Shown: one piece after another, positions 1-64,000 of the stretch
Layout: each line of letters begins with the position of its first letter
Numbering within the stretch: the stretch's first letter is position 1
Origin: Sanghuangporus weigelae
Taxonomy: Eukaryota; Basidiomycota; Agaricomycetes; Hymenochaetales; Hymenochaetaceae
DNA: 64,000 bases
Assembly (NCBI GenBank): GCA_033182465.1
Contig: CP137323.1
Coordinates: forward strand, 1,798,001 to 1,862,000
Direction: 5' to 3'
Made by a program: the position numbers and the translations under genes
Notes under the pieces: generated by a model
Database searches by the model: none
What the model was told of the DNA's origin: nothing
What the model saw: only the letters and a program-made list of their open reading frames with translations

Positions 1-2
1 AA

Positions 3-1146
3 CATAACACATGGATATATGAATACCCACCGCCGAATACAAACATAGTGGGATGCAGATTTGTCTATAACATAAAATACAAAGCAGATTCCACAATCGA
101 AAAATACAAAGCACGATTAGTAGCCCAAGGTTTTAGTCAAATTGATGGAATAGATTATTACTCGCAAGACACTTTTGCACCCGTCGCGAAGTTATCAACA
201 GCTAGGTTATTATTACATTGGGCAGCGGCAAACGATTATGAAATACATCAAATTGATGTAAAATCCGCTTATTTATACGGAGAATTAAATCAAGATGAAG
301 TCATCTACATGCGTACACCGCCAGGAAATTTTTGTAAAGATATTAAACCTGGCCAAGCATTAAGATTAAAAAAGGCATTATACGGATTAAAACAATCAGG
401 AAGAAGGTGGTATAAAAAAATAAATGATATACTTAATGCAGCAGGATTAACAAGATCTGCTGAAGATTATGCCGTATTCTATGATAAATCGATATTCAAA
501 CCGAATTTAATAACATTCATGCATGTGGATGATATAACTATAATAAGTCAAAATATTAATATAAAGAATGACTTAGTCACGAAGATACGAAAATTCGTTA
601 ATCTAACAGACAATGGTGAGATCCATTGGTTATTAGGAATAGAAATGAAGAGAAACCGTCACGATCGAACAATACTATTAAGACAAAAGAAATATATCGA
701 AGACATAACACTTAGATTTAATATTGAAACTGAAAGATTACGCCAAACTCCAATGGCGCCAGGAAGCAGATTAAAATCAAGCGACAATACAAGTTCACAA
801 GAAACTAAATCGTTATTTATGAGTTTAGTCGGATCACTCCGATATGCTGCGGATGCAACTAGGCCCGATGTAGCTTATGTTGCAGGACAATTAGCAAGAC
901 ATTTACATAATCCTGATGAAACACATGTTAATGTCGCTAGATATGCTTTATCATATTTAAACACAACCAAAAACAAATGGTTAAAACTTGGAGGCAAATA
1001 TCCACTAATAATAGATGGTTATTGCGATTCAGACGGTGCGGTAACAGAAGGCTATAAAGCTATTAATGGATATATATTCACCATAAGAAATTCATCATTT
1101 TCGTGGTCATCAAAAAGACAAGATTTGGTACCTGCATCAGTATATG
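3..1146 (+). CDS. Ty1/copia pol fragment: reverse transcriptase and start of RNase H, both ends missing
   Basis: The frame is open from the left window edge, so the protein begins outside. It carries the copia-type reverse transcriptase (RVT_2): a KARLVAQG motif, TFAPVAKL, the IDVKSAYLYGEL segment with a catalytic Asp, LKKALYGLKQSGRRW, and an HVDD active-site box in place of the usual YVDD. After that come the RPDVAYV..LARH segment and the start of the Ty1-type RNase H (a DSDGA Asp segment and FSWSSKRQ). The frame is cut at 1146 by the gypsy LTR, just before the expected EAEY motif of RNase H; the last codons of the longer open frame are LTR sequence. The DNA is AT-rich compared with the host genes. 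This was a retrotransposon polymerase and is now a broken fragment. The matching 3' half is not found on the other side of the gypsy element. Confidence 0.9.
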
Positions 1147-2658
1147 TGTTAGGGAGTAGGCCCGGGGTTACACCGGTTTGATCCTTTTGCCTAAGCAGCG
1201 GTGTGTTGTGCAGAGGTGATCTTATCTACCCACGTCTGGCTGTACCACGCGGTCCCTTACTAGCCTTCCTAGTCGCGGTCCGAGTTATGGATGCTTTCAG
1301 ATACGAGGTAATAGTAAAGCAGATTGGGATTTCCAAGAGGCGTGATAGTACAAAGCACACAGTAATAGCTCGCTGTAGGGCAAGCTTTACACCAGTGTGT
1401 TAAGAGGATCGAAAGATGGGGAAATGAGGGCCTAATCCTACAACTATTTATGCTCCCAGATATTCCATTTTCCGTCCTATTTCTTACTCATCCTGTCTCC
1501 ACTTTACTCCACTTTCCTCCACCATTACATCTGTTCCTTTGTCATCCTGCTGCGCTTCGCTCCACTTTGCTCCAATCTTTGTAAGGTCGTCTCCACTATG
1601 ACAGAATTCTTTGGAGTTGCTGACTGAGACAATAGAGGTGGTGCTCCGATATGGAATGCTCCACTGTCAGTACTCCATAACGATGTCATTGCCGTCATTG
1701 AGTGGCATCTTTGCTCTTGGAGCGATGTAGGCTGCTCGGTATGTGATTCTTCGGAATTCATCTCGAGGTCCAGCGAGGGTAAGCATAACTCGCACGTCAG
1801 TGTTAAGGTGTCGGGTCGGTGTAGAGTATGGTCCAAGGCATATCATGAACTGCATAAGCTCTGCTGGTGGGTTCTGCTGGGTTCTGGTGACTAGCCATGC
1901 TTTGCCTTCGTATCGTATATCTCGAATGTAGCGCCATATCCTTCGTTGTATAAGGAGTTGTAATTGCTTGGTTTCCAGGTTCGCATCTCTCGGTAAATAA
2001 AGGTTTGCCTGTATCGTAGATGCTGGACATGGTGTGTGCAACTCCGGTCTATACCATCCAATCATTCTCCAAGTTATCGGGTTCGCAGTTCGAGGGGTCC
2101 GAGTTGTGATCGTGAGTTCCTCTCGTTTCTTGGGTACTATTGGGCTTGGTGGATTGGAATGCATTGTATCCTGAAGGTGTCGCTCGGTTTCGATGTGACA
2201 GTCACGCGTACCAACCGTTGCCGTGCATACTAAGTAGTATACTTCATAAAGGACCATGTAAACTCGTGCACAGACTTGACAGTGCTGAAATGCCAGTGAG
2301 GTCTCCATAAACCTTATTAGCCTTTAGCCTTTTAGCGTTTAGGCTTTAGTAGTTGTGCTTCTGGACTTCTAAGAAGTTTGATCGCTTCTTTTGATCGAGG
2401 TCGCTCTGGTTGCTTGGTCGGCGGCGTTAGAGTGGTAGTCCGCGGTAATAGGCGGTCGGCGGTGTTAGCTGTTAACGGGATTACGTATCCGCTTCGGTGC
2501 TTCTAGCGCTCGGGTGGTAACGGGTTACTGTTGCCTAGGCCGCTCGATTGCTTGGGCCTTTGATAGCTGGCTTGGTTACCGGTCGCGTTTGGAAAGCTGA
2601 TCGTGTAGATCTGTTGATCGTGTCGATCCTGATGCGAGTTTTTGAGCGGATCCTTTCA
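1147..2658 (-). repeat. 3' LTR of the gypsy element
   Basis: Direct repeat of 11925-13436. On the minus strand it starts TGAAAGGATCC at 2658 and ends CCCTAACA at 1147. By homology with the promoter map of the other LTR, U3 runs from 2658 to about 1418 and R plus U5 from 1417 to 1147. The left edge joins directly to copia pol coding sequence. Confidence 0.95.
1667..2308 (-). CDS. 213-aa ORF inside U3 of the 3' LTR, function unknown
   Basis: An intact ATG-started frame lies wholly within U3. It has no recognised domain. The N-terminus is hydrophobic and Cys/Tyr-rich (residues 5-35), followed by a Pro/Arg/Thr-rich middle and a C-terminal half with regular charged and aromatic spacing (VRVMLTLAGPRDEFRRITYR). 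Because it lies upstream of the predicted transcription start in the 5' LTR but inside the body of the 3' LTR, the genomic RNA would carry it as its last ORF, as MMTV sag and lentiviral nef do; that comparison concerns position only. A 642-nt open frame in U3 can arise by chance, so coding is plausible but unproven. A second exact copy is at 12445-13086. Confidence 0.45.
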   Translation of the reverse strand: METSLAFQHCQVCARVYMVLYEVYYLVCTATVGTRDCHIETERHLQDTMHSNPPSPIVPKKREELTITTRTPRTANPITWRMIGWYRPELHTPCPASTIQANLYLPRDANLETKQLQLLIQRRIWRYIRDIRYEGKAWLVTRTQQNPPAELMQFMICLGPYSTPTRHLNTDVRVMLTLAGPRDEFRRITYRAAYIAPRAKMPLNDGNDIVMEY

Positions 2659-2673
2659 CTACACCCCCCCTAA
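2659..2673 (-). other. Polypurine tract for plus-strand priming
   Basis: On the minus strand the sequence directly upstream of the 3' LTR reads TTAGGGGGGGTGTAG, a purine-rich run with seven consecutive G, ending at the LTR boundary (2658). Position and composition fit the gypsy PPT. Confidence 0.75.
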
Positions 2674-2782
2674 GATGAACTTTCGGAGAAATGTTCATCC
2701 TAATCCGTGAGAAAGCTCGGATAAAGGGTCGCCTAGTGATGGTTGATTTTTGCTATCAAACCATCATCATCTCTGCTCCAAA

Positions 2783-3098
2783 ATGTCGAAAGTCGCCGCT
2801 GCTGTTACTGTTTTTGTCGTTATTGTCGCGATTTTCGGCATAAATCATTGGATTTTGGAGCGTAAGAGGCGTGCTCAGGTAAGTGATGCATGCTCTGTGC
2901 CGTTTCGAGTTGTTAATCATCCTCTAGGAGGCTGACTTCGAAATGCAATCGTTCCAGCGCGATGTTACTACTGTCGCGCTTCGAGTTCACCTCGCGCTCG
3001 GTTATGACGTTGAGGTTATCGATCCAGTCGTCGAAAATGCAGGTATTGCTTCGCAGGAACGTCGTGAAAAGGGTGTCTGGGAAGACATTGACTTGTAA
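2783..3098 (+). CDS. Small spliced gene on the strand opposite gag-pol, 78-aa single-pass membrane protein
   Basis: Two exons: 2783-2878 and 2958-3098. The 79-nt intron 2879-2957 has a GTAAGT donor, a CTGAC branch-type site 25 nt before the acceptor and a CCAG acceptor. The intron is phase 0, contains in-frame stops and joins two frames into one 78-codon protein. Residues 4-22 form a hydrophobic helix (VAAAVTVFVVIVAIFGI) followed by basic residues (ERKRR), the pattern of a membrane anchor with a positive cytoplasmic flank. The second exon is hydrophilic and acidic at the end (VWEDIDL). It starts 125 bp inside the 3' LTR boundary, beside the PPT, and runs towards the 358-aa ORF. I recognise no family. 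An in-frame TTG lies 33 nt upstream of the ATG; I chose the ATG. Confidence 0.6.
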
Positions 3099-3637
3099 AG
3101 GGTGGTGGGACGGGATATGAATATGAAATGTGCATCATGTAAAGAATATGACGCAATTGAAAGTGATAAGAAAGAAATCATAAAGTCGTTAATGAATAAG
3201 TTTTATACCAATTTGGGAGTGAAGTTCCAGGTGTTTACCTACGGCTCTTCAACCCCCAAATGGAGTTTTTCGAAGAAAGAGTGTAATTGGAGTGCCTTTC
3301 AGCGTGAAGGCACATCCTAGCATGATGCAAGGGAGTGACTTCACGTAAACTTTTGGCTTCTCCGTTGCATAGAGGATAATAAAAGGTAGGCATAATCTGC
3401 TAATTCGGAGCCGGCACAATAAAACAATATACAAAATGTCTAGGCCCTTGTAGGTTCTTTGACACTTCTGCATAGTGCTTCATTTGTGCTGGTTGGCCGA
3501 ATAAGCGTGAAATAAAGAGGTGCATAAAGCATAATTTGGTCGGATGTGACCATAAATATCATAAGGTAAGAATGAAATGCATAATTGACCATGTCGGGTC
3601 ACGATATGGGAAAGGGGTTGCATAAAAGAAGAGTTGT
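3099..3637. other. Gypsy element interval with no supported gene
   Basis: AT-rich stretch between the small plus-strand gene and the 358-aa minus-strand ORF. It holds only short overlapping frames (for example 3102-3320 +, 3249-3473 -) with no recognisable content. It is probably the facing 3' untranslated regions of the two convergent units. Confidence 0.5.
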
Positions 3638-4714
3638 TTACAAATCTTCGGATTCTTCAGCCTCAGGTGTAGTCTGGGCCGAGTTTGCTGGGGTATATAG
3701 TTCCTTACTTTCACCTTCTTCGCTTGATTCTGTATCGTCGGAGTGTATGTACATGTCCTCCTGTTCTGACATAGTAAGCATCTCGTCCGGTTGGTAGAGT
3801 TCGTTCGGGTACTGGTAGACTGAGATCATCAGATCTTCCAGCAATGGGTGTCGTGTAGCCTGTAGTTTTTCTCTGGCTTCTTCCTCTCGGTTGTTGAGTT
3901 CCATAAGGTAATGAGGGTCGTAGTTAACCTCTTTGCCTTCGACTATGTGGTGCTCTATGGCATCGAGTGGTAGCTCGTCCGTAGTAGAGTTCCTCGCTTC
4001 AATAACAGTTCGGTACCTCGTTCCTTCGTAATACTTCGTCATGTTGAGTACTGTCATGAACTGCATGGTGTGGGATGCATAGAAGCCCGTCTGGTCGGCT
4101 ATGTATATGATGTACTTCATCGCATCGATGCTCATCGGATGATAGTGACTCCATCGCATCATTCGGTTAAGAATTGCGGTAGTCATGTCTCGTCGGTAGG
4201 CGCAAATTTGAATTGCCGAATGATAGATGCCCATGATGTTCTTGTATGTCGTTTCGTGCCTAAAGTCGATCTTGCCTCGGTGTAAGGCCTGTGTTTCGAG
4301 TTCGATCGCATAGGTTAGAAATGCATCATCATTGAGTCGGCGTAATGCTGCGTCTCGAGGGTTACTGAGTTTGAATAACCACTCGTCTGAGTGATTCGCC
4401 ATCATAAGATGGGGTATTTCGTCTCGGTTGTGGTGGACTGCGTTCCACTTGTCGAATAGATCATCGAAGTACTTCCCTGGGCATAGGGGTACAATCTCAT
4501 CTTCGTAGTTCTCTTCGTTGAATCGGTTGCACAGCTGTGGCCATTGATAACGTTCGGTCGGTGGCCTGAGTGTAAATGTCCATTCTGGTGCATCTTCTGG
4601 TTGACAGAATGCATGTAGCTCGTCGAAGATAGGCATAGCTGAGTAGTGGTTCGCTTGTAGTGAAGTAGAGCTGTTGAGATTCGAGTTGTTGTTCCTTAGC
4701 TCGAAGTTCTCCAT
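3638..4714 (-). CDS. 358-aa accessory ORF downstream of pol, function unknown
   Basis: ATG-started and intact, 175 nt after the pol stop, in the position where env sits in retroviruses. There is no signal peptide, no transmembrane helix and no zinc finger, so it is not an envelope glycoprotein. The N-terminus is Asn/Ser-rich (first 25 residues); the middle (about residues 40-260) is rich in Trp, His, Tyr and Met and looks like a folded helical domain (for example WLFKLSNPRDAALRRLNDD); the last 60 residues are Ser/Glu/Asp-rich. It must be translated by reinitiation or from a spliced or subgenomic RNA; I could not identify a splice pair. I recognise no family. Confidence 0.65.
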   Translation of the reverse strand: MENFELRNNNSNLNSSTSLQANHYSAMPIFDELHAFCQPEDAPEWTFTLRPPTERYQWPQLCNRFNEENYEDEIVPLCPGKYFDDLFDKWNAVHHNRDEIPHLMMANHSDEWLFKLSNPRDAALRRLNDDAFLTYAIELETQALHRGKIDFRHETTYKNIMGIYHSAIQICAYRRDMTTAILNRMMRWSHYHPMSIDAMKYIIYIADQTGFYASHTMQFMTVLNMTKYYEGTRYRTVIEARNSTTDELPLDAIEHHIVEGKEVNYDPHYLMELNNREEEAREKLQATRHPLLEDLMISVYQYPNELYQPDEMLTMSEQEDMYIHSDDTESSEEGESKELYTPANSAQTTPEAEESEDL

Positions 4715-4889
4715 GTTTTATACCATCTTGTTGGTATGTCGGCGATGTCTTGCCTAATTCTTCTATCTCTGCTCTCGCTTTGGTGTGCCACATTGATGTC
4801 ATCGCTTAGTAAGGTCGTTGGGGACCTTACTCATCGTCTCTATTGTGGATCCATAAGCGGCTCCATCGGGTGGAGTGCATGTGATGCAA

Positions 4890-7800
4890 CTATTGCCTAA
4901 CTCGTTTTCGTGCGGCGATCCATTGGTTAAGGTTCGATGGCTGGATTGCCTGAGGATACTTTTTATGGAATGCTTCGATCATTTGATAGGAGTTCTTGAG
5001 GTTGTCAAGTGGCTCCCATGTTCGCTCCTGGTATCCTTTCCATTGGATAAGGTATTGGACCTTGCTCCGATGACGTCTTGTATTATGAATCGTCTCCACT
5101 TCGTACTCTGCTTCTCCCTCCACTTCAATAGGTGGTGGTTCATCCAAAGTGGGTCTTCCAGGGTATTCCTTTCGTTTGTAAGGCCTGAGAAGACTCGCAT
5201 GAAACACTGGGTGGATCGGAAGGGTTTCGGGTAAGCGTAATCTGAATGACACTTGTCCGACTGCCTTCTCGACTTTATAAGGCCCTGCCCATTTCATTGC
5301 AAGTTTCTTCGTTGGTTCCAATCGACTGAGATTCCTCATGTCTAGTAACACTTCGTCTCCCGGCTTGTACTCTGGCAGTTTGCCTCGATGCAGGTCTGCA
5401 TAAAGCTTCATTGCCTCATTCGCTTGCCTAATCGAATTATAGGCTTCTTGCTGTACTTGTCGAAGCTCCTCTAGGTGATTTATTGCTTCTGGGACGTTTG
5501 AATCACCGGTCTCCGCAACGTCCAGGTGAGGATGCCATCCATACAGTGTATAGAATGGTGACTGATGTGTAGTACTGTGCTTCCTGTTGTTGTAGGCGAA
5601 TTCTGCTATATCGATGTACTCTGCCCAATCTGTTTGTCGGTAGGACACATAGCAGCGTAAGTACTGTTCAAGCTCTTGATTTAGTCGCTCGGTTTGACCA
5701 TCGGTTTGTGGATGATACGCTGTACTAGTTTTCCAATCGACATCGATGAGTCTGCAGAACTCCTTGAGGAATTGCGCGGTGAAGTTGCTACCTCGGTCGG
5801 AGATTACTCGTTTAGGGGCCCCGTAGTATTTGAAGACATGTTGGCGGAACAAACGTGCCAACTGCTTAGCATTGGGTATTCCTTGGCAAGGAATGAACTT
5901 CCCCATTTTAGTGAGTTTGTCCACTATAACGAGTATCGCACTGTAGCCTTCATTGCTGACTGGTAAGTCGGTAATCAGGTCACAGGTTATGGTTTCCCAT
6001 GGTTGATGTGGTGCCTCCAACGGTTGGAGCGGCGGATTTCGAAACTGTCGAATCGGTTTTGCACGCTGACATATGTCGCAGGTTGCGGTATATGCTCGGA
6101 TCATTTCTTCCATCTTCGGCCAATAGTATGATCGCTTTACAAGCTCTATGGTCTTTTCTGCTCCTGGGTGGCCTGCAAGTTTGTGATCATGGCGCCTTCG
6201 GATTAGCAACGCTCGTAGATTGGCGGACGGCGGGATATATAATGCATTGGTTACGTAGTGCAAGCCGTTCCTGTAACTGTAGCCGTTGCTCTGCTTGATC
6301 GCCTGAATTTCCTTCTTAGCCTCCTCGGTATTGTAGTTCCTCTTGATCGTTCGGATAATAGGATCAGAGATAGTGACCATTTCAGTTTCTAGCTTGTATA
6401 GACCGTTGATCTCTGTGCGTCTCAGTGTTTGCTGCTTGATCGTATCAGGAGGTAGCAAGGTAACTCCTAAGTTGTCCTTGTCCTCTGGCATATAGTCGGA
6501 TCGTCGTGATAGCTCGTCAGCTTGGTTCTTCTTGCCTGGCCAATGGAGAATCTTGAAGTTATATCGTGATAACTCTAGTGCCCATCTTGCTTGACGTCTC
6601 GATAGATTCTGAGCTGTCATGAAGTATCGGAGGTTTGCATGATCGCTTCGGATTGTTACTGGTTCTTTGGTTCCCTCTAATAGGTGTCTCCAATGCTTGA
6701 GTGCTTCCATGATTGCTAGCATCTCTTTGTCATGCGTCGGATAGTTTCGTTGGGTGTTCGTTAGAGTTTTCGACATGAAACCTAAAGGTCTCAGTTCTCC
6801 TTGGTTGTCTTCTTGTTGTAAGACTGCACCAATCGCTACATCGGATGCGTCGGTTTCCAATGTGTATGATTTGTCTGGCTTTGGCATTGCCAATGCGACT
6901 TCCGTTTCGAATGCCTTCTTGATACTTTCGAATGCCTTGTCTTGTGCCTCTGCCCATATGAACTTGCGATCCTTTTTGATAAGGTCGCCAATAGGTGCGA
7001 ATGTATCGGCATAGTTCCTGATGAATCTTCGGTAGAAGTTACAAAATCCTTGGAACTTTCGAACTTGTCGTTTCGTCTTTGGCACTGGCCATTCGTGAAT
7101 AGCTTTGAGCTTATAAGGATCCATCTGGATGCCTTTCGTTCCTACTACAAATCCCAAGTAGTCGAGCTGGGTTTGGAGGAAGTGACATTTCTCGATTTTG
7201 AGGTAAATGTCGAGCTCTCGGCATTTCTGTAGAATTGCCCTGAGGAGTTTCCAATGTTCCTCTTCAGTTTGTGCTTGACCAATAAGGTCGTCCAAATAGT
7301 TGAGTGCTTCTTCTGTCCTGAGCCAATATTCGAAGTTGTCATTCATGAATCGTTGGAATACTGCAGGTGAGTTCTTCATTCCAAACATCATGACCTTTGG
7401 CTTGTAGACTGCATTGCCAACTCGGAATGCTGCCTTCCACTCGTCCCCTTCTCGGATTCGCAGGTTATTGTAACCTGATCGCATGTCGAGTGTAAAGAAG
7501 AATTTTCCTTTTTCCAGTTTCTCTGGGAGAACACTCATGATCGGTATTGGGTATGGGTCTGATACTGTCGTGTCGTTGATGTCTCGGTAATCGGTTACTG
7601 CTCGTGCTCCTCCGTCTTTCTTTCCTACAAAGAAGACTGGTGCTGCTACCGGACATGGTTCATGTGGTTGAACCTTTTCAATCCATCCTTTGTCAAGTAA
7701 CTCTTTGACGTAAGCATCGAGTGCTGCCTGCTCTTCTCGTGTGAGCTTGATAATAGGCCTTGGTTTCGGTAATGGTACTCCTTCTTTGAGGTTAATCGCC

Positions 7801-9479
7801 ATATCCCATTTCGTATGCTTGGGTAACCTTCTTGACTTGTCAGGATCAAAGACATCTGCGTAGTCTTCTATTTCCTTTGGTAGGAGTTTTCGCCAATCTC
7901 GTTTCTGTGTTCCTAGTAGTCCTTCTGCAGCTGCCTTTTGTTGAGAATACTGCTGAGATACTGAACTCGCTTTGTTCAGTGGCTGTGAGACTTGGTTCTG
8001 CTGCCTTGGTGACCAATTTCGATTGATGTCTAGCTCTAGCTTTGCAGCGAGCTCTTCCTTTCTGGTAAGGGTAGCTGGTTGGTTGGTCGTCCTAAGACTT
8101 TCAATGTCTTCTGGCTCTATGTCGTGCATAGGAGTGTCTTCTGTTGTCTCCTGCTCGTCTTGCATCTCGATATCGCTTTCGTTGTCTGCCCATCTTGTAC
8201 GCTTCGGTGTGGGACTAGCTCCTCGCATTAACGATGCTGTTCTGGGTCGTATAATGCCTGCCACTGGCTTCTCTGGATATCGTGTCTTTCGTGGTCGTAT
8301 CCTGTACTTCATGCCCGGGTTTTCTTCTGGTGATGGCCAGAGTTCTTCATCTTCCGGCATGTTTTGCCTCAGTGGGTGTATCTTCTGTGGTGGTTGTTTC
8401 TTCCAACGTTTCGGAGAGTCGTTTATTTCCTCCTGTTCGTCTAGGCTATGCTTGCCTGTTACATCTTGTGTTTCACCTTCGGATGTCTGGTACAGTTGCC
8501 GTGCTGGGATCATCCGTCTCGGTATGTGCCTTGGTCGTCGTTGCACTATACTCGTTCCTTGTGGTGCCTGTTTTTTCCATCGCTTGGGAGTGTAGTTTAT
8601 TTCCTCCTCATCTCGATGATGCTTGTTTGCCGTTTCCTGTTGTGGCTGTTTCGTTGCAGAGTCTGGTATATTTTCCGTGCTCGGACTCTTCACTTCTGGC
8701 GTCTGTTTTGCCTGTTCCAGTCTTGGTGTTGCTGGTCTGGTTTCCGGCTTCGCTTGTGGCTTCGTTTCGTGAGAGTGTCCGTTGTTGTCTCTCCTTGGCG
8801 CAAATATTATTCCTGGTGCTCCAGAGTGTCGATAGTTGTCTCTGTCCTGAGCCTGTTGCTTCGTGTTATGCCTAGGTCTTGTCTTGTCAGGTTTGCCTTT
8901 CGTTTGCCGTTTCCGTTTGCGCTTCCTGTGCCTTCGCTTCTTGGTAGCTCGTATGACGTTGAGCTCGAATGGTATCGAATTACCATTGCGATTCCATACT
9001 TGGTTCTTCCAATCAATTTCGGGATTGACTTTGGCCAAATAGTCAATTCCTAGGATCACTTGATCCTGTCCTGTGGTTGCTACTGCCAACGTTTGTGGCT
9101 GCGGTTTAGGTCCATCAAAAATTAATGTGTAGACTTCGTGCGTGATTGCTCCTCCTTGGTTGGGACTTCCATCCGCATTATTCAAAGGTTGAGGGTGATC
9201 AAGCCTCTTTTTGAATAGGCTGTAATGTCGTACCAAGTTGGGGTGTATCGTGCTGCATGTAGCTCCGGAATCGATTAACGCTTTGACTGCTAGGGTCTTT
9301 GTTCCAACCTTCACTCGAATAGGTAATCGGGGATGCAATGCTTGTATTGGCAATCGCTTATTGTACATCGGTTCACTGGGGTTGAACCCAGGAGGTTTGA
9401 AACACTGGTTGTTGAAACCTTTCTCGTCACCCTTGTCACACTCACATCGCGCAGTCTCGTTCGATGGAGGTCTTAATCT
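4890..9479 (-). CDS. pol: Gypsy pol: aspartic protease, reverse transcriptase, RNase H, integrase, chromodomain
   Basis: The frame has no own start near its 5' end that would include the whole protease leader. It overlaps the end of gag in the -1 frame and is open from the frameshift site; the first in-frame ATG is at 9368. Order, with residues counted from that ATG: aspartic protease (LIDSGATCSTIH, about 30-42); a long Arg/Lys/Pro-rich linker (about 130-480); reverse transcriptase with FFTLDMRSGY and the active site YLDD (about 540-720); RNase H with TLETDASDVAIGAVL (about 830-); integrase with an HHCC zinc site (HxxxxGHPG..CDICQRAK), Asp in CDLITDLP, Asp in ISDRGSNF and Glu in TDGQTERLNQ; and a C-terminal chromodomain (YEVETIHN..YLIQWKGY..TWEPLDNL, about 1410-1460). 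Chromodomains steer integration to marked chromatin in chromoviruses. No stop or frameshift was seen. Confidence 0.95.
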   Translation of the reverse strand, partial: RLRPPSNETARCECDKGDEKGFNNQCFKPPGFNPSEPMYNKRLPIQALHPRLPIRVKVGTKTLAVKALIDSGATCSTIHPNLVRHYSLFKKRLDHPQPLNNADGSPNQGGAITHEVYTLIFDGPKPQPQTLAVATTGQDQVILGIDYLAKVNPEIDWKNQVWNRNGNSIPFELNVIRATKKRRHRKRKRKRQTKGKPDKTRPRHNTKQQAQDRDNYRHSGAPGIIFAPRRDNNGHSHETKPQAKPETRPATPRLEQAKQTPEVKSPSTENIPDSATKQPQQETANKHHRDEEEINYTPKRWKKQAPQGTSIVQRRPRHIPRRMIPARQLYQTSEGETQDVTGKHSLDEQEEINDSPKRWKKQPPQKIHPLRQNMPEDEELWPSPEENPGMKYRIRPRKTRYPEKPVAGIIRPRTASLMRGASPTPKRTRWADNESDIEMQDEQETTEDTPMHDIEPEDIESLRTTNQPATLTRKEELAAKLELDINRNWSPRQQNQVSQPLNKASSVSQQYSQQKAAAEGLLGTQKRDWRKLLPKEIEDYADVFDPDKSRRLPKHTKWDMAINLKEGVPLPKPRPIIKLTREEQAALDAYVKELLDKGWIEKVQPHEPCPVAAPVFFVGKKDGGARAVTDYRDINDTTVSDPYPIPIMSVLPEKLEKGKFFFTLDMRSGYNNLRIREGDEWKAAFRVGNAVYKPKVMMFGMKNSPAVFQRFMNDNFEYWLRTEEALNYLDDLIGQAQTEEEHWKLLRAILQKCRELDIYLKIEKCHFLQTQLDYLGFVVGTKGIQMDPYKLKAIHEWPVPKTKRQVRKFQGFCNFYRRFIRNYADTFAPIGDLIKKDRKFIWAEAQDKAFESIKKAFETEVALAMPKPDKSYTLETDASDVAIGAVLQQEDNQGELRPLGFMSKTLTNTQRNYPTHDKEMLAIMEALKHWRHLLEGTKEPVTIRSDHANLRYFMTAQNLSRRQARWALELSRYNFKILHWPGKKNQADELSRRSDYMPEDKDNLGVTLLPPDTIKQQTLRRTEINGLYKLETEMVTISDPIIRTIKRNYNTEEAKKEIQAIKQSNGYSYRNGLHYVTNALYIPPSANLRALLIRRRHDHKLAGHPGAEKTIELVKRSYYWPKMEEMIRAYTATCDICQRAKPIRQFRNPPLQPLEAPHQPWETITCDLITDLPVSNEGYSAILVIVDKLTKMGKFIPCQGIPNAKQLARLFRQHVFKYYGAPKRVISDRGSNFTAQFLKEFCRLIDVDWKTSTAYHPQTDGQTERLNQELEQYLRCYVSYRQTDWAEYIDIAEFAYNNRKHSTTHQSPFYTLYGWHPHLDVAETGDSNVPEAINHLEELRQVQQEAYNSIRQANEAMKLYADLHRGKLPEYKPGDEVLLDMRNLSRLEPTKKLAMKWAGPYKVEKAVGQVSFRLRLPETLPIHPVFHASLLRPYKRKEYPGRPTLDEPPPIEVEGEAEYEVETIHNTRRHRSKVQYLIQWKGYQERTWEPLDNLKNSYQMIEAFHKKYPQAIQPSNLNQWIAARKRVRQ

Positions 9480-10561
9480 TTTCCCTGTTGCTCTTTACTT
9501 GCTAGGGATTTGCGAATGTTGTTTCGGTATTCTTCGTCATGCTTGCAAGTCCATCCTGCTGATTCGTCGCCTTTAGCCCATGCTACATGGTCGTAGTGGA
9601 CTGGCCTTCGGCAGTGTGGATCGGGACATGTTTCCTTGAAATCGATTGTTCGTGTTGTCATCGTCCTCCGTTTTACACCATTAGTCTTCTTCGGCCGCTT
9701 CGAGGAAGAACCCTTTTGCTTCCTTGGTGCCTTGCACTCCTTTGCGTAATGTCCTGACTTTTCACAGTTGTAGCATTTGCCTCCCTTCTTCGGCAAGCCT
9801 CGGAGTGCATCTACATCCATGGCGTCTGGATCTCGTTTCGTTGTTTGTACTGGTGGTCGGAAAGATGACTGTCCATTCGATTTGAATCTTGGGGTATATG
9901 TTTGACTACCCATGAGCCTTTGCCTGGCATCAGAGTTTGCTAGGTTGCTTGTCCATTCCATCCATGCATCGAGGTCGTTCTTCTCGAAAGCGTCGGGTTG
10001 TACAGATTCGACTCGTCGTTTGACCCACATGTCTAGTCCTTTGACATAGATGTACTTGAGCATCTGCTTATCCATCGTGTCTGGTGCTCGTGCTTTGAGT
10101 CGTCGGAACTCATCGTTGTACGCCCTAATGCTTGCTCCTTTCTGCTGGATGCATAGTAGTTGGAATAGGGCTTCCTGTTCTCCAATGATTGGATGTCCTG
10201 CTCGGATCCTCATCCAGTTCAGCATGTCCTTGAGTGATGCGAACATTCCATTTGTTGCAGCGATAATCGCAGGTACTGGTTTCAGTTTCCCATTGGCATC
10301 GAATGATGTTAGGGTATTCTTCTCTGCAAACCAATCGTAGCTGTCGCCTTCTAGTGCCGCAAATAGGCTCTTTGCGATCTCCTCCTCATCCTTGACTCCA
10401 TGCTGTGCCAGCTTCGAGATACATCGACTAATCCACAGATCAATATCTTCGCTTCGCTTGCCATAGTACTTCGGAAGCTTGATGCTGTGTTTAGAGAGTT
10501 GTGTCTGAAGAGTCTGTAGTTGCTGCTCCAGTGCTTGCACCTTCTGGTCGGTTGTCGACAT
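9473..10561 (-). CDS. gag: Gypsy gag: capsid with CCHC zinc knuckle
   Basis: 362 aa, ATG at 10561 with A at -3. An N-terminal coiled coil (residues 5-25) is followed by a Retrotrans_gag-type capsid (LPKYYGKRSEDIDLWISRC .. LFAALEGDSYDWF). Next comes a basic segment and a CCHC knuckle CYNCEKSGHYAKEC near residue 263, which binds RNA. A second Cys/His cluster (CPDPHCRRPVHYDH .. CKH) lies near residues 312-345. The ATG lies inside the end of the upstream 344-aa ORF (71-nt overlap, another frame), and a TAA in the gag frame 15 nt upstream rules out a longer gag. It ends right after the frameshift heptamer. Confidence 0.95.
   Translation of the reverse strand: MSTTDQKVQALEQQLQTLQTQLSKHSIKLPKYYGKRSEDIDLWISRCISKLAQHGVKDEEEIAKSLFAALEGDSYDWFAEKNTLTSFDANGKLKPVPAIIAATNGMFASLKDMLNWMRIRAGHPIIGEQEALFQLLCIQQKGASIRAYNDEFRRLKARAPDTMDKQMLKYIYVKGLDMWVKRRVESVQPDAFEKNDLDAWMEWTSNLANSDARQRLMGSQTYTPRFKSNGQSSFRPPVQTTKRDPDAMDVDALRGLPKKGGKCYNCEKSGHYAKECKAPRKQKGSSSKRPKKTNGVKRRTMTTRTIDFKETCPDPHCRRPVHYDHVAWAKGDESAGWTCKHDEEYRNNIRKSLASKEQQGKD
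9479..9485 (-). promoter_or_regulatory. -1 ribosomal frameshift heptamer G GGA AAA at the gag-pol junction
   Basis: Minus-strand GGGAAAA in the gag frame reads G GGA AAA, then GAT and the TAA stop. After slipping one base back the next codon is AGA in the pol frame, which stays open to the protease. This is the classical X XXY YYZ form, placed one codon before the gag stop. A possible 5-bp stem (CATCG/CGATG) starts about 12 nt downstream. Confidence 0.75.
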
Positions 10562-11525
10562 GATCGTAAGTGCTTATGGGCACTGCTGGTGGTGAATAGG
10601 ATGGTGGTGGTGGATTCTCTGGCGCTTGGGTTGCTACTGAACCACTTGCTGGTACTGCAGGTACTGTTGGTACTTGGATGATAACCGTTCGAGGTGGGGT
10701 TCTGAGTAAGAATGGCCTTCGTGATGCTTCTTCGTCTGAGGACACTGATTCGTCAGAACTCTGTTCCTGTTGGGCTCTCTCTCTTGGTAGAAAGTATTCC
10801 CAGCGTTGTGCTGCCTGAGCTACTTCTCGAATTCGTTGAGCGTGTTCGAGTATGTTCCTTGAGGTAGTTTCGGTTGTCTGTACCGATGTGAGTATAGCTG
10901 CGTAGGTGCGTTGACTCGACTCGATTGTTTGTCCTAGTTGGAGTAGGGCTTCTCGCAGGTTATGGATGTCCTGAACAATCCTTGGTTGATCTAGAGCTGT
11001 CCTGTTAAGCTCTCCGACTCTTGTCTCGATTGTCTGTAGTTGTTGTTCCTGAGCAGTAATCCTGTTTCGGATAGCGTTGAGCTCTCGGTCAAGTACTCCG
11101 TTTCCGTCTATGACCCGTTGATTGAGTGCCCCTGCTGCTCGATCCAATTCCAGAGTATATCTCTCTAGAGCTGCTACCTGTGCTCCAATTCTTCGAGTAG
11201 TTGTTTCGAGTGCTTCGAATCGATCTCCTACTGCTGTCGCGTATGCTCCGGTTGGTAGACTGTTTGACTGCCCCGTGTTTGCAGTTCGTTCTTCCAGTCT
11301 TTCAACCCTTTCTTGTAGCCTTCTGATCACTGGTGGATACAATATGCTGTGGTTCGTTGTCGCGTATAGTATGTCGTGATCGCTTTCCAGACTACGTAGC
11401 CTGTTGGTGATATGTTGAACTCGTTCGTCGAGGGATCTAGGTGTGAACCTCGTTTGATTATCGTTCGCCCGTTCGTTCGTTCGATGACCGTTACTTCTGT
11501 TGTTGGCGTTTCCTGATCGGTTCAT
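10491..11525 (-). CDS. 344-aa coiled-coil ORF, first ATG of the gypsy RNA, with a PPSY motif
   Basis: ATG at 11525, in a poor start context (T at -3, A at +4). Residues 1-30 are Asn/Arg-rich; residues about 30-240 are heptad-rich coiled coil (SLDERVQHITNRLRSLE, RLQERVERLEERT, LREALLQLGQTIE); then come an acidic Ser patch (SSDESVSSDEE) and a Pro-rich tail containing PPPPSYSPP. PPxY motifs bind WW-domain ubiquitin ligases and serve as late-budding motifs in retroviral Gag; whether this one does is inference. The only Met is the initiator, and no ATG occurs in any minus-strand frame between 11525 and the gag ATG. The ORF overlaps gag by 71 nt. I recognise no named family; it may be a structural partner of Gag. 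Confidence 0.8.
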   Translation of the reverse strand: MNRSGNANNRSNGHRTNERANDNQTRFTPRSLDERVQHITNRLRSLESDHDILYATTNHSILYPPVIRRLQERVERLEERTANTGQSNSLPTGAYATAVGDRFEALETTTRRIGAQVAALERYTLELDRAAGALNQRVIDGNGVLDRELNAIRNRITAQEQQLQTIETRVGELNRTALDQPRIVQDIHNLREALLQLGQTIESSQRTYAAILTSVQTTETTSRNILEHAQRIREVAQAAQRWEYFLPRERAQQEQSSDESVSSDEEASRRPFLLRTPPRTVIIQVPTVPAVPASGSVATQAPENPPPPSYSPPAVPISTYDHVDNRPEGASTGAATTDSSDTTL

Positions 11526-12195
11526 GAACTTCGTTTCTCGCCTGATGCTTCAGGGTTATTGTTCCTTGGTGCTGTTAACCAAGTAGTTCCTTTCTCGTCG
11601 AATGTAGCAATAGTGGAAGGGACTGCTGCTACTTTCGTGGTTGTTGTTTGCGTGCTCCCAACTGCAGGGCTACCAGATGCCTTTGCTATTAGGTACACTT
11701 CGTCGTTGTAGGGGTTATGATAGTAGATATGTGATTTAAGTGAATCGGGTTTGTCGTTCTCCAGGATGTGCACTTGTCCTGAGGATTCGATATGGGTACT
11801 AGTCTCGAAACTAGTGATGTCGATAGGGACTTGAGGTCGACGGTCCTCGCCTCGATAAAACACTAGCCAAGAACCTTGCCCGTGAGAGGTGGTGGTAAAA
11901 CTAGCGAGTGATCTTTCGATCCAATGTTAGGGAGTAGGCCCGGGGTTACACCGGTTTGATCCTTTTGCCTAAGCAGCGGTGTGTTGTGCAGAGGTGATCT
12001 TATCTACCCACGTCTGGCTGTACCACGCGGTCCCTTACTAGCCTTCCTAGTCGCGGTCCGAGTTATGGATGCTTTCAGATACGAGGTAATAGTAAAGCAG
12101 ATTGGGATTTCCAAGAGGCGTGATAGTACAAAGCACACAGTAATAGCTCGCTGTAGGGCAAGCTTTACACCAGTGTGTTAAGAGGATCGAAAGAT
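11526..12195 (-). promoter_or_regulatory. ATG-free 670-nt leader of the gypsy genomic RNA
   Basis: From the predicted start (12195) to the first ATG (11525) the minus strand has no ATG in any frame, while ATGs reappear just upstream of the start (12244-12246). It covers R, U5, the primer site and an open 113-aa frame (11522-11863) that has no ATG and whose stop overlaps the next ATG as ATGA. I read the leader as untranslated. Confidence 0.65.
11911..11922 (-). other. Primer-binding site complementary to the element's own RNA 5' end
   Basis: Minus-strand GGATCGAAAGAT lies two bases after the 5' LTR end. It does not match a typical tRNA 3' end, but it is perfectly complementary over 12 nt to ATCTTTCGATCC at 12195-12184 in the same LTR, where transcription should start. 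This is the arrangement of self-priming elements such as Tf1. Confidence 0.65.
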
Positions 12196-12229
12196 GGGGA
12201 AATGAGGGCCTAATCCTACAACTATTTAT
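12184..12229 (-). promoter_or_regulatory. Gypsy promoter: TATA box and start site on the self-primer
   Basis: Minus-strand ATAAATA at 12229-12223 lies 33 nt before ATCTTTCGATCC (12195-12184). The spacing is that of a TATA box and its start site, and the start coincides with the 12-mer complementary to the primer-binding site and with the upstream end of the ATG-free run. The same sequence is in the other LTR at 1406-1451. Confidence 0.6.
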
Positions 12230-12444
12230 GCTCCCAGATATTCCATTTTCCGTCCTATTTCTTACTCATCCTGTCTCCACTTTACTCCACTTTCCTCCAC
12301 CATTACATCTGTTCCTTTGTCATCCTGCTGCGCTTCGCTCCACTTTGCTCCAATCTTTGTAAGGTCGTCTCCACTATGACAGAATTCTTTGGAGTTGCTG
12401 ACTGAGACAATAGAGGTGGTGCTCCGATATGGAATGCTCCACTG

Positions 12445-13086
12445 TCAGTACTCCATAACGATGTCATTGCCGTCATTGAGTGGCATCTTTGCTCTTGGAG
12501 CGATGTAGGCTGCTCGGTATGTGATTCTTCGGAATTCATCTCGAGGTCCAGCGAGGGTAAGCATAACTCGCACGTCAGTGTTAAGGTGTCGGGTCGGTGT
12601 AGAGTATGGTCCAAGGCATATCATGAACTGCATAAGCTCTGCTGGTGGGTTCTGCTGGGTTCTGGTGACTAGCCATGCTTTGCCTTCGTATCGTATATCT
12701 CGAATGTAGCGCCATATCCTTCGTTGTATAAGGAGTTGTAATTGCTTGGTTTCCAGGTTCGCATCTCTCGGTAAATAAAGGTTTGCCTGTATCGTAGATG
12801 CTGGACATGGTGTGTGCAACTCCGGTCTATACCATCCAATCATTCTCCAAGTTATCGGGTTCGCAGTTCGAGGGGTCCGAGTTGTGATCGTGAGTTCCTC
12901 TCGTTTCTTGGGTACTATTGGGCTTGGTGGATTGGAATGCATTGTATCCTGAAGGTGTCGCTCGGTTTCGATGTGACAGTCACGCGTACCAACCGTTGCC
13001 GTGCATACTAAGTAGTATACTTCATAAAGGACCATGTAAACTCGTGCACAGACTTGACAGTGCTGAAATGCCAGTGAGGTCTCCAT
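12445..13086 (-). CDS. 213-aa U3 ORF, copy in the 5' LTR
   Basis: Exact copy of 1667-2308. It lies upstream of the predicted start in this LTR, so this copy would not be in the genomic RNA unless another promoter is used. Its content is described under the 3' LTR copy. Confidence 0.4.
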   Translation of the reverse strand: METSLAFQHCQVCARVYMVLYEVYYLVCTATVGTRDCHIETERHLQDTMHSNPPSPIVPKKREELTITTRTPRTANPITWRMIGWYRPELHTPCPASTIQANLYLPRDANLETKQLQLLIQRRIWRYIRDIRYEGKAWLVTRTQQNPPAELMQFMICLGPYSTPTRHLNTDVRVMLTLAGPRDEFRRITYRAAYIAPRAKMPLNDGNDIVMEY

Positions 13087-13436
13087 AAACCTTATTAGCC
13101 TTTAGCCTTTTAGCGTTTAGGCTTTAGTAGTTGTGCTTCTGGACTTCTAAGAAGTTTGATCGCTTCTTTTGATCGAGGTCGCTCTGGTTGCTTGGTCGGC
13201 GGCGTTAGAGTGGTAGTCCGCGGTAATAGGCGGTCGGCGGTGTTAGCTGTTAACGGGATTACGTATCCGCTTCGGTGCTTCTAGCGCTCGGGTGGTAACG
13301 GGTTACTGTTGCCTAGGCCGCTCGATTGCTTGGGCCTTTGATAGCTGGCTTGGTTACCGGTCGCGTTTGGAAAGCTGATCGTGTAGATCTGTTGATCGTG
13401 TCGATCCTGATGCGAGTTTTTGAGCGGATCCTTTCA

Positions 13437-13911
13437 CCGTGGTTCGAACGTCGAACCTCGTTTTCAGGTGGTTTATAAATAGGATAACGCGGTTGATACC
13501 GATCATGTTCGAAAGAATTGAATCAGGTACTTTCGATTGGAACACGGAGATGAGTTGGTTGTTCGTGGTCTGGCCATCGGTGTCATTAGCGGGCGGGCTC
13601 GAAACGAGATGATCTTCGAGTCCTAGTGCAAGCATGGTTGCTTCGACGCGAATAAGCCACATTTTGAAATTCGATCCGTTGTGCTGAAGTTTCTCGACGC
13701 CATCAAAGGCCTTAAACAGGTCCCTGAGGTCTAAGCCAGCGATATGAAAAACTCGAGTAGCCATTGATGAAGATGATGAGCTAGATGGACTTGAAGGACT
13801 TGGAGGTGGTGTATGTGGACTTTGGGATGAAGTTCGAGGTGCACTTATATGCGTTGGGTGTGAACTAGCTCTAGTTTGCTCACTATTATTTATCATTTTC
13901 ATTTTCTTCAT
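13437..13911 (-). CDS. Copia gag fragment, C-terminus lost
   Basis: ATG at 13911; an in-frame ATG follows a Ser/Pro-rich leader of about 49 residues. The core (FDGVEKLQHNGSNFKMWLIR, ATMLALGLEDHL) has the F.G.NF..W...ME-type start of copia Gag (UBN2/DUF4219-like), followed by a helical segment (SVFQSKVPDSILSNM). The last copia residues are RFDVRTT at 13437; the longer open frame beyond that is LTR. The zinc knuckle is missing. The ATG lies 26 nt inside the end of the preceding ORF. Confidence 0.7.
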
Positions 13912-14392
13912 CTTCTTGTTCCGTTCGGGGTTCCCGAGTTTGCGTTGATTCCGTGTCCTGAGGTATTATCTCCATTTCTTGTGGCAAATTTGTTAATGTA
14001 GTACCCGAAGGTCCGCTCACAGGTTGTCTAGGTAATTCTTGTCTTATTACTTCGCGATAAGTTTCTTCATCGTCTGAATGTGGTACATGTTCATAAAGGT
14101 ATCTATTTCTTAATTCTGTAACGGCAATTGTATTCATTTTTATATTTCTCACGATACGTAATGGCCGTTGTTCATAGAAACGCAGAGGAGCATAATGGTA
14201 AAATTTCGAGCATGACATTGAGTATTCTATTCGTCGTCTCTGTGTGCTATACCTCGTTGTAACCTGTGTCGCTGCATCTCTCTTTCCAGCCACCTGCGCC
14301 CAGTCTGATCGGTTGTGAGGATATTGAGCAGCCGGACTTTTGCCAGTCGTTCGGTATGTAGGACGCGCGGGTCGAGTTTGAATTTCGTCCAT
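13886..14392 (-). CDS. 168-aa ORF of the copia fragment, unknown
   Basis: Open, ATG-started and hydrophilic, with a basic N-terminal half (RPARPTYRTTGKSP) and a Glu/Asp/Pro-rich C-terminus (EQEDEENENDK). It overlaps the gag ORF by 26 nt and the preceding 111-aa ORF by 166 nt, each in a different frame. It could be translated as a leader ORF, or be one exon of a spliced gag; no function recognised. Confidence 0.35.
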   Translation of the reverse strand: MDEIQTRPARPTYRTTGKSPAAQYPHNRSDWAQVAGKRDAATQVTTRYSTQRRRIEYSMSCSKFYHYAPLRFYEQRPLRIVRNIKMNTIAVTELRNRYLYEHVPHSDDEETYREVIRQELPRQPVSGPSGTTLTNLPQEMEIIPQDTESTQTREPRTEQEDEENENDK

Positions 14393-14562
14393 GTTGTTAC
14401 GATTTCGACGCGCGTTGGACTATGTTTGATAACGTCGGTGTCGAAGATATTGTAGTCGTATTTCCAAAAATCGACAAACTTGTATGTTCTGGTGTATACG
14501 TGCGTCGTATCGACGAACGTCAAATCCGAATATCTTTTGTTCGCAGGGTTATCAAGGCTCAT
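14227..14562 (-). CDS. 111-aa ORF starting in the copia primer site, unknown
   Basis: The ATG is part of the primer-binding sequence itself. The product is rich in aromatic and Thr residues (VYTRTYKFVDFWKYDYN) and has a basic end. It is the first ATG after the 125-bp LTR. I recognise no domain; coding is uncertain. Confidence 0.35.
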   Translation of the reverse strand: MSLDNPANKRYSDLTFVDTTHVYTRTYKFVDFWKYDYNIFDTDVIKHSPTRVEIVTTWTKFKLDPRVLHTERLAKVRLLNILTTDQTGRRWLEREMQRHRLQRGIAHRDDE

Positions 14563-14570
14563 AACCTTTT
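14556..14570 (-). other. Copia primer-binding site for an initiator-Met half tRNA
   Basis: Minus-strand GGTTATGAGCC, a few bases after the LTR end, is the complement of the anticodon stem-loop of initiator tRNA-Met (GGCTCATAACC). Priming from that internal half-tRNA site is known for copia and several fungal Ty1/copia elements. Confidence 0.75.
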
Positions 14571-14574
14571 AAGA

Positions 14575-14699
14575 TGTTGAGCTCACGGTGCCTTCAGTAT
14601 GAGGGCATACGTACGGTAACGAGAGAACGTTCGTTCTTATTATACACTGACCTTCCAGAGGTCTTATATACTACTGATACAGCACGTGCTAATGTTACA
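14575..14699 (-). repeat. Short copia LTR, 125 bp
   Basis: Minus strand starts TGTAACATT and ends CTCAACA, giving TG...CA ends, and contains a TATATAAG box at about 14672-14665. No second copy is in the window, so the outer boundary rests on end motifs and on the position of the primer site. Confidence 0.6.
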
Positions 14700-17600
14700 T
14701 AATACGATTATATTCTAATAGATATATTGCTTTCTGCTTTCGACTATTCGTGACAGTTATCAGGCAAGATCCATATTCCATGAACAAACAACTAACTTCG
14801 ATAAGTAATCGCACATTTTTCGTTATTATTGCTTGAAATTTGCATGACAAGACCCCTGTATTTGCTTGTATAGCCTCGTTCTTCAAGGTAATCCAGCATG
14901 AGGAATTAGGGTACGGAACATTGTCGGTCGATCCGTTTTATGTTATCCTCTACAAATCTCAAGAAAACAAAGACAGTATAGACGCAACCTAGAACAGATC
15001 GCACAACCAGGACGGGCAAGCATGTAGGATCAATAAATTGCTGCGAAAGAAAGAGAGAAGAAAATCAGCTTGTCCAGTGTATCAGCAAGATGAGATGAGA
15101 TCAAAGTTTGGGCTCGATCTGTGCACGTGATGGGCTTTTCACCCGACGTCCACGTCAGGATCGCACCCAGAGGCGTAGTTGCCGTGGAACTTCACGTACG
15201 TTTGTGTGTTCGTGTCATGCGAAAGCATCGTCGAAAGTAAGGCAGTAACTGAGGGAGAAACCCAGAGTTGCCCTCTAGACAAGATTGCCGTGCGTTTGTC
15301 ATTAGCAAGAATGGGAAACCATTTGACTGATTCTACTGGTTAGCACTTTAGAATACCGCGATCTGTCGCTGAAACCTCGGATACGGCAAGCATCTCTGAA
15401 GATTTAGCTACTGTGTGTCAAAGCCATCGTCGGAGCTTTCATTGTGCCGGGAAAACTGTTGCGAATTTCGGTAGGCAAGTTGTCTTGTCCGAAAAGAATC
15501 AGTGATACGATTAACTCTAGATTCGGCTCGGAGCTGCGATGCCCTTACTAGTAAGGTTACTTCCATGATCTTGAAGGTAAGTTCGCATATTCTCAGGTAA
15601 CATGATACTGGGACACAGTATTTCTTGCAGATCTACTTCGGTGTCTTCTGAGTCATTTGTGGTACTTGCGGCAGTCATCTAAACTAGAACTACTGACTGT
15701 TCCTGCATCAAGATGTAATTAGCTAATCGAATTGGTGGATCCCGGTCACCAGAAGTTTCCCTCGGGCGTATCAGTTGCTACATTGCCTCAACACAGCCCA
15801 AATAACCAAACGTATCCTCGGCGTGGGCTAGTATTCTTGCAATTCGAAATTTCTATGAATCACTGCCGTCGAGAAGTAACGTCGTAGATAGTCCAAGAGG
15901 ACACAATTAATATCACAACCGTTGGAGAATCGATGGCCAGAAAACTGGAGGACTCCACTTAGAGGATTCCCTTAAAATCTTCTTACGGATTTTTCTCCTC
16001 TGAAGCGAAATACAGGTTCATCATGTTACAGGCGCCTGGTCACATTGTTTCAGTAAGTTTTCGTAGCTTCTCGTGAATACGCTTGGAGAAAGTCACTCAC
16101 GGTAAGAACAGAAGCCCCTAAAATTCATCCTCGATTGGGGCTCATCAACCTAAGAAGCATTCACTCGGCTAGCCCGTGGAAACTTCAAGGTACTGCAACG
16201 TATGAGAAGGTTGTATAGACGGTGATTGCATCTCACTTTGTTAATCTCTTTTTATGGAAAACATGGCCATCCGGCAAATCCTTTGCGCAGGTTTTGGCCT
16301 TCTTTTAATATTAACGGATTTTCTTCCTCTCACCCTTCGTCTCCGCATTGCGGTCGCCTAGTCAACATACCATATCTTTCGATTCCATTTTAGCAACGAG
16401 CCCAATTTTTAGTCAGCTGAACTATTATCTGAGCAATCGACATCTTGGCCGCGGACAGATCAAGAAAGATTTTCTCTGTCGGACCGCGGCACGATCTTTC
16501 GCCTTTCTAGTGTTTGAGTCGCCATTATCCATCTGAAGTTAGTAGCTAGAAAAGCTGATGCGACGAGAACCACATCAAACCAAGACGAAAGGAGCATTGG
16601 AAACTCCGGGAGACGGCTACGCTGTTCAGTGATGAAGGCGTCGTTTAGTTGAGAAGTCGTACTCCGCCACAGGAACAAGGATCATAGGCTTTGATCCAAA
16701 GCAAGAGTATCATTTGTTCATACGTCTCCACGACTCGAGGATATCAGAGTCAACGAGGAGACTCATCCTAGATGTCGTTCGTCTCTATGGTGTAAGATGT
16801 GTGCAGCCATTTCAATCTCGATCTCGTCAGGAGCACGCGAGCCCATGAAATTGTGAAATTGCTTATTGGTAAGTATCTAAGTATGGCGGTTCGGCACCCG
16901 AAGGAATATGCAAGGCCTATGGCCGCTCGTCTGTGGCGTACTCGCTTGCCACTCGCTGTCCGAAACTCTGGTTCGAGTCGTCCCACAAGAAATTTTGTCG
17001 TCGGTAGATGGTCAGAAAGAACGACTGTGAGTCATGTGGATGGTGCATTGCATCAAGAGGCGGAGAGTGTCAACGTCTTTCTCGGCACGTTCATTGATCA
17101 TCATGCTCCATCTGGTGAGTATCTGCCAGTTCGCCTCTTCTTCAAAGCTTCGGAAACGCAAGGCGCTCAGCTATGGCAAAGAAGCTCCAAATTTATTTTC
17201 CAACTAGTCATGATCATCTGCAGACTGTCCGGACTTCCCTTAGAAACGAGTTAGATACGCAGGTAGAGAGCTTCTCACGGATTGGCTTCTGAGTTCTGGC
17301 TTTATCGGCTTGACCTGGGAACGTCGTCTTCATTGGGCTCTTGCCTCGATACGCCCTAGCAACCGCGGTGAGAATTCAATTACTCGGTGCGCGAAGGCTG
17401 ACGAACATCTCTCGTGATGAGCCTAGATTTGGGCTGACCGTAGAAAAATACTGTGCTAGCATGCGGGTCTGACTCAAAGTAGTGCATAGCTGATCCACAG
17501 GACCCACTCACAGCTCTTTTCTAGCCACTTTTAACTTTCTGATTTAATTTACTAGCGCCGGACTTGACCAATTTGCGTACATCTTGCCTATTCCAAACAG

Positions 17601-17943
17601 AAGCAAGGCGGGAACAACGGAATCAGAAGGATTTGGTCCGTTGCCAATAGCGGCTAATTGAGGTGAATGGACCACTCATCGAATTCGAGAAAGATGCGCC
17701 AATTGGGTCATTGCCGTACCCGTCACTGTGGTACTCCACTAGATGATGGTTCTTGCATCAAGCCACTGCTTAGCAGTCAGAGAATGTAGAGCACTTCTTA
17801 TCGCAACTGGGAAGCATATATAGAGCCCGGGGGTGCAGAAACTCGAGGTCTGCAACCCCGTCTTGCCTACAAGCTTCTGAACCTCCGCTGTTTGTCGCTG
17901 TCCTTCTCGTCTTTCCCAGCTTCGGTCTCCACGCAACTCGCGT
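14700..17943. other. 3.2-kb stretch with no supported gene
   Basis: Only short frames occur. The longest (16799-17254 +, 151 aa) has no domain, no splice-linked neighbour and a composition like random sequence. No TIRs, LTRs or tRNA folds were found by eye. A TATATAG sequence at about 17817-17823 could serve the Yippee gene downstream. Confidence 0.5.
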
Positions 17944-18708
17944 ATGGCTAAATACGCATCTTACTATTCTTCGTCCTTGGGCCCGCTCAGTGTTGCCCGA
18001 GTGCTCATTTGCAAACAATGCCACAAGTACATTGCCAGTATGGATGACTTGCTTTCACGGGTATGAGGCATTTAGTCGTATTGTTCGAGTGGTTTCTTAT
18101 GCGTCTTTCATTCAGGCCTACTGTGGTGCACAGAGTCCCAAAGCAGGATTGTTCGACGATGTGTGAGTGGAATCGCTCTGACATATTCCATAAATTAGCT
18201 CATGAGCTCATCCGTACTGCATAGATCAAACGTTTCTCTCGGCCCGCGACAGGTCTGGCTGATGCGCACGGGTGCGCACACGGTGCGTGAGCTGAAGGTG
18301 AGTACCAAGAAATTGCCGAAGTCTGACAGTCAAAAGGTCTTACATAAGCAATTTCAGTGCCTCGGCTGTTCTGCATACGTTGGATTCCAGATCGTACACG
18401 CACATGAGCCCTCGGAACGGTGGAAGAACGGTGCATATATTCTCGAGCGTCATTTTCTCTTTATCCACTCCATCTATGAGTGTTCTCCGAGTGACTGCGA
18501 GTCGGATGATTCCAGCAGTGAGGAGAGATCGTATCAGTGGCCTGGCACGCCATTGCGACTCAAGGTTGTGGAAGATCTCCGCAAACAGCGCCGGACCAAA
18601 CGAATGACCGTATTGTCTCCGTCGCCGTCGACAAACCCAGCTCCGCTTATCACAGACTCATCGAATAAGCCGCTACCGCATGTCCCTGTTCCTGTCGAGG
18701 CCTGCTGA
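17944..18708 (+). CDS. Yippee-family zinc-binding protein
   Basis: Four exons: 17944-18060, 18116-18162, 18225-18297, 18358-18708 (588 nt, 195 aa); introns of 55, 62 and 60 nt, all GT-AG. The Yippee/Mis18 fold is read as the first Cys pair CKQC (residue about 23), LFDDVSNVSLGPRQ, the MRTGAHTVREL core, the second Cys pair CLGC directly after intron 3, YVGFQIVHAHEPSERWKNG and FILE-like YILERHFLFI. The two CxxC pairs bind one zinc. Yippee proteins are small, conserved eukaryotic proteins with roles reported in cell cycle and, for a relative (GID/CTLH-linked YPEL5), ubiquitin ligation; the role here is unknown. A Ser/Pro-rich tail of about 80 residues follows the domain. Intron 3 has no in-frame stop, so retention would still encode a protein. 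Confidence 0.85.
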
Positions 18709-21700
18709 GCCCGACCGAGGAAAATCATCTCGTCTCAAACTTCCGGTATTACTCCGGAATTGTTGTTTTCAACGTTGCTTCTTCTATGCTTATCTGCTTC
18801 GATTTCTTCGTGCCTCTCACTTCCTTATTTTGTTGTCCATTCGTTCTTCCTTCGCTTGCGTTGTCCTTTCGCTATCACTTGTATCGTTCCTGCATATGCT
18901 CCGTTCCGCACTTCGTCCATCGTTTCGTTCTTTCGCAGCCCGTTTCTTTTCTGGTTAAAACCTGTAGATAAGTTATCAAATTTGGACGTACAACATCTGT
19001 ATTTTTACTCACTTGGATTGCGGTGTATAATAATATATTTAAAGGTCTTGTCGCTGACTTTGGCCGGGCCGAGAAATACAACCTCAGTTCTCCGTTGGAA
19101 GCCTCGGGACATGATATAGGAGCTGTGTTACATCTCGGGAACCAGAGTCCCCTTTGATGTTGTCATTGAAGACATGCATCCAAGTGTGCTCCATATCAGC
19201 AACGCCCGTGCCTTCTCAGAGAACCCATGGACAGTCGCCACAGTGCAAGATATCAAATAGAAGTCACATTAAACCGAGGGTAGATCAACACAGCATGGCA
19301 TTCCGTTGCTCCGGATGGTCACTGTTTGCGGCAAGCTAAGTACTCTGTCAGTCTATCAAGTGCCAGTGGACGACCGACGGTGAGAGTTATCATTGATGAT
19401 CATGAAGAAGCAGATTCACGAAGATGCGCTCAGCTTGGTTAGTAGCGATTGCCAATAACCTAGGCATTCGTGAACGCATAGGTGGACGCCAAAAAAGCAA
19501 GAATGAAGATAGATCAGGAAAAACCTCCTCACACTACGAAAATTACAGACTGCGTGACAATAAATAACGTGCACGTGCTCAGTCAGCACCCTGTCACAGT
19601 TATGTCGGACAGTCCACTCTACTCTGGCTTTGCTTTATCTTCAGCCTCTGTAACATCATCCAGCTACTTCTCATCTATGAATGGAATTCTATCATACGGC
19701 ATCCGTGATCCCTCCGGTCTAGGACGAGAAGACAATCAAGTTCTCATAATCTTCCGTCCATGGCTCTTGCCTTCGTGATCAATAAATCATACTATTATTA
19801 AATGTCTGCTTTAGGTGGGTCGTCAACGGCAAGTGTGCAAGTCTGTCCATTAGGACATACCAGACTCCATTTTTTATCTGAACGCCAGCCAGAGTAAGTC
19901 GACGATCCTCCATCGAAGGGTCCCGCCGAAAGTATCCCGCGAACCTATATCCCTTGAGCACGTTCTTCGCGCGGCATTCGCACCACGGAAGCAGAATCCA
20001 GGTATACGTTACTATCGGAGCCTGTCGACAGATGTATTCTATGAGTTCATATCCAATGAGCGTATGCGTGAGTACAAACGGAGTATTTCGGTTTACTGGT
20101 GATACTGATGGTTTCAATCAGTTCGATTTTGATCCTGCTTTGATCAACAGTTTGGGGACTGTGGAAAGAGTTGATTCTGAATGTGGTAAGCTCGATACTG
20201 GTACTAACTGAAGTATCCAATAACCGCGATACTCTGTATTCCATCTCAAGTTCTAATTTGTATTGTGCTTATATTGATGAAAGAGTAGAAAGGTGAGTCT
20301 ACTACTCACTCGCTTCAGCTGGGCACCCAGCTTATCAGCTTGCACATGTTATAGGATTCAATATGTGAAGTCTCTGACCTTTTCAAAGGCATGTATCCTG
20401 GCTAGCTGCTAAAGCTGTTGAAATTCCTTCAATAACTGCAGCACCTTCTAACGCTATGATGTCGAGTGACATGGACTTTATGTGTATGCATCCTTTTCCC
20501 TAAGATTCAAAGATCAGAGGCAGTCCGCTTTCACAAATGATTCAGTAATATAGGGACGGTTAAAGTGAAGAACTGATATCTTCCATTGGCCGATTGAAAT
20601 GATACGAGAAAGATGGGATGATGAACCAATGATGCCCATTTCTACGGATGCTATGCTACCGATCTGAATTCATCGTGGCTGGAAGCTGATTTCAAATGAC
20701 AATGAGGTGTCGAACAAGGGCAAGCTCTCGGCTCGCAGGTCAAGGCAGATCCGAACGTTAGAACTTAGGGCCTGCATGTGTCGCCATCTTTATGTATGGG
20801 ATGAACGATATCTACGGATGGCCACGAGACACATGTGTCGGCGCTTGCAACTCCGCTATGGACAAAGAGTTTGAGGCTTCTTGAGACGACACGCGATCTT
20901 AGAGAGCTCGCTTAGTCGTCTTCATATGCATAAGCTCTGGAATTCGGCACCGCATCCAATTGCATCCGTTGTGGCAACTTACTAGATTTCTCTTGTCCCG
21001 TTCCGATCATATCACGAAGCTCAGAAACAATCGGTTTGGAGTTACCCAGTCGCTTTGAAACGTGTGATGATAACCCAAAAGGGAAAACTGATTTTCCAGG
21101 TTGTAGCAAAGTGATCACGCTTCCGGTTACGGTTACCTTCTCTTCAGATCGCAGAATGGATAGGATCCAAAGCGCTAGACCTTTGGGGAGGGGGACATCT
21201 CTTTAGAATGTAGACCATTAGCGCCGACCGGACCCTTCAGTGTCGGTGAGTACTTCGAGAAGACAGGATCATGGACTCAATTGCAATGATAGTCTTCCCG
21301 CTTGTCAAATCGGCGAGATGTGCAAATGACTTGGAGGAACTGTTTTCTTGTGGTTCATCTTGCCGAATTCCAATGTCTCTTGTTGCTCTGTCTTTGCTCG
21401 CGCACGCCCTAACCTTAATCCTCAAGCATTGCTACAGCTATATTCATCGAAGTCTCCACTCTTCTTCCATTGCAACCCGTATTTTCACTCCAAATTTCTC
21501 CAGCGGTTTATCCGGAATTTGGACCGTTGTTGAGTTCAAGGATGCCCCGCTTTGTCTCTCGATACCACTTCAGTTAAAGACTTGTATGGAAACAATGAAA
21601 TTCCAATATGCATTGATTCCGCTAGCACATATCTCAAATATTGAGACCTTTTTCCCCCCAGCAGAGTGCTATAGCTCGTTCTAGTCTCTAGTAGCACGAT

Positions 21701-23177
21701 TACGTTCTAGTATGTGCTTCCTTTCCCTTAGGAGCCATTATTACGGACCGTAGATCGACTCTAACATAGAAATCGAGACCTTGATGTTTAGGACTCCTTA
21801 TCGGGTCTTCCGACTTCCGAATTATTCGCGACGCATGAAATACTGTCTAAGGAACCTCGAATAACCAGCCGAAAGTCGATCAAGCTTTGACTGCAACCTG
21901 AAGGGACCTCGTCCTTTTTCTTCTGTTCGAAATTGTGAGTTTGCAACCGATCCTGTCGAGGGTTCTGCTACTTGTGCTGATACTGGCTTCTCCGCATTTA
22001 GAGCTAACCCGATGTGTAGAATCAGTTGATGCGACAATACTCGATATGGATTATTATTCGTTCGATCATGTCTAAGACGGTGGTCGGTTACCATGGCTTT
22101 CCTGAATGAGATCGCAGTCGAATCTGGCCGTATCCTTGGTATTCTGCTTTTTAATGAGAAGATAGATCAATGAAACCTATTCCATTCCGATCAATTACCA
22201 ATGTGCTGTCTATGGCGAAGCACTTTCCTTTACTTCTCCAGGAATTTTCGATCTGCGAGCAAGGATCTTGGAACAAGACTAAGACGAGTGGGTTTGATCT
22301 CGGATCAGAATTGAATTGGTACACGAACGAAGCAGGTTACGTACTGTTACGCAGATGGGAGCAGCAAACAGAAGAATAGAAACATTAACTTTAAATTGTT
22401 TATAAATAAATTAAATATGAGAAAGTCAGCTAGTCACGTTTTGTCGTTTTCTGTTTAGTACAGTACAGTACGACGATGCTTCTCTCGAAAGTGAATGCCC
22501 CGCACCGACTCATGTACATGTTGCAAGGTCGGTCGCAATCTATCCGACGGAACACGGATGCGCTTACTCCTGCTTACGCCTCGAGAATTAGAGAAAGTCC
22601 CGTCCCTTCCGCCGTGTTTGTTCTCCTTGTCCCGTCCTGGGAGGTTTGATGGGACCAGGGACCAGGAGTTCCCTGCATATGATGTATAGACTATTGGTCA
22701 TCAAAGCGGCGGCCGGCTGCGTGGTGGAGGTTGACTTGCGTGTTGACCTGGAAGGTGGCTAAGATAGCAAAGAATCAAAGATCAAGCCAAGGCTGGGGCC
22801 TGTCAAGGGAATACGGCTATGACACCCGCGACCATACTGCACGCACGCGGAGCTGTGCAGAGCGGGCTTCTGGATGTTCTTCTGAATTTTATGATATTTT
22901 GTCTGACTGAAGATTCGTCCGAAGTTGCATCCTGATGGCTTGGCTTGTGGACACAGGGGTAAATAAACTTGGCGTATGAGAACGGAGATTACTCGATTGA
23001 GAAGTCGCGGGAAACACAGCGTCACACATTCGTTCTCTCTTTCCCATGAACTTCGGTATTCATCTCCTACTCTTTTAAAAGGCGCGGTCGTACTACGCAG
23101 TTCCAGCGGAATCACTTTCGCTGTCGACCGAGCAGACAAGGCCAATAACTGCTGTACTGCTAGTGCCAGTCTGCTCT
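18709..23177. other. 4.5-kb stretch with no supported gene
   Basis: It contains the 3' region of the Yippee gene (pyrimidine-rich at 18740-18960) and then sequence with only short, featureless frames. I saw no repeats with matching ends. The last 200 bp before the Zn2Cys6 gene are presumably its promoter. Confidence 0.5.
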
Positions 23178-26100
23178 ATGTCGAATGATATCATCTATGT
23201 CGCACACAGGGACCCTGTTCAATACAGGCCCGGCGTCCCACGCGGCTCTCGTGGTGCCTTCAAGGAAGACCGTGAGGGCAGCCACGCTCGAGAAATAGAA
23301 CTTAAGCGTAGTCGCGGCGAAATCTCATGCGCTGAATGTCGCAGGTGTGCACCGTGGGCGCGACTATGTTTGAGCGTGGTGTACTCACTGCAATTTATGT
23401 AGACTCAAGATCAAATGCGACAGGCAGCTTCCTTGTTCTAGTTGCATGCGCAGGGGTTGCGCATCTCTCTGTCCAAATGGTGCATGCATTTTGTCTCACA
23501 CCCATCTGAATGCACTGACTAACTTGCTGCTATAGGCAGTCTTTCTACCGGTCAGGGAACACGGTATGCAGGCTTCATTATGGTGTGTTTCTGAAACATG
23601 TCCATTGATTGCATGTTTAAGGTTTGTCCTCGCCGCGACGGACCATCTTCATCGGCGAATGTCAAAAATGAGCGAGCGTATACGTCAGCTAGAAGATGCT
23701 CTTGCCATTATGCAGTCGAATGTTTCACAAGAACCACACCCATTACTACGAGACGAGCTGCTCAGTCTTAAGGTCGACAAACCTCAGGACACGTCCGAAC
23801 CAGATCCGGTCCATGATCCTCCGAAGGGTCTTGACGGTCTTGGCACACTTTCAATCACTGACAAAGGCCAGCGGTTTTTTGGTGCTTCCGGCGGTCCGGA
23901 AGTAAGTTGCGTTATGATCGTTACCAAAGTTCCCCGCTCATGGTTTCTGCATTTAGCTAATGTTCCTGAAAAGTGAGGACGATGAACGGGATTCTTCTCC
24001 AAGTTTGAGTGGAAGTTCGCCGATATCTCAGCCTTCAACGTCATCCCAAGCTTCCAAGTCACCTCACCTCCCGCCTGATTTGACTCTCTTCTCGAACTCA
24101 TTCCCGTTTACGCCTATCGGTCCGGTGCATGAAGTGCAACAAAAGATTAAAACTCATTTGCCATCCTGGGACGACGCGGTGAGGCTTGCTAACGTTTACT
24201 TTGAGCATGCCGCATGGCTCTTTCACTCCGTCACGCGGGACCAATTATTGAACGACATGCTGCCTGCCATCTATCACCACATACTCCCCGACCCATCGCA
24301 TGGTAATCCGACTGATTACGAAGGGCCTCATGCCCTCGCATGTCTCTTCATGGTTTTCGCAATGGGTACGCTCGTCGACTTGCGGCAGGAGCCTTATAGC
24401 GCGGAGGCAGACCATTACTATCAGCTTGCAAAAGCTGCGATCGCACTACAAAACATCTTCGAGCAACCGAACATCGTTACTATTCAAACTCTTCACTTAA
24501 TGAGCATTTATAACGGTATGCGTGAACCTGCGGAAGACTACGGAGAGACAAGTATGGAGATGTCTTGGAGTCTCATTCGGGTCTGCATGCAGCTTGCTTT
24601 GACGGTGAGTTACTGTGTGCACATTTATCCTTCTCCCTGTGATGACTCATCATACGGTAAATCTTAGATTGGTCTACGTGGGTTTCTCCTGTCGCAAGAA
24701 ATTGTTCTTTTATTTAACATGCTTTTTAATAGACCGAGATAGCGCGCGATGGGGACTCGGGCGTCTTGAAGTCGAAAGACGAAGAGTGCTTTTCTGGGAC
24801 CTATATACAGCTGATTCTTGGCAGGTGAGTACTTCACCATTGATCTTAGGCAGGGGCTTAATGACCGCATAGTCATTGTCAACTGGTCGGCCTGCATGTG
24901 TCACATTGCCTTACATTGATTGCCAATTTCCACGAGATGAAGATGCTCGTCTCGATGAGAAAGGGAAGCAAGAGCCGGGTTGTGAGTACCCGAATTCGCA
25001 CCTCATACGGTGATGATGACTAATTCATATGACCTGATAGTCAATAACTGGGTCTTTCGTTTCGTCTGTGACTGTGTAGGCGAAGTTGCTTCCAAAACCT
25101 TAACCGCGACCATACCGTCCTATACAACGATTCTCGATCTTGATGCGAAGATACGCGATTTCAACATTCCGTCCTTGCCAGATATTCCTCTTGACTCATC
25201 AAAGCCCGCGGCTGTAATGGCGCACTTTGTCCAGTCTCATTCTCGCGAAGCGAGTAAGTACCCAGTCAGATTCGTTTCCTGCTTCTGTTTGAAGCTGATC
25301 ATCATCTCCTTTAGTATTGATGAACTTGCACAGAAGCTTTTTCGCGCAAGCCATGATCGATGATCCCCTGAACCCTCTCAGAAGCCAATACGCTCCCTCT
25401 TTTCTTGCGACCTACAGGACTGCTGCGCACATCCTGAAAACGATTCGCGAGCAATTCGAGATCATTCCTGAATTTGCTACTCGATTTTGGATGCCCTGGA
25501 CTTACGCATTTTCCTCTGCGGTGAGTCAGCCTTCTTGGCTGATGGATAAATTGTGCTCACACGGTTACACGTAACGATAGGTGGTGTTTGGAACTATTGT
25601 TGTGCGCGGCCCTAGTTCGAGTTATGCTCCATCGTCACTTCAGGAGCTGGATAAGGCATGTGAGCTCTTCTCTGCAGCCTCGCAACGTAGTAGACGGGCT
25701 GCGAAAGCATCGGTGAGTTCTATTGGTGGTCTCCTAAAAGTGTGCGTAATGAATTTTCTCGAATATTTAGGCGATTCTGGATAAACTGAAAGCGAAAGCA
25801 CATTCTGCATATGAGTCTTGCTTACGTTCAAGAAGCGTTCCTGATTTGCACGGAGGCGATGTCCCGATGTTTGCCGTATCGAAGCAAGAGCCGAGTGACG
25901 AGCTTGATCTGATTAGTGGACGTGTCCGTTTGCTGTCCTCGAAGCATGGATCTTCGGTCGGCGGCTCACCGAGTGCTAACAGTCCTGACAACAAGGACGA
26001 GACCCCTAGTCCGCCACCATCTTATTCAAAAACCAGTCCTACAAAGTCGAACGGTCCTACTTTGCGGTTGAGCGAAATGGAGAACCCGCTGTTGCCATTG

Positions 26101-26787
26101 GCCAACACCTCTGCTGGGCTCCAGATGCACAACATGAGCTCAGTCCGTTCGCCTGATTCTACGTCCCCCGACACTTTTTTCCCTCTGTCTGCGGCCTGGG
26201 TAGGTTCAGGCGAGAGCTCCGGTACGGCTGGGTACAGGGATGCATATGCTGAGCATGGCCAAGACTCATCTGGGTCATATGCCACGAGCACGGGTTCTTA
26301 TCCAACTACTGTGAAGCTGGATGAATGGATGCCGCCGTCGACCTCGCGCACCACGCAAGCGAATTCGCATCCGTCTCATCCCGATATAGGGATGGACGGA
26401 ATGGAATACGATCATGGTAGTACCGGTGTCTCGTCGCACCAAAATTATGTTTCGCATTCCAGCCATTCTCTTTCTCAATCTCTTGGTCACTCTCAAGCGC
26501 ATCAGCAATCCTTGGATCGAACCTTCCAGCCGCGGCCTCCATCTCACCTTGACCGTGGAGCAGACCCACGTTATCATGCCGCGTACCCAACGCCATCATC
26601 AACTGGGACGGGTACTTACTATCTTTCGTCTGGTTCCGGTAGGACGCCGCCTGAGTTCTATGCCACCGTACCTCGCGAGTTGGCAGAAATGGGGCTGGCG
26701 TCTCAGCATTCCGGCATAAACCAACGATGGACGTCATTCATGCAAGACACTGGTCTGTTCTACCCTCAGCATGGTGCTTCCATGTGA
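23178..26787 (+). CDS. Zn2Cys6 transcription factor with fungal-specific regulatory domain
   Basis: Twelve exons: 23178-23344, 23403-23479, 23536-23563, 23622-23901, 23957-24604, 24668-24677, 24733-24824, 24873-24981, 25041-25253, 25315-25520, 25581-25712, 25771-26787. Together they give 2,979 nt, 992 aa; all eleven introns are GT-AG and 49-63 nt. The DNA-binding domain CAECRRLKIKCD..CSSCMRRGCASLC (residues about 50-80) is a six-cysteine binuclear zinc cluster and is split by the first two introns. A linker and a short coiled coil (MSERIRQLEDALAIM) lead to the Fungal_trans domain (about residues 230-560; RWGLGRLEVERRRVLFWDLY is the typical core). The last 350 residues are Ser/Pro/His-rich, as activation regions often are. 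Exon 6 is only 10 nt. Target genes cannot be told from the sequence. Confidence 0.92.
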
Positions 26788-29700
26788 TAGAAAAAAACTC
26801 TGCGTCGTCCTGTGTCTCGTTTAGTACCCGCCCTTCGTTAGTTTAGATCCATCTTTGAAATTGTTGCTGTCGCCAACCTTCTTCACTGTTGTGTGCTTGT
26901 CGTCTGCTATTTGTACTCTTGCCGTTTCGTGTTCTACTATCCGACTGTCACTAATCGTGTCTTTGTATTCCGATGTAAAACATACCTGTATATTTTGTAT
27001 CGGTATCGTCCGTCTTGTCTGTTATTTGGGCTTCGTGTGTTCCCGATCGCTTTTAATACATTACCTGTACTCTTATCGAGTATGCATCGTCACCGTTCAG
27101 CTGTTCGAAAATCAAAACGCGCGAGGGGTAAGGACGTTAACGACATGTCTAAGTAGGGTCAATGCCTGTATTTAATAGCCCAGTGGTATGCCGGCATCTA
27201 GGCAGGGTGGGTATAAATATGTAGAAGGGTTTCTCCGTCGGCAGGCCGCCACCCGCCGCCCGCATGCTATTTTATGTTGAAAGACTCGATTTCCTACCAT
27301 AACACAATTTGGCCAGGTGGAAGCCGGGAAGATTGACCTCGAATAAGTCGCAAGTCGCACAGGTCGAAGTCAGAATAGGTCAGGATTTCGTCATTCATTG
27401 AAATGAATGAACTGTCGCGCCAGGTCGCACCGTAAGTAGAAGAATGATCTCAATCGAGCTAGGCTCGGTGTGGTACCAGGCCAAGAGATTCTCCCGCGCT
27501 ATATCTTGCACTCCCATGTACTTTCTTGCTCTTTAGTCAGTAATAGCCAGAGCTCCAGGACGCTCTTACAGATTAGGCAAACCAATTCACTTTCCTGGTA
27601 AAGAGCGGGAGAAGTGCAGAGTTATGGTGACAAATTTGGGCTAGCTTTCGAAACGGACAGCGTGCAAAGGGACGGAGGCCCAAAGTGAAGAGGGAACAGG
27701 GGAGGAAAGAATGGTGTAGTTAGATAGTCGACGCTCAGGGAGGTCGGGTATTTATACAGTTTTCTATAGGCGATGGGTCGCCCTCCTCGGCACATCGTCA
27801 TTTCCGTCTGGTTAACACAGGCTCGTCAGGTCATCGGGTTTCGGATCAGTTCATTGACATTTAATATCTCTTCTTACCTACCACGGCTTTGAAAACAAGT
27901 GAATTTGCACCCCCACAGGTCGGGTCGGCGAAGAACTTCGAAAAGGTCATGCATGCATATGGCACTTTACACAACTCATAAACAAGCCTTCGTTTATGAG
28001 TTACCTATCTCAGACCATTTGGCTCCGGGGAGCTCTTTAAGCGTGTCTTCTACACTCTTCTCCCGACGGCTTCAGATTCCACGCTCAAGCACATGAGTTG
28101 GATTTGTAGACTTGCAGCGGCATTGGTACTAGGGCGAATTGAATGGGGTTATGGTCATGAACCCCGGCTACACCATGAGGCTCAGGTTCGATATATGTGT
28201 CCGAACGAGCGGACTACAACAATGTCAGAAGACAAGTTACAGTACGATACCTCTTGGCATGACTTGCATGCCATGAAATTAGTCTCCGTATAACTAGGCG
28301 AAAAACAAGGAAAGTAAAATCCAAAAAGCCTAGTGATGGCTACCATCGGACTCCAAAGTCGACAAAGGCAGGGAGACGTGAAGCCCCAGATCGCGTCCGT
28401 ATTCACGGACGGGACAAGAGCGCTCACTGCACCCGGGTTCATCGACTTTACGCCGGATCTTATATGCTTGTAATACATGTAGATGAACTTCGATGTGCTG
28501 TCAGTTATCTTCCAGTAATATTGAAAAGACTTCGACCTCTCACTCTTCGTGAAGACGTGGACAGGAGCAGCGTACCGATCTTCTTTCGCTTGGAAGAATC
28601 CCGCCCCCGCAAATAATCAAGTAGTACTTGGTTTGGGCAACAACACAAGGCAGAGTCACGATTTTACGGCAAATCAAATCGTGTCCGGCGGAGTAGGGCG
28701 GAGTCCGATCCTCCGCACTTCTCATAGTGTATAGCGTTTCGGCGATTGCCTAACGTGGTCGACCGATCAACGGAGCGAAGGTCCTCGGCAGCCTTCGGCC
28801 ACTTGAGTAAACTCCTAACTCCTCCCGAGTCGGAAAGTAAAAATAAACGTTTGAACTTGATCGAAATTGGGGATAAAGACAATACTTAAGTTACGCGACA
28901 ACTGGGAGTATATGAAGAATTCGATTGAATCTTCTGGTACCTCGGGATCGTTAGGATGGGAGTTGCACGAATCCAAACTATTCAATATGTCAGCACCTCA
29001 AGGACGAGACATTGAGTAAGATTTGTTATCGCAAATTCCGATGACATCACTCTTCAATCATTGTGAATGAATACATGGATGGAATTCATAGCTCAGGCCA
29101 GGAAGTGGCTTGAAGAAAGTAGAGGAGCATGTACGTAGGCTTTCCGGGCCTAGACACTCAACTAGAGCTGTGCAGATAGGTCTCACGAATTCGTAATAAA
29201 TCCAGTCAAAAGTCCAGAAGCACTGCTCATTTTGAACCTTGAAGCGCGCGCGGGCACATAATGCGTTTAAGCACAATAAATGGCTATATGCACGTAACCT
29301 TCCGAGCGCGGCAGTCCTGCTATTGCATGGAGTTCTAGATTAAGCCTTAAGCGATTAAAGCAATCGTACTTGACTTGAAGTAGTCCGTCAATTTTCCGCA
29401 TACCGGGATGGTGGGAACTCCATGTCCATGTCCATCCGGTCCGACTGTCCATCCGGTCCGACATATTGGCCGTCCGTCACGGGCCGCAGAAGGAGTTGTA
29501 TGGCACGTGCCTATCAGTATCGTCCAGTCTTGACAGGGCAGATCTACGTATGTATCCTTTCCTAGTGAGACTTCCGGGCGATGAGATAGGATACAGACTC
29601 TTGCAATATCTCAGTGACCTTATACACGAAAGTACTCAGTAATGACCAAAAAGCACTTTAAGATTCTTTGGATAACATTAATGTTTCACGTTCACCTCAT

Positions 29701-31199
29701 CCAGGCAATGAATATAATTCCGATTATCGAGACTCCCGGAGATAGACGCTGAGGGAACACGGATCTAGGCAGAAACATTGCGTCCGGAGATGACAGACAT
29801 TTCCGTAAACCGCTCGTTCTAATCCGTACGTATACCCGCACCACCTCATCTACATCCAAGTGAGCACATAGCGGACTTGTAATTTTCAATGATGTCAGTG
29901 CATATAGCACTTGCGAAGCCATGCATCATGGCGCACGGCTCACTAGAAAAGAAAGGCCTAGCCCTTTGTTGAGCACGAGAATCGTATTGACGTTGCAATT
30001 GTCGAGACCGACTTGCATATTTAAGCGCGTAAGAACACATGTCCCAGTCATGAGTTTAGAATCTAGATCGACTCAGTAAACGACCCAGAGCGTTGTCATG
30101 TTTGTGCATACGTTTCAAGAAGGCATCATCTCAACAGCTGCATTCAAAACACGATTGCTGTCCTTGAAAACCACTGCAGACAGGGTAATATGCCCAGCAT
30201 GTTCTCTACAGTGTTGCAGAATTGGGAAAAGGCTGGAAAAGGATGCAAGCACACTGGCGAAAGAATAGGAAGACGCTTCGTCTTCGTCGACAGATGCTAG
30301 GATCTATGATTTCGTAGGTCAGAGAAGGCCTGTGCAATGCTCGAAAGGTTGCAATTTCCTATGTCTCGCTTGCTCGTCCGTCCGTCCGTCCATCCAACCG
30401 CCCGATGGTCATAATTGAGACTGCATTCATTCAATTTTGAGCCGTCGTCTACTCGAAGGTTGCCCTTCCAAAGACGTTCTACATTCAAAATAAGTGAATA
30501 ATTTATCCTTTCTTTCATGATTTCCATTTTCATCTCTGCTCACCAAACAACTAACTACGTACGCTCGAGTGGCACACGCAGAGATAGCAGAGGCTCATGC
30601 CTGGCTATGTGCGATATCAGCGAACGATGTCTAAAGTTGTAGTATAACATCTTCAACCTTGGAGCTCCCGCGACTCCTGAAGCCCTGATCTGACTTTCAG
30701 TTGATTTGTATGCGATTCATCCCTTCGAAACAGCAAATATTAATACGAATAGTGTGGTAATATCGAGGCCGAGCGAGGAAGACAGAGTCGATTTGTTGTC
30801 AATTCAACCTAACCAAGTTGCACTTATGAGCGCTTAAAAGAGAGACAAAGGATAAGGGTACTCAGGCAAGAAACAAGAAAATGAGGATATGTCGATAGAA
30901 GAAAGGAGAAAGGACTCAGAAGAGAGCCAAGAAAGATTTTAATAAGCGGCTTTTCCTTCGTGAATATGAATACGAGCATGGCAGATGAGATTTCATCGTT
31001 AGACTAGTTTCAGCAGGAGGAGGGATGCGTCATCACAAGATACCGAGAGACGGTCAGTGAGCGACCAGAGCGAGCATGCAGACGCTGTTTCCAGGTCAGC
31101 GAAAGTAGGTGGAAGAAAGGAATAGCACCCCATGTGCTTCCTCATTCCATAGCCATAGTGTTGAAATTCCTAGTGATATCTTGGTTGGTGCCATATTAA
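26788..31199. other. 4.4-kb stretch with no supported gene
   Basis: After the 3' region of the transcription factor (to about 27,150) there are only short unsupported frames. Minor sequence repeats occur: a tandem TCCATCCGGTCCGAC pair at about 29,430-29,460 and a TCCG/TCCA microsatellite at about 30,370-30,395. Confidence 0.5.
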
Positions 31200-31632
31200 G
31201 GCCCTGATCGGTAAAAAAAATAACGGGTGGATAAGGGCGGATAACTGGATAACGTGGGATCCGGCATTTTCCCTCTTTATTTGTTCCTGTTTGTTCAGAT
31301 AGTGTAATCATCACATCCGTAATGTTCCGGTACCAAAATGGCAGGGATCTGCCTCAATCATACATTTGCAATAAACCATCCAACTGGGATATGTAGACTT
31401 TGACTTGCATGCCGACAGAGTAAAGTTACTTTTATTATTACCAAGTAATTCTAAGTCACCACCAGCTGTTGGGACATGTAACTTCTAAATGTGGCAAGTG
31501 TGTCGATCGCATTTGTAATCCAGTGATCAGCAGATGCCGACTACATTACCTCACAACAGGTAGACTCCGAGTCCCACGATCTTAATCTTTGGATAAGCTA
31601 TCCGCCGTTATTTTTTTTTACCGATCAGGCCC
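31200..31632. mobile_element. PIF/Harbinger-like MITE, 433 bp, with TAA target duplication
   Basis: Terminal inverted repeats of about 28 bp: the left end starts GGCCCTGATCGGTAAAAAAA and continues to AACGG; the right end read in reverse starts GGGCCTGATCGGTAAAAAAA and continues to AACGGCGGATA. The element is flanked by TAA at 31197-31199 and at 31633-31635. A three-base TWA duplication is the mark of the PIF/Harbinger superfamily. No transposase frame is inside, so it depends on an autonomous relative. Confidence 0.85.
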
Positions 31633-32396
31633 TAATAGTATAAATCGAGTCACTGGCAAACAAGGAGGCTACGACACGAGACCGTGAGAACATCCTCGCA
31701 TATTTACCGGACGGACATGTTCATGCCACGTGGTTCCGTGCCACTCTATCCCAGACTTTCCCAGACCACTTAGAAAGAAAGAGAACTCTGTGGCAAGTAG
31801 TATTCCTGTTTCTTTCTATGGCTATGATGCTTCAGTAAAAGGTTTGACTCCGGTGCAATTCTTGTGTCGTCGGAATCTCGGGCTCCCTAGATCTCGTCCG
31901 TTAAACTCAGATGTTTTCTGAAGGCCACCGAGCGTCTGCGTAAGGCCGGACGGACAGCAAGTTTAGCTGGACTTATATTGACCAGCTCATCTTGAAGCAC
32001 AAAAATGGCTGGCAAAGTCTTTGTCCTACATGGCCAGGGTCGTACCGTGCTGTACCTCTGTTGGCAGCGGGTTGGTCGGATGCGACGTGCTGGGCAGATG
32101 AAGCCAAGCCTCGATATTAGAAGTTCACTGACTTCGAGGTGGTCTCTTGTTGTGGTTGTCTATTTCTCATCGAAAATCAAGGATCGCGCGATTTTCCAGC
32201 ATGTGCACTGAAGCTTGATGTGCATGTGTGTGACATTGCGCGTACAAAGGGACTGCACGGATGAAGACCAGATGCAGAATTGCCCGTAGAGAGGAGAACA
32301 TACTTCACCTGGCTGTCTACGCCAGCCTGAGCCAAATTTCTTATATTTCTGCTGCATTCTAAGGCTATTGGGTTGCTGACGATTTTATCTCTATAG
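31633..32396. other. Stretch without a supported gene
   Basis: Short frames only (for example an ATG frame at 32005-32211). The end resembles the 3' part of an intron (GCTGAC about 20 nt before CTATAG at 32391-32396), which would make the following sequence an internal exon of a gene whose 5' part I could not find. Confidence 0.35.
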
Positions 32397-32910
32397 ATGC
32401 CATTTTTCGACGGTGCCTTTTCACGGTTTGGAACTTTGTTATCCCTTCCAGAATATGTAACTCAGGTATTCCTTCCTTTTTCCAATCGATCTATCCTCCA
32501 GGGATGGTGCCCCGTCACAGCATATATCTCTACGACAGCCAGTACGTCTTGCAATAGTTGCAGCCAGCGCAATAGCCGCGGTGGTATTCCTGTCCTACAG
32601 TCGTAACGAACCGGCGCGTATTCCTTTGCCGAGTTTAGACCAGATCCTCGAAGCAATCCCCGAGATGGATGACGCAAATTCATCGAGCACCTATGGCGCA
32701 TCGGCAGAGCGTCCAGACCGTATAGGTTCTGCATGCTACCCGTGGACGTGGTATCCTGATCAGAAAGCCATCGAGTGTTTGATGGAAGTGTTGGAGGAAA
32801 TGTTGTCTGCACTTTATTTCGGGCTGTATGAACTGCTATTCCACAACGGTTACAATTCACCTTCTCCGCATTCTTTGAGTGATGATAGTTGGATTTTGCC
32901 ACCTGAGTAG
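32397..32910 (+). CDS. Possible small single-pass membrane protein, 5' end unresolved
   Basis: Two exons fit one frame: 32397-32456 and 32502-32910, joined over a 45-nt GT-AG intron. The second exon has a hydrophobic helix (RLAIVAASAIAAVVFLSY) followed by a soluble part with amphipathic helices (LPSLDQILEAIPEMDD; AIECLMEVLEEMLSALYFGL). No ATG is in this frame in the first exon (an ATG would form across the junction: AT|G), so an upstream exon is probably missing from my model. No family recognised. The opposite frame (32462-32929 -) looks like a shadow. Confidence 0.3.
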
Positions 32911-33061
32911 AGCTTCTAGAGTATGTCATACCCTTCTTTATATCGAGGATTCCTTTTATTCTCTATGTATCATTGGATTACAGGAATGTATCTGTATCAA
33001 TTCCACATGTATGTCTAGTGTACAACTTTTGTCCATGTAGCTATAGTTCGTGTAACATCGC

Positions 33062-34470
33062 CTAATGTGAACCCATTATCAGTCCCTTCTTGTGTTGGAT
33101 GTAGTAAAAATACAGAGCGATGATGATCTGTTCAATCCTGCAAATACGGAAAGTCAGAACGAACGTCTCATCATCATGTCCGACTAGAAGCATTCTGTTC
33201 ATGATGATGATTCGAACGAAGGAACGTTGAAAAAAAAAAAGATCGAATGAGCGAACGAACCTTTGCTTGACTATCATAGTTAACCCTTGGCTTATGAAGC
33301 CCTTGAACAGCTGTGCTTCGAGACCTTGGTAAAATCCCGGAAGACCGTCCCGCTGATATGCGGAGCGCCATACAGAGAACATCGACATCGACGTCGATTT
33401 GCGGGTGTGTGAACCGGCTTCTTTTGGTTCTGAACTTGAAGTGGACAGCCTGTAACCGCGTTTGGGCGAGAAGGAGCGGGTAGAGGAACGTTACGGCTGT
33501 TTCTCATGATAGTCAGCCAGGAAACATAAGCGAATGAAAGATGAAACTCGAGCTTTAAGGTAACAGGTTATATATAGCCCATCTATGACGTTGGAAATCG
33601 CCGCTCCAACGAAAGCCTGATGGGGCGAAGGCTGCTCACGGTCCTTCCCTCGGAGAAATACTTTGCGATATGCTTGGTATAGGAAGAGTGTCAAGGATGG
33701 GTTGAGACAGAGGAGCGTCGTGATTTCAAATCCTATACGATAAGACCAATGAGTACGCTGAAGAATTCTTTCCTGGACTCGAAAAAAATGAATGACCTCG
33801 CCAGAACCCTCGTAAACCACCTTCGGCATATATGTGCTTGACTACATTGACGATAGATCTGGATGAATGTCCGTATTCATCCCCTCCCTTTTCGAGGTCA
33901 CCTCCTTCTGATTCTGAGTCCAGTCGCTGTTGTTGCTCACTTTGCAAACGAACTGTGACGAGACTGAGAGGAATGGAGACGGCACGACTTGCTGTGCCAG
34001 CTAGGAAACCTATAGCTATCTCTTCTAGGGCTACTAGAGTTGTTGATCCTGATTGCTTTGTAGGAAACACGATCTCGCTTGAATACTCGGTTTCGAAGGA
34101 AAGAATAGGCATAGAAGTAGAAGATACTATCAATGACGGGATCAGTCTTTTGGAGTTGGGTTAATATCTGAAGTTTAACCGAGCGAACCTTGAGATGAGA
34201 GTAGCTACTGTGTCTGTTTCCAGGCCATCATAGAGACCCACGAAGCCTCTTTTCTTGATGATTTTCTGCAGAGTGGTGAATATACCTGCCAAAGCTGTAT
34301 TTTCTCGTACGGTGAGAATTTATATCAGATGATGTACCTTGTCTTTCACGCGAATGAGAAGTCTGAAGGCGTGTGCAAACTAGATCAAGCGGGTATGCAG
34401 ATGCATTTGCAGCTGCGCCTCCGAGCGCACCAGAGAAAGCCTGGATGAGCGGTGGCAGAGTACTTGTCAT
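33062..34470 (-). CDS. Mitochondrial-carrier-family transporter of the peroxisomal ANT1/PMP47 type, with an apparent frameshift
   Basis: Start MTSTLPPL at 34470. First repeat: FSGALGGAAANASAYPLDLVCTRLQ with the PxD..R signature, then GFVGLYDGLETDTVATLIS and a Tyr/Phe-rich helix (SSIFYFYAYSFLR). Second repeat: IGFLAGTASRAVSIPLSLVTVRLQ, then GGLRGFWRG and FEITTLLCLNPSLTLF. Third repeat: VTFLYPLLLAQTRLQ, then VWRSAYQRDGLPGFYQGLEAQ and GLTMIVKQR. The C-terminal exon follows a 123-nt intron (33138-33260) and stops at 33062. The DT-VATLIS and LNPSL features fit the peroxisomal ATP/CoA-type group better than inner-membrane carriers. Introns can be placed so that every join closes except one: after TRLQ at 33450, one extra G must be skipped to reach the loop and the last helix. 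That is either an indel in this copy, a sequence error, or a splice I missed. The start is 333 bp from the divergent PKA gene. Confidence 0.75.
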
Positions 34471-34803
34471 GTCAGAGGGAGGAAGGAAACACGTGTGCAG
34501 AGAGTTGCCTGAAAAGGGAAGATCGACGATCTGATGGGAAGAGTACAAAGCCTACTCGATTCAACACAAAATATAAACAACAACAGCACTCCTCGTCCTC
34601 GTCGCCGACTTCTTTTTTTCTTCATCTGCATCCACTACCTGCTCGCAGTGCTGGCTCAAGCTTGGCTGCCCGAGGGCCGTTAAGAGCGATCGCGACTTTT
34701 GGAATCCATCAGCCTGTTCATCTTGCATCTGCACTGCTCTCGTCGTGGCCTGGTTTGAACCACATCAAATTTGGCCCGAGCTTAACAACAACAACCGTCG
34801 ACC
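34471..34803. promoter_or_regulatory. Shared divergent promoter between the carrier and PKA genes
   Basis: 333 bp separate the two start codons. Longer open frames cross it on both strands (ATG at 34548 on the minus strand), but the carrier family starts at the second ATG. It includes CA/TC-rich runs and no clear TATA box. Confidence 0.45.
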
Positions 34804-36369
34804 ATGTCAGACTCTCAACCAGTCGTTCACTCCGCCTTTCCTGCACGTCGTTCTCAGCCCATCCACCCGCCTCCCCGACTCTCCATCACCCACCGCGGCG
34901 GAGGCATTCCATCTTCTCCGGTGACATCGGGTGAATCTTCGTCCGGCGTCACCCGCCTCTCATCTTCTCCCAGCCAGCCTCGCAGCCGTTACGGGTCCAT
35001 ATCTACCCTCGCGACATCCTCCAACGCCGCTACTCTCGATACCAGCAGCGCAGAGTGGTATGAGGACGACAAGATGATGCACCATGATCATGCTCATCAA
35101 CAGCAGGATGAGAATGACGTCGTCGGCATGGGCATGAGCGTCGGCATGAATATGATGAGCGTTGAGAATGATATGACTGAGGAGGTCAGGCTCCCTGTGA
35201 GCACTCGTCCCAAAGGGAGGTATAGTCTTAATGACTTCTCGTTAATGCGGACCGTTGGCACTGGTAGCTTTGGACGCGTCCATCTTGGTCCGTATCGTCA
35301 CTTTTATACTTCCAGTTCCTCCCTATTGATTCCCTTCCTCCCGAACTCCATAGTACGAAGTAAACACAACCTTCGATTTTACGCGATCAAAGTCCTCAAC
35401 AAGGATAAAGTCGTGAGAACGAAGCAGGTCCAACATACAAACAACGAGCGCGCCTTGCTCGAAGTGACCATGCACCCATTCATCGTTAACCTATGGGGTA
35501 CTTTCCAGGACTCACGAAATCTGTATATGGTGATGGATTTCGTCCCAGGAGGGGAACTGTTCACGCTCTTGCGTAGGTCAAACGTACGTCTATCAATCAC
35601 CAGGTCATCACTGTTTGATACTCACGTCAAAATACCCCTCCTATTTTAATCATCTTTCGCACATTCATTTTATATGATACAGCGTTTCCCAGACCCTGTA
35701 GCAAAATTCTACGCTGCAGAAGTCGCGCTAGCGCTCAACCACCTCCACACAATGAACATCATCTACCGAGATCTTAAACCAGAAAACGTACTCCTCAGCC
35801 ACGACGGGCACATCAAAATCGCCGACTTTGGCTTCGCCAAGCTCTGCCCGAACATGACGTGGACGCTCTGCGGGACGCCGGACTACCTCGCCCCGGAGAT
35901 CGTGCAGCAGCAGCGATATAATAAGAGTGTCGACTGGTATGCGCTGGGGGTTTTGATATTCGAGATGCTGAGCGGGCTACCGCCGTATCACCAGCCTGTA
36001 CCGAACCCGGTGCTGTTGTATGAGCGGATAGCGGCTGGCCCGGGACATATTCACTGGCCGGCGTTCCACCCGGACGCGAAGGACCTCATTGTCAAACTCA
36101 TGGAACCCGATCCGTCCAGACGGTACGGGAACTTGCAGCATGGAGCCGGGGATGTCTTCGCCCACGCGTGGTTTAGGGAGGTGGATTGGGCGAAGCTGAG
36201 AGCGAGGGAGATCGGAGCGCCGTATATTCCGAGGATCGAGGGAGATGGCGATGCGAGTGCGTTTGAACATTATCCGGAGGGAGATGAGGTTGCGATGTAT
36301 GGTAGGGAGGGTGAAGACCCTTGGGGGAAGTTGTTCCCGGATTTTGAGTATATGCCGCTCGTGCCATAG
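34804..36369 (+). CDS. cAMP-dependent protein kinase catalytic subunit (AGC kinase)
   Basis: Three exons: 34804-35287, 35354-35583, 35683-36369 (1,401 nt, 466 aa); introns of 66 and 99 nt. The first 145 residues are a Ser/Pro/His/Met-rich extension absent from animal PKA. Then comes the kinase: [11 protein letters not shown] (glycine loop), FYAIKVLNK (catalytic Lys), [11 protein letters not shown] (catalytic loop), DFGFAK, the activation loop [14 protein letters not shown] with the Thr phosphorylated by PDK1-type kinases, and [14 protein letters not shown]. The C-terminal tail keeps FxxF (FPDF) near the end but continues for EYMPLVP. In fungi PKA controls growth, morphology, nutrient response and stress; the regulatory subunit is not in the window. 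Confidence 0.93.
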
Positions 36370-37324
36370 AGCGTCCATGTGGATTGGAGACTCGCGAGTT
36401 GCTTTCACTCAGATGCAAAAACGACCTGGTTCAAGGAGTGTTGTTTTCCTCTCTTGGCTATCTTCCCTCCTCGTCCCCCGTCCTTCGGATTCTCGAACTA
36501 GTCGCTCATCCCATCATCTCTTTCTTCCGCATTACTTCCGCACAAAACCGACCGTCGATCGGCCCCCCCACCTCCTCCGCAATCCACAATCCGCCAAGCA
36601 ATCTGACTTCGTCTATCCATTCTCATCCACTTATCTATTCACTAGCTATCTCCTTTTTTATCCACTAACGACTTTTCACGGTTCTTTTCTTTCTAACTCT
36701 TTTATTTCTCTCCTGTTTCTGACACAATTAATTCTTGTCATCCTCCGCTTTGTGCTCGGTGTTCTATCAGGTCTCCTTGCGGATCGTTTCTGCGATTTGT
36801 GTACTGTTTTGTGCGTGTTCTGCGTATCGGTGTTGTGATCTCTTGTTGTCCGTTCTGCTTTGCACATGTGTATATACATACGTACAATAGAATAGATCCT
36901 CTGTGGACGTTCCCCCGGTTCGCGTGTGGATTATCAGAAAGTCAGTATTGTACTTCCAGTTGACTATAATGACTGTTTGCCAAAGAAGCCTGAATATCAA
37001 TGTAGGATCCCATTCATCACTTACTATGTATTCTAACTAGCGAAAGACGAAAGGAAAATCAATAGGGGAATAAGGAAGATTAGTACTAAAATGAAACAAG
37101 ACAGGAGGGAAAGGCCACCGCAAAAAAACGAAAAAGGGAATGTCAAAATTCAACACGATGAAGACACAACAGCAATAAACGTGCGCTACATATAGACCAG
37201 GTATTTGCAAAGGACAGTGAGTTTGTGTGTGCGTCAGCAATGATGGATGTAATCGAACGAGGAAATAAACAAAGAAGTATCCTTCACTAACACGAGTAAA
37301 AGGTGAGAATTGTAAGAAAGAGAG
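36370..37324. other. Convergent 3' interval between PKA and SWR1
   Basis: About 955 bp of pyrimidine-rich DNA on the PKA side and AT-rich DNA on the SWR1 side; it would hold both 3' untranslated regions. No gene supported. Confidence 0.5.
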
Positions 37325-40300
37325 CTAAGGAAGCCTCCATTCCTTAAAGTACTCAAGATCAGATCGGACGAACTTGATCATATAATCAACGGTCGTCCCT
37401 CCTTCCTCTTCTTCCGCCCCCTCTTCTTGCGCAGCATCGTCTCCAGCCTCGACGTCCTCGTCACCAGGCGTCATAGCGGCTGTAGTCTCGCCAGCAAAGG
37501 AGACACTCGGCGTCTGTGGTTGACTCACAACCACACCTTCATCTCCGTCCGCGTCGACGTCAAACTCGGCCTTATCTTCACCCAATAGCTCTGCCTCCTC
37601 CCTAGCGGCGACCTTTGCAGCCTCGGCGTCTTCGAAGTCCTCGAACTCCACCAGAGCTTTTTGCAGCGCGCTTGCCTTCACCATACCAGCGGAAGAACCT
37701 CCGGCGGCTCCAGAACCATCTGAGTCGCCTAATCCTGATGAGCGGAAGAAATTCTTCCAGTCGAAGTCTCCCTTCTGGATGACAATATCGTCTAAAGATC
37801 GTTTCTGGTTGGCTTTGCGGAGCATGGCTTCTTCAACGGTGTATTGCGAGATGAACCGGTAGATGTGCACGTCTCTGATTTGTCCGATGCGGTGAGCTCT
37901 GCGTTTGCGGGAAGTCAGAAATCAACTCTAATAGCGGTAAGATGCCATCATACCTATCCTCGCACTGCTTGTCCATTTGCGGATTGAAATCACTATCGTA
38001 GAAGATGACCGTGTCCGCACCAGTCAAACTGAAAGGAAAATACGTGTTAGTCGCGTAAAGTTATGTCAGACTCTCTACATTGCTCACTTTATACCGATTC
38101 CACCAGATCGAGACGAAGCAATGAACGCAAATATCCTCGGATCAGCATTAAACCGCTCCGTGATATACTGCCTGTCTTCAATCTTCGTTGCGCCATCCAG
38201 TCTGAGGTAAAGGTACCCATGGAAATTCAAGAACACTTCAAGGATATCCAGAATGCGAGTCATCTGCGTGAAGATCAACACTCGATGTCCTCCACTCTTC
38301 CGCTCGCGAAGTAAACGGTCCAGTTCTTGAAGCTTACCACAGTCATATTGCAAAAGCGAAACATCCGGGAACGCTATTTGCAGCTTGACCGCAGGTTTGT
38401 GCAGCATGGTGTCGAAATCTACTGGTAGAGCTTCTATCACGTCCGGTGGAACTTCGCGCAAAGCGATTTCCGGCATGTCACGAGCCACAGCTGTCGGAGT
38501 CGCAAACGCGAACTTCTCAACTAAATCTTCCATCTCCCCTGCACGTTGAAGGTGCGACTTGACTAGATGATTTGCAGACCTGCATTCTGACATGAGCTCT
38601 GCCTCGCAAGCTGTCGTGAGTGGGTTATACATCCGCTTCACCATATTGATGGTCTCGAGTCCATATAAGATATGCCGTTTGCATCGCAGTCGATTCAGAT
38701 AGACCATTTGTTGATATCGCAAGTACGTTGCCATACGACGCTGATAGGCATTGTACTTTCGGTAACCTTCGATAGTACGTAGGTCTCGCGCTGGTGGTTC
38801 ACCAGGCGAAGCCGCAATCAGCTCGGCAGCGAGCACTTCCTCTAATGACCGTGCAGATTGAGCAGCTATACGAGAAGTGTTACAGAGGTGCGTGAACTGC
38901 AGGCCAACCGCATCTAAATTGACATGCGAAGATCGATCTTCCTCGGCAAGGAATGTACGCCGAATAAGTAACTCCTTGATCTCAAAGTCCGCAATCGCAG
39001 ACTTCTCCATCGCAAAGGATGTAACGATAGGTCGAACTTCGAAAAGATTTGGATGATTGCAGACTTTCCGCAATTGCATGAGGATATTGGCAATCTTCTG
39101 GTAGACACCTGATTGAAGGTCCTCACGAGTCCGTCTCCGAGACATGAATTCGTCGTAAAGAAACCGTTGGCGCTTCGACAGCCTACAAAGAACAAGATGT
39201 TCATATTTCTTAGGTAATTCCTTCTCCACGTCCTTCTTCAGGCGACGCAGCAAGAACGGACGGAGCATTTCGTGGAGCTTCATAACTTGTTCTTGGACTG
39301 CCTGGTCTTGCAGATTACCGACTTCGATGGCCTTCTCCAAAGGGACTAAGAAATTTCAGGTTAGATTATCATGTTCTATGATGCAAAAACCGCAGAAACA
39401 CGTACTCCCGAACCATTCGGTGAACTCCTTTTGATTCGCGAAGTTCGCGCCCGACATCAAGAATCGCAGCAAAGCCCACAATTCCGTCAAATTGTTCTGA
39501 AGCGGAGTCCCGGTCAGGAGCAAACGACGCTGCGAGCGGAACATGAGCAAGATATTCCATCTCTGAGATCTAAAGTTCTTGATCATGTGTGCTTCATCAA
39601 GGACCATGTAATACCACGCCTTGCGTTTGAAGATGTGTTGATCTCGGCTAGCTAAGGTATACGATGTAATGCAGACATTGAAGCCATACTTGTCGTTCCA
39701 GCCTCGTCGTAACTCCTTTCGCCGCTTTGTAGTCCCGTGGTAGCTGAGGACTTTGAACCCTGGAAGAAACTTCTTGAACTCCATCTCCCAATTGAGAAGG
39801 ACACTCGTCGGGACAATGATGAGATGCGGGCCCCAGATACCTCGATCGCATGCTAAGTGTGCTAATAGAGCGATTGTTTGTATCGTTTTACTGCATTTCT
39901 CCGTCAGTATCATTTCGAGCTCATGACCACAATATCACATACCCAAGTCCCATTTCATCAGCGAGAATACCGTTCGTCTCATTATTGTGCAAAGAGACGA
40001 GCCATTCCAGTCCGGACTGCTGATAAGGTCTCAAAGTTCCACGAAGTAAGAGAGGAGATAGGACTTTGGACCCCGGTTCCCATTTAACGCGAACGACAGC
40101 ATAGGACTGAAGCTCGGGAGGTGCCTCCCATTCCGACTCGGATTCTGATGCTTCAGCGACACCTTCGTCCGAAGACTCCTGATCTTCTACCTTGTCTTCC
40201 GTCGGCGTCTGTGCAGGCTGATCCACTTCTCTATCCGTAACGGGAGCTGGAGAAGGAACCGCATCGTCGACCACCATGCTGGCTTCGTTCTGGCCGTCAA

Positions 40301-42928
40301 CTTCAGCGAAAACAGACGCTACTTCTTTCGCCACTTCCCCTTCGGTTTTTGCTTCATTAAGTCCGTTTGTCAGGGGTTCGTTTGAATCACTATGGTTCAG
40401 GCGCACAGCATGCTCGTTTGGCAGCTTCGGCTCAGTAGTCCTAGTAGGTATGTCCATAGCGACATCGACAGGAGATGCTTCCTCTTTGAACTCGGGAACG
40501 GACTTCAATGGAGAAGGAGCCTTGGTCGGTATGAAAATCGACTCGACTTGACCTTCTATTATCGGCTCGCTATGTACGACGATTGGTTCTCCATGTTCAA
40601 ACCCATTGGCCAGTCCTAGGTGAGGCATTCCATCTGATTCTGGATGCATCCCTATGTCCGAAGGGAGGAGGTCCCTCATGAAAGAGGATGACTCAGGAGA
40701 GGCTTTTGAAGATGACAAGTCTGCTTCGGGAGATCGATCCTCATCGGCGAAACCATTGTCTTGAGGAGTGGATTCGCGTACCACTTCCATTTCTTCCCGT
40801 ATATCGAGTTCGTCAGCAGGCGTCCTTGATCCCTCCAGTTCACGCGAAAAGCGGGTGTCCTCGTCAACATCATCCACCTGACTACTATGTACCGAGAAAT
40901 CCCCTTGTTCGTCAATTTCCACCGAAAATTCTCTTTCTCCTTCGTCGGCGTCATTTAAAGGAATGACAAAGTCGACATGCTTTTCTCTCTCGTGCTCCAC
41001 GCTTGCGACGTCTTCTTCTTCTTCTTCATCCACGTCCGTGGCGGCCTCGTTACTCTCATTGTCCTCGCCTTCATTATCTTCCCCACTATCATCCAAATCA
41101 GTCGCCTCTTCCTCCTCGTCTTCATCATCGTCATCATCACTGTCAACATTCGACGACTCTGACCTGATCAGTTCGAGTTGCTGTCGTTCTAGGATCTGTC
41201 CACTTTGGTCTAAGATGGCGTCAAGATGCTGTCTCCCGCGACGTGCCTCTTCCGCCTCGAAAGCCAAACGTTGCTGCTCACGAACATGGAACACGGCTCT
41301 TTTCCATTCCGCCAAAACGAGCTTCAATATCGACTTCGAAAGAGCACGTAGTCGTCGCTCCTCTAACACCTGTTCGCGTTGCAGATCCTTCTTCAAAAGG
41401 TCCCAGTGTGCATGTAACTTGGAATGAACAACTGCAGCAAGAGCGCCGCCATGCCCGAAACGATGTCGGGAGAGCGACTGTCGAGTTGCGATCACTTCCG
41501 AGACGATCTCCGACCAGATATCGGCTGGCTGGTGTTTTGAAGAGGTGTCACTTCCAAAGAGCTTTTGACCAGGATATCGACCCTTTTGCTTCAGCTCATC
41601 CAGTCTGTCAAGTATCCGAGCGTCTCGCCGGGCTCTGCTTTCTAGTTCCGCAGAGGTATAGGATTTGCCATCAATTTCTATATACGAAGCCAAGAGTTTT
41701 GGTACAGAATATCCGAAGACGGCAGGATCTGGTCTTTGCCGGGGAGACGAATACGTCCGGGCCGGGGGACGCACGATCAGCTTTATTCGCCTAATAGTAG
41801 GGCGTGGTGCAGCGATTGAAGGAAGCGTTTTCCCGGGAAGACTCTTTCCGGAGGTCGTTGGTCGATCGGTAGGTGGCAAAGGAGATTTTGTAGAAGGCGG
41901 AGGTAATGTTATTCGAAGGTGGCGCTGCGTGCTGCCATCATCTGGCAAACGACGCTTTTTTGTAGGCCGCGTGAATTCAGAAGAACTTGCTCTTTCGTGT
42001 CTAAGAGATTTGCGGGATGACCTAGCAGTAAGTCGGGTTGAAGAGGAGTCGTCCGTAATGATTGACTGAGATCGCGATGTGCGAGAAGACTCTCCATATA
42101 AATCACCAGCAACCTTCGGCAATCCACGGCCTTTGGAGCTCTTGAGGCGTGAGGAGATAGAGTCCATTCCGGGGTCTGCGTCCGAGAAACCACCTGGTTC
42201 AGGACTCTCGTTCAAAACCTTCCGCTTTCCTCGTGCCTTGGCACTGGCATGAGTATAGTCAGCAATGCCGGCAATAGGACTCGCGTCTGTTTGTCTTTGT
42301 TTCCCCTTCGCTGTAGCAGAGGATTTATGAGCGAACCCGTTCGGTTTAGTGGCGCTGAATGATTGCTTAGAAGGAACAGGGGCAGAGACGGACTGCCCAG
42401 CAACTTGCGATAGCGCCGAGATGCGGTCCGTTTGAGCACGTCTAGTCGCACGCGAGGGCCCTGCGCCAGGCATATATCGCATCAGGTCATGTCTATTTTT
42501 GAACTAATACAGCTTCAATTAGTATCGCGCTTCGCAAAATAACCAAACATATACGAACTTGCAAAAACTCGTTTGTCTGGTCTTGCTTGGCAACCTAAGC
42601 GGTGGTCAGACATGCTAGCAGCTAGGAAAGAGCAGATGGGATACGAACATCAGGATCATAGAATAGCATCAGCCCGTAGTTTTCAAGCATGAACTGCTCG
42701 CGAATCTATAATAAACCAGCGGTTCGCAAATGATCAGGCACGACACTGAAAAGAGCGACGCACCAGAGTGTCATGCCTGCTAAAGATCTCTCCAAGCTCA
42801 TGTTGCCTCTCCTGAATCAGATCTTCACGCTCCAAGCGAACAGCAGAGGGTGTTGCGTGCGACGTGCTGGCATGGAGCTCCGGCTGCGTGTCAGCAAACG
42901 CAGTTGATTTCGCCCTATTCCGCACCAT
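37325..42928 (-). CDS. swr1: SWR1 chromatin-remodelling ATPase
   Basis: Eight exons on the minus strand: 42764-42928, 42649-42705, 42559-42594, 39943-42503, 39406-39890, 38088-39345, 37954-38028, 37325-37898 (5,211 nt, 1,736 aa); introns of 52-60 nt. Swr1 exchanges H2A for H2A.Z in nucleosomes. The N-terminus has the conserved HDTLIREQF..LENY..MLFYDPD segment (split by intron 1); then an HSA domain (about residues 410-510; [17 protein letters not shown]) that binds actin-related proteins; a very acidic stretch ([13 protein letters not shown], about 540-580); and the Snf2 ATPase from about residue 900: ADEMGLGKT (Walker A, split by an intron), LDEAHMIKN (DEAH box), [10 protein letters not shown], the long insertion typical of INO80/SWR1 enzymes (about 1090-1450), [23 protein letters not shown] and AHRIGQ. 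INO80 is less likely because the N-terminal and [21 protein letters not shown] segments are Swr1-type. Confidence 0.96.
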
Positions 42929-44904
42929 TACAGACGATTCAAACTAAGCTGGCATATGAGTCTGCGTCTGCTTGCGCAGTCCGAAGGAGTTACAAAGCGG
43001 TTCCAAAGACAGGAATTGGCTAGAGTGGTGGTGGTGGGTCGTGAAAGCCAAGCCTGAACGTCAAACCAGGTCCGACAAGCGATCTCGCCAAATTTCCGAC
43101 GGTTCTGCGCCGTTCTTGGATGACCAGAGACGCACGAAAGCGCAACGTTAAGTGTGAGGACAAGGGACGCCTCAACGATAGCAGGCCGTTGTGGTTGTTG
43201 GCAGAATGCATCTGGACTTTTTGGTGTGAGTTTGTAGGTTGCCAAAATCGGCGCACTACGCGCGTGCAAGTCACGGCTCATTCCACTGGCCTCCTCGTTC
43301 TTCCGCTACACTACACGACCTCAACATACCTGCCTCCTTTGCGTTTCGAGGAGATTTTTGAATCATTTAAAACATGCGTGGAGGAGAAGAAAATCGTGCT
43401 CCTGTATTCACTTCACCGCAATGATGGGCGACGAAGAGCTTACCGCCGAATTAGATATGATGTAAACGGTATGTGGTATACTATTCCGCCAGTGCTTCAA
43501 TTTCGACCGATAAGTCTGTCTAGCTTGTTCTGGAGAGACGTCGTTGCTATATGTTCGGCCTACGCACAATCGTCGTGCCGTGCTCGAGAAAGCGGTTCAG
43601 GCGTCTATGGCTTCATTCGGACTGCGATATTTCTCTATTTCTGAATGTTAAGCGCGTTCTGCACTGTCAGAGTGATACCGCGGACCACCCAGAAGTATTT
43701 GTGGTTCAAAAATTCGAAGAGTTGCAAGACCTCAGCGGAATCGGACAGGGCGGTCCTCTGTTTAGTATGTCGCTCGTACTCTGAGTCCGAGTCCGACCCG
43801 CCTACTTTCAATATTGTTGTGTCAACGATGTCTGAAGCCTTCTTGGAAGAGTGCGATTGGACCGGGTTCAGACTGCGCCTTGTATAGACGTCTGTGGACG
43901 TTATACTATCATTTGCGGGCCGCAGGAATTTTCTATGGGCTCTGCAATCGCAGTCAAGCATTGATTTGTGGAAGCTTTCGTATACTTCGTGCACTTGGCT
44001 ATCTATCGTTCCTAGTACGAAACAGGAGTCTTGCGGGGTCCATATCAAATGAATAGCTTGACTTTAAGCCGTCTGACCGTTGCGCGATTCGATATGTTGT
44101 CCGTTTGCAAAGGAGCGTTATTGTGATGAGTTCCTCCAATATCAATGCTCTTTTCTTTTTTTCATATTTACATGCCGTGGCATTGTTCACATTACTTATA
44201 TTTGTCCCTAGCCGTTCCTCCAATTCTCAAGAAACACACGAAGTGTTGTGTCGGATCTCCCTCGTAAAACGAACTATCTGCATTCCATGCCTCAAAAGCA
44301 TTCGGATGTTTCCTTGCTTTACGATCTGTATAATATACATCACTCTTGACCAGGTGTGTTGTAATAAACATGCTAGCATTTGATACTATTATCCTACACA
44401 TCTTTCTAATTTCATCTTATCCAACTTTGCGGAATCATTTATTCACTTTCTTTCAAGTCACCTGCTTAGCTCATTAATTCTAATCAAATCAGCCTGTCAT
44501 AACAACTCAATAGTGTGTGTTTCTATTGTTTGGAGTCATCTGAGTCATTATAACAACCTGAAACAGGAGGTAATAAATATACTTACTAATTAAAGCAAGA
44601 TATTCACATGAGCTTACTAAGTAAACTTTCTTAATAGAGAATAAATTTTACATGAATTTTGTGCTTGGCATTCTGGAACCTTCTATATCATATGACTATA
44701 TGTGGCTGTGCAAACAGTATATAAGGACCACCTGAGCAAACAGATTCACTCTTACTTTACTCATCTTCTCTCTTTGTGCACTTGACAACCTTAAACTAAG
44801 TATTATAATTTTTAACTCAAACAACATATCTGATGATAACTGGCTTAACAAAACAGTCTGTATAATGTTATACAAAGTTTATATTTATGCTAATTAATTT
44901 GCAG
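42929..44904. other. 2-kb interval with no supported gene
   Basis: The first 350 bp are the SWR1 promoter. Frames at 43120-43644 (+) and 43635-44048 (-) are open, but neither gives a domain or a closed splice model. From about 44,380 the DNA becomes clearly AT-rich. A TATATAAGG box at about 44718-44726 is followed by a pyrimidine-rich stretch and could be the promoter of the gene below. Confidence 0.4.
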
Positions 44905-47178
44905 ATCATTAAGGCCTTTATCTATTCAATATTTCAATCCAGAGGGTCAAGCTATTATTGAATGTAAATAAAATAATTTATTACTCAAGTTTAAAAAATA
45001 CTGATCACTTTTACTTAGCAATTTTAGATGTAAAGAGATTATCATCAGATAACTTTCTTGCATCTTTAGAAAAGCACAATCTGCTTCAGCAAATCAAGGA
45101 TGCTGGAAATGAATGGTTCTCAGAAGTGAAGCTTATGCAGTACTTGAAAAAGAGACAAAAACAGTTTCAAGCAACACGCTCTGTTGTTAGTACTCTTTCT
45201 TTTAGCAATTAAATTTTATAACAACTTATCTTTATCTTTAGGGAAAGTCTCCAAAACTTCTATCTCCAGCAGGACCATATACAACAATTGAAGAGGAAGA
45301 AAAATGTATATATCTTAAAACCTACAGTTTCATATATATTCTTGCTAACTTTCCTACTAGTGTTTGGAAAGATATCTGGAGAGACCAGAATGCATCTCAG
45401 ATGGCTTTATCAAGTACTTGCCAGAGAGGACCATGATCACTTTGAGCATTGGACATGCCAAAAGGAATATGCAGTCACACTGCAGGAGATCAAGGCATAT
45501 TTTGAATACCTTGAGAACTCAGGAGTTACAGGTATGTTGCATCATTGAATGCTATTTTGAGAACTAGGACAATGCTAATGTACATGGAATAGTCTATCGA
45601 GGTCGAGGTCTGACGAAGGATGCTCGGTTCAAACTTCAAGGGTTGCTCAGAGGGATGCCCAGTGCAGACCAACGGATATACAGACAGTGGGCGAAGAGAG
45701 CTGAAGTTGATGATGTACAGGCAGTGTCCGGGTTCATCAAGCATCTCCGGCGTGTAATGGGAATTGGATCGACCGGTGAAGGTCAGAGGTACAACACGCC
45801 CCCTTCATCGAGAGAACGGAGTCTTCAAGGGACATCGATTCATGGATTGAAGAATAACAATCCTGTCTCACCATCTTTGCCCCTGTCACCGACACGCCCC
45901 GGACAAGGGACTGCAACTTCGGCCACGGCCTCGGATTCTGGACGAACCTTCGTGACTCAGCCTCCATCAACACCATTAGCAACTTCACAGCCAAGACCGC
46001 CGGCAGTTGCCCAGAAATCCGAAGTGACCTCTCCAATAAGTCCGAGAGCAGGCAGCAAAGAACCACATTCGGTCGAAGTTTCCGACTCCCAGGCAAGGAG
46101 TCGCAGCCTCTCCATACCAGTCTCGACCACAGTGCCTGGACCGTCACCTACGCACTCATCATCCTCAAGGCCGACACCTCTCACGTCACTTGGCCTTCGA
46201 CCCAAGATAGCCGCTTCCATCAGTGAACCGGTTCCAGAAGCCCAAACTAGTCCCACTGCCGAACTTCGAGGCCATAGCCTTCCAATACCATCCGCAACAC
46301 CTTATAACACAGTTTCCGAATCGGAATCCGCACCCGTGCCTTTGCCATCTCCGCAGCCGAGCGTCGTAACAGAATCGATCAGGCAGCCCGAACAAGATCA
46401 TGAGACAAGCAAAGTAGCGCAGGAACAATTGAACCCGAAGAACGCGGTCCCCCAGACTCAGCCACATAGCCCGAGCTCTCCTAGTTCCGGTCATGTTGAC
46501 AAGACACCTAGTCGGTCGGCGGTGCAGCCTAAAAATGCATCCAAAGCAACCGATCATACGAAGCCCACGCTTCCCGCCTTGCCAGATGATCCGTTCAGAC
46601 TATTCGGAAACCATCCGCTTCGCAGTCGCCCTATTCGGAATGAGCATCAGGTCAGAATCGTTTCGGCTCGCGTCATGAATTATGATGCGGAAGAAGTGCG
46701 CACCGTAGCCTTCGCTGATCCTGTGGTACATGCGCTTGTACAGAATGTACCCGCGGAAACCACGCACAAAGAGACACCTGCTGCACCGAGCGCTATCCAT
46801 CAGACGTTCACAGCGACCCAATGGCCAGACCAGTATGGCTTCGTGATAGCCGGAGGCAGAATACTGGTAGACAATCCTGCCCAGGCGCCAGTGCCAGCGG
46901 CGAAGTTACAAGATGGACAGATAAACTCGGAAAACTCGGAAAAAGAATTGGTGAATAAGTTATCGCGAACCAGATTCAGTGAATCCTCGTCTAACCTCAT
47001 CTTTCAACAGTCACCTCCAATAGCCACCCTTACCCCTGAAGATATCGTCATGAAGACCGAGTACGACGAGAAAGGTGTAGATGACGAGGAGGAGGAGCTC
47101 ATGTACCCAGAGGACGAGGGTTCAGAATATCAGCCCTCAGACATGGAGATCGACGAGCTGGACTCCGATTCCGATTAA
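44905..47178 (+). CDS. Uncharacterised protein with Ser/Pro-rich middle and acidic tail, 5' end unresolved
   Basis: Five exons close in one frame: 44905-44963, 45019-45185, 45242-45305, 45361-45531, 45593-47178 (at least 681 aa); introns of 55-61 nt. The start is not found: the acceptor at 44904 needs an upstream exon of matching phase, perhaps near an ATG at 44832. Residues 1-200 look folded and helical (LSSDNFLASLEKHNLLQQIKDAGNEWF; a Trp/Tyr-spaced segment RMHLRWLYQVLARE). The next 350 are Ser/Thr/Pro-rich and probably disordered. The end is strongly acidic (GVDDEEEELMYPEDE). I recognise no family; a Myb-like reading of the RMHLRWLYQVLA region is only a guess. The exons before 45,560 are AT-rich, the large last exon has host-like composition. 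Confidence 0.6.
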
Positions 47179-47944
47179 CCTCCCGATCGGCCCAGAGAAT
47201 CGAGAGATTGGCTGATGATAACGAGTGCCATTTTACCGGATCATAGCGTCAACAAAGGATTATGGAAGGACTTGTACTGTTAGTTGGTTTATAGGATGAG
47301 GATGGTTCGCGCACAAGTTCGGGCTGTCGGTGACTCGGCGAGCCAAACAAACGAATGTACATATACCAAATCAGGACATGTAGTAGTATAACTCTATCTT
47401 CGTGTACAACTCAAGATTACTTGCTATATTTTCGTGTTTGTTCAGCGTTCAACGCATGCCTACAACATTAGAGACCTCGTATCTAGAACAAAACAGACAG
47501 CCAGGCATAAATACATATCTTTACGGGCAGCAAATCTGCATGTACCCGCGAAGTTTTCTTCAGAAGAGGGTGATGGAAGTAAAGAAGGGAATGAAGGGAG
47601 AGTTGAGATCAAGAAATTTGAGGGCTGTCCGGAGACGAAGGAAGGAAAGAAGGGAAGGAATAGGGGTCGGGGAGAAAAGTTGGAAAGTATAGGGGCTACA
47701 CGGACTACGCCTATCAAAAATTTTTGAAGGAAGCAACGAAAGAAAAGGAGAAAGGAAGGGAGAGGCGAGAAGAAGGGTATTCTAGAATTGGATGCATGAT
47801 ACAAATACAAGAGATATTGCCTGTCAATACTACATCTCTCAGAGAGCTTTAATGTATATAATTGTCCAATCGTGCGGAAATCATGAAAGGACGTATAGAA
47901 CCTTGGAATAGTTCACTGGAATGCGAAGATGATCTTCACTTGCA
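47179..47944. other. Convergent 3' interval
   Basis: 766 bp between two converging genes, with a purine-rich (GGAAG) run at 47,570-47,770. Nothing else seen. Confidence 0.5.
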
Positions 47945-50900
47945 TTACCTCGAGCGCACAGCAGGGGCTTCCTGCGCCTGCTGTGCTAGCCTTGGATCGT
48001 GCTTCCTTTGCCACAATAACTCGGCCCACAATGCATGAGGCGGAATGTGACCGACTAAACAACGAAGTATCTCAAGCCTGTTCGATTACAGAGATTCCGA
48101 AATGTCAGCATAACCCCGATGACAGAATAAAGGAAACATACCAATTTGCCTTTTCTTCGTCCGTGTCTGCGAAGAAGGTAATTTCCTGGTTATTCGGAAA
48201 GACCAAGCGGAAGGAGCGTTCGACACCGTACATGGCGTCGTAATCATCGACATCACGACGTTTCGATGCAACCTCCGGATCCTGATCATCCTCGATGGCA
48301 ATAGCCTTTTTTAGGTCAATTGCAGCCATCGCTCGCTTTGTGACGTCGTTGAAAGCAACCAAGCTGCCGCCAATAACGCGCAGTTGTCTTCGTCGCCATG
48401 TCTAACGACTAGTTAGCACCTGCCCTCTGCGGAATACAAGATCAGATAGAACTTACCGAACAGTCACCACCGAGCTGAGTCAGTACACCTTCATGATAAG
48501 TCTTCTTATGCCAGTCAATAGTCTTCAAACCGCGATGGCATTCGTCTAGACTCTGGGGAAGCTGGTTCGGTGGGAGACCAGGAATCGGAGGAAGCCTGAA
48601 GATCTGAAGCACAATTTCGCCGATCGGTTGAGGTTTCATCGTCCCGCCCACTCCGCCACCCTCCCCAGGAGCCTCAAGACGTTGGCCAATAAGCGGGAAT
48701 GCAGATTCGAATAATCTAGAATCGCAATGTCTCGCGATGTCTTTAAATGCAATAAATGCTCGTGCGAGCGTTCCATCCTGCTTCATATATCTTGCAAGAT
48801 TTTCCTGCATTTCAAAGCGCACAAGCGGTTCTGTCTGAGAACGACCATGCTTGGCGACCTTCGGCTTCTTAGGTGTTCCGCCGAAGAAGCTTCTCACACC
48901 ACGATGCTGTGTGGGTGAGGGAGCAGCTTGAGGTGGCATCGCAGGCGGAGTAATCGCCTTGAACTGCTGAAGAATATGCGGATCCCGCCTGATGTTTACT
49001 GTGAGAGTGAATTCAAGCTTCGAATGTTCGAGTCTACAGCAAGAATAGATCAGTACGCGTTCGAAGAGTGAAATATCATATCTTACAGCTCAAATTCCTG
49101 TTCGATCCGTGCTTCCCGTGTGAGCCGGCATTCTGGAGTCGTGACATAGTGAACACCATTGTTAAGTGTCAGAGTGAACGTTGTGAGCTGTGGTGGAATC
49201 GGCACAGTAAGACCTTTCAGCTTGAGGACTGTAAAACATGATGAGCGAGGAAATAGAACAATGTCAAATAAGAAGGCTGACCTTTGACGAACACCTTGCC
49301 ATGGGCTTTTCCAGGCTTTTCCATAGCACGAATTGCCTTGATTTCTTGATTATACTCATTCTACAATGGTGCTGTCATTAGCAACAATTTTTACAGCTGC
49401 AAGACGATTTACCATGTCACTTGGTCGACGAACAGCTCTCCAAGCCTTATCCTCAATGTCCAAGCTTGGATCTACCTGCGCCATGGCAACTTCCTGAGAA
49501 GACGAAGCATAGACAACGGCGCCATGCTCGCGAAGCTCATAAGTCTTCCATAAGCAAAAGTAAAGGGTTAATATACGGGTGACATAGTCGAAACTATCTT
49601 TTGCACAGACCTTCTTAGGGTCATCCCTCTTTTTGAGTTCGCGTTGAATACTATCTGACAGCATTCCGTCGTCATTGTCGAGGTCTACTCCCAGAACACC
49701 TCCACGTTGATGACGGAGGACGGAAACTCGTCGTTGCGCCGATGCACTCTGAAATAAACATGAGAACCGATGAACGCTTTACTGGCTGACCACTAACCTC
49801 GTTCATCATATCCTCTGCATCGCCCGTGCTCATACTACGCCCCGCACTCGGCCGCTGTCCAGACTTTCGTCTACTCGCCGGAGACTCATCGATCAACTTT
49901 CCTGACGCATCTCGCCTCGGTGGTACGAAATATTCACCAGACTCACGCATTCGCGCCTCTCTGCGTTTCTCGTTGATCATCTCCTCGCGAGTCTGCCGCG
50001 CACTCTTCTCAGGTGTCTTCGGCGGAAGCGGAGGTGGCACGTCTGTGTCCATATCATCGCTTTCTGCAACCGGCTCAGAGGTTGCGAAGACGGTCTGCTT
50101 GAACAAACCGGCAGCTGAGCTAACACCCATTATGGATACCTCCGAAACACTTCGGGATATTGGCGGTCTCTCAGGCGTTGACGTTGTTGGCATAGTTGGC
50201 GGTGGTGCAGTGCCCGAGCGTTGTAAAGGCGGCTTACCGCGAACCGACCCACGCAGGTTCGCAAGCAACTCTGTACTCTCCTCAGTGATGAGTTCCGTGT
50301 CAGTCATGCTGACGTCGGCCTCCTGAGGTGCAACGTCCACCTTTGCCCGAGAATTAGTCCCGACAGAGGGCTCGACACCGCTTGCGATGCTAACATCATC
50401 CACGAGCCTGTCGAGTGCGCTTCGCATGTCCATATCACCAATATCAACTCCTGGCTGGTTGAAGTCGAATGATGAAGATACTGGCGATCGACCAGAAACT
50501 ATCTTTGCAGGCGCAGATGGCGGCCGCTCATCAAAGTCATAGGTACGAGCCCGGCCGTGCTGGCCGACACGAGGTGGAGACGATATAGATGCATCACGAG
50601 TAACGGGCAGACCCTCCACAGGTGGTTGAGGTACCGGTACTGGACCACGCGAAGGACCAGCTGGCGATGGTGGAGCTGGCGAAACTGAAGGAACGACAGA
50701 TGGCCGTACTGGTGCAGGTGCAGGAAGAGAAGGTGATAGTGCTCTTTTTAGCCGTTCTTCTAATGGCGGCCTTGACTGCGGGCGATCTATCTGAGAAGGC
50801 GTTGGAGGCAGTTGAGACAGTTCTTCCACCTCCATCTTGACATCTTCCCTTTCCGCCTCCTCAACCCTGGGCATTGGCGATACCGAGGATGCAAGAGGCG

Positions 50901-53273
50901 GTGTACTGAGCGGACTATAGTTCTCTGCGGAACGTTGCCGACTAAGCTTGCGCAGTACATCTTCCCGGTTTATTCGAGGACTCATACTCCTTCGGCCGTC
51001 AGAGCCAATAAGGCTGCTCGCACTTCCGATTTCACGCTGCGCGTACAGACCATTACTTCTCGGTGAATGAGGCGCAAAATCTGCACTTTGATTCCTGTCG
51101 CCAACGGGAGACGATATTCGTGCTGGACCTTCGTGCTCTATCTCATGAGACCTGGGTGGTTCCGAGCGGATAGCTTCTGTTACTGTCCCTCCCGATCTAC
51201 TTGATTCCGTTCGTTCTCTCTCATGTTCCTGATGAGGAATATCACGATCGTGCGATTCCTCGAAGTCCTCGCGCAAGCGAAGCCCAGAGACAATATTATC
51301 CAGCGATTTATCTGACCTCCCACCGAAAGAGAAGTCCTGTACGTGATCGTATGGTTCCCGCTCCTGTAGCTTTTCGTGGCCGTTATCGCTATACTCAAGG
51401 CCATCCTGCGGAGGAATCTCATGGAAGCTCGCCACGGACGTATTCAAGGAAAGGTCCGGATCAACATTCGCATGCTCGAAGTCGAGTTCTCCGAGCATAT
51501 CAGATGTTTCACTGATTGGTCCGAATACATCTGCGGAATGAGTTTAAGTCGGAATGATTCGAATCACGGATCAAGGATAAACTACATACCATCATTGGCG
51601 AGTTTGCTCTCCTTAGTAGGCCCGCGTGGAGAGCTCGTTCGGACGTCATCCAGATGCAAGTCAAATCTAGGTACGAGAGGGTCCTGAGATTCTTGCTTGA
51701 CACTAGGCACGATTTCTTCCAGTGGACTTGGAGGCATCATTTTAACGTCGAAGTCTTGGCCTGATTCGTGCACCGCTCGTGCACGTTCTGCATGATGAGT
51801 ACGACCAAGAGGAATCCCATCCTCGTCAAGCTCTGTATCAGGTGGAAGTGCCATCTTCCCGTGCGAGCTAGGTCGAGGCGTCTCGAATGACCGAGGGGTG
51901 CGATGGTCTGCATTCACTATTTCTTGTCGCGGTGGTGTAGAGAGGAAGTCATCCTCAGCAGAGAAAGTGGGTGGCGCAAGCTCTAATTGCGGTTCATCAT
52001 GCCGATACGCCCGTACTCGTTTTACGTGATGTGACCGCCCGAGTGGAATACCGTCTTCAGCTCCTCCGGTCATCATATCAACATCCGACACGATAGAAGA
52101 GAGCGATGCTGTATACTGTTCCGGTGTCGGTGGATCGCCGAGGTTATTGGCCTCCTTCAGCATCGATTCTACAAGGCCATTGATGCTGTCATTGAGCTCA
52201 GATGCATCGAAGAACTCCGAAGTTTCGAGCGACACCTCTTGGCTGGAGGTCTGCTGTGGCTCCGGCATTCCATATATGTCTTCATCGTCCGTGTCAAACA
52301 CAGCATCCTCACAGCTGTCACGATCGAACTCAACAACATCGCACCGTTCGTCGAACGTGACCGTCTTGCGACGTTCTCGACGCGGAGGCAAGTCGGCAAT
52401 AGACGTCCCGCTCGCGCCTGCGGATAATGAACGGGAACGCGGGCCTAAGAGACGCGACTTTTGCACGAGCGACGACCGGGCAGGTGAACCTTGCAAAGCC
52501 GACGGCACGGGTGATCGTCTCTCAAAGCCGGGCGAGGATGCAATTCGAGGTGGCGTCGGGTACATCGGGGGTGTTCGGGGACGTTGTTCGCTTCCTCTGC
52601 TGTTCAACGACGAGTCTGTCTCCGTTGTTTCCGGGCTTGTCGAGTCGTCGCCCTTGGTTGGAAACTCGATGGCGATGGGCGCATTCATCTCCACATACTC
52701 CTCCTGCTTCCTTTCCTCGTTCAAGCCCTTGCTTTCCTTCGCTTCCCTTCCTGGATTCAAAAGCTGACGAAATGGACTCCTGGACACAGGATTTTTCTCC
52801 ACCAACCCCTGAAACCCTCTCGACTGACGGCGTCGGTAACCAAGCTCAGTCACGCGTTTCGCGTTCTCGCTTTCCGCCTGTTGGATGAGCGACTCTGGGC
52901 GCGGACGCTTCTCGCCGCTGGCCTTGCGTGCCGTGGGTACTACTGGACGAGTGTAACTGCTGGGTGCGCTGGGTTGTTGACGCGGCCCAAGCTGCGTCTT
53001 GAACGGAGAGCGCGAGACAAGATTGCTGGTGAATACGTGTTTATAGCTGTTGCTCGAGCGACGAGCAACAACACGCGACGGATCCTGCATCCCGGGGTTG
53101 GGACTCGAGGATGACGAAGGCGATAGCTGGTCGCGCTTCGCGATCCGAAGAGGGGTAATCGCGCTGGCCCAGCCTGCGGAGGACTCTTTGAGGATGCTGT
53201 CCTTCATTCTGTCCGCCCTTGGTCGAAGCGGTGTTGAGGGCGAGGCTGAGGAGTGCGGGGGCGGGAGCGGCAT
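47945..53273 (-). CDS. BUD4/anillin-like septum protein with C-terminal PH domain
   Basis: Nine exons: 51590-53273, 49798-51530, 49611-49748, 49413-49544, 49282-49360, 49087-49228, 48457-49033, 48142-48401, 47945-48077 (4,878 nt, 1,625 aa); introns of 49-66 nt. Residues 1-1,100 are long, Ser/Pro/Arg-rich and probably disordered, with repeated DEDGIPLGRTHHAERAR-type segments (two near-copies, about residues 420 and 490). The anillin-homology part follows (KLKGLTVPIPPQ, EHSKLEFTLTVNIRRDPH, GTLARAFIAFKDIARHC). The PH domain begins TWRRRQLRVIGGSLVAFND, includes FRLVFPNNQEITFFADTDEEKANW, and is split by the last intron. Fungal relatives (Bud4, Mid2) bind septins and organise the septum and bud site. 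The start at 53273 was chosen over an upstream in-frame ATG (53390) because the upstream part looks like antisense promoter DNA. Confidence 0.88.
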
Positions 53274-54078
53274 TGCGGGCGCGACGACCGGATGTGAGCT
53301 GAGGAGGATGAGCGTTCTGGACAAAGTGTGTCCCACGATCCAAATACGGACAAGCTCAAAGTCCAACCAACAACACCGCGCGTATGTCACGTGGTCGCGT
53401 TCCCTTTAGCCCCGCTCTCCATTCCATGCCATGCTGCACACAGCGTTCAAGTATACCGCCGTTCATGATGGAGGACTGGGATACCTGTACCCATAGAGTG
53501 CTTGGTGGGCTTCTGCGTGCTACTTGATCCCATCCGTTATGTATCATTGATGCCTGCGACTTCTCTTGCGCATCTTCTTCTCCTCGTGCAGGGTGTTGGC
53601 CGCTTCTGTTTGCCGGATACCAAGCCTTTTCCAGCTGGTGTTGCGTCTGGGCTCGCTCCTTTTGAACCCTTCATATTCAAAGCACGGTTACAGCACGAAT
53701 CCTCGGTCCGGCGCGGCTATATCGGTAGGCTCTACACAGTTGATGGCGACAGAGGCTTCTTTCAACCTGACCCATAGGCATATTTATGGTTTTGATATCC
53801 TTGGCCCACTGTGGCCCCGTGGACTTGAAGGACAGCAAAATAGCACATGCTCGTCGTAATAGTCAATGTGTAGTGCACAGCGCATTAGCTACGAAATCTG
53901 AAGTGGTTGCGCATAATTCTGTGCACTTCAGTAAGTTAGATCCAATTGTATCGAGTCGTTGCCAAGAGTCTGAAGTTGTTGTGCCATATTTGTCCAATCC
54001 AATCACGTGAGCGTTAACCCTCCAAAATTTCGGCCAAATCAAAAGCTTGAGGCAGCCTTATCCTCCCTTGGGTCCGAA
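53274..54078. promoter_or_regulatory. Divergent promoter interval between the BUD4-like gene and KRI1
   Basis: 805 bp with no supported gene. A frame in phase with KRI1 is open from 54007 but lacks an ATG before 54079. Confidence 0.45.
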
Positions 54079-56633
54079 ATGCTTTCCGACACCGAGTCTG
54101 ATGGAGAGACGTTGCAACAACTGACTATAAACGAGCACTTCGCAAAAGCATATGCTCGTAAGAAGGAGCGTGAAGAGCTCGGGAAACGTGTGTCATTTCA
54201 TTCGTATCCTGTTGTTCTCCTCTGTCTTAATCCCATCCTGGCATTTTTGGAATAATTCAGTGAAAGAAAAGTACGGATCTGATGCTGAGATCATTCTCGA
54301 TGAAAGCGAAGACTCGGAGGATACAGATGAAGACGAAGATGGCGAGGAGCTGACTCCTGCTGTCGACGCTGCTATTTTACGGACACTTGCACGGATCAAG
54401 CGCAAGGATCCTGATATATATGATTCTAAGAAGGATGTCTTTGAAGGTGCGTGATTCAATCTCACCACTATGCGTTCAGAATGATACTTATGATAGGGCT
54501 TTAGAGGAGCAGCAGAAGACGAGGAGCTCGTTTTCATTCAATGCGAAGAAGGAAGACAAGGTACGTCGTCAGAGAGTGAATCCCTCAACCTTGCTTACGA
54601 ACTTTCGTTTGTGCTAATTTAGTCCAAACCTCTACACCTACGGCAACACATGCTTCAATCGCAACTCCAATCCACCTCGCGTTCTCCATCGCCAGAACCG
54701 GTAGAACCGTCGCACGCACAAGAACAAGCGGCTCTCCGCAAGGAGACCATCTCGGTCTTTCACTCTGCTGTATCCCAACGTCATACAAATGCAGATGACA
54801 GTGATGATGATGATATTCTTATACCGCGCGAGAAGACCAAAGACGAGATCGAAAGAGAGGAGGAAGAATACCATGCCTTCCTTGCGCGTGAGGTCGGCGA
54901 GGATATCGGCGGACTTGTGAGCGTTGAGCAAGCGGAGGGCTCGTCTGTCGAAGGAGGGAGAATCCAGAGTAATAGAGAGCAGGAGGCTGAACAGGAGAGG
55001 GGAAAACCTGACAAGAAGAGGAAAAAGAAGGGTAAGGAGCGGAAGTCGAAAGAGCAGGAGGATCATGAATTCTTGATGAAGTGCGTGTACTCTCTATACG
55101 TTCCTTTCATTCAGCAAAGATTTATTTATCGCCTTTCGCCCAGCTACATCCTCAACCGCGGATGGATCGACAAGTCTGCGCATCGAGTTCCTAAGTACGA
55201 GGAAGTCACAGGCGCAAAGGGCAAGAAGAGAGGCAAGGCCAATGGAGATGATGACGACGAAGTGAACGACCTGGTACGAGTAGAGATCATCAACAACGGT
55301 GCATCCGACAATGAAGCCGAAATATTTGATGATGAAGAATTCGACGAAGTCGCCGAGACGTTCGAGAGCTCGTATAACTTTCGCTTTGAAGAACCGTAAG
55401 TCCATTCCATACTCACACTCTCTTCTAAAAAAAACTTGTTCTTACATACCCGTTACTAGACACGCTGCTGAAATAGCAACACATCCTCGCGAAATTTCAT
55501 CGACAGTCCGACGAGAGGAGAACCCGCGCAAAGCGGCGAGGGAGCGGAAGAAGCAGCGCAAAGAGGAAAAACTATTGCAAAAGCGGGAAGAAGTGAAACG
55601 ACTGAAGGCGCTCAAAATGAAAGAAATCCGCGAGAAGTTGGAGCGAATTGGGAAGGAAGGCGGGAAGAGTGCGGATGACGAAGGTAAACTTCTTCCCAAA
55701 ACCTTGGAATCTTATACAATGGTGTCTCTAACGCGATCATGTGCCTTTCTTTTTTTTTCTACAGCTCTTCAGCGGCTTGACTTGGAGGGAGACTGGGATC
55801 CAGAGGCACACGATCGACAAATGGCAGGTATTTACGGCGAAGACGAGCCCGAAGGCGAGGAGGGTGACGTAGATCTCGAGAAGCCTATATGGGACGACGA
55901 CATCGACATCGCCGATATCGTCCCACCCGAACCCGAATCTCATCCCGAGGCCGGACCGTCTAAGAAGAGAAAAAAGGACAAGAGAAAGAAGAAAAAGAAT
56001 AGCGATGACGTCGATGAGGAAGGGGACGGCGTGGACGTCGACAAGATGGACGCAGACCTCCCTTCCAACTCCAACTCCAGACTCCCCAAAAAGGTACTCA
56101 ACTCAGAGATGGACGATGTATACGCGCTGGAATTCAACGACCTCGTCGGTGATATTCCTACGCGATTCAAGTACACTCCGGTGCTGCCAGACTCGTACGG
56201 GCTGAGTGCGGCGGAGATCCTCCTCGCCGACGATGCGGAACTTAATAACCTCGTCGGGTTGAGGAAGGTTGCCGCGCCTTATAGGAAAGACCGGGGACGC
56301 GCGTGGGATCCGAAGAGGAATGAGAAGTTGAAGGAGTTTAGGAAGAACTTGGGGGAGAAGAGGGTGGCCGGCGCGACTGGCGGCGGTGATGGTGAAGGTG
56401 GTAGCTTGAAAGGCGAGGGTGAGGGGATGGAGAGGAAGAGGAAAGGGAAGAAGGAAAGACAGAAGGCGAAGTTGGCTACTGCTATCATGTCGGAAGAGGA
56501 TCCATCGTCTATACCCCAGAACGGTAAGGATGGTCGTGAGGAAACAAGGGCGAAAATTGGCGGCGAACCTCCTGCGAAGAAGCGAAAACGCCGGCACAAG
56601 GGGTCGGGGTCTGCTCAAGTGGGCCAAAGTTGA
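54079..56633 (+). CDS. kri1: KRI1 ribosome-biogenesis factor
   Basis: Seven exons: 54079-54187, 54261-54446, 54505-54560, 54623-55080, 55144-55395, 55460-55683, 55765-56633 (2,154 nt, 717 aa); introns of 58-81 nt. Kri1 is a nucleolar protein that works with Krr1 in 40S subunit assembly. Family features: start LSDTESD..LTINEHFAKAYARKKEREEL and KLKEKYG (split by intron 1); repeated acidic blocks (EDSEDTDEDEDGEE); FLMNYILNRGWIDKS (split by intron 4); FESSYNFRFEEP followed by the basic coiled coil AARERKKQRKEEKLLQKREE (Kri1-like domain); and the C-terminal YALEFNDLVGDIPTRFKY domain with a Lys-rich nuclear signal. The ATG at 54079 was chosen because it gives the usual family start. Confidence 0.93.
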
Positions 56634-57012
56634 TTGACGTACCAACAGTCTTTATTCAGTCGCTGTCTATACTGTTTACCATCCGATTAATGCGAGCACT
56701 TTCTCCATCAGCATGTTCTGTTCCTATGCAATGATTGAAATAATCAATAAGATTGGCCTGAAATAGTATTTGTACAACATGCTTCCTGGAGGGCGTATAA
56801 TTACTTTGAACCACACTTCTGCACCGGACTGTGACCAACGAAGCCGATACTCAGAGCCGCCTCAGCTCATAAATCGCAATGCGACACCATCGCGAACGGT
56901 GGGCCGTGCGCGCGATTCTGCGGTTGTTCTAGTTATGAATATCAATCTTGGCCAAATACCGATGAACAAGCTCGCTTGAGAAAGTAAAATCCATCCTCAC
57001 GCTTTCCAGAGT
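56634..57012. other. Convergent 3' interval
   Basis: About 380 bp between KRI1 and the small membrane-protein gene; no gene seen. Confidence 0.5.
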
Positions 57013-57419
57013 TCAGGACTGAGTCTGGCGTGAGTCGAGAATCCTTTGGGCTGCTTCTGCGAGTGCTTTCTCGTCGATCTAAGAACGAAGAGTTGAGTTA
57101 TTACGTAAATCAACCTTTATGGTTTTTAGGTGAACCTCTTTTCCTTCTCGACGAGCAGCTTCTTTCTGCTTTTCCATCTCTGTAACGAGCTGAGAGGATT
57201 TCAGAATAGTGGACACGAGAGAAAACTTGTAAATATTATACCTCTGTGAACATGAAATTAAGAAAGTACTTTTTCATCGAAGAAGTGGAAACACGCACCT
57301 TTCCCTCTTCGCAAGGTTCCTCTGTGAACCTGTACACCCGTAAGGATGCCTAGAGCACCAAAGCCGACGAGACCAAATAGGAGTGTCCTGTGTAGTATGT
57401 CTACGACTGGCATGCGCAT
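57013..57419 (-). CDS. 80-aa single-pass membrane protein, probably mitochondrial; model needs a 2-nt exon
   Basis: Exons on the minus strand: 57299-57419, 57242-57243 (AG), 57136-57189, 57013-57078 (243 nt). Residues 8-30 form one hydrophobic helix (LHRTLLFGLVGFGALGILTG), followed by a basic segment and a charged helix (LVTEMEKQKEAARREGKE; IDEKALAEAAQRILDS). The shape (short N-terminus, HR before the helix, charged tail) resembles small cytochrome-oxidase assembly proteins such as Cox14, but I cannot assign it. The three introns would be 55, 52 and 57 nt. Joining exon 1 directly to the third exon breaks the frame, which is why the two bases AG are needed. The gene is divergent from the protease, 181 bp apart. 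Confidence 0.55.
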
Positions 57420-57600
57420 CGCTGAGAGCACTTGATAACTCGAGGCGAGCAACAAACTGGGGTCCAAAGGGCTGAGTTGACTGCGGGGTGAGTTAAGCAG
57501 TGATGCCCTAAAATGGGAATTTATTATGTAAAATACGGAAGTACTTAACGGTCGCGTGCCGCGTCACTATCACTCAGGCCCTCCTCTCTTCCAGTCTACC
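57420..57600. promoter_or_regulatory. Compact divergent promoter
   Basis: Only 181 bp separate the start codons of the small membrane protein (-) and the protease (+), so both promoters must overlap. No TATA box is obvious. Confidence 0.45.
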
Positions 57601-59209
57601 ATGGTCGCCATACAGTCCTTTACTTTCCTCTCACTGGCAGCGCTCGCGCTCGCCACCCCTCTCTCGACGTCCCCCGACGGCGCAGCGCGGCGCTATGAGC
57701 GCCCATATCCCATTGCTCCTCTCCATCACCCGGGTGTACCCGCTCACAGAGTCATCAACGACTCCTACATCGTCATGTTCAAAGACAGCGTCCACCCCGC
57801 TGCTTTGGAGAACCACTTCAATTTCCTCGAGGGGGCGCATGCAGAATCGCCACTTGATGGGTTAGAGGGCGGTTTGAAGCATGTTTGGGATGCCCACATC
57901 AAGGGCTATGCCGGCTATTTCTCGCGTGATACCATTGAGCGTATCCGTCGACAGCCGGAGGTGGACTACATTGAGCACGACCAGATGGTCTACGCGCTTG
58001 AGACGCAGAAGTCTGCTCCTTGGGTAGTTATCCTTTTTTTTTTCTTGTTCTTATCTGCCGCTTGAACTGACGCAATCCTGACAGGGGCTTGCGCGAATCA
58101 GTCATAAGGCCAGGTTGAACTTCAGTACTTTCACTCGTTATGAGTATGACAAGCATGGTGGCGAGGGTGTTAACGTTTATGTTGTCGATACCGGCATATA
58201 CATTAACCATACCGAGTTCGAGGGCCGCGCGAAGTGGGGTAAGACTATCCCGCAGAACGACGAGGACATTGATGGTAACGGTCACGGTACTCACTGTGCC
58301 GGGACAATTGCCTCCAAGAAATATGGTGTTGCCAAGGCGGCGACAGTCACAGCAGTCAAGGTGCTCGGTACCAACGGCAGTGGAACGATGTCTGACGTTG
58401 TCGCTGGCGTCGTTTGGGCGGCTACCGACGCTGTAAAGGCTAAGGCTGCTGCGGAAGCCGAGGTCAAGGCAACCGGCAAGACGAAATACAAGGGTTCTGT
58501 CGCGAACATGTCGCTCGGTGGCGGGAAGTCTCAGGCTCTCGATGACACCGTCAACAAAGCTGTTAAAGCTGGTCTTCACTTCGCTGTGGCCGCAGGTAAT
58601 GACAATCGTGACGCTTGCGACTACTCACCTGCATCTGCCGAGAACGCTGTCACTGTCGGTGCTTCCACTGTTACAGACGAGCGCGCATACTTCTCTAACC
58701 ACGGCAAGTGCGTCGATGTCTTCGCACCTGGTCTTAACATCCTTTCCACTTGGAATTCTGGACCGTACGCCGTCAACACCATCTCGGGTACGAGCATGGC
58801 ATCACCTCACACTGCCGGTCTTCTCGCGTACCTCTTGTCGATCTACCCATCGTCAACATTCAACCCGGCTCTTGGCGACCTTTCCGTACCGGCGCTCAAC
58901 GGTGAACGGATGTCAGTTCCCTCACTTCTTGTACAGGGTTACGCTCGCGCGTACATCTATCTTCCCGGCTGGCTCTCACGCGTTCTTCCTGAGCCTTCGT
59001 TCCTTGGTGGTGACGACGAGCAGGTTGCACCCATCCCGGCGACGCTCACGCCCGAGCAGCTCAAGAAGGCTCTTATAGCTCTCGCTACTCCCGACAAGCT
59101 CGAGGATGCCCAACTCCCTTCAGGAACGCCCAACTTGGTCATCTTCAACAACGCGACGGACGAAGCGGGTCGAAGCTGGATCATCGATGAGCTCCTCCCG
59201 ACTCTCTAA
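57601..59209 (+). CDS. Subtilisin-family (S8, proteinase K/cerevisin type) serine protease precursor
   Basis: Two exons: 57601-58023 and 58085-59209 (1,548 nt, 515 aa), 61-nt intron. Signal peptide: residues 1-20 (IQSFTFLSLAALALATPLS). Inhibitor I9 propeptide: about 48-125 (YIVMFKDSVHPAALENHF .. VDYIEHDQMVYAL). Mature start APWGLARISH is typical of vacuolar protease B and its relatives. The triad is complete: Asp in VYVVDTGIY, His in DGNGHGTHCAGTI, Ser in SGTSMASPHTAG; the oxyanion Asn is in AAGNDN. A C-terminal extension of about 120 residues (PATLTPEQLKKALIALATPD) is common in basidiomycete members. It is probably vacuolar or secreted. An upstream in-phase frame starts at 57556 but lacks an ATG. 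Confidence 0.93.
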
Positions 59210-60040
59210 GCATTCGTGCCGGCTCGCTTCAGTATTCACGATTGCATTGGTCTGAGTATCAGAATCGGTTGTCTTCTGAGGTGTGCTAGGATGAAGGGTG
59301 ATGGATGAAGGGATGTGCACCCTGCGTTTGGAATGCCTTGATGTCCTTACGCTGTTTACTCTGTTCTTCGTTTGTTTTAAGTCTCTGATAATTAACGCAA
59401 CAACATCAACCATTTCATCACGCAGATACAATCCAATTAGTTTCATGTGCCTTTTGAGTGTCTCCCGTTTGCTGTCTCCCATTATCCTATCCCAATCTTG
59501 ATCCACCTCGCATAAATCTATGCATCTCTGTGTCTTGTTCGGTGTATACTAGCATTTTATAGCTACAATACTTCATTGAACATGGATATGCAATAGACCC
59601 TCGGGCTTGTTCATAAGAGAGGAGAGATTGACTCAAGAGATGAATCTTGAGGTATGCTCTGCATTACGGATATGATTCCACGTATGGATCCTGCCTTCAC
59701 CGGGATGGGGACAAGCTATCATGACTATATTATACACATGTGTATAATTGTACATATACCGTGAGCTACGACTATCCGAAAGCTACCGAGGAGTCATGAT
59801 GATGAGAGGTATATCGTACATACAACGGAATACATCGATGAGGGGACGACAAGCCATTAGGGAAATGGAAGACGAAAAGCGAAGCCGCATCGAGCGGCAT
59901 AGTTCGTAAGAACGATAGCAAAATCCAAGAACAAAACCGACACTGAAGCAGAAACGAAGCGAACGACACAAAATCACATACGCAGACGCACAAGTACTGT
60001 ACCTTTATAGAACCCTGTCACTGACCCTCAGCGTTCTCGT
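59210..60040. other. Convergent 3' interval
   Basis: About 830 bp between the protease and the LRR gene, with a palindromic TACACATGTGTA at about 59,734-59,745. No gene supported. Confidence 0.5.
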
Positions 60041-61816
60041 TCAGAACATACAAACCCCGCAACTCCCATCCGCACCGGAACCAACTAAACCCGTCCCGCC
60101 CAGCTCACAGCTCGTCAAGTTGCGATTGGAACATATCGACTCAGGTACGGTACCCGTCAGCGCCGAGTTATTTGAAAGGGACAGAGTCTCGAGGGAGGAC
60201 AAGAAGTTGGCTGATGAAATGGAGGCAGAAGAGGGGAAGGACCCGGACAGATTTGCTGAGGTCAGGGAGCTATAGAGAGGTAAGCATATTAGAAGAGGGA
60301 GGAGAGGTGGGAGAGAGAAGGGGGACGCACAGTGTAATGAGCGAGTTTTGCAGCGTCGTACTGCTGAGAAGCGTCTCCAGAGGCATTGACAGAGGCTCGT
60401 CGCTTACGACCCTAAGAAAATCGCAACATCACAATCGCATGAGCGTTCGTAAAGAGCAATCTCGGACATATGATGATGTACGTACAAACTCTCCAGAGCC
60501 AAACCACTAATCTCCGGCAACTGTCCAGCAAATCCCGAATTCTTCACAAGTGTAAGACTCGTAAGTCCGTCCAACTGTCCCTTTTGAAGGAGCGAAGAGG
60601 GAAGTGGAGATAGTGCGGTGCTTTCGAGGTGAAGGGATGTGAGAGAGGTAAGGTTGGCAAAACTATCCGGGAGAGCGCCGGCTAAAGACGAAGTTTGCGC
60701 AAGTGCAAGTGATGAGCCAAAAGTGATGTGAAGAGGAGCTGATAAGTCAATACGGACCTGGTGAACCGTTCCCGCCGGTGATTTGCAGCGATTGTAGGAA
60801 CGATAGAGCTCCAATTCCAGAGGGTATCACCGAGGGAACAGCAGGGAAGATCATCTCTCTGTATTCAAACCAAGGGGCCAGACTAAGTGATCTTGCGAGC
60901 GGAGAAGGACAAGTAGGACTCACAAAGACTTCACATTCCCCTGTCCATCACACTGTATACCAGTCCACGTACAAAACTGAACATTCTGAACCCATCCTCC
61001 ATTCGTAAGCGAATCTCGCGCGGTAGCGGTCGATGCTACAACCAATGATTGCAACCCACAAAATTGAAGAGAATTAGACAAAGTTTGCGCCTCGTTGCTC
61101 GTCGAAAATTTGAATGATTCGGGTATATCTTGTAGAATTCCAAGGCAAGTGGAACAAGGATAAAGTGAAGCGTTTGCAGGAGCATTGATAGTGAATTGAG
61201 TAAGGCATGACTCCTGAGCCGGAGATAGTACGCGCTTGTCACCACCATTATTTAGAACTCGCACATTAAGGAAGATAGAATCTCCAAGCAGATAGAGAAG
61301 AAGGATTATGAGTAATGCCAGTAATAGTCGCCTCCGCGTCTTTCGCTTTGGGGTTGCACAATGACACGATCCTGAGCACTGCATCGGACGCTTCTCGACG
61401 TGTAGCGGTGGCCACGGTGGTAGAGTAATTTCTTCATGCGCAGTCGAAGCTGCTGGCGACGCATCCTGTATAGGGATTTCGAGATCAGGCTCAGACCTGT
61501 TCTGGAAGAGACCAGATAGTGCATCACGCAAGCCATTTCGCGGGCGTTGGGAAGTGAAACGTCGTACTCCTTTCTCAAGGCTCCGAGTAGAGTGCGGCGA
61601 GCGTGGATTGCTTGGTAGTCCACGCCTGGACACGCCTGGAGAAGGCATTCGCAATGAGGGAAGACGGATTGAGGTCGGGCGTATAGATGACGTAGGCTCA
61701 CGAGCAACCAGTGGAGAACGAATACCGGATGTTGATGGACGCGGTGGAGGGAAGTCGTCAAGGTTGAAGTCGAGATTTGATCCAGTCGAAATGCTACTAG
61801 GCATTGTCGCCGTCAT
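60041..61816 (-). CDS. Leucine-rich-repeat type II membrane protein
   Basis: Five exons on the minus strand: 60924-61816, 60758-60858, 60486-60681, 60331-60411, 60041-60269 (1,500 nt, 499 aa); introns of 61-76 nt. Residues 1-160 are Ser/Pro/Arg-rich and cytoplasmic; one helix (RRRLLLALLIILLLYLLGDSIF, about 162-183) follows a Lys/Arg cluster, so the C-terminus faces outside. The outer part begins with a Cys-containing cap (CSTCLGIL; FCTWTGIQCDGQGNV, like the cap of plant LRR receptors) and then LRRs (GALPDSFANLTSLTSLHLES, GQLPEISGLALESL, LETLSLSNNSALTGTVPESI), ending in a Cys-rich cap (CSNRNLTSCELGG). The role is unknown; cell-surface recognition or wall contact is inference. A second ATG is 12 nt downstream. 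Confidence 0.85.
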
Positions 61817-63082
61817 GGAAGGTGGTGAGGAAGGAAGCCGGCTCGTCGTCTGGCCACAGTCATAGACGATAAGAACAGCAGCTCAGGCCGCGATCCTAAC
61901 ATAACTGACTTAATACAATAAGAAAGCCGAGTCAGCGCGGGATGAAAAACAATGAGCACGCAGGCCACTCACAAAAAGACAACACAGCACAGCCACGTCG
62001 GGTTGTCGGGTCTTGTTTGTCTGTGTTTGACATCTTAAACGATATTTGCCGATCTCGGCTTGCATGGTTTGCCTTGATCTGGAGCAAAGGAAGTGCGAGA
62101 TTGGCAAGTCGAAGGAGACGCGGGCCTTGTCAAAGCAAGGAACCAAATATACTATGTGACCAGAGAAGGATGCCCCGAAGCAAGAATCTTATTCGTTTTG
62201 TCGCGGGAGATGACATCCAAGTCGGACTTGAATACAAAGACTACGTTTTCTTTTCGATACTTCTCTCCAATTATTTACCCGGGGAAGCAGAATGTGTTTG
62301 AAAGGATCGCAAGGATAAAGCATACGGCGCTCCTGTTCTTCTTGTATGAACGATTCTTCGATAAATTCAACAAGTAGGGCCAGAAGACCGAGATCGAAGA
62401 CCAGAGCAGAGGTGTCCAATAATATGGTGTCCAAATGAGCGAGAAGAGAAAGATGCAGATTGAGGCCCTTTCCGAAAAGCGCCTTCCGAAAGCGCGCTGC
62501 TTCCCGCAGGATCAGAAGTAGTAAATATCCGCGAGTTCAGGGACGTGACGCTGTCAGACGAATGTGAAAGGGAAGAAAGACAGCGAGCAAGCTAGCATCA
62601 GATGCGCTTTGTTAGAGGTATTAAAGGGCAAACGCACTTCATCATTCATTACAATTCTTCTTAACGTCTAGATACATAATCGGTTGGAAGATATTTCGAT
62701 CGATTTGCCACACGCACACTCCATAGACATCGAAATACAGCTGCATGAGGTATCTTTTTTGTGGCGATTTTGGCACGAGCATTGAATGCGTATAGCAGTG
62801 CCGTATCTGTGGTAAGTGGCGGGCAGAGTTTTCATCGCCGAAAACGGAGGTACTACGAGCTGGCAAGAAGATCAAGAGCTGCCTTGTTCAAGAAGTCACA
62901 CAAATTAGCGATCAAGTTCGCCTCGATGAACAGCATGAACCATCTTGTCGCCATATGCTGGCCGATATTTTGTGTTATAAAAACACGCGTTAGCAGTAGT
63001 CGACTACTCAGTCGAAATTGGCGCGCGAAAAGGTGTTTCACATCACGTGCGTGCAATCGACTTACGGGGCTTCAAGTTCAAT
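61817..63082. other. Divergent interval with no supported gene
   Basis: 1.27 kb between the LRR and calpain genes; short frames only. Confidence 0.45.
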
Positions 63083-64000
63083 ATGTATCTCTCAGTCATT
63101 CCATCCACGAATTCCATGGCAAGCGCCGGTAGCGCTTATTCTCCTGATGTAGACGCCGATGCCCTGTATTCAAGAGCTACCGTCGCAGAACATGCGGGCG
63201 AGTTCGATATTGCATTCAGACTTTATTTGTCTGCGGCACAAGCATTCCTCCATCATGCGCGCTCTCTCCCAGCTCAACGGGAAGCAGATCGGTCGAAATG
63301 CAAGGTGAATGCGGGAACATGTCTTGAGCGTGCAGAGCGCATCAAGACCTCGCGTAAGGACGCTCTAAAGCCACTTATGCGAGATCCGTTCTCGAAAGGT
63401 AAATTATTCGATGCAAACCAGGTTACTAATCGGAATAAGAGCTGATCTGTAAACTGTATGGGAAAACAGAGGAGCAGACATATGTTCTGGACAAATCAAG
63501 CAAAATACACGGTATTCTCTTTCCCGCATGGTCTGATAAGGATGCCATCTCAGACAATGGTGTGGACACAAGGCAATTACCTTCAGCTTCTACTAGGAAG
63601 GTGTTAAACCTAAACCTTTGCTAGTGCATTGCCTCCTCTCGGAGCTGAGCTCCTTTCTTTGTCTCCAGTCTGGCGGCGACCTTTCGACGTGTACGGCGCA
63701 GAAAAAATCTCTTTGGCTGGACCAACCCTCGAGCCACGGCACATACATCAGAACGTCGTTTCAGACTGTTCTGTCTGCAGTGCTGCGGCCATCTGCTTGC
63801 ATCATCACCGCATGTTTAATTCTAAGGTATGATCTAATAAACTTATCTCCCAATAATTAAATCTCCGTTATTCTTGTTGGGTACTTAACCTGGCTTCTGC
63901 TTCCAGCTTGGTCTGTCGTGCATGCATCCGCACACTCCAAATGGCTTGCCTTCGATCTCTTCAGACGGCACATATGCTTTTCGCTTCTTTATAAATGGAT
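63083..64000 (+). CDS. RIM13/PalB-type calpain (calpain-7-like), 5' part, cut by the window edge
   Basis: ATG at 63083 or 63116. Exon 1 (to 63398) is a MIT domain (ALYSRATVAEHAGEFDIAFRLYLSAAQ .. CLERAERIKTSRKD), which binds ESCRT-III. After a 71-nt intron, exon 2 (63470-) continues with TYVLDKSSKIHGILFPAW. A later exon (about 63625-63831) carries LSPVWRRPFDVYG and the catalytic-site segment VVSDCSVCSAAAICLHHH with the nucleophile Cys; the last exon (from about 63911) reads to the window end (YAFRFFINGW). His and Asn of the triad lie outside the window. In fungi this protease cleaves the Rim101/PacC factor in the ambient-pH pathway. The join between exon 2 and the catalytic exon, somewhere in 63516-63624, is not resolved. 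Confidence 0.85.

Follow-up and report, generated by a model that had tools for sequence, protein, structure and literature searches.

A 12.3-kb chromodomain Ty3/gypsy element, designated family A, lies on the minus strand of the analyzed window (64,000 nt of Sanghuangporus weigelae DNA) and carries, ahead of gag, a gene (ORF1) that is free of ATG in every frame from its own start codon up to that of gag. Leaky scanning, by which part of the ribosomes would pass the weak ORF1 AUG and initiate at gag, is the best explanation of this design and a likely one. An ATG scan of the minus strand from the predicted RNA start at 12195 to the gag ATG at 10561 found a single ATG, the ORF1 start at 11525, with the next one upstream (12246) outside the predicted RNA. 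This agrees with the initial annotation, as does the lack of any internal Met in the 344 aa of ORF1 and of any ATG in the other frames up to gag. The leaky-scanning reading proposed there fits best with the codon-aware controls, the contrast in ATG gains between intact and broken copies and the selection on ORF1, but it is confined to family A.

Architecture of the element

The element is bounded by two LTRs and contains four main open reading frames, all on the same strand:
11925..13436, minus strand: 5' LTR, TG...CA, 1512 bp, identical to the 3' LTR over 1513 columns
10491..11525, minus strand: ORF1, 344 aa, no Met after the start, helical in a low-confidence structure model
9473..10561, minus strand: gag, 362 aa with a zinc knuckle, in another frame than ORF1, which it overlaps by 71 nt
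9479..9485, minus strand: slippery-heptamer-like GGGAAAA (G GGA AAA), one codon ahead of the gag stop, a putative frameshift site
4890..9494, minus strand: pol with RT, RNase H, integrase and chromodomain, in the -1 frame relative to gag
3638..4714, minus strand: ORF4, 358 aa, without a Pfam match
1147..2658, minus strand: 3' LTR, from a repeat search and exact comparison

The RT-RNase H-integrase order, the C-terminal chromodomain and the two LTRs are those of a Ty3/gypsy chromovirus. The Pfam domains of pol occur in the order RVT_1, RT_RNaseH, Integrase_H2C2, rve, and Chromo, each above its cut-off, with a protease match slightly under the cut-off. In gag, zf-CCHC was above its cut-off and the gag domains were below theirs. 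The outermost matching LTR column (13437) precedes the TG and is probably a chance match. In the studied copy, the flanks CACGG and CATAT differ, so it has no target-site duplication. Recombination may account for the mismatch, and a target-site duplication marks a single insertion but does not define the family. Rfam gave zero matches within positions 1-16000 of the window.

The protein database yielded four relatives of gag, belonging to Sanghuangporus weigelae (99%), S. baumii (86%) and S. sanghuang (82%) and to a short-contig record (37%). They point to Sanghuangporus (Agaricomycetes, Hymenochaetales) as the probable host genus. The predicted gag proteins of the three named species share the MSTT N terminus that corresponds to the ATG at 10561, with starts chosen by annotators.

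Predicted start of the RNA

Three features bear on the 5' end of the RNA:
12222..12230, minus strand: TATA-like CATAAATAG in U3, about 30 nt upstream of 12195, a candidate promoter element by its sequence
12184..12195, minus strand: predicted RNA 5' end and R start, complementary to the primer-binding site
11911..11922, minus strand: primer-binding site of the self-priming type, just inside the LTR end

In Tf1-type self-priming, the RNA 5' end is complementary to a site adjoining the LTR. Starting at 12195, 12 nt show exact complementarity to 11922-11911 and pair with them in the predicted fold, so that this Tf1-type relation is found in family A for an RNA end that is itself predicted. One copy each of two further families, B and C, shows the same layout over 11 nt. 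The TATA-like box and the 12-nt complementarity together lend indirect support to the start at 12195 assumed in the initial annotation, and the RNA is predicted to begin there.

Depletion of ATG ahead of gag

The part upstream of ORF1 is ATG-free as well:
11526..12195, minus strand: ATG-free leader, 670 nt, no ATG against a Markov expectation of 6.4

The two strands of the whole window contain 2365 ATG-free gaps, of which the two longest (964 and 721 nt) are adjacent to each other and both lie ahead of gag. Chance had been expected to yield about 25 ATGs here, a number too high because the leader is T-poor; the expectation for 12195-10562 is 21 by base composition and 13 by a first-order Markov model. 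The observed count of 1 was reached in 0 of 2000 simulations. ATG occurred 20.1, 0.6, 32.2, 17.0, and 30.7 times per kb in U3, the leader ahead of gag, gag, pol, and ORF4, respectively, while the reverse word CAT was not scarce in the leader (27).

Synonymous-codon permutation of ORF1 gave an expectation of 5.8 out-of-frame ATGs up to the gag ATG, against none observed (0 of 2000 permutations). Under the same permutation, gag had 24 against 17.7, pol 49 against 38 and ORF4 15 against 12.9, and neither these three nor the U3 ORF of the element showed ATG depletion. ATG was the most depleted of all 64 out-of-frame trinucleotides in ORF1 (z -3.8, 5000 permutations), with CGT as the only other missing one for which more than 3 were expected.

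Folding of the leader was no better than that of shuffled sequences (z -0.53, 20 shuffles). Having neither an upstream ATG nor an unusual fold, the leader gives no hint of a short-ORF shunt, and ribosome shunting was rejected as a candidate on these two counts.

The ORF1 start has the context TTC-ATG-A (T at -3, A at +4) and the gag start ATC-ATG-T (A at -3, T at +4). The bases at -3 had been named in the initial annotation and are the same in 39 of 39 intact copies counted, T for ORF1 and A for gag. Many fungi prefer A or G at -3, as described in the relevant part of PMC3542737. By its -3 base, the first AUG is weaker in context than the gag AUG, with the proviso that the host's own preference may differ.

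Intact and broken copies in the genome

The genome (33.87 Mb, 13 contigs) contains 113 ORF1 matches, 102 of them at 99-100% identity, with some copies represented by two matches. The 54 stretches examined cover 56 of the 113 matches and form a non-random sample, composed of the 8 best DNA matches, the 18 lowest-scoring places and 2 others, 1 met by chance, 20 of the best-scoring places and 5 more. ORF1 was intact in 44 stretches, counted as 34 leader haplotypes of which one is partly covered, and broken in 10. The initial annotation had proposed other copies as a check for ATG depletion beyond codon use, and 43 of the 44 intact stretches carry only the two ATGs that start ORF1 and gag, the permutation result being 0 against 5.8. 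The sole intact copy with a third ATG is L048.

Broken copies carried the following numbers of ATGs from 12195 to 10559, within the covered part of each: L012 3, L018 5, L019 1, L020 10, L021 14, L022 11, L023 5, L024 11, L025 8, and L026 3, with L023, L024, and L026 partly covered. The ORF1 start is deleted in the copy with a single ATG (L019), and the other nine have 3 to 14. Among distinct leader substitutions, 1 of 124 in intact copies created an ATG, compared to 30 of 211 found only in broken ones (Fisher P 7e-6). Measured against its own mutation spectrum, the intact group had 1 gain where 5.3 were expected (P 0.03; 114 substitutions, 39 copies), while the broken group had 30 where 12.0 were expected. 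The excess in broken copies arises because the leader contains 40 ACG sites, each of which becomes ATG by a C-to-T change.

This change had struck 26 of the 40 ACG sites and 16 of 49 other CpG sites in broken copies, compared to 1 of 40 and 8 of 49 in intact copies (Fisher P 0.0085 for the contrast, on small counts). A neutral change favoured in broken copies is therefore nearly missing from intact ones. Intact copies are younger, so part of what they lack is missing decay, and the comparison of ACG with other CpG sites was meant as a correction for this age difference. The broken copies can serve as a neutral reference when selection against start codons is assessed. An ATG-bearing ancestor was considered as the source of the ATGs common to broken copies and rejected. 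In eight of the ten broken copies (L012 and L019 left out), 4 ACG sites were struck at least 3 times, where simulation gave 2.5 (P 0.2), which recurrent decay is enough to explain.

ORF1 and ORF0 as proteins

ORF1 is under protein-level purifying selection. Its distinct changes in intact copies had an N:S of 26:49, which is 0.23 of the neutral ratio of 2.27 (P 6e-10) where 'intact' is defined by ORF1 itself and excludes stops but not other replacements. Third positions accounted for 51 of the 75 changes. Selection at the protein level also acts on gag, with an N:S of 14:49 (P 4e-15) and full gag coverage in part of the copies only.

A single-sequence structure model of ORF1 (mean pLDDT 55.5) placed helices at residues 92-175 and 180-257. 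The coiled-coil character given to the protein in the initial annotation follows from the sequence and this low-confidence model, by which the product is helical and probably coiled-coil. Among 7267 candidates from the protein database, no ORF1 homologue was found at E <= 10, although gag of the same family is present there. This absence is also counted against leaky scanning. Searches of viral contigs found no relative of ORF1 or gag.

A further open frame precedes ORF1:
11522..11926, minus strand: ORF0, 134-codon ATG-free open frame, its stop overlapping the ORF1 start (ATGA)

ORF0 was considered as a third, non-AUG cistron comparable to ORF I of rice tungro bacilliform virus (RTBV). Neither its substitution pattern (N:S 14:10, not significantly below neutral, P 0.17) nor its stops support this, as 4 of 39 intact copies have premature ones, and ORF0 is probably non-coding.

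Related families B and C

Two related families of this genome, B (L029-L033 and L037-L042, in two subfamilies) and C (L034-L036), have pol proteins 38-43% identical to that of family A, with 43% for family C. The stretch that separates the predicted RNA start from the first ATG measures 966 nt in L030, 967 nt in L032 and 966 nt in L033, all of family B, and 783 nt in the family C copy L035. In the other B subfamily, the first ATG occurred within 93 to 394 nt in four of six copies, while the remaining two had none for 1164 and 1180 nt. Since copies of B and C also have an ATG-free leader, the part upstream of ORF1 tells nothing particular about ORF1. The ATG-free leader recurs in three families, whereas passage through an ATG-free gene is found only in family A. 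A gag N-terminal extension in family B was considered as non-AUG coding and rejected for too few changes (N:S 3:2).

Family C resembles family A in its self-priming layout (11 nt), its ATG-free leader (783 nt, L035) and an ORF before gag. It differs in that this ORF has 597 aa with 13 Met, A occupies position -3 of its first AUG, and 28 ATGs occur from its start to gag, which makes the ATG-free design specific to family A. The initial annotation had named related elements with several ATGs in this region as evidence that would tell against leaky scanning, and family C, though distantly related, is such an element. The design is limited to family A by this result, and the evidence within A is not removed by it. 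Relatives of the family C ORF occur in S. sanghuang (54% over 97%) and, as two partial matches, in S. vaninii, among 8000 candidates scored. By eye, the ORF looks partly coiled-coil. No homology with ORF1 of family A was detected (hhalign probability 2.5%). Families A and C address the same problem with different layouts in one genome, which makes the question testable within one host.

Translation of gag and alternative explanations

Under leaky scanning, a long RNA from about 12195 would carry ORF1, gag, and pol, and ribosomes would scan across 670 AUG-free nt. Part of them would initiate at the weak ORF1 AUG (U at -3, A at +4) and produce the helical, probably coiled-coil protein. The remaining ones would bypass it, traverse about 960 nt that are AUG-free in all frames and initiate at the gag AUG with its more favourable context (A at -3), and Gag-Pol would follow by -1 frameshifting, likely at GGGAAAA. 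The ORF1 protein and Gag would then be made in a set ratio, and the former may act as an assembly partner of Gag. Exclusion of ATG from all three frames of a coding gene points, among the mechanisms considered, to scanning from the 5' end to gag, which would be the cause of the depletion. Observations on the other side are the extra ATG of L048, the modest deficit in intact copies (1 vs 5.3, P 0.03) and the 28 ATGs of family C.

The main rival is a second RNA that lacks the ORF1 AUG, through an intron or a later start, and serves gag, while ORF1 is translated from the unspliced RNA. In that case, what remains of ORF1 would still be gag leader and so stay ATG-free, and a spliced gag RNA retaining most of ORF1 would likewise need an ATG-free ORF1. 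The leader contains four donor-like motifs; three (12138, 12038, 12011) precede the ORF1 AUG, and CTA/GTAAGGG at 12038 is the best. However, an intron from those donors that removes the ORF1 AUG would span about 490 nt or more, the ATG-free zone begins near the predicted RNA start and runs unbroken across the ORF1 start, and the T at -3, retained by all 39 intact copies counted, is of most consequence where ribosomes have to get past the ORF1 AUG. Two RNAs are considered unlikely.

Entry at gag through an IRES, reinitiation after ORF1 or a +1 frameshift from ORF1 is improbable. The 71-nt overlap and the +1 position of gag relative to ORF1 would suit such routes, one of which, or splicing, must be used by family C. 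None of them, though, depends on the absence of ATG from every frame of a region, ORF1 ends with its stop about 70 nt past the gag ATG, and the gag proteins of three species were predicted from the same MSTT start, as chosen by annotators.

Upstream AUGs generally reduce downstream expression, so the ATG-free stretch might protect scanning to gag with ORF1 as a mere long regulatory uORF, its protein being irrelevant. The selection on ORF1 (N:S at 0.23 of neutral, 51 of 75 changes at third positions) largely refutes this, leaving it with very little credence. Chance or composition, suggested by the T-poor, A- and C-rich coding strand, can hardly be credited in view of the dinucleotide and synonymous-codon controls and the contrast between intact and broken copies.

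Comparison with known systems

Like Tf1/sushi-type chromoviruses, the family A element has complementarity to the RNA 5' end beside the LTR and a chromodomain ending pol. It is unlike them in its separate gag and pol frames, the extra ORFs on both sides of these and its 1.5-kb LTR. Caulimoviridae are not known to have LTRs or an integrase, whereas both are present in family A.

In RTBV (Tungrovirus) and badnaviruses, ribosomes are known to reach ORF III by leaky scanning past ORFs I and II. In the sections of PMC5902531 and PMC3542737 that treat them, these viruses have about 895-900 nt of upstream coding sequence without internal AUGs, a suboptimal first AUG and a polyprotein downstream. RTBV is the closest proven case. 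Family A matches it in the long upstream ORF, with about 960 nt of ORF1 free of internal AUG in any frame, in a first AUG weaker than the downstream one and in the Gag ORF that follows. RTBV is set apart in that it is a plant pararetrovirus, its leader is of the shunt type, its ORF I starts at a non-AUG codon and its mechanism has been proven by experiment, while family A is a fungal LTR retrotransposon known from its sequence, with no upstream short ORF and no supported ORF0. Among the LTR elements met, the closest by layout is Ogre, a plant Ty3/gypsy element compared by description only, which according to the portion of PMC1142308 concerned has an ORF of about 550 codons and unknown function between LTR and gag, with no mention there of AUG depletion or leaky scanning. 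No case of leaky scanning to gag in an LTR retrotransposon was noticed among the best-ranked papers of the open-licence literature searched, which is weak evidence of absence. The mechanism as such is already known, and what seems new is that an LTR retrotransposon would use it.

LTR retrotransposons are known for frameshifting that sets the Gag:Pol ratio, as described in the part of PMC5902531 on this subject. If the leaky-scanning reading is true, scanning through a 1-kb gene would be an added way to set the dose of a third protein. A pre-gag coiled-coil gene may be a recurrent trait of Sanghuangporus chromovirus families (A and C), and it is conceivable, as a tentative proposal, that family A purged the AUGs from its gene so that leaky scanning fixes the scaffold:Gag ratio. 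This would be an independent invention of the tungrovirus and badnavirus plan in an LTR retrotransposon, and leaky scanning in family A, if true, would functionally link LTR retrotransposons to plant pararetroviruses.

Coding features and flanks of the element

In the element of the window, the pol reading frame is -1 relative to gag. Two further open reading frames are listed here with a motif at the gag-pol junction:

9479-9485, minus strand: slippery-type heptamer G GGA AAA, one codon 5' of the gag stop
3638-4714, minus strand: 358-aa ORF (ORF4) between pol and the 3' LTR, an env-like position
12445-13086: 213-aa ORF inside the U3 of the LTR

A Pfam search with the 358-aa ORF returned no match. 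The 213-aa ORF had full-length matches in other LTR sequences of the genome, one of them 81% identical (L039, family B). No target-site duplication flanks the identical LTRs, which are bordered by CACGG (13437-13441) and CATAT (1142-1146).

Broken copies and related families

Differences in eight broken family A copies (L018, L020-L026) were chiefly C-to-T and G-to-A changes, frequently at CpG, which suggests methylation-linked decay.

In family B, the gag frame has 155 open codons 5' of its first ATG (L030:4055-4519). This stretch contains no ATG in any frame, with 0 out-of-frame ATGs vs 3.4 expected (P 0.003). Family B gag may carry a non-AUG N-terminal extension, in which few sequence changes were seen.

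Family C (L034-L036) carries a 597-aa ORF upstream of gag with numerous ATGs and, as judged by eye, a hydrophobic N-terminal stretch; relatives of this ORF occur in S. sanghuang and S. vaninii.
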